The notes beneath the pieces are model-generated. The model searched no databases and was not told the origin of the DNA. It saw only the letters and a program-made list of their open reading frames with translations. 13,553 bases of DNA from an uncultured Ruminococcus sp. (GTDB taxonomy: Bacteria > Bacillota > Clostridia > Oscillospirales > Ruminococcaceae), in assembly GCA_946537565.1 (NCBI GenBank), contig CAMNFW010000032.1:1-13553 (forward strand). The letters are read 5' to 3'. The position numbers were made by a program, and so were the translations under genes. Shown piece by piece: positions 1-13,553 of the stretch; the first letter of the stretch is position 1, and each line of letters opens with the position of its first letter.

Positions 1-2
1 GG

Positions 3-74
3 CTAAGGGTTATTACATCACTTGCCGAAGATGTATCGCTGTTCAGCCTGCTCTTCATTATTCTGTTCGGATAA
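3..74 (+). CDS. C-terminal end of an unassigned gene (partial)
   Basis: An open frame enters from the left edge and stops at TAA (72-74). The 23 visible residues have an acidic patch (LAEDV) followed by a hydrophobic tail (FSLLFIILFG). That is compatible with the last helix of a membrane protein, but it is too short to assign a family. Support is weak: the frame is simply open to the edge, and the sequence after the stop has no coding character. No clear terminator is visible after it. Confidence 0.3.
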   Translation, partial: LRVITSLAEDVSLFSLLFIILFG

Positions 75-278
75 TGTGCAATACAAGTAGTATTAGCAAA
101 CATAAAGCGAGAGGCTGTTCTGCTGCGGAAATGAGAGGTATCTGTTTCAGGTTCACGCTCCTCTGCTCACAAAGAAGTGTTGTCCGGTAAAGCAACTGGT
201 TCAGTGTTTTTATTTTTTACAATATATGTAAATGAATATGGTCTATTAAAAGTTTTGATGGACTATTATTACATCCGC

Positions 279-313
279 TGTCGATTGTTGTCGGCTTATG
301 TCGGAACGTGTCG
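279..313 (+). promoter_or_regulatory. Four tandem TGTCG repeats at 10-bp period (Spo0A-box-like)
   Basis: TGTCG occurs at 279, 289, 299 and 309, so the period is exactly 10 bp, one helical turn. The copies continue as A, G, G, G. The known Spo0A box is TGNCGAA, and Spo0A dimers bind head-to-tail boxes about 10 bp apart, so four copies could hold two dimers. The array lies about 40 bp upstream of the -35 element of the next promoter. A Spo0A-like protein is encoded in the same downstream gene group. The array and spacing are directly visible; the identity of the binding protein is inferred. The rest of 75-353 shows no convincing gene or structure. Confidence 0.5.
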
Positions 314-353
314 GAAAAAATATAAATTTTGGAAATATATTTTTGGAAAATAC

Positions 354-382
354 TTGCATTTTTCTTAATTTGATGTTATAAT
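354..382 (+). promoter_or_regulatory. Sigma-A promoter for the lipoprotein-purD gene group
   Basis: The sequence has TTGCAT (354-359), a 17-bp spacer and a perfect TATAAT (377-382). Transcription should start near 389, giving a leader of about 23 nt before the ATG at 412. The -35 is a weak match, which fits a promoter helped by an activator bound at the upstream repeats. Confidence 0.65.
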
Positions 383-411
383 AGTTTTGTAATATTGCTG
401 AGGTGATCGCA

Positions 412-1002
412 ATGAAGAAGATTTTCTCTGCACTGGCTTCACTTTTGTTGTTCGTGGGCTGTGTGCCTGATAATGCTGACTTCTCATCTTTTCTCGCAGA
501 AAAAAACGGATCGAATTCTTCTCAGCAGTCTGCTTCCGCCGAAGATGAATGGGTCAACGGAATCGTTGAGACTGATGATAATGGCGTGAGTACCTTTATT
601 TGCCCTGTCTTCTCAATTTCTGAGACAGGCAGCTGGAGTATATCATGTGCAGAAAGATATTACAAAAATGAGCATTATGTCTCTTTTACTAACACATCAA
701 CTCAACAGGGAAATGTTGCGGTAATAGCTTATACCGGCGACAAGAAGTCAAGTCCTTCTGAGCTGCTGGAAAAACAGGGTTTCGACATTCAGAATGCCCA
801 AAATACGACATTTCTCGGTTATGATGCTTTATATGTTACCAGTGAGGTAACTGCAAATAAATCCTACCGCACGGACTATTATGTTTTCGAGACAGATAAG
901 GCTGTATTTGAAGTCGGTGAATTTTTTTACCGTGACAGCTCTTTCTATGAAAATGACAAGGGTTCAGCGGAGCTTTTACTCAGTGGCATTGAAGTTTACT
1001 GA
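412..1002 (+). CDS. Predicted small lipoprotein, unknown function
   Basis: This 196-residue protein begins MKKIFSALASLLLFVGC, a basic n-region, a short hydrophobic core and a lipobox (FVGC). Cys17 is the expected lipidated residue, so the protein should sit on the outer face of the membrane. After a Ser/Asn-rich linker (about 25-50), the rest (about 55-196) is a polar, probably beta-rich domain rich in aromatic and Thr residues. I recognise no family. The ATG at 412 is preferred over the in-frame GTG at 403 because GAGGTGAT lies just upstream of the ATG and the signal peptide begins there. It is the first gene after the promoter and is followed 19 bp later by purD. Confidence 0.75.
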   Translation: MKKIFSALASLLLFVGCVPDNADFSSFLAEKNGSNSSQQSASAEDEWVNGIVETDDNGVSTFICPVFSISETGSWSISCAERYYKNEHYVSFTNTSTQQGNVAVIAYTGDKKSSPSELLEKQGFDIQNAQNTTFLGYDALYVTSEVTANKSYRTDYYVFETDKAVFEVGEFFYRDSSFYENDKGSAELLLSGIEVY

Positions 1003-1021
1003 GTACATTCGGAGGTTTTAA

Positions 1022-2308
1022 ATGGATAAGGTTCTGGTTGTTGGCGGCGGTGGCCGTGAACACGCTATCATTACGAAGCTGGCGGAAAGCCCGCTTATCG
1101 AAAAATTATACTGTACTCCCGGCAACGGCGGTATTTCTAAATATGCAGAGTGTTTCGGCGTAGGAGCAACAGATATAGATGGTGTTGTTCAGCTGGCAAA
1201 ACAGCTTCAGCCGGACATGGTTGTGGTCGCCCCAGACGACCCCTTAGTTATGGGTATGGTGGACAGGCTCAGGGCGGAAGGCTTCAGAACCTTCGGACCT
1301 GTTGCTGATGCCGCTATAATAGAAGGTTCCAAGGTTTTCTCCAAGGAGCTTATGAAAAAATTTAATATTCCTACTGCTTACTATGAAGTGTTTACGGAAA
1401 GCGAAAAAGCTATCAATTATCTCAAACAGCAAGACAGCTATCCGGCAGTTATCAAAGCAGATGGTCTCGCCCTCGGAAAAGGTGTTATAATAGCACAAAA
1501 TGAAGAAGAAGCGATCAAAGCAGTCCACGATATGATCGATGAACTGAAATTCGGTAAAAGCAGCGCAAGAATTGTTATCGAAGAATTTTTAACAGGACCA
1601 GAAGTCTCAGTACTTTCCTTCACAGACGGAAATACTATCGTTCCAATGATATCGTCTATGGATCACAAACGTGCCCTGGACGGTGATCAGGGCCTAAATA
1701 CCGGCGGCATGGGTACGGTTTCCCCGAATCCATACTATACCGAGGATATTGCAAAGGAGTGCATGGAAAAAATTTTCCTGCCCACTGTCAGTGCTATGAA
1801 AGCTGAGGGCAGGACATTTGAAGGCTGTTTGTATTTCGGTCTTATGCTAACTCCGAAGGGTCCGAAGGTTATTGAGTACAATTGCCGTTTTGGCGACCCG
1901 GAAACTCAGGTTGTACTTCCTATGCTGGATGCTGATCTTTATGAGATCTTCAATGCGATCTATGACCACAAGCTTGATCAGGTTGATATCAAGTGGCATG
2001 AAGGCAGCTGTGCGTGTGTTGTAATGGCAAGCGGCGGCTATCCTGAAAGCTATCCGAAGGGTATTCCTATGGAAGGCTTTGACGATATGGGACAGGTTGA
2101 AGGCTGTTTTGTTTATCATGCCGGTACTAAGCTCGATGACGAGGGCAGATTCCTTACTAACGGCGGCAGAGTTATTGGTGTCACCGCTAAGGGAAGCACT
2201 CTCAGAGAAGCACTGGATACAGCTTACAAGGGCGTTGATAAGATCAGCTTTGAAGGCGCTCATTTCAGAAAAGACATTGGTCAGAGAGCGCTTAAGGCTC
2301 TTAACTAA
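1022..2308 (+). CDS. purD: Phosphoribosylamine-glycine ligase (GAR synthetase)
   Basis: PurD catalyses ATP-dependent joining of glycine to 5-phosphoribosylamine, the second step of de novo purine synthesis, in the cytoplasm. The 428-residue length is normal. Family motifs appear in order: the N-domain loop VVGGGGREHAI (about 6-16) and PGNGG (about 33-37), the ATP-grasp stretch KADGLALGKG (about 145-154), EEFLTGPEVS (about 187-196), DHKRALDGDQGLNTGGMGT (about 214-232), the metal-binding FGDPETQ (about 290-296), and the C-terminal NGGRVIGV. Start: ATG preceded by GGAGG. No other pur gene is in the window, so it is separated from the purine operon here and instead sits with a lipoprotein, a membrane protein and a regulator-like protein. 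Confidence 0.97.
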   Translation: MDKVLVVGGGGREHAIITKLAESPLIEKLYCTPGNGGISKYAECFGVGATDIDGVVQLAKQLQPDMVVVAPDDPLVMGMVDRLRAEGFRTFGPVADAAIIEGSKVFSKELMKKFNIPTAYYEVFTESEKAINYLKQQDSYPAVIKADGLALGKGVIIAQNEEEAIKAVHDMIDELKFGKSSARIVIEEFLTGPEVSVLSFTDGNTIVPMISSMDHKRALDGDQGLNTGGMGTVSPNPYYTEDIAKECMEKIFLPTVSAMKAEGRTFEGCLYFGLMLTPKGPKVIEYNCRFGDPETQVVLPMLDADLYEIFNAIYDHKLDQVDIKWHEGSCACVVMASGGYPESYPKGIPMEGFDDMGQVEGCFVYHAGTKLDDEGRFLTNGGRVIGVTAKGSTLREALDTAYKGVDKISFEGAHFRKDIGQRALKALN

Positions 2309-2317
2309 GGTTTCGTC

Positions 2318-2935
2318 ATGCACGAGAAACTGACCAGAGGACTCCAGCTGGGTTTCATCGGAAATCTCCTGTTTATAATTTTTGGTTTGATCTGCGCTGT
2401 ATACTACGCCACTTTTGACGGTGAATCCATTCACTCTCAGGTGCTTGAAGCTGTGGCTTATTTCACAGAGTGTATGGGATTTGTTCTTCTGGTTATAGCT
2501 GATGTTCTTATGATCACCAGCATGAGAGCAAGAAAGATCATGAAGATCCTGTTCTCATTATATATAGCTCTTGAAGTTACAATGATGATACTTGAGCTGA
2601 ATTTCGGAGGCTGGGAGTTCTATAGACCCTATTCTCTGGCATTGGCAATAGTTCATTCAGTTGTATCGGCAGCGGTATGTTTCTCCTTCTTACAGCTTGA
2701 CGCAAAAAAAACCAAGCTCGAACTTGCAGTGATAATATGTGTTGCAATTATCCTTTTTGGAATGTTCGGCAACATAATGGGGATCAGAGTATATTTCAGT
2801 ATTGCTTTCAATGCAGTCAGCTTCAGTGTTCTGTTCTTCATGATACTCAGGCTGTTGAAAATTGAAGAGATCGAGATAGACTGTTTCGGAGACAAAGAAC
2901 GTGAACAAGGTTTCAAGAGTACGTTTTTTGACTGA
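2318..2935 (+). CDS. Six-helix integral membrane protein, unknown function
   Basis: The protein has 205 residues and about six hydrophobic segments (roughly 11-31, 48-70, 73-95, 103-126, 133-152, 156-180). It has a short basic N-terminus and a charged cytoplasmic-type tail (about 182-205). Basic residues between helices 2 and 3 (RARK) suggest an inside loop. It starts 9 bp after the purD stop with only a weak ribosome site (AAGG), consistent with translational coupling. I recognise no family. The regulator-like gene follows 21 bp later, so a membrane sensor or partner role is possible but unproven. Confidence 0.75.
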   Translation: MHEKLTRGLQLGFIGNLLFIIFGLICAVYYATFDGESIHSQVLEAVAYFTECMGFVLLVIADVLMITSMRARKIMKILFSLYIALEVTMMILELNFGGWEFYRPYSLALAIVHSVVSAAVCFSFLQLDAKKTKLELAVIICVAIILFGMFGNIMGIRVYFSIAFNAVSFSVLFFMILRLLKIEEIEIDCFGDKEREQGFKSTFFD

Positions 2936-2956
2936 ACGCAGTTAAGTTGACTTAAA

Positions 2957-3646
2957 ATGTCACTCCGGTTTCTAATTGGCGATAATCTGTTTGGATTCGG
3001 AAGACAGCTCAGCGATTGTCTTTCAGTTTTTGAAATAAATTCAGTTTGTACTGATAATATGATAGCAAGTTTTACTGAAAAGCTTTTATCTGAAAGTTAT
3101 GATGGTATAATAATCTCCGCTTCTTCTCAAAGAGCGGAGATTTTTGATTATGTGGCAAAGCTTAAAAATGATTACCCGGAAATGCTGATTTTCATTCTTC
3201 TGTACAGCGGAAACAGCGTGATCAGAGAAACTTTCATCAGCTGCGGAGTTGACCGGGTAATGGTAATGCCGATGCTTGTAACTGAAATAACATCACGAGT
3301 GCTAAGGGTGCTGTACGATTCCGGAAAAGGTACTGCTGATCCAGATGTGGCGGAATTTATGCTGGAAACCGGACTGAGCTGGCGGTCTGACAGCTTCAGG
3401 TATCTTTGCAGTGCAATCGAGATATACCTGAAGAATCCGGAATGTGAAAAAAATATAAGCAAAGAGGTATACACAAGGGTGGCAAAGATCGTTGAAACCA
3501 CTCCTTATGCGGTGGAAAAAAGTATCCGCAAAAGTCTTAGCCGCTGCACTGTCAGAGGCTTTGACGGAAAACAAACAAATGCTAAATTTATAAAGGCAGC
3601 TGCTTCCATTATCACTGATAGAAAAAGACGTTGTGATTATTGGTAA
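2957..3646 (+). CDS. Spo0A-like regulator with degenerate receiver domain
   Basis: The 229-residue protein has two parts. The C-terminal half (about 130-225) follows the layout of the Spo0A DNA-binding domain: a TGLSWRSDSFRYLCSAI helix region, then ISKEVYTRVAKIVETTPYAV with EKSIRKSL, comparable to Spo0A ITKxLYPxIAK...VERAIRxAI, then KQTNAKFI, comparable to Spo0A KPTNSEFI. The N-terminal half (about 3-120) has the alternating strand/helix pattern of a receiver, but only one acidic residue remains at the beta-1 end (D9). The phospho-acceptor position after YDGIII is Ser/Ala, and the usual Lys-Pro after strand 5 is Met-Pro (M104, P105). It is therefore probably not controlled by phosphorylation. 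No good ribosome site precedes the ATG, so translation may be weak or coupled. Family placement is by eye. Confidence 0.65.
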   Translation: MSLRFLIGDNLFGFGRQLSDCLSVFEINSVCTDNMIASFTEKLLSESYDGIIISASSQRAEIFDYVAKLKNDYPEMLIFILLYSGNSVIRETFISCGVDRVMVMPMLVTEITSRVLRVLYDSGKGTADPDVAEFMLETGLSWRSDSFRYLCSAIEIYLKNPECEKNISKEVYTRVAKIVETTPYAVEKSIRKSLSRCTVRGFDGKQTNAKFIKAAASIITDRKRRCDYW

Positions 3647-3671
3647 AGCCGCATTTTTTTTGAGCAAATTT

Positions 3672-3700
3672 AAAAATCACTGACCGGGAACGGCGGTCAG
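3672..3700 (-). terminator. Rho-independent terminator of recG
   Basis: On the minus strand, CTGACCG (rc of 3694-3700) and CGGTCAG (rc of 3680-3686) form a 7-bp GC-rich stem around a 7-nt loop, followed by TGATTTTT. The stem overlaps the recG stop codon. The converging gene on the other strand ends at 3646; I see no equally good terminator for it. Confidence 0.7.
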
Positions 3701-5733
3701 CCGATTATATCCTTGCTGAAAAGACGCAGAATGTCCATTTTCAAGGCTGAATTTTTTTTCAGGGAGAGGTTCGGGTCCTCTTCAAGTATCTCACGGGCAC
3801 AGACCTGAGCCCGGTTCATAAGCTCCATATTGCAGGCAATGTCAGCTATTTTAAGCGGCGGAAGTCCGTGCTGGGCATTTCCGAAGAAATCACCGGGACC
3901 ACGCATTTTCAGGTCTTCCTCGGAAATTTTGAAGCCATCGGAGGTGGAGGACATAATTTTCATTCGCCTGATACATTCATCAGTGGTGTTATCGGTTATG
4001 AGAATGCAGCTGCTTTCAAACTCGCCTCGTCCGACTCTGCCTCTCAGCTGGTGGAGCTGAGAAAGTCCGAAGCGCTCAGCGTTCTCGATAACCATAACGA
4101 CGGCATTGGGAACGTCCACACCGACCTCGACAACGGTCGTGCAGATGAGTACCTGAATCTCGCCGCTGTGGAATTTTTCCATGACCTTATCTTTTTCAGC
4201 CGCCTTCATTTTACCGTGGAGGAGAGCGGTAGTGCAGCCTTTGAGGTCATTGGCAGCAGCTTCTTCAGCGTAAGATTTTACGGCATGAAGGTCACTTTCG
4301 CTGTCCTCGATCATTGGACACACCACATAAGCCTGTCTGCCTTCGCTGAGCCTGTCACGGACAAAGCTAAAGACTCTCCGGCGGAGCTTACCGGTGACAG
4401 CATAGGTTTTGACAGGTTTTCTGCCTTTAGGAAGTTCAGTGATAGCGGAGATATCAAGGTCGCCGTAGATTATCAGCGCAAGGGTACGGGGTATAGGAGT
4501 TGCGCTCATAACGAGTTTATGGGGAGAATCGCCTTTTTCAGCCAGAGCAGCACGCTGGGCAACACCAAAACGGTGCTGTTCATCAGTAATGACCAGACCA
4601 AGCGAACGGTATTCCACATCTTTTTGAATGACGGCATGGGTGCCGACAATAACATCATATTCACCGGCTGCGATCTTCTCACGAAGGGCAGCTTTTTTCT
4701 TTGCAGTCACCGAGCCTGTCAGCAGACATACTCTCACGCCGAAGGGTTCAAGAAAACCCGAAAGGGTCCTGAAATGCTGAGCTGCAAGAATTTCCGTGGG
4801 AGCCATAAGAGCTGACTGTATGCCATTTCTTGCAGCAAAACAGCAGGCAGCCGCAGCCACAACGGTTTTGCCGCTGCCCACATCGCCCTGCAAAAGCCTG
4901 TTCATAGGCACATTTTTGCAAAGGTCACAGAGAATATCATCGACTGCACTGCGCTGACCCTGAGTAAGCTCAAAGGGCAGACCGTTCAGCATATCATCAA
5001 CGGAGATATTTTTATCAAGCTGAAAGGCAGTGCTTTTACGGCTGCGTTTTTTCATCAGGGACATACCCAGCTGTAGCTTAAGCAGCTCATCGAAAGCCAG
5101 ACGCTGACGTGAAAGCTCCGCAGCGGTTTCGCTTTCCGGGAAGTGGATATTTCTCAGGGCATACATGAGGGGACAGAGGTTATATTTTCTGAGGATATTA
5201 TCCGGCAGGGTCTCGAAGGGAGTTCGCTCCATAATATCGAGAGCCTGTTTCATATTCTGTCTTACCATATTGACAGACAAGCCCTGAGTGAGGGGATATT
5301 TTGGCTGTATAAGGACATTTTCGTCAGCTCTGATAAAGACCGGAGCAGAAATCTCTTTACGGAGGAAGGAGCCTGTGACCTTGCCGTACATATAGTAGCA
5401 AACGCCCTCCTGCATAGACTGAAAGCCGTAGACGTTATTGTAGACCACAATGAGGATATCGTCGATACCGTCGGTGGCAGCGGCTTTGCAGATGACGAGA
5501 CCGCCTTTGATACGCTGGAGGGGGAGTTTTTTTGTAATAGTCAGTTTCAGGACATTGTACTCATTAAGCACAGCCTGCTGGACAGGCACATAGGTGCGAA
5601 AATCCAGGTAATCACGGGGAATGTGATAAATAAGCTCATAGGGTGAGGTTATGCCGAGTCTGCGGTATTTTTCGCCTCGTGCTTTTCCGACGCCCTTGAG
5701 ATATTCAATTTCACTGAAAAGATTAGCAGCCAT
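3697..5733 (-). CDS. recG: ATP-dependent DNA helicase RecG
   Basis: RecG is a double-strand DNA translocase that remodels stalled forks and Holliday junctions. The 678-residue length is typical. The N-terminal wedge/OB domain covers about 1-230. The helicase core follows: GDVGSGKT Walker A (about 283-290), APTEIL (about 311-316), DEQH (about 384-387), SATPIPRT (about 410-417), and the RecG-typical QLRGRVGRG (about 562-570). The conserved GPGDFFGNAQHGLP block is at about 613-626. Start: ATG with AGGAAGTGAG upstream. It reads in the same direction as the phage cluster but has its own consensus promoter and is separated from the cluster by a terminator, so it is a host gene that happens to flank the cluster, or whose promoter was kept when the cluster inserted. 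Confidence 0.98.
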   Translation of the reverse strand: MAANLFSEIEYLKGVGKARGEKYRRLGITSPYELIYHIPRDYLDFRTYVPVQQAVLNEYNVLKLTITKKLPLQRIKGGLVICKAAATDGIDDILIVVYNNVYGFQSMQEGVCYYMYGKVTGSFLRKEISAPVFIRADENVLIQPKYPLTQGLSVNMVRQNMKQALDIMERTPFETLPDNILRKYNLCPLMYALRNIHFPESETAAELSRQRLAFDELLKLQLGMSLMKKRSRKSTAFQLDKNISVDDMLNGLPFELTQGQRSAVDDILCDLCKNVPMNRLLQGDVGSGKTVVAAAACCFAARNGIQSALMAPTEILAAQHFRTLSGFLEPFGVRVCLLTGSVTAKKKAALREKIAAGEYDVIVGTHAVIQKDVEYRSLGLVITDEQHRFGVAQRAALAEKGDSPHKLVMSATPIPRTLALIIYGDLDISAITELPKGRKPVKTYAVTGKLRRRVFSFVRDRLSEGRQAYVVCPMIEDSESDLHAVKSYAEEAAANDLKGCTTALLHGKMKAAEKDKVMEKFHSGEIQVLICTTVVEVGVDVPNAVVMVIENAERFGLSQLHQLRGRVGRGEFESSCILITDNTTDECIRRMKIMSSTSDGFKISEEDLKMRGPGDFFGNAQHGLPPLKIADIACNMELMNRAQVCAREILEEDPNLSLKKNSALKMDILRLFSKDIIG

Positions 5734-5748
5734 GCTCTCACTTCCTGC

Positions 5749-5780
5749 AAAAAAAATGATGTACCGGTTGGCACATCATT
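5749..5780 (-). terminator. Terminator at the end of the phage-derived cluster
   Basis: On the minus strand, AATGATGTGCC pairs with GGTACATCATT (11 bp including one G-U) around an AACC loop and runs into a T8 tract. The G-U becomes an A-C mismatch on the plus strand, so the minus orientation is favoured. It lies about 80 bp after the last cluster gene and 16 bp before the recG ATG. Its 5' arm overlaps the likely start of recG transcription. Confidence 0.85.
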
Positions 5781-5809
5781 ATTATATATCATTTAAAAAA
5801 ATATGTCAA
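5781..5809 (-). promoter_or_regulatory. Consensus sigma-A promoter of recG
   Basis: On the minus strand the sequence is a perfect TTGACA (rc of 5804-5809), a 17-bp spacer and a perfect TATAAT (rc of 5781-5786). Transcription would start near 5774-5776, inside the 5' arm of the terminator hairpin. recG transcripts would then lack most of that arm and escape termination. Confidence 0.85.
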
Positions 5810-5857
5810 TAGCCTGAAAACAATTGTACGGAGATCAATTCCTGTTTCTGGAAAAGG

Positions 5858-6763
5858 CTAAAGATAAATACCCACAGCGGTGGTTATTCCGTTATTGGAG
5901 CCGGAGATATCAATAGAAGAGACAGAGCCGGAGCAGCCGGGAGCGGAAGCGTTGTCATAAAGCTCCTCACCCTTGAAGCCGGAGTAGGTAAAGATCTCTT
6001 TTTTCCAGGCTCTTGACGCAATAGTGTCATAGAAATATAAAGCTTCCTGGGGGTTATAGAGGAAGCGTTTGTCCAGTTCAGAGTACTGGTGGCGGACGAT
6101 GCCTCGGTTTCTGACGGCGGTGTTGGTATAATCGAAGGTGCCGTAATTACCGTCGATATCCTCCATATGGAAGTCACTGATAAGCCGGGTGGTCGTCATA
6201 AGCTTTTCACTGGAGAGCAGTTCACTGCTGGTGTAGGCGAAAGAAGCCGGAGAATCCGGAGCGCTTAGCATAACGCAGTTAGTGCCGGAGATATAGGGAT
6301 AGCGTTTATAGAGCTTGTAGGCGAGGGCGGAGATGCCGTCCCACATAGACGAGCCGTATTTAATATAGATATAGTTGCTGGAATCGGAGCTGTCCTCATG
6401 GGTGACATAGGGGATATGGATATAGCTGTCCATGAGACTGTTCACGGAGACATTCATGATGAAGCCGGGCTGGATCTGGTTTTGCATAAGCTGGGCGGTG
6501 AAGCCTCTGGAAGCGAGGGAGCTGAGATAGACACTGCCTTTATGAACAGTGGAGAGGGAGTCGATAAGACCGTGGTGGATAAGCTTCTGATCCACATAGA
6601 AATAAATTTCGGAGAAATCAGCCGGTTCATGGTTTTCGGAAACGAACCGAACCTTAAGCTGAGTATAGGGCTGATAGATCTCTTTAAAAAAACGGAAGCT
6701 GAGGATATCGGAATATTCCGACAGGGTACCGTCAAGCTTTTTAAGGCGGAGCTTAGCGTTCAC
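5858..6763 (-). CDS. Putative phage baseplate hub protein (XkdQ / gpD / gp27-like)
   Basis: This 301-residue protein resembles, by layout, the hub proteins of contractile tails. An N-terminal beta domain (about 1-90) includes the typical pattern of a strand pair ending in HHGLIDS, then a PGFIMNVSVNSLM helix start. A middle part has IYIKYGSSMWDGISALAYKLY followed by PYISGTNCVML, similar to the W..i..l..k pattern of XkdQ-type proteins. The C-terminal part is Ser/Gly-rich. The start is GTG, overlapping the previous TAG by one base, with GAGGTGA upstream. It is the last gene before the terminator. Tail-tube, tape-measure and baseplate-wedge genes normally near it are absent. Assignment is from pattern memory, not a search. 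Confidence 0.5.
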   Translation of the reverse strand: MNAKLRLKKLDGTLSEYSDILSFRFFKEIYQPYTQLKVRFVSENHEPADFSEIYFYVDQKLIHHGLIDSLSTVHKGSVYLSSLASRGFTAQLMQNQIQPGFIMNVSVNSLMDSYIHIPYVTHEDSSDSSNYIYIKYGSSMWDGISALAYKLYKRYPYISGTNCVMLSAPDSPASFAYTSSELLSSEKLMTTTRLISDFHMEDIDGNYGTFDYTNTAVRNRGIVRHQYSELDKRFLYNPQEALYFYDTIASRAWKKEIFTYSGFKGEELYDNASAPGCSGSVSSIDISGSNNGITTAVGIYL

Positions 6764-7149
6764 TAAACAGTCACCTCTCTCTGGATATTATTTGTAGTTA
6801 TGAGGGTTACGGAGACTTTGACAAATTCCTCGCCGGAATCCTCAACGGAGAATCCAGCCACCCGGCAGCCGGTGAATTCAAGACCTCTGTAGCTGAATGC
6901 GATGCTGGAATTATTGCCGCCGATATTACCGATATAAGCGGCGAACAGCAGAGGGTCGTCCTCATCGTAAACTCTGCCGGTAAGGGTAATGCGGACGGCT
7001 TTTTTCTGGACATTGGTAATAAGGGAAGTGCCTGTAACAGAAGGCTGCTCAGCAAAAACAGTAACACCGGCAGCCTTGAAGCTTTCGCAGTAGAAGGTAT
7101 AACCTGCGATAGTTACAGGCACAGCTTCTCTGTTGTTAAAAGCGCTCAT
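6763..7149 (-). CDS. Small beta-rich phage tail/baseplate protein
   Basis: The protein has 128 residues, almost all predicted beta strand, with no signal peptide or membrane helix. It contains VPVTIAGYTFYCESFK near the start, RITLTGRVYDEDDP in the middle, and alternating Val/Thr strands to the end (VKVSVTLITTNN). In contractile-tail phages of Clostridia, small proteins of this kind often precede the hub gene, which is the position here. A role as tube or tube-initiator protein is an alternative. The ATG overlaps the upstream stop (ATGA) and has GGGAGG in front, so it is translationally coupled. Confidence 0.45.
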   Translation of the reverse strand: MSAFNNREAVPVTIAGYTFYCESFKAAGVTVFAEQPSVTGTSLITNVQKKAVRITLTGRVYDEDDPLLFAAYIGNIGGNNSSIAFSYRGLEFTGCRVAGFSVEDSGEEFVKVSVTLITTNNIQREVTV

Positions 7150-7556
7150 TGTTCCTCCCTTGATATTTTATGGATACCGCTGACGGAGATGACAGCGGTG
7201 AGGACGAGGCGGTTGATATTGGTATCATGTTTCAGTTTAAGCTCAGAGAGTGAGCAGGTAAGGCTGTGGATACTGAACAAAGCCGGCTCGATGAAGCTGT
7301 CGTAGTAGGAATAGAGCTTTTCAAAGCTGAGATTTTCCGGAGCAGTAACACTGACCTCAACGCTGGCTTTATAGGGCATGAAAATGGTATACTGTGAATA
7401 AATAGGGGAAAGGGTCTCGAAGGCTTTAGTACCGATGACGGTGTAAAAGCCATTGCCTTTGCGTTCAACAGGAGCGGCATCGAAGGCGGTGAAGACATTT
7501 TCCGCACCTTTCCGGCGGAGAGCGCCTTTAACGGTATCAAGGATTATCTTAAGCAT
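7146..7556 (-). CDS. Putative tail terminator / head-tail joining protein
   Basis: The 136-residue protein lies directly after the head-tail connector, the usual place of neck and tail-completion proteins. It begins with an amphipathic helix (LKIILDTVKGALRRKG). A beta strand block follows (KASVEVSVTAPENL), then a helix (FEKLYSYYDSFIEPAL), then further strands (RLVLTAVISVSG), an alpha/beta pattern compatible with tail terminators. ATG with AAAGGAGC upstream. The function is inferred mainly from position; I do not recognise a specific family. Confidence 0.45.
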   Translation of the reverse strand: MLKIILDTVKGALRRKGAENVFTAFDAAPVERKGNGFYTVIGTKAFETLSPIYSQYTIFMPYKASVEVSVTAPENLSFEKLYSYYDSFIEPALFSIHSLTCSLSELKLKHDTNINRLVLTAVISVSGIHKISREEQ

Positions 7557-7569
7557 AAAAAAGCTCCTT

Positions 7570-7917
7570 TCAGATATTTTTAAAAGTAAAGTTCAGGTCG
7601 CCGATGAGGTCACTGCAAAGCCGGAGGTATTCTTTAAGGAGAGAAGCCGCAGCCGAAGGGGAAGAATTATCGCTGTGGGAGAGCATTTTTCCGGCATAGG
7701 TGATATTTCTTCTGTCTCTGGCAGAGCGGATAGCAGCGAGCCTGTAGTTGACGAGAGCGGCGCAGAGAAATTCCAGCCTGATATCATTGGGGTCAGCATC
7801 GGGCAGGAGCAGGGAATCAATTTCGTCTTCAGCGAGGGAAATGAGCTGGACATAGCCGTCAGCGCAGTCCTCACCGGAGAAAAGGCAAAGCAGGGATTTA
7901 ACAGATTCAATATTCAT
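7570..7917 (-). CDS. Head-tail connector (adaptor) protein, gp6-like
   Basis: The protein has 115 residues and is almost entirely helical: an N-terminal helix, a central RLEFLCAALVNYRLAAIRSARDR helix pair, and a C-terminal helix. This is the fold style of HK97 gp6 / SPP1 gp15 adaptors, which sit under the portal. The gene follows the capsid and protease genes, as expected. I chose the ATG at 7917 (M5 of a longer reading from GTG 7929) because GAGGTGATC lies 7-8 nt before it. The upstream protease gene stops 8 nt earlier. Confidence 0.6.
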   Translation of the reverse strand: MNIESVKSLLCLFSGEDCADGYVQLISLAEDEIDSLLLPDADPNDIRLEFLCAALVNYRLAAIRSARDRRNITYAGKMLSHSDNSSPSAAASLLKEYLRLCSDLIGDLNFTFKNI

Positions 7918-7925
7918 AAAAAAGA

Positions 7926-8771
7926 TCACCTCAGAATAAAAACGCTGTTCTGTTCAATTTCCTGTTCAGAGTTATCAGCGGGGGGAGCGAGCTGAACGGG
8001 GATAAAATTTTTTCTTGCAAGGCGTTCGTAGGCATTTTTAGTTTCGTTCAGGCGGCTTATATCCATATTCTTAGCGGAGACAAAAGCGGCGATAGCAGCG
8101 GCTCTTCCGCCGGTAAGAAAGGCAAGGCGGCGGATCTCTTTTCTCAGTTCAAAGCAGGCGGAATCGTAATCCTCAGACGGGTCAGAGAGCTTAGAGCCGT
8201 CACTGGTATATTTTTTTGTAACACCGGCGTTTACCTGAGCCGGAACAGCCACAAAGCTCCATTCATAGGCATCGGTGATATCGTCGAGGGTATTGAAGCA
8301 AAGAGTGCCGTTATATTTTTTTCCTTTGACATGGGAGCAGGCAGAAACAGAGCGGTCGCAGCCGCAGACCGAGCAGATCCTTTTAGAAGCGGCGCAGGAG
8401 ATGCTGACTTCTTTCTTGATACCGCCGTCTATTTCAGCGATGAGGTTTTTGTTATTATCCGTGCGGACCATATAAGCGTAAGCCTTAAGAAATTTATAAG
8501 GGGAGCCGGAGCGGGTGAGTTTATCCGGGTCAGAAACTATCTCAGTTTCAAAGATACGGGCATTCTGGTTATTAGTGGAAGGGTCGTGGTCGAAGATACC
8601 GGTTTTGCCGATGAAGAGCTTGCTGAGGGAAGAGAGAGCGTTATCCGAAAAGCGTTCAAAGTCCCGGTCGGTATCGTTATCGCAGAGAATGACGGAGAAG
8701 GTATAAAGCTCGTCCTCAGAGAAATCACGGCGGGTAAATTTATTGATCTTGTCAAGGGTTTCTTTGTTCAT
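7926..8771 (-). CDS. Putative prohead maturation protease with Cys/His cluster
   Basis: The 281-residue protein follows the S78-type prohead protease plan. The N-terminal part has FSVILCDNDTDRDFERF (about 25-41), then a candidate catalytic His in GIFDHD (H62), a candidate Ser in IKKEVSISC (S123), and the typical domain end AYEWSFVAVPAQ (about 168-179). Between Ser and the domain end sits CSVC...ACSH (C133, C136, C145, H147), which looks like an inserted zinc-binding knuckle. The C-terminal tail (about 188-281) is charged and helical. It would cleave capsid and scaffold during head maturation. It lies after the capsid gene, whereas HK97-type clusters usually place it before. ATG with AAAGGAGG upstream. 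Confidence 0.6.
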   Translation of the reverse strand: MNKETLDKINKFTRRDFSEDELYTFSVILCDNDTDRDFERFSDNALSSLSKLFIGKTGIFDHDPSTNNQNARIFETEIVSDPDKLTRSGSPYKFLKAYAYMVRTDNNKNLIAEIDGGIKKEVSISCAASKRICSVCGCDRSVSACSHVKGKKYNGTLCFNTLDDITDAYEWSFVAVPAQVNAGVTKKYTSDGSKLSDPSEDYDSACFELRKEIRRLAFLTGGRAAAIAAFVSAKNMDISRLNETKNAYERLARKNFIPVQLAPPADNSEQEIEQNSVFILR

Positions 8772-8785
8772 AGATCCTCCTTTAT

Positions 8786-8812
8786 CCCGTCCAGATATAA
8801 AACCTGAACGGG
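8786..8812 (-). promoter_or_regulatory. RNA hairpin between capsid and protease genes
   Basis: The 132-bp space between the capsid stop and the protease start contains CCCGTTCAG pairing with CTGGACGGG (9 bp, one G-U) around a 9-nt loop on the minus strand. It ends a few bases before the AAAGGAGG ribosome site of the protease gene. The G-U favours a minus-strand RNA role, such as protecting the capsid mRNA end or damping protease translation. A T10 run on the plus strand (8819-8828) also allows a plus-strand terminator of any antisense transcript. Confidence 0.5.
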
Positions 8813-8903
8813 ACGGTATTTTTTTTTTAGAAGTAAGATTTTATCATTTCATTCAGCCGGGCAGCGTTCCTGTATCAGAAGGCATTTCACTGAAAAATGG
8901 GAT

Positions 8904-9866
8904 TTATCCGGCAGAAACAGTCAGCACCTTAACAGCAGAAGGAGTGATCTTTTTGAAGCCGCAGGTGATAGAAACGGCGATCTGATCGAGCTGGCGGTCG
9001 ATGAGCTTATCGGTTTCGAGGACGAGACCGGAGCTGGTGATAAATTCCAGGGCGAAATCTCTGTCGATACCGATGATGGTATTATCTTCAGCGGAAGCGG
9101 TCTTAAGGAGCTTAGCGCCGAAGGGGAGAACGAGTCTGCCGGCGGCATCGGGCTTAGCCTCACTGAGCTGATCCATAGCAGCTATCTTAGAAGCGTCTGT
9201 AGGTGAAGCGATTACGATGTTCATATTGAAGTCATCGAAGCTGCCGTAGAGCTGAGCGAGAGCGGCATAAGTAAGGGAATCAGCGGTGATCTGTTCGGCA
9301 TCTTCAGCGAGAACGGAGACAGCCTTTTTAGCCACAGCAGCGGCAAGGCGTACACCGACGCTTCTGAGCATGATACCGAAAACGTCCAGGCGCTGCTTTC
9401 TTACAGCCTCATAGGAAGCGTTGATAAGTCTGCCGAACTTCTGGAGAACGACAGCATCACTGCCTTCTCTTACGGAAGCAGTGGGAAGGGGACCAGCCTC
9501 AGCGGTGACGGAATATTCAGCGGAATCATCAATAGTGCAGCCCAGGTACTGGGAGCTTTCGCAGATAGTTTTAACAGCGCTGACATCGTTGATAAAGGTT
9601 TCGCTGAAGCCTTTTCTGATGCTGCGGACGACGAATTCCGGGAACAGCACAGCGGTTTCGGTAGAAGTGAAGAACTTTTCCACTCTGTCGCAGTCTGAAC
9701 CGGTGAGGCGGATATTGAATCTTTTGAGCTGTCTTTCGTAAGCGTCGAGCTTTTCGAGAGGGGAGCCGGAGTAGTTAGAAGTTGGGTCCAGATCTTCGAG
9801 GGCGGCGGTGAAGGATTTGCCGGAGAGGTTGTAGAGAGCCTTTTCAAGTTTAACATCATTATACAT
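8904..9866 (-). CDS. Major capsid protein, HK97 fold
   Basis: The 320-residue protein resembles the Clostridia-phage capsid family with an N-terminal LEKLDAYERQLKRF helix (about 36-50), then FFTSTETAVLFPEFVVRSIRKGF (about 66-88), which starts the shell domain. The E-loop-like part and a long backbone helix follow (about 145-185). A typical C-terminal strand set ends in VLETDKLIDRQLDQIAVSITCGF. It has no long N-terminal scaffold (delta) domain, only about 65 residues before the shell domain. Subunits would form the icosahedral head that encloses packaged DNA. ATG with GGAGG. Portal and terminase neighbours argue against an encapsulin. Confidence 0.8.
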   Translation of the reverse strand: MYNDVKLEKALYNLSGKSFTAALEDLDPTSNYSGSPLEKLDAYERQLKRFNIRLTGSDCDRVEKFFTSTETAVLFPEFVVRSIRKGFSETFINDVSAVKTICESSQYLGCTIDDSAEYSVTAEAGPLPTASVREGSDAVVLQKFGRLINASYEAVRKQRLDVFGIMLRSVGVRLAAAVAKKAVSVLAEDAEQITADSLTYAALAQLYGSFDDFNMNIVIASPTDASKIAAMDQLSEAKPDAAGRLVLPFGAKLLKTASAEDNTIIGIDRDFALEFITSSGLVLETDKLIDRQLDQIAVSITCGFKKITPSAVKVLTVSAG

Positions 9867-9886
9867 AAAATAATACCTCCAAAAGA

Positions 9887-11020
9887 TTAATTGTTATTAC
9901 TCAGGCGCTGTTCGATCTCCATAGCCTGAGCGGTTTTAAGTCTTGCATCAGCCAGGACAAGCTCGTCCTGGAGATTGATATTGTCCCACTCCACGGAGCA
10001 GGAAGAATCTGTACCGAGGAGGCACAGGAAAGAGTTGCCGATCTCAGTGATAACAGGTGTGAGAAGTCTGCGGTAATATTCCAGCTCAGAGGTAAGGATA
10101 TCAGCCTGCTGAGAGGACATACGCTCGGTGGTACTCCAGCTGAGACCGAGCAGGAAAGGCGGGATCGACAGCTTAGAGATGATCTGTTCGAGAAGCTGCC
10201 GCACAGGAACGTTGGTATCAAACAGTTGATTTTCCGCACCGATAACCTTTATATCCACATCGCCCACAGCGATGAAGTCTTTGACATTGCCGTATCTTGC
10301 GGAGTTCATACCGTCAGCCCATTCCTTAGCGATGAGCATAGCACGATCTTTAGCAGCGGAGAGATCGCCGCCGGAGCCGTCTGGTTTATATGTGACGGCA
10401 TAGCGGATATTGCCGGCACGGTCATAATTCTGACCGATGCACCTGTAGATCCTCATGAGGATACTGCTGAGCGCCGGGAGACCACGGAGAATGGAATTAC
10501 CGCCGATGAGTGCAGCGTAAACGATCCTTTCCGGGTGAGGGAGCTTAACAGCGGAGCCGCCGGGGGAAGAGAGGATATAGTCCCGTGAGAAAGGCTGAGC
10601 GCCCTGAACCGCTTTGACCGAGCCGGGCGAACCGTTCCAGAGACCGGCAATACCGCTGCCGTCCGGAAGGGGAACTATCTCACCGGCAGCGGAGCCATAG
10701 GTCAGCAGGCTGTCCAGGAAGATATCGGTAAAAGTACCCAGCGATCTGCCGGAGATACCCACGGGAACATTTTCGCAGAAGGAATCCAGTTCCGGCTGAA
10801 ATTTTTTGTCTGAGCAGACGAGCCTGAAACCGCCGGTAAGCCGGATAGTTTTCATAATAGCGGCATCAATGACCGGCACAGCGAATCTTAGTCTGTCGTA
10901 GAGTTCCTTTTCAAAAGGGAGAGGGGACTCTGGCAGCAGGCAGCTGTCTTTGAAGTCCTGACGTTCAGCCTGAACGAGCTGGATATCGGGAGCAGATTTT
11001 TTGCGTTTGAAGAAATTCAT
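9887..11020 (-). CDS. Phage portal protein
   Basis: The 377-residue protein forms the ring through which DNA enters and leaves the head. Visible family features are a GFRLVCSDKKFQPELDSF region (about 64-81), LDSLLTYGSAAGEIV (about 102-116), ILRGLPALSSILMRIYRCIGQNYDR (about 178-202), the IPPFLLGLSWSTTERMSSQQADI block (about 287-309) typical of portal stems, and a helical C-terminus. Lengths of related portals are about 380-450, so it is short but complete. ATG preceded by AGGAGGT. It ends 20 bp before the capsid gene. Confidence 0.85.
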   Translation of the reverse strand: MNFFKRKKSAPDIQLVQAERQDFKDSCLLPESPLPFEKELYDRLRFAVPVIDAAIMKTIRLTGGFRLVCSDKKFQPELDSFCENVPVGISGRSLGTFTDIFLDSLLTYGSAAGEIVPLPDGSGIAGLWNGSPGSVKAVQGAQPFSRDYILSSPGGSAVKLPHPERIVYAALIGGNSILRGLPALSSILMRIYRCIGQNYDRAGNIRYAVTYKPDGSGGDLSAAKDRAMLIAKEWADGMNSARYGNVKDFIAVGDVDIKVIGAENQLFDTNVPVRQLLEQIISKLSIPPFLLGLSWSTTERMSSQQADILTSELEYYRRLLTPVITEIGNSFLCLLGTDSSCSVEWDNINLQDELVLADARLKTAQAMEIEQRLSNNN

Positions 11021-11039
11021 ATTACCTCCTTTTTTTAAT

Positions 11040-11080
11040 TCACGTTGTCGCTTGCTAAAGCTCGCTCACTCTTAACGTGA
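11040..11080 (-). repeat. Nested inverted repeats in the terL-portal gap
   Basis: The 193-bp space between terL and portal is the longest gap inside the cluster. TCACGTT (11040-11046) is mirrored by AACGTGA (11074-11080), enclosing a second stem GCTT/AAGC (11050-11053 with 11058-11061). It lies just upstream of the portal ribosome site. No T tract follows on the minus strand, so it is more likely an mRNA processing or translation element than a terminator. The remainder of the gap (11081-11213) shows no convincing gene. Confidence 0.45.
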
Positions 11081-11213
11081 TTGGTAACTTATAGATCGCA
11101 TACGGCGCAGAAGATGCTCCGGTGCTTTATGGTGCGGCTTGCTTCGTAAGGCGGTTGATATCATGATAGCTGCATCGAACGGCTCTTGATTCTGTTGATC
11201 CTGCTTCTGGCAG

Positions 11214-12464
11214 TCAGCTGATATCTCTTGACATAGACAGAGCGAAGAAACCGGCAGGCTCTTTCATAATATCGGAGACAAAATATCTAAGATCGTCCAT
11301 GGCGTGGTCATTCTCCTTGACAGGAGCGTCCATGCCGGCTTTTTCGCTCCAGCGGTAGAGGCTGAATTCTCTGATGATATCCTTGCAGCCGGAGTTTATC
11401 CTGATCTTATTTTGTTTAAGAGCGGAGCTGACCCGGCGGATACCGGATATCACATCATTGTCAGCCTTAACGACATTGAATCTGCCGTGACGGCGGATAC
11501 ATTCGATAAAGCTTGCAGCGGAGGGGTCAACGATAATGCGGCTGATATGCCTGTCACCGGCGAGCTGTTCAAGAGCGGAATAATGCTCCTCATCGGTGCG
11601 AGCGACACCTTCTCTTTTGGAAGAGTAGTAATACTCCGCAGTTCTGTACCAGACACCGCCGGACAGACCCCATAGACCGAAGGAAGAAGGATTGACAGTG
11701 CCGTAGTCGCAGGAGATAACAAACTCGCTGCACTGTATCTCGCCGGAATACAGATGCTTTTCAGGAGAGAACATAGGATAGACGACACCTTCTGAGGCGG
11801 TCCATTTTCCGAGGACGAAGCGGTCGTAGAAAGCGCCGGAATACAGCCTTTTGTATCTTTCCTTAAGATCGGGTGAAAGTGAAGGGTTATCGTCCATAGT
11901 GAAATGGATATAGAGGGCATTTTTCTCATTAGCTTTTTTGATCCACTCGTTGTAGAACCAGTGGGAGGGGTTATCGGGGTTGCAGTTGAACCACATTTTT
12001 GAGCCGGAGACAGAGCATCTTGCGAGGGCTTGTTCAACGAAGGAGCGAGGCATAAGAGCAGCCTCATCGAGGAATACACCGGCGAGGGTGATACCTTGGA
12101 TCAGAGCGGCAGAGCCTTCGTCCTTACCGCCGAAGAGGTAGAAGCGGTTAGATTTTCCGAGGAAAGAGATATCGATATAATTCCGGCTGATTTTTTCCTG
12201 ACAGGAGAAGCCATACTCTTTGAGGAGAGGGAGCAGGGGAGTGATGACATTTCTGTGGAGGGAAGTGACGGTTTTGCCGCAGACAGCGAAAGCAGCGCCT
12301 GAGAAGGAGTTTGCCGCCCACATAACGAAGCCGAGGGACATAGATAGTGTCTTGCCGCTGCGGACAGCACCGTCACAGATTACAGCGTCGAAGTGTCTGG
12401 TATCTGGTCTGCACCACCAGTTGACGGTGAGAAGTTGTTTTTTTGAGAATTTTTTAATCACCAT
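11214..12464 (-). CDS. terL: Phage terminase large subunit
   Basis: The motor and nuclease that pumps and cuts DNA during head filling, 416 residues. Walker A GAVRSGKT (32-39), Walker B GVFLDEA with D132/E133, a coupling-type FNCNP motif (about 158-162), and the RNase-H-like nuclease acids in CDYGTVNP (about D252), IIVDP (about D312) and HAMDDLRYF (about D389/D390) are all present, so it looks catalytically intact. I start it at the ATG at 12464, where GAGGAGAG lies 8 nt upstream, rather than at 12500. It overlaps the terS end by 11 bp in another frame, which implies coupling. Confidence 0.93.
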   Translation of the reverse strand: MVIKKFSKKQLLTVNWWCRPDTRHFDAVICDGAVRSGKTLSMSLGFVMWAANSFSGAAFAVCGKTVTSLHRNVITPLLPLLKEYGFSCQEKISRNYIDISFLGKSNRFYLFGGKDEGSAALIQGITLAGVFLDEAALMPRSFVEQALARCSVSGSKMWFNCNPDNPSHWFYNEWIKKANEKNALYIHFTMDDNPSLSPDLKERYKRLYSGAFYDRFVLGKWTASEGVVYPMFSPEKHLYSGEIQCSEFVISCDYGTVNPSSFGLWGLSGGVWYRTAEYYYSSKREGVARTDEEHYSALEQLAGDRHISRIIVDPSAASFIECIRRHGRFNVVKADNDVISGIRRVSSALKQNKIRINSGCKDIIREFSLYRWSEKAGMDAPVKENDHAMDDLRYFVSDIMKEPAGFFALSMSRDIS

Positions 12465-12942
12465 CAGCGGCACTCTCCTCTGCGGAAGCTGTGAGGGCAC
12501 CGATGAGGCTTTCAGCTCTTGCGTTATCGGAGAAAGAATTTTCCAGCTCAGAGAGCTTTTCCAGCGCCTTCATACGGTCGGCGAATTTGATCTCAACGCC
12601 CTTGTCCTTGATACGTTTTATCTCTGCGACATTGAAGAGATCGAGGGAAGCGATGACTGAGGGCGGAGGAAGCTCTTCAGCGAAAGCAAGATAAATCGCA
12701 TCATTGCAGGAGCCGAAGGCAAGACGTCTGAGACCGGTGATGACGTTATTTTCGTCGGCGAGGGCAGCTCGGAGTTCAGCGATATATTTTTTGCAGGCTG
12801 GTTTTTTGAGAAGCTGCATACCGAAAGCGAAAGCGTTTTCACGGTCAGCGCCTGCGTGGACAGCGGCTTCGGGGACACTGCCCAGCAGCACATACCAAAG
12901 GCAGAAGCTTTTCCGCATTGAATTCTGAATGTGATCTGACAA
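12454..12942 (-). CDS. terS: Phage terminase small subunit
   Basis: TerS chooses the DNA to be packaged. This 162-residue protein has an N-terminal helix-turn-helix-like part (FCLWYVLLGSVPEAAVHAG, then FAFGMQLLKKPACKKYI), the typical TerS middle (GLRRLAFGSCNDAIYLAF, SLDLFNVAEIKRIKDKG) and VEIKFADRMKALEKLSELE at the oligomerisation end. An ATG at 12987 has no ribosome site. A TTG at 12942 is in frame with AAAAGGAGG 8 nt upstream, so I prefer TTG; this may keep expression low. It is the first gene of the cluster. Confidence 0.75.
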   Translation of the reverse strand: MSDHIQNSMRKSFCLWYVLLGSVPEAAVHAGADRENAFAFGMQLLKKPACKKYIAELRAALADENNVITGLRRLAFGSCNDAIYLAFAEELPPPSVIASLDLFNVAEIKRIKDKGVEIKFADRMKALEKLSELENSFSDNARAESLIGALTASAEESAADGD

Positions 12943-13069
12943 ATAAAAAACCTCCTTTTGACGGCTGAGTGAATGATCACCGTTCATAAGGGGGCAAAAA
13001 ATGGGTATTTTTCAATACAAAACCGTTGAATAAGGAAAAAATTTTTTTTGAGGAAAAAATTCTGCATTG

Positions 13070-13111
13070 GCAATAAATAAAAAGCCGGCACTCATAGCTA
13101 AGAGCGGCGGC
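13070..13111 (-). terminator. Terminator-like hairpin in the leader of the phage-derived cluster
   Basis: On the minus strand, GCCG at one end pairs with CGGC at the other, and an inner CTC pairs with GAG with a C-G and a G-U between, separated by one mismatch and closed by a short loop. The run TTTTTATTT follows. It lies between the operator-like sites and terS, so it could act as an attenuator. A 9-bp inverted repeat, GTTGAATAA (13025-13033) and TTATTCAAC (13116-13124), encloses it and might form an alternative structure. Confidence 0.45.
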
Positions 13112-13143
13112 AGAGTTATTCAACTATTTAGCTTTTAAAAACA

Positions 13144-13198
13144 TTAGTATAAACTAACGCTTTAAATACACGGGAAATATTGAGTTAGCATAAACTAA
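13144..13198. promoter_or_regulatory. Pair of TTAGYATAAACTAA operator-like sites
   Basis: TTAGTATAAACTAA (13144-13157) and TTAGCATAAACTAA (13185-13198) differ by one base and are 41 bp apart, close to four helical turns. Each has TTAG/CTAA arms. On the minus strand they contain TATACT and TATGCT, which resemble -10 elements, but no matching -35 is present at the usual distance. A repressor or activator site controlling the cluster is a reasonable reading. A half-site TTAGTTTA occurs at 13374-13381. Confidence 0.55.
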
Positions 13199-13207
13199 AA
13201 CGTTCAA

Positions 13208-13265
13208 AAAATGTATACATTTTTGAAGAAAATGTTTACATTTCGACGTAAAATGAAAACATTTT
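13208..13265. promoter_or_regulatory. Three palindromic sites with exact 21-bp period
   Basis: AAAATGTATACATTTT (13208-13223, perfect palindrome), AAAATGTTTACATTTC (13229-13244) and AAAATGAAAACATTTT (13250-13265) start 21 bp apart, two helical turns, so all three face the same side of the DNA. This is the form of a cooperative operator for a dimeric regulator. It lies in the gene-free region upstream of terS. The regulator is not in the window. Confidence 0.65.
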
Positions 13266-13271
13266 GCTGAC

Positions 13272-13304
13272 AGAAAAGAATAGAAAAGAAAAGAATAGAA
13301 AAGA
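13272..13304. repeat. Purine-rich tract with tandem 15-bp unit
   Basis: AGAAAAGAATAGAAAAGA occurs at 13272-13289 and 13287-13304, giving two tandem 15-bp units. They lie within a longer stretch, to about 13334, that is mostly A and G on the plus strand. Function is unknown; such tracts can be simple slippage products. Confidence 0.6.
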
Positions 13305-13409
13305 CCAGATCAGAAGAGAGTAGAGAAGAAGAGCCTGCGGCATCACCCCCTCTCTCTGTAAGGCGATTAAGTGTTAGTTTACTTTCAAACGGACGGGAAT
13401 ATGTATCCG

Positions 13410-13431
13410 AAAAAAAGGGGGCGCAGCCCCC
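13410..13431 (-). terminator. Terminator isolating the cluster from genes to the right
   Basis: On the minus strand GGGGGC, a 3-nt loop and GCCCCC form a strong stem that runs directly into T7. It would stop minus-strand transcription entering from beyond the right edge. The phage-derived cluster must therefore have its own promoter somewhere in 12943-13409. Confidence 0.8.
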
Positions 13432-13509
13432 GTAATAGAAACTATGCAGTAGAAACAAGCAGAAAGAGTAATGGTTTTAGGCAAGTAACCGTGAACGAGA
13501 GCCGGGATT

Positions 13510-13553
13510 CCAAAGGGTTCACAACCCTTTGGCGGAGTCCAGAGGCAGAGCCT
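13510..13553. repeat. Partial dispersed hairpin repeat at the right edge
   Basis: CCAAAGGGTT (13510-13519) and AACCCTTTGG (13523-13532) form a perfect 10-bp stem with a 3-nt loop. They are followed by GGAGTCCAGAGGCAGAGCCT, which begins a second stem cut by the edge. Paired hairpins of this style are recalled as scattered intergenic repeats in Ruminococcus-type genomes; that recall is unverified here. Confidence 0.5.

Follow-up and report, generated by a model that had tools for sequence, protein, structure and literature searches.

An uncultured Ruminococcus genome carries, on a contig of 13,553 nucleotides that we analyzed in full and call the window, a compact run of capsid and DNA-packaging genes beside recG, and the question is what such a run does for its bacterium. 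Klieve reportedly described DNA transfer in Ruminococcus, with nuclease-resistant particles of ruminal origin, and the original prediction for this locus was either a gene-transfer agent (GTA) or a phage satellite. We consider it likely, from sequence comparisons, that the cluster is an anciently domesticated, vertically inherited head-and-packaging operon, most likely working as a GTA.

Nine minus-strand open reading frames (ORFs) between 5858 and 12942 read without internal stops, and Pfam and PHROG matches bore out the predicted intact set of capsid and packaging genes from terS to a hub. The small terminase gene, terS (12454..12942), encodes 162 aa from a TTG codon after AAAAGGAGG. Terminase_2 (Pfam) matched its product (E 1.6e-14) on a longer ORF, 12454-12987, whose ATG at 12987 overruns the leader described below; the SD and the alignment to relatives favored 12942, the cluster end originally proposed. 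The overlapping terL (11214..12500) encodes a large terminase of the PBSX family (NCBIfam TIGR01547, 224.9 bits against a cutoff of 105) that also matched Terminase_6N (Pfam, E 5e-17); by eye, it seems to carry the ATPase and nuclease motifs in what we take to be their usual forms. The portal protein (9887..11020; PHROG 30703, E 2.8e-123) and the major capsid protein (8904..9866; PHROG 3922, E 1.7e-64; Phage_capsid_4 of Pfam, E 3.9e-10) follow. The product of 7926..8771 matched PHROG 16951, a family of unknown function (E 8e-93), has a Cys/His-rich insert, and is probably, judging from its motifs, a prohead protease; H62, S123, C133, C136, C145, and H147 were invariant in 12 sequences, the window's included.

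Position marks the 119-aa product of 7570..7929, present in all 43 genus loci, as a candidate head-tail connector and the 136-aa product of 7146..7556 as a candidate tail terminator or completion protein. The latter also gave a weak profile match to protein c7a of the long-form relatives discussed below (hhalign probability 21). The 128-aa tail-tube-fold protein (6763..7149) is the sole candidate for a tube or tube-initiator ring; a search for its homologues gave 1 match among 18 candidates, and when its profile and that of the 136-aa protein were compared with tail proteins of the long form, scores stayed below confidence. The putative baseplate hub (5858..6763), which is gp27/Mu gp44-like, held up in structural modeling, where its AlphaFold prediction (pLDDT 94.7) matched 1wru (Foldseek E 5e-16), supporting a hub like that of phage Mu.

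Terminators had been claimed on both sides, at 13410-13431 and 5749-5780, and a consensus scan placed minus-strand terminator-like hairpins at 13417..13431, upstream and within a dispersed repeat, and at 5755..5780, 3' of the cluster; the scan gave 16 sites in the whole stretch versus 8.9 expected. A sigma-70-type promoter (5809-5781, 12/12 match) lies upstream of recG, and an Rfam scan of the window yielded nothing reaching the gathering score. The predicted lack of phage life-cycle genes was also seen, since no integrase, repressor, replication, lysis, or fibre gene was recognized within the window, which is the entire contig and ends at 13553 inside the dispersed repeat; the right side was judged from relatives.

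The portal gene was present in 92 of 100 genomes of the genus (54 of the 55 good ones), not in the patchy pattern that the original prediction had set against itself. It was found in 77 of 394 genomes of the order and in 9 of 393 at class level, all 9 within the same order. Copy number was nearly always one, with one locus per genome across the 92 genus and 77 order genomes; in one family genome, G007, two incomplete portal matches, covering overlapping parts of the query, may represent two copies. Of the 197 family genomes, 110 had no match, a sign that the cluster is often lost or absent. All 43 genus loci with a portal had the complete nine-gene set. Locus L349 has a damaged capsid gene, and in L045, TerL is broken into three ORFs. 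No named phage among 50,697 records carried a capsid match. IMG/VR held 358 related stretches classed as viral, from which 80 loci were kept; the 30 of at least 9 kb consist mainly of the cluster and also hold 44 other ORFs of at least 180 aa. Judged by its occurrence in these genomes, the cluster is not a local prophage.

The cluster had been expected always to sit beside recG, an expectation that failed. recG adjoined the hub end in 2 of 43 genus loci, on the same strand only in the window, lay within about 10 kb in 6 of the 43, and was seen in 1 of 80 family loci, where it was partial and at the edge of the stretch. Adjacency to recG is local and not conserved. Neighbors vary between species, which means that relocation or rearrangement took place, and close cluster pairs, such as L347 and L348, have different neighboring genes. 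The 141 nearest neighbor proteins of the genus loci matched 106 Pfam and 45 PHROG families, RecG itself among them, and the 25 commonest of these families included none for integrases or lysis. Replication or integration genes were recognized neither in the window nor among the listed flanking families of the 43 genus loci, and no lysis genes were recognized in loci of the cluster.

Concatenated dN/dS was 0.08-0.14 (dS 0.16-0.91) in the 14 closest pairs of the 43 genus loci, not all of which are independent, and 0.08-0.22 in eight wider pairs, where dS was mostly near saturation and one pair was not computable. Values of about 0.1 stand against the neutral ratio that had been named as grounds for rejecting the proposal. 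TerL, portal, and capsid were among the cluster proteins that evolve most slowly; o136 and o128 exceeded 0.4 in some of the eight wider pairs. An earlier species tree from recG plus purD agreed with the cluster at 16 of 27 splits, and we separated the markers because purD conflicts with recG (9 of 26 splits, r 0.50). In 29 genomes, the tree of six cluster proteins shared 20 of 26 splits with recG (Mantel r 0.81) and conflicted with none of 10 well-supported recG splits; with purD, it shared 9 of 26 splits, and 1 of 9 supported splits conflicted. Single cluster proteins shared 7-12 of 26 splits with recG. Occurrence, dN/dS, and the recG-like tree thus indicate vertical inheritance with purifying selection, and phage-derived head and packaging genes have been kept intact, both as in GTAs. 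The alphaproteobacterial RcGTA type is likewise a domesticated head-tail cluster under vertical inheritance and purifying selection, but belongs to another lineage, with another gene set and a longer tail cluster than here.

Upstream of terS (12948..13035, minus strand) lies a conserved, covarying leader RNA, new here, that is predicted to pair with the terS ribosome-binding site. None of 500 shuffles, which preserve column makeup and not relatedness, reached the covariation observed in 35 genus leaders by any of five measures, and a covariance model recovered 8 of 8 left-out leaders. The median unpaired probability of the SD was 0.03 in leaders versus 0.43 in control genes. We chose the SD-sequestering stem manually, from folds of individual sequences, before counting its pairs, a procedure that in itself favors a high percentage paired; RNAalifold on the MAFFT alignment of leaders predicted just part of the first hairpin. 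The window's own copy is weak, folding hardly better than shuffles (z -1.6), and it scored 68.2 bits with a model that includes the window in its seed. The best Rfam hit to the leader had an E value of 0.4. Spo0A, sigma-H, and sigma-A patterns upstream of terS were no more frequent than in shuffles, and a LexA-like GAACN4GTTC occurred in 3 of 43 loci (shuffle mean 0.3, maximum 2), a count too small to carry weight. We did not find an SD-hiding leader RNA combined with a GTA in print.

Long-form relatives encode Baseplate_J (E 3e-56), sheath (PHROG, E 3e-15), wedge, and gpI/Gp48-like proteins. Their gene order resembles that annotated in phage D6E and presumably that of PBSX, whose terminase family the cluster shares. 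They differ from PBSX in having no visible tape measure, the longest same-strand ORF from tube to hub being 215 aa in the 8 long-form loci with sheath and tube called. Short-form loci differ further: neither they nor the window had recognizable contractile tail genes, with sheath, J, and I absent. The original prediction had placed other tail genes elsewhere in the genome, and a baseplate-J profile from long-form relatives found no such unlinked match in 34 of 36 short-form genomes.

These tail genes bear on whether the particle was domesticated for another use, such as killing as for PBSX, DNA export, or phage defence, without gene transfer. The PBSX-family TerL, the sheath and baseplate proteins of the long form, and the lack of a recognized receptor-binding gene in cluster loci all agree with such a use, and PBSX does not inject its own DNA and acts as a tailocin, according to PMC12946183. 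Killing by puncture nevertheless seems unlikely for short-form loci with no recognized sheath, in genomes mostly without a baseplate-J homologue, and the slow evolution of TerL, portal, and capsid suggests that selection has acted on DNA packaging; we judge this reading unlikely overall.

The remaining explanations fare worse. The viral label on the 358 IMG/VR stretches and a window that stops inside a repeat could fit an ordinary or decaying prophage with its other genes past the contig end, but low dN/dS, frequent occurrence, and the recG-like tree largely contradict this, as do the common flanking families and the 30 longer IMG/VR loci, and we find it highly improbable. We give equally little credence to an unrecognized phage lineage of the order that repeatedly re-enters genomes: varied neighborhoods, as at L347/L348, and the possible second copy in G007 would suit it, yet the single locus per genome and the congruence with recG would not. 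The satellite half of the original prediction, a capsid-forming element hijacking helper tails, would account for head genes without a full tail set; it is scarcely credible for a near-universal, vertically patterned cluster that brings its own hub and tube-fold protein and for which no integrase or replication module was recognized in the window or among the listed flanking families. The GTA half gained support from the same occurrence, dN/dS, and tree, and from listed flanking families with no recognized phage genes among them.

Near-universal, phage-derived particle genes that are selected and inherited suggest a tamed virus that packages DNA and may transfer genes. Neither the portal profile nor the TerL protein matched any of six genomes that we take to be Faecalibacterium, assigned with a 16S probe that also matched one genome each in three other genera; sampled genomes of those genera likewise gave no portal match. 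The TerL of the six genomes, found with PHROG 2, was a weak match to the cluster TerL profile (21-30 bits), and the portal, capsid, and protease profiles of the cluster matched neither this TerL nor an adjoining conserved ORF. We infer that this TerL is that of FpGTA, the Faecalibacterium GTA. Given the portal and TerL results, the cluster seems distinct from FpGTA. The available part of the FpGTA paper (PMC12946183, 2026) shows particles with about 9 kb of DNA, reports no replication genes, and describes an operon II; the likeness lies in a short operon with terminase, portal, scaffold or protease, and capsid genes in gut Ruminococcaceae. No second operon is known here, in contrast to Faecalibacterium. 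The same part of that paper reports that faecal particles contained Ruminococcus callidus DNA in 4.6-kb fragments, and gives no operon for R. callidus.

The best reading of the cluster is a GTA-like system domesticated independently, with putative particles, transfer, lysis, and receptor genes. In such a system, the leader would hold terS translation off until some signal opened it, and this gating could extend to much of the operon through overlapping or abutting downstream genes. Portal, capsid, and protease would build a small head, TerS and TerL would load host DNA into it, and a stub tail of terminator, tube-fold ring, and hub would close it, with unlinked release and receptor genes located elsewhere. 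A bolder version, which we hold as evenly balanced, makes this a second, independent, order-wide gut GTA lineage from a PBSX-type contractile phage, and the source of the R. callidus 4.6-kb particles. Domestication of that phage would have taken place in the order's ancestor or close to it. The tape measure would have been lost first, the sheath next, and the baseplate wedges last, leaving Ruminococcus with a stub-tailed particle of nine genes, under the control of a new leader RNA that conceals the ribosome-binding site of the first gene.

Both IMG/VR and phage scaffolds include the cluster as viral sequence, and its portal is often annotated publicly as a serine/threonine phosphatase, two points that call for care. 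Should the GTA reading hold, bacteria of a major gut and rumen group would have a built-in DNA packaging system that, judged by portal and TerL, seems to have no relation to the only gut-commensal GTA that we found in print, and there would be candidate genes for the short host DNA reported from Ruminococcus particles. One bacterial family would then offer two independent, comparable domestications, with relatives displaying steps of tail loss, and a single leader RNA would give a simple genetic handle on the timing of particle production.

The window is one complete contig of 13,553 bp from a genome of 2.16 Mb in 310 contigs. The original prediction placed nine genes, from terS to a baseplate hub, at 5858 to 12942, and all nine are present there on the minus strand, in the order (from 12942 to 5858) terS, terL, portal, capsid, protease candidate, three genes for proteins of 119, 136, and 128 amino acids (aa), and hub. 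The window TerL scores above the cutoff of the NCBI PBSX-family terminase model. Comparison of 12 sequences, the window's among them, shows a Cys/His insert and invariant His and Ser residues in the protease candidate, which may be a prohead protease. The product of the last gene models as a putative gp27/Mu gp44-type hub. We assign the 128-aa protein a tail-tube fold with moderate confidence; this fold is common to tube, tube-initiator, and Hcp proteins and alone cannot tell which of these the protein is. Downstream of the cluster, recG has its own 12/12 promoter behind a terminator-like hairpin and therefore looks like a separate unit. Dispersed repeats at 11030 to 11139 and 13206 to 13553 have dozens of matches in the window's genome, several of them at contig ends, and the copy at 11030 to 11139 lies within the operon, between terL and portal.

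We compiled 43 loci of the window's genus. Forty came from the 89 remaining genomes with a match, most of these loci lying on long contigs; the window and two loci from the earlier set complete the sample. The complete nine-gene set was found in 43/43. Short copies occur in three of them: L345, whose capsid gene an assembly gap interrupts; L349, with a damaged capsid gene; and L356, with a short terS. No additional gene within the fetched stretches was common to all 43; the commonest neighbor, which we read as a secreted-enzyme-like protein, occurred in 20 and the next commonest in 14. The purD gene lay inside the fetched stretch in nine. Three loci (L328 to L330) carry the window's purD and the two genes after it directly upstream of terS, and relative to these genes recG and the cluster are inverted in the window, which suggests a shared site with an inversion. 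The protein encoded at 2957 to 3646 (plus strand), a possible regulator, has a weak, below-cutoff match to Spo0A (TIGR02875) and, by eye, a receiver-like part missing the usual phospho-acceptor Asp; its family is present in the stretch of 5 of the 43 loci, and Spo0A_C matched 5 of 141 neighbor proteins.

Across the family, profiles were run on 80 loci from the 86 relatives with a portal match, many of them cut by contig ends. They detected terS in 70, terL in 72, capsid in 73, the protease candidate in 76, the 119-aa protein in 68, the 136-aa protein in 62, the 128-aa protein in 33, and the hub in 65. In several other genera, the 136-aa and 128-aa genes appear to be fused, because a single ORF of about 250 to 270 aa matches both profiles (L192, L208, L218, L232, and L248). 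The window's genus, like some other genera, has the capsid gene (8904 to 9866) ahead of the protease gene (7926 to 8771); the protease gene comes first in many other genera and in 16/16 sheath-bearing loci.

Distribution counts in the family, genus, order, and class are for the portal only. The window portal protein matched 87 of 197 family genomes (71 of 147 good-quality ones), once per genome in 85; in G086 the match was just a fragment, located at the end of a contig, and in G007 two partial matches overlapped on the query, possibly two copies. Later searches used a 15-row portal profile. It matched 92 of 100 genus genomes, among them 54 of the 55 of good quality, with one genome matching in two neighboring pieces. 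In the order it matched 77 of 394 genomes (good-quality genomes, 75 of 338), each once, and in the class 9 of 393, every one of which belongs to the window's order. A few of the matches contain a single stop codon: in the family search those in G071 and G174, and in the order search that in G666. Among the 598 pattern matches listed in a scan of named genomes, at least 573 were relatives, and the 80 kept include Anaerotruncus colihominis, Caproicibacter fermentans, and Merdimmobilis hominis. A portal homologue also occurs in very small genomes of 0.7 to 0.9 Mb (L066, L078, and L106), where profiles recognized no other cluster protein beside it.

The dN/dS ratio, a check proposed with the original prediction, was not neutral: in the 14 closest genus pairs, which have members in common, concatenated values were 0.08 to 0.14 at dS of 0.16 to 0.91, and every single-gene value was <0.3. 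In 29 genomes, a cluster tree built from six proteins had 20 of 26 splits in common with recG (Mantel r, 0.81) and contradicted none of 10 well-supported recG splits. The recG and purD trees had 9 of 26 splits in common (r, 0.50), as did purD and the cluster with 9, so the cluster tracks this one housekeeping gene better than purD does. Against a joined recG-purD tree of 30 genomes, the cluster matched 16 of 27 splits; in 500 label permutations, the number of matching splits averaged 0.29 and never exceeded 3.

Relatives in other genera have a long form, with sheath, wedge/sheath-initiator-like, Baseplate_J, and gpI/Gp48-like proteins around the same hub; three of these four reach no Pfam cutoff but match PHROG tail families. 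All four are absent from the window's short form. Of 36 short-form genomes, 34 had no match to the Baseplate_J profile, which matched 4/4 long-form controls; the other two were G148, with a partial match (6e−30), and G113, with a weak one. In the eight loci for which sheath and tube were both called, same-strand ORFs separating the tube and hub genes reach at most 215 aa, unlike phage D6E with its 636-aa tape measure. Some IMG/VR loci keep J and I with no sheath seen. The order in which tail genes went missing is something we infer.

Judged by sequence, the cluster is not a known phage. The window capsid matched 5 of 50,697 phage records at an E value of ≤1e−3, all uncultured human fecal "Bacteriophage sp." Three were examined and are titled UNVERIFIED. 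Of the two annotated ones, MT835508 encodes rpsC, secY, and an anaerobic ribonucleotide reductase, and MT835952 encodes a spore germination gene. The portal search added one match, a Microcystis phage at 28%. TerL matched 949 records, the best named phages at 50 to 52%. In IMG/VR, 358 of 413 pattern matches were relatives; among the 80 kept, the 30 that are ≥9 kb long consist mainly of the cluster itself.

Upstream of terS, the genus leaders share a predicted hairpin followed by a stem that pairs the Shine-Dalgarno (SD) sequence with a CCUCUUUUC-like stretch and encloses an inner hairpin. Covariation was assessed in 35 of the 43 leaders, the other eight having been missed by the motif search. 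In these 35, 79% of cells were paired (slid partners, 40 to 50%), and on each of five measures all 500 shuffles fell short of the value observed. The resulting model found all eight left-out leaders, once each (E, 2.6e−11 to 0.0057), and matched on the terS strand in 43/43 loci, with an in-frame start codon ≤7 bases from the match end in 42. Among 157 further records (some genomes twice), it gave 12 matches at an E value of ≤1 (L094 and L225 being one locus), 11 of which overlap the start of the longest terS ORF or lie a short way before or after it. The predicted unpaired probability of the terS SD had a median of 0.03 (35 loci; 20 below 0.2); 187 control genes had a median of 0.43, with 32 of them below 0.2, and the other cluster genes gave 0.23 to 0.54. 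The window leader, itself part of the model's input, scored 68 bits. Its fold was little better than those of shuffled sequences (z, −1.6; equaled by 10 of 200), and leaders of five relatives folded far better (z, −5.5 to −7.8). From sequence and predicted folds, the leader may act as a translational gate on terS. Farther upstream, relatives such as L350 and L340 carry a conserved inverted repeat like TTTGTGCA-NN-TATACAAA, which is not evident in the window; TTGTG-6-TACAA occurs in 18 of 43 loci, and the top count of any comparable word in five shuffles was 5.

A gene-transfer agent in Faecalibacterium (FpGTA) and GTA-like packaging in Ruminococcaceae have been reported (PMC12946183). That source describes GTA-like packaging in Ruminococcus callidus as 4.6-kb fragments and, in the sections consulted, reports no operon for this species. 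Among titles and abstract openings, with bioRxiv and most subscription journals outside the scope, we recognized no other description of such a system in this group. We take the genus g81 to be Faecalibacterium from a 16S probe, which matched one complete g81 genome six times, the remaining g81 genomes searched not at all, and one genome in each of three other genera. The cluster portal profile had no match in six g81 genomes or in one genome from each of those three genera, and the cluster TerL had none in the six. PHROG 2 finds a TerL in 6/6 g81 genomes, 73 to 77% identical to the copy in G081, with a conserved adjoining ORF (64 to 69%). The cluster TerL profile scores this g81 TerL at 21 to 30 bits. 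The cluster portal, capsid, and protease profiles match neither this TerL nor the neighboring ORF, a difference between the window cluster and FpGTA insofar as g81 is Faecalibacterium and this TerL is that of FpGTA. As far as these tests reach, the cluster, which we read overall as a domesticated, GTA-like system, and FpGTA therefore look separate in origin.
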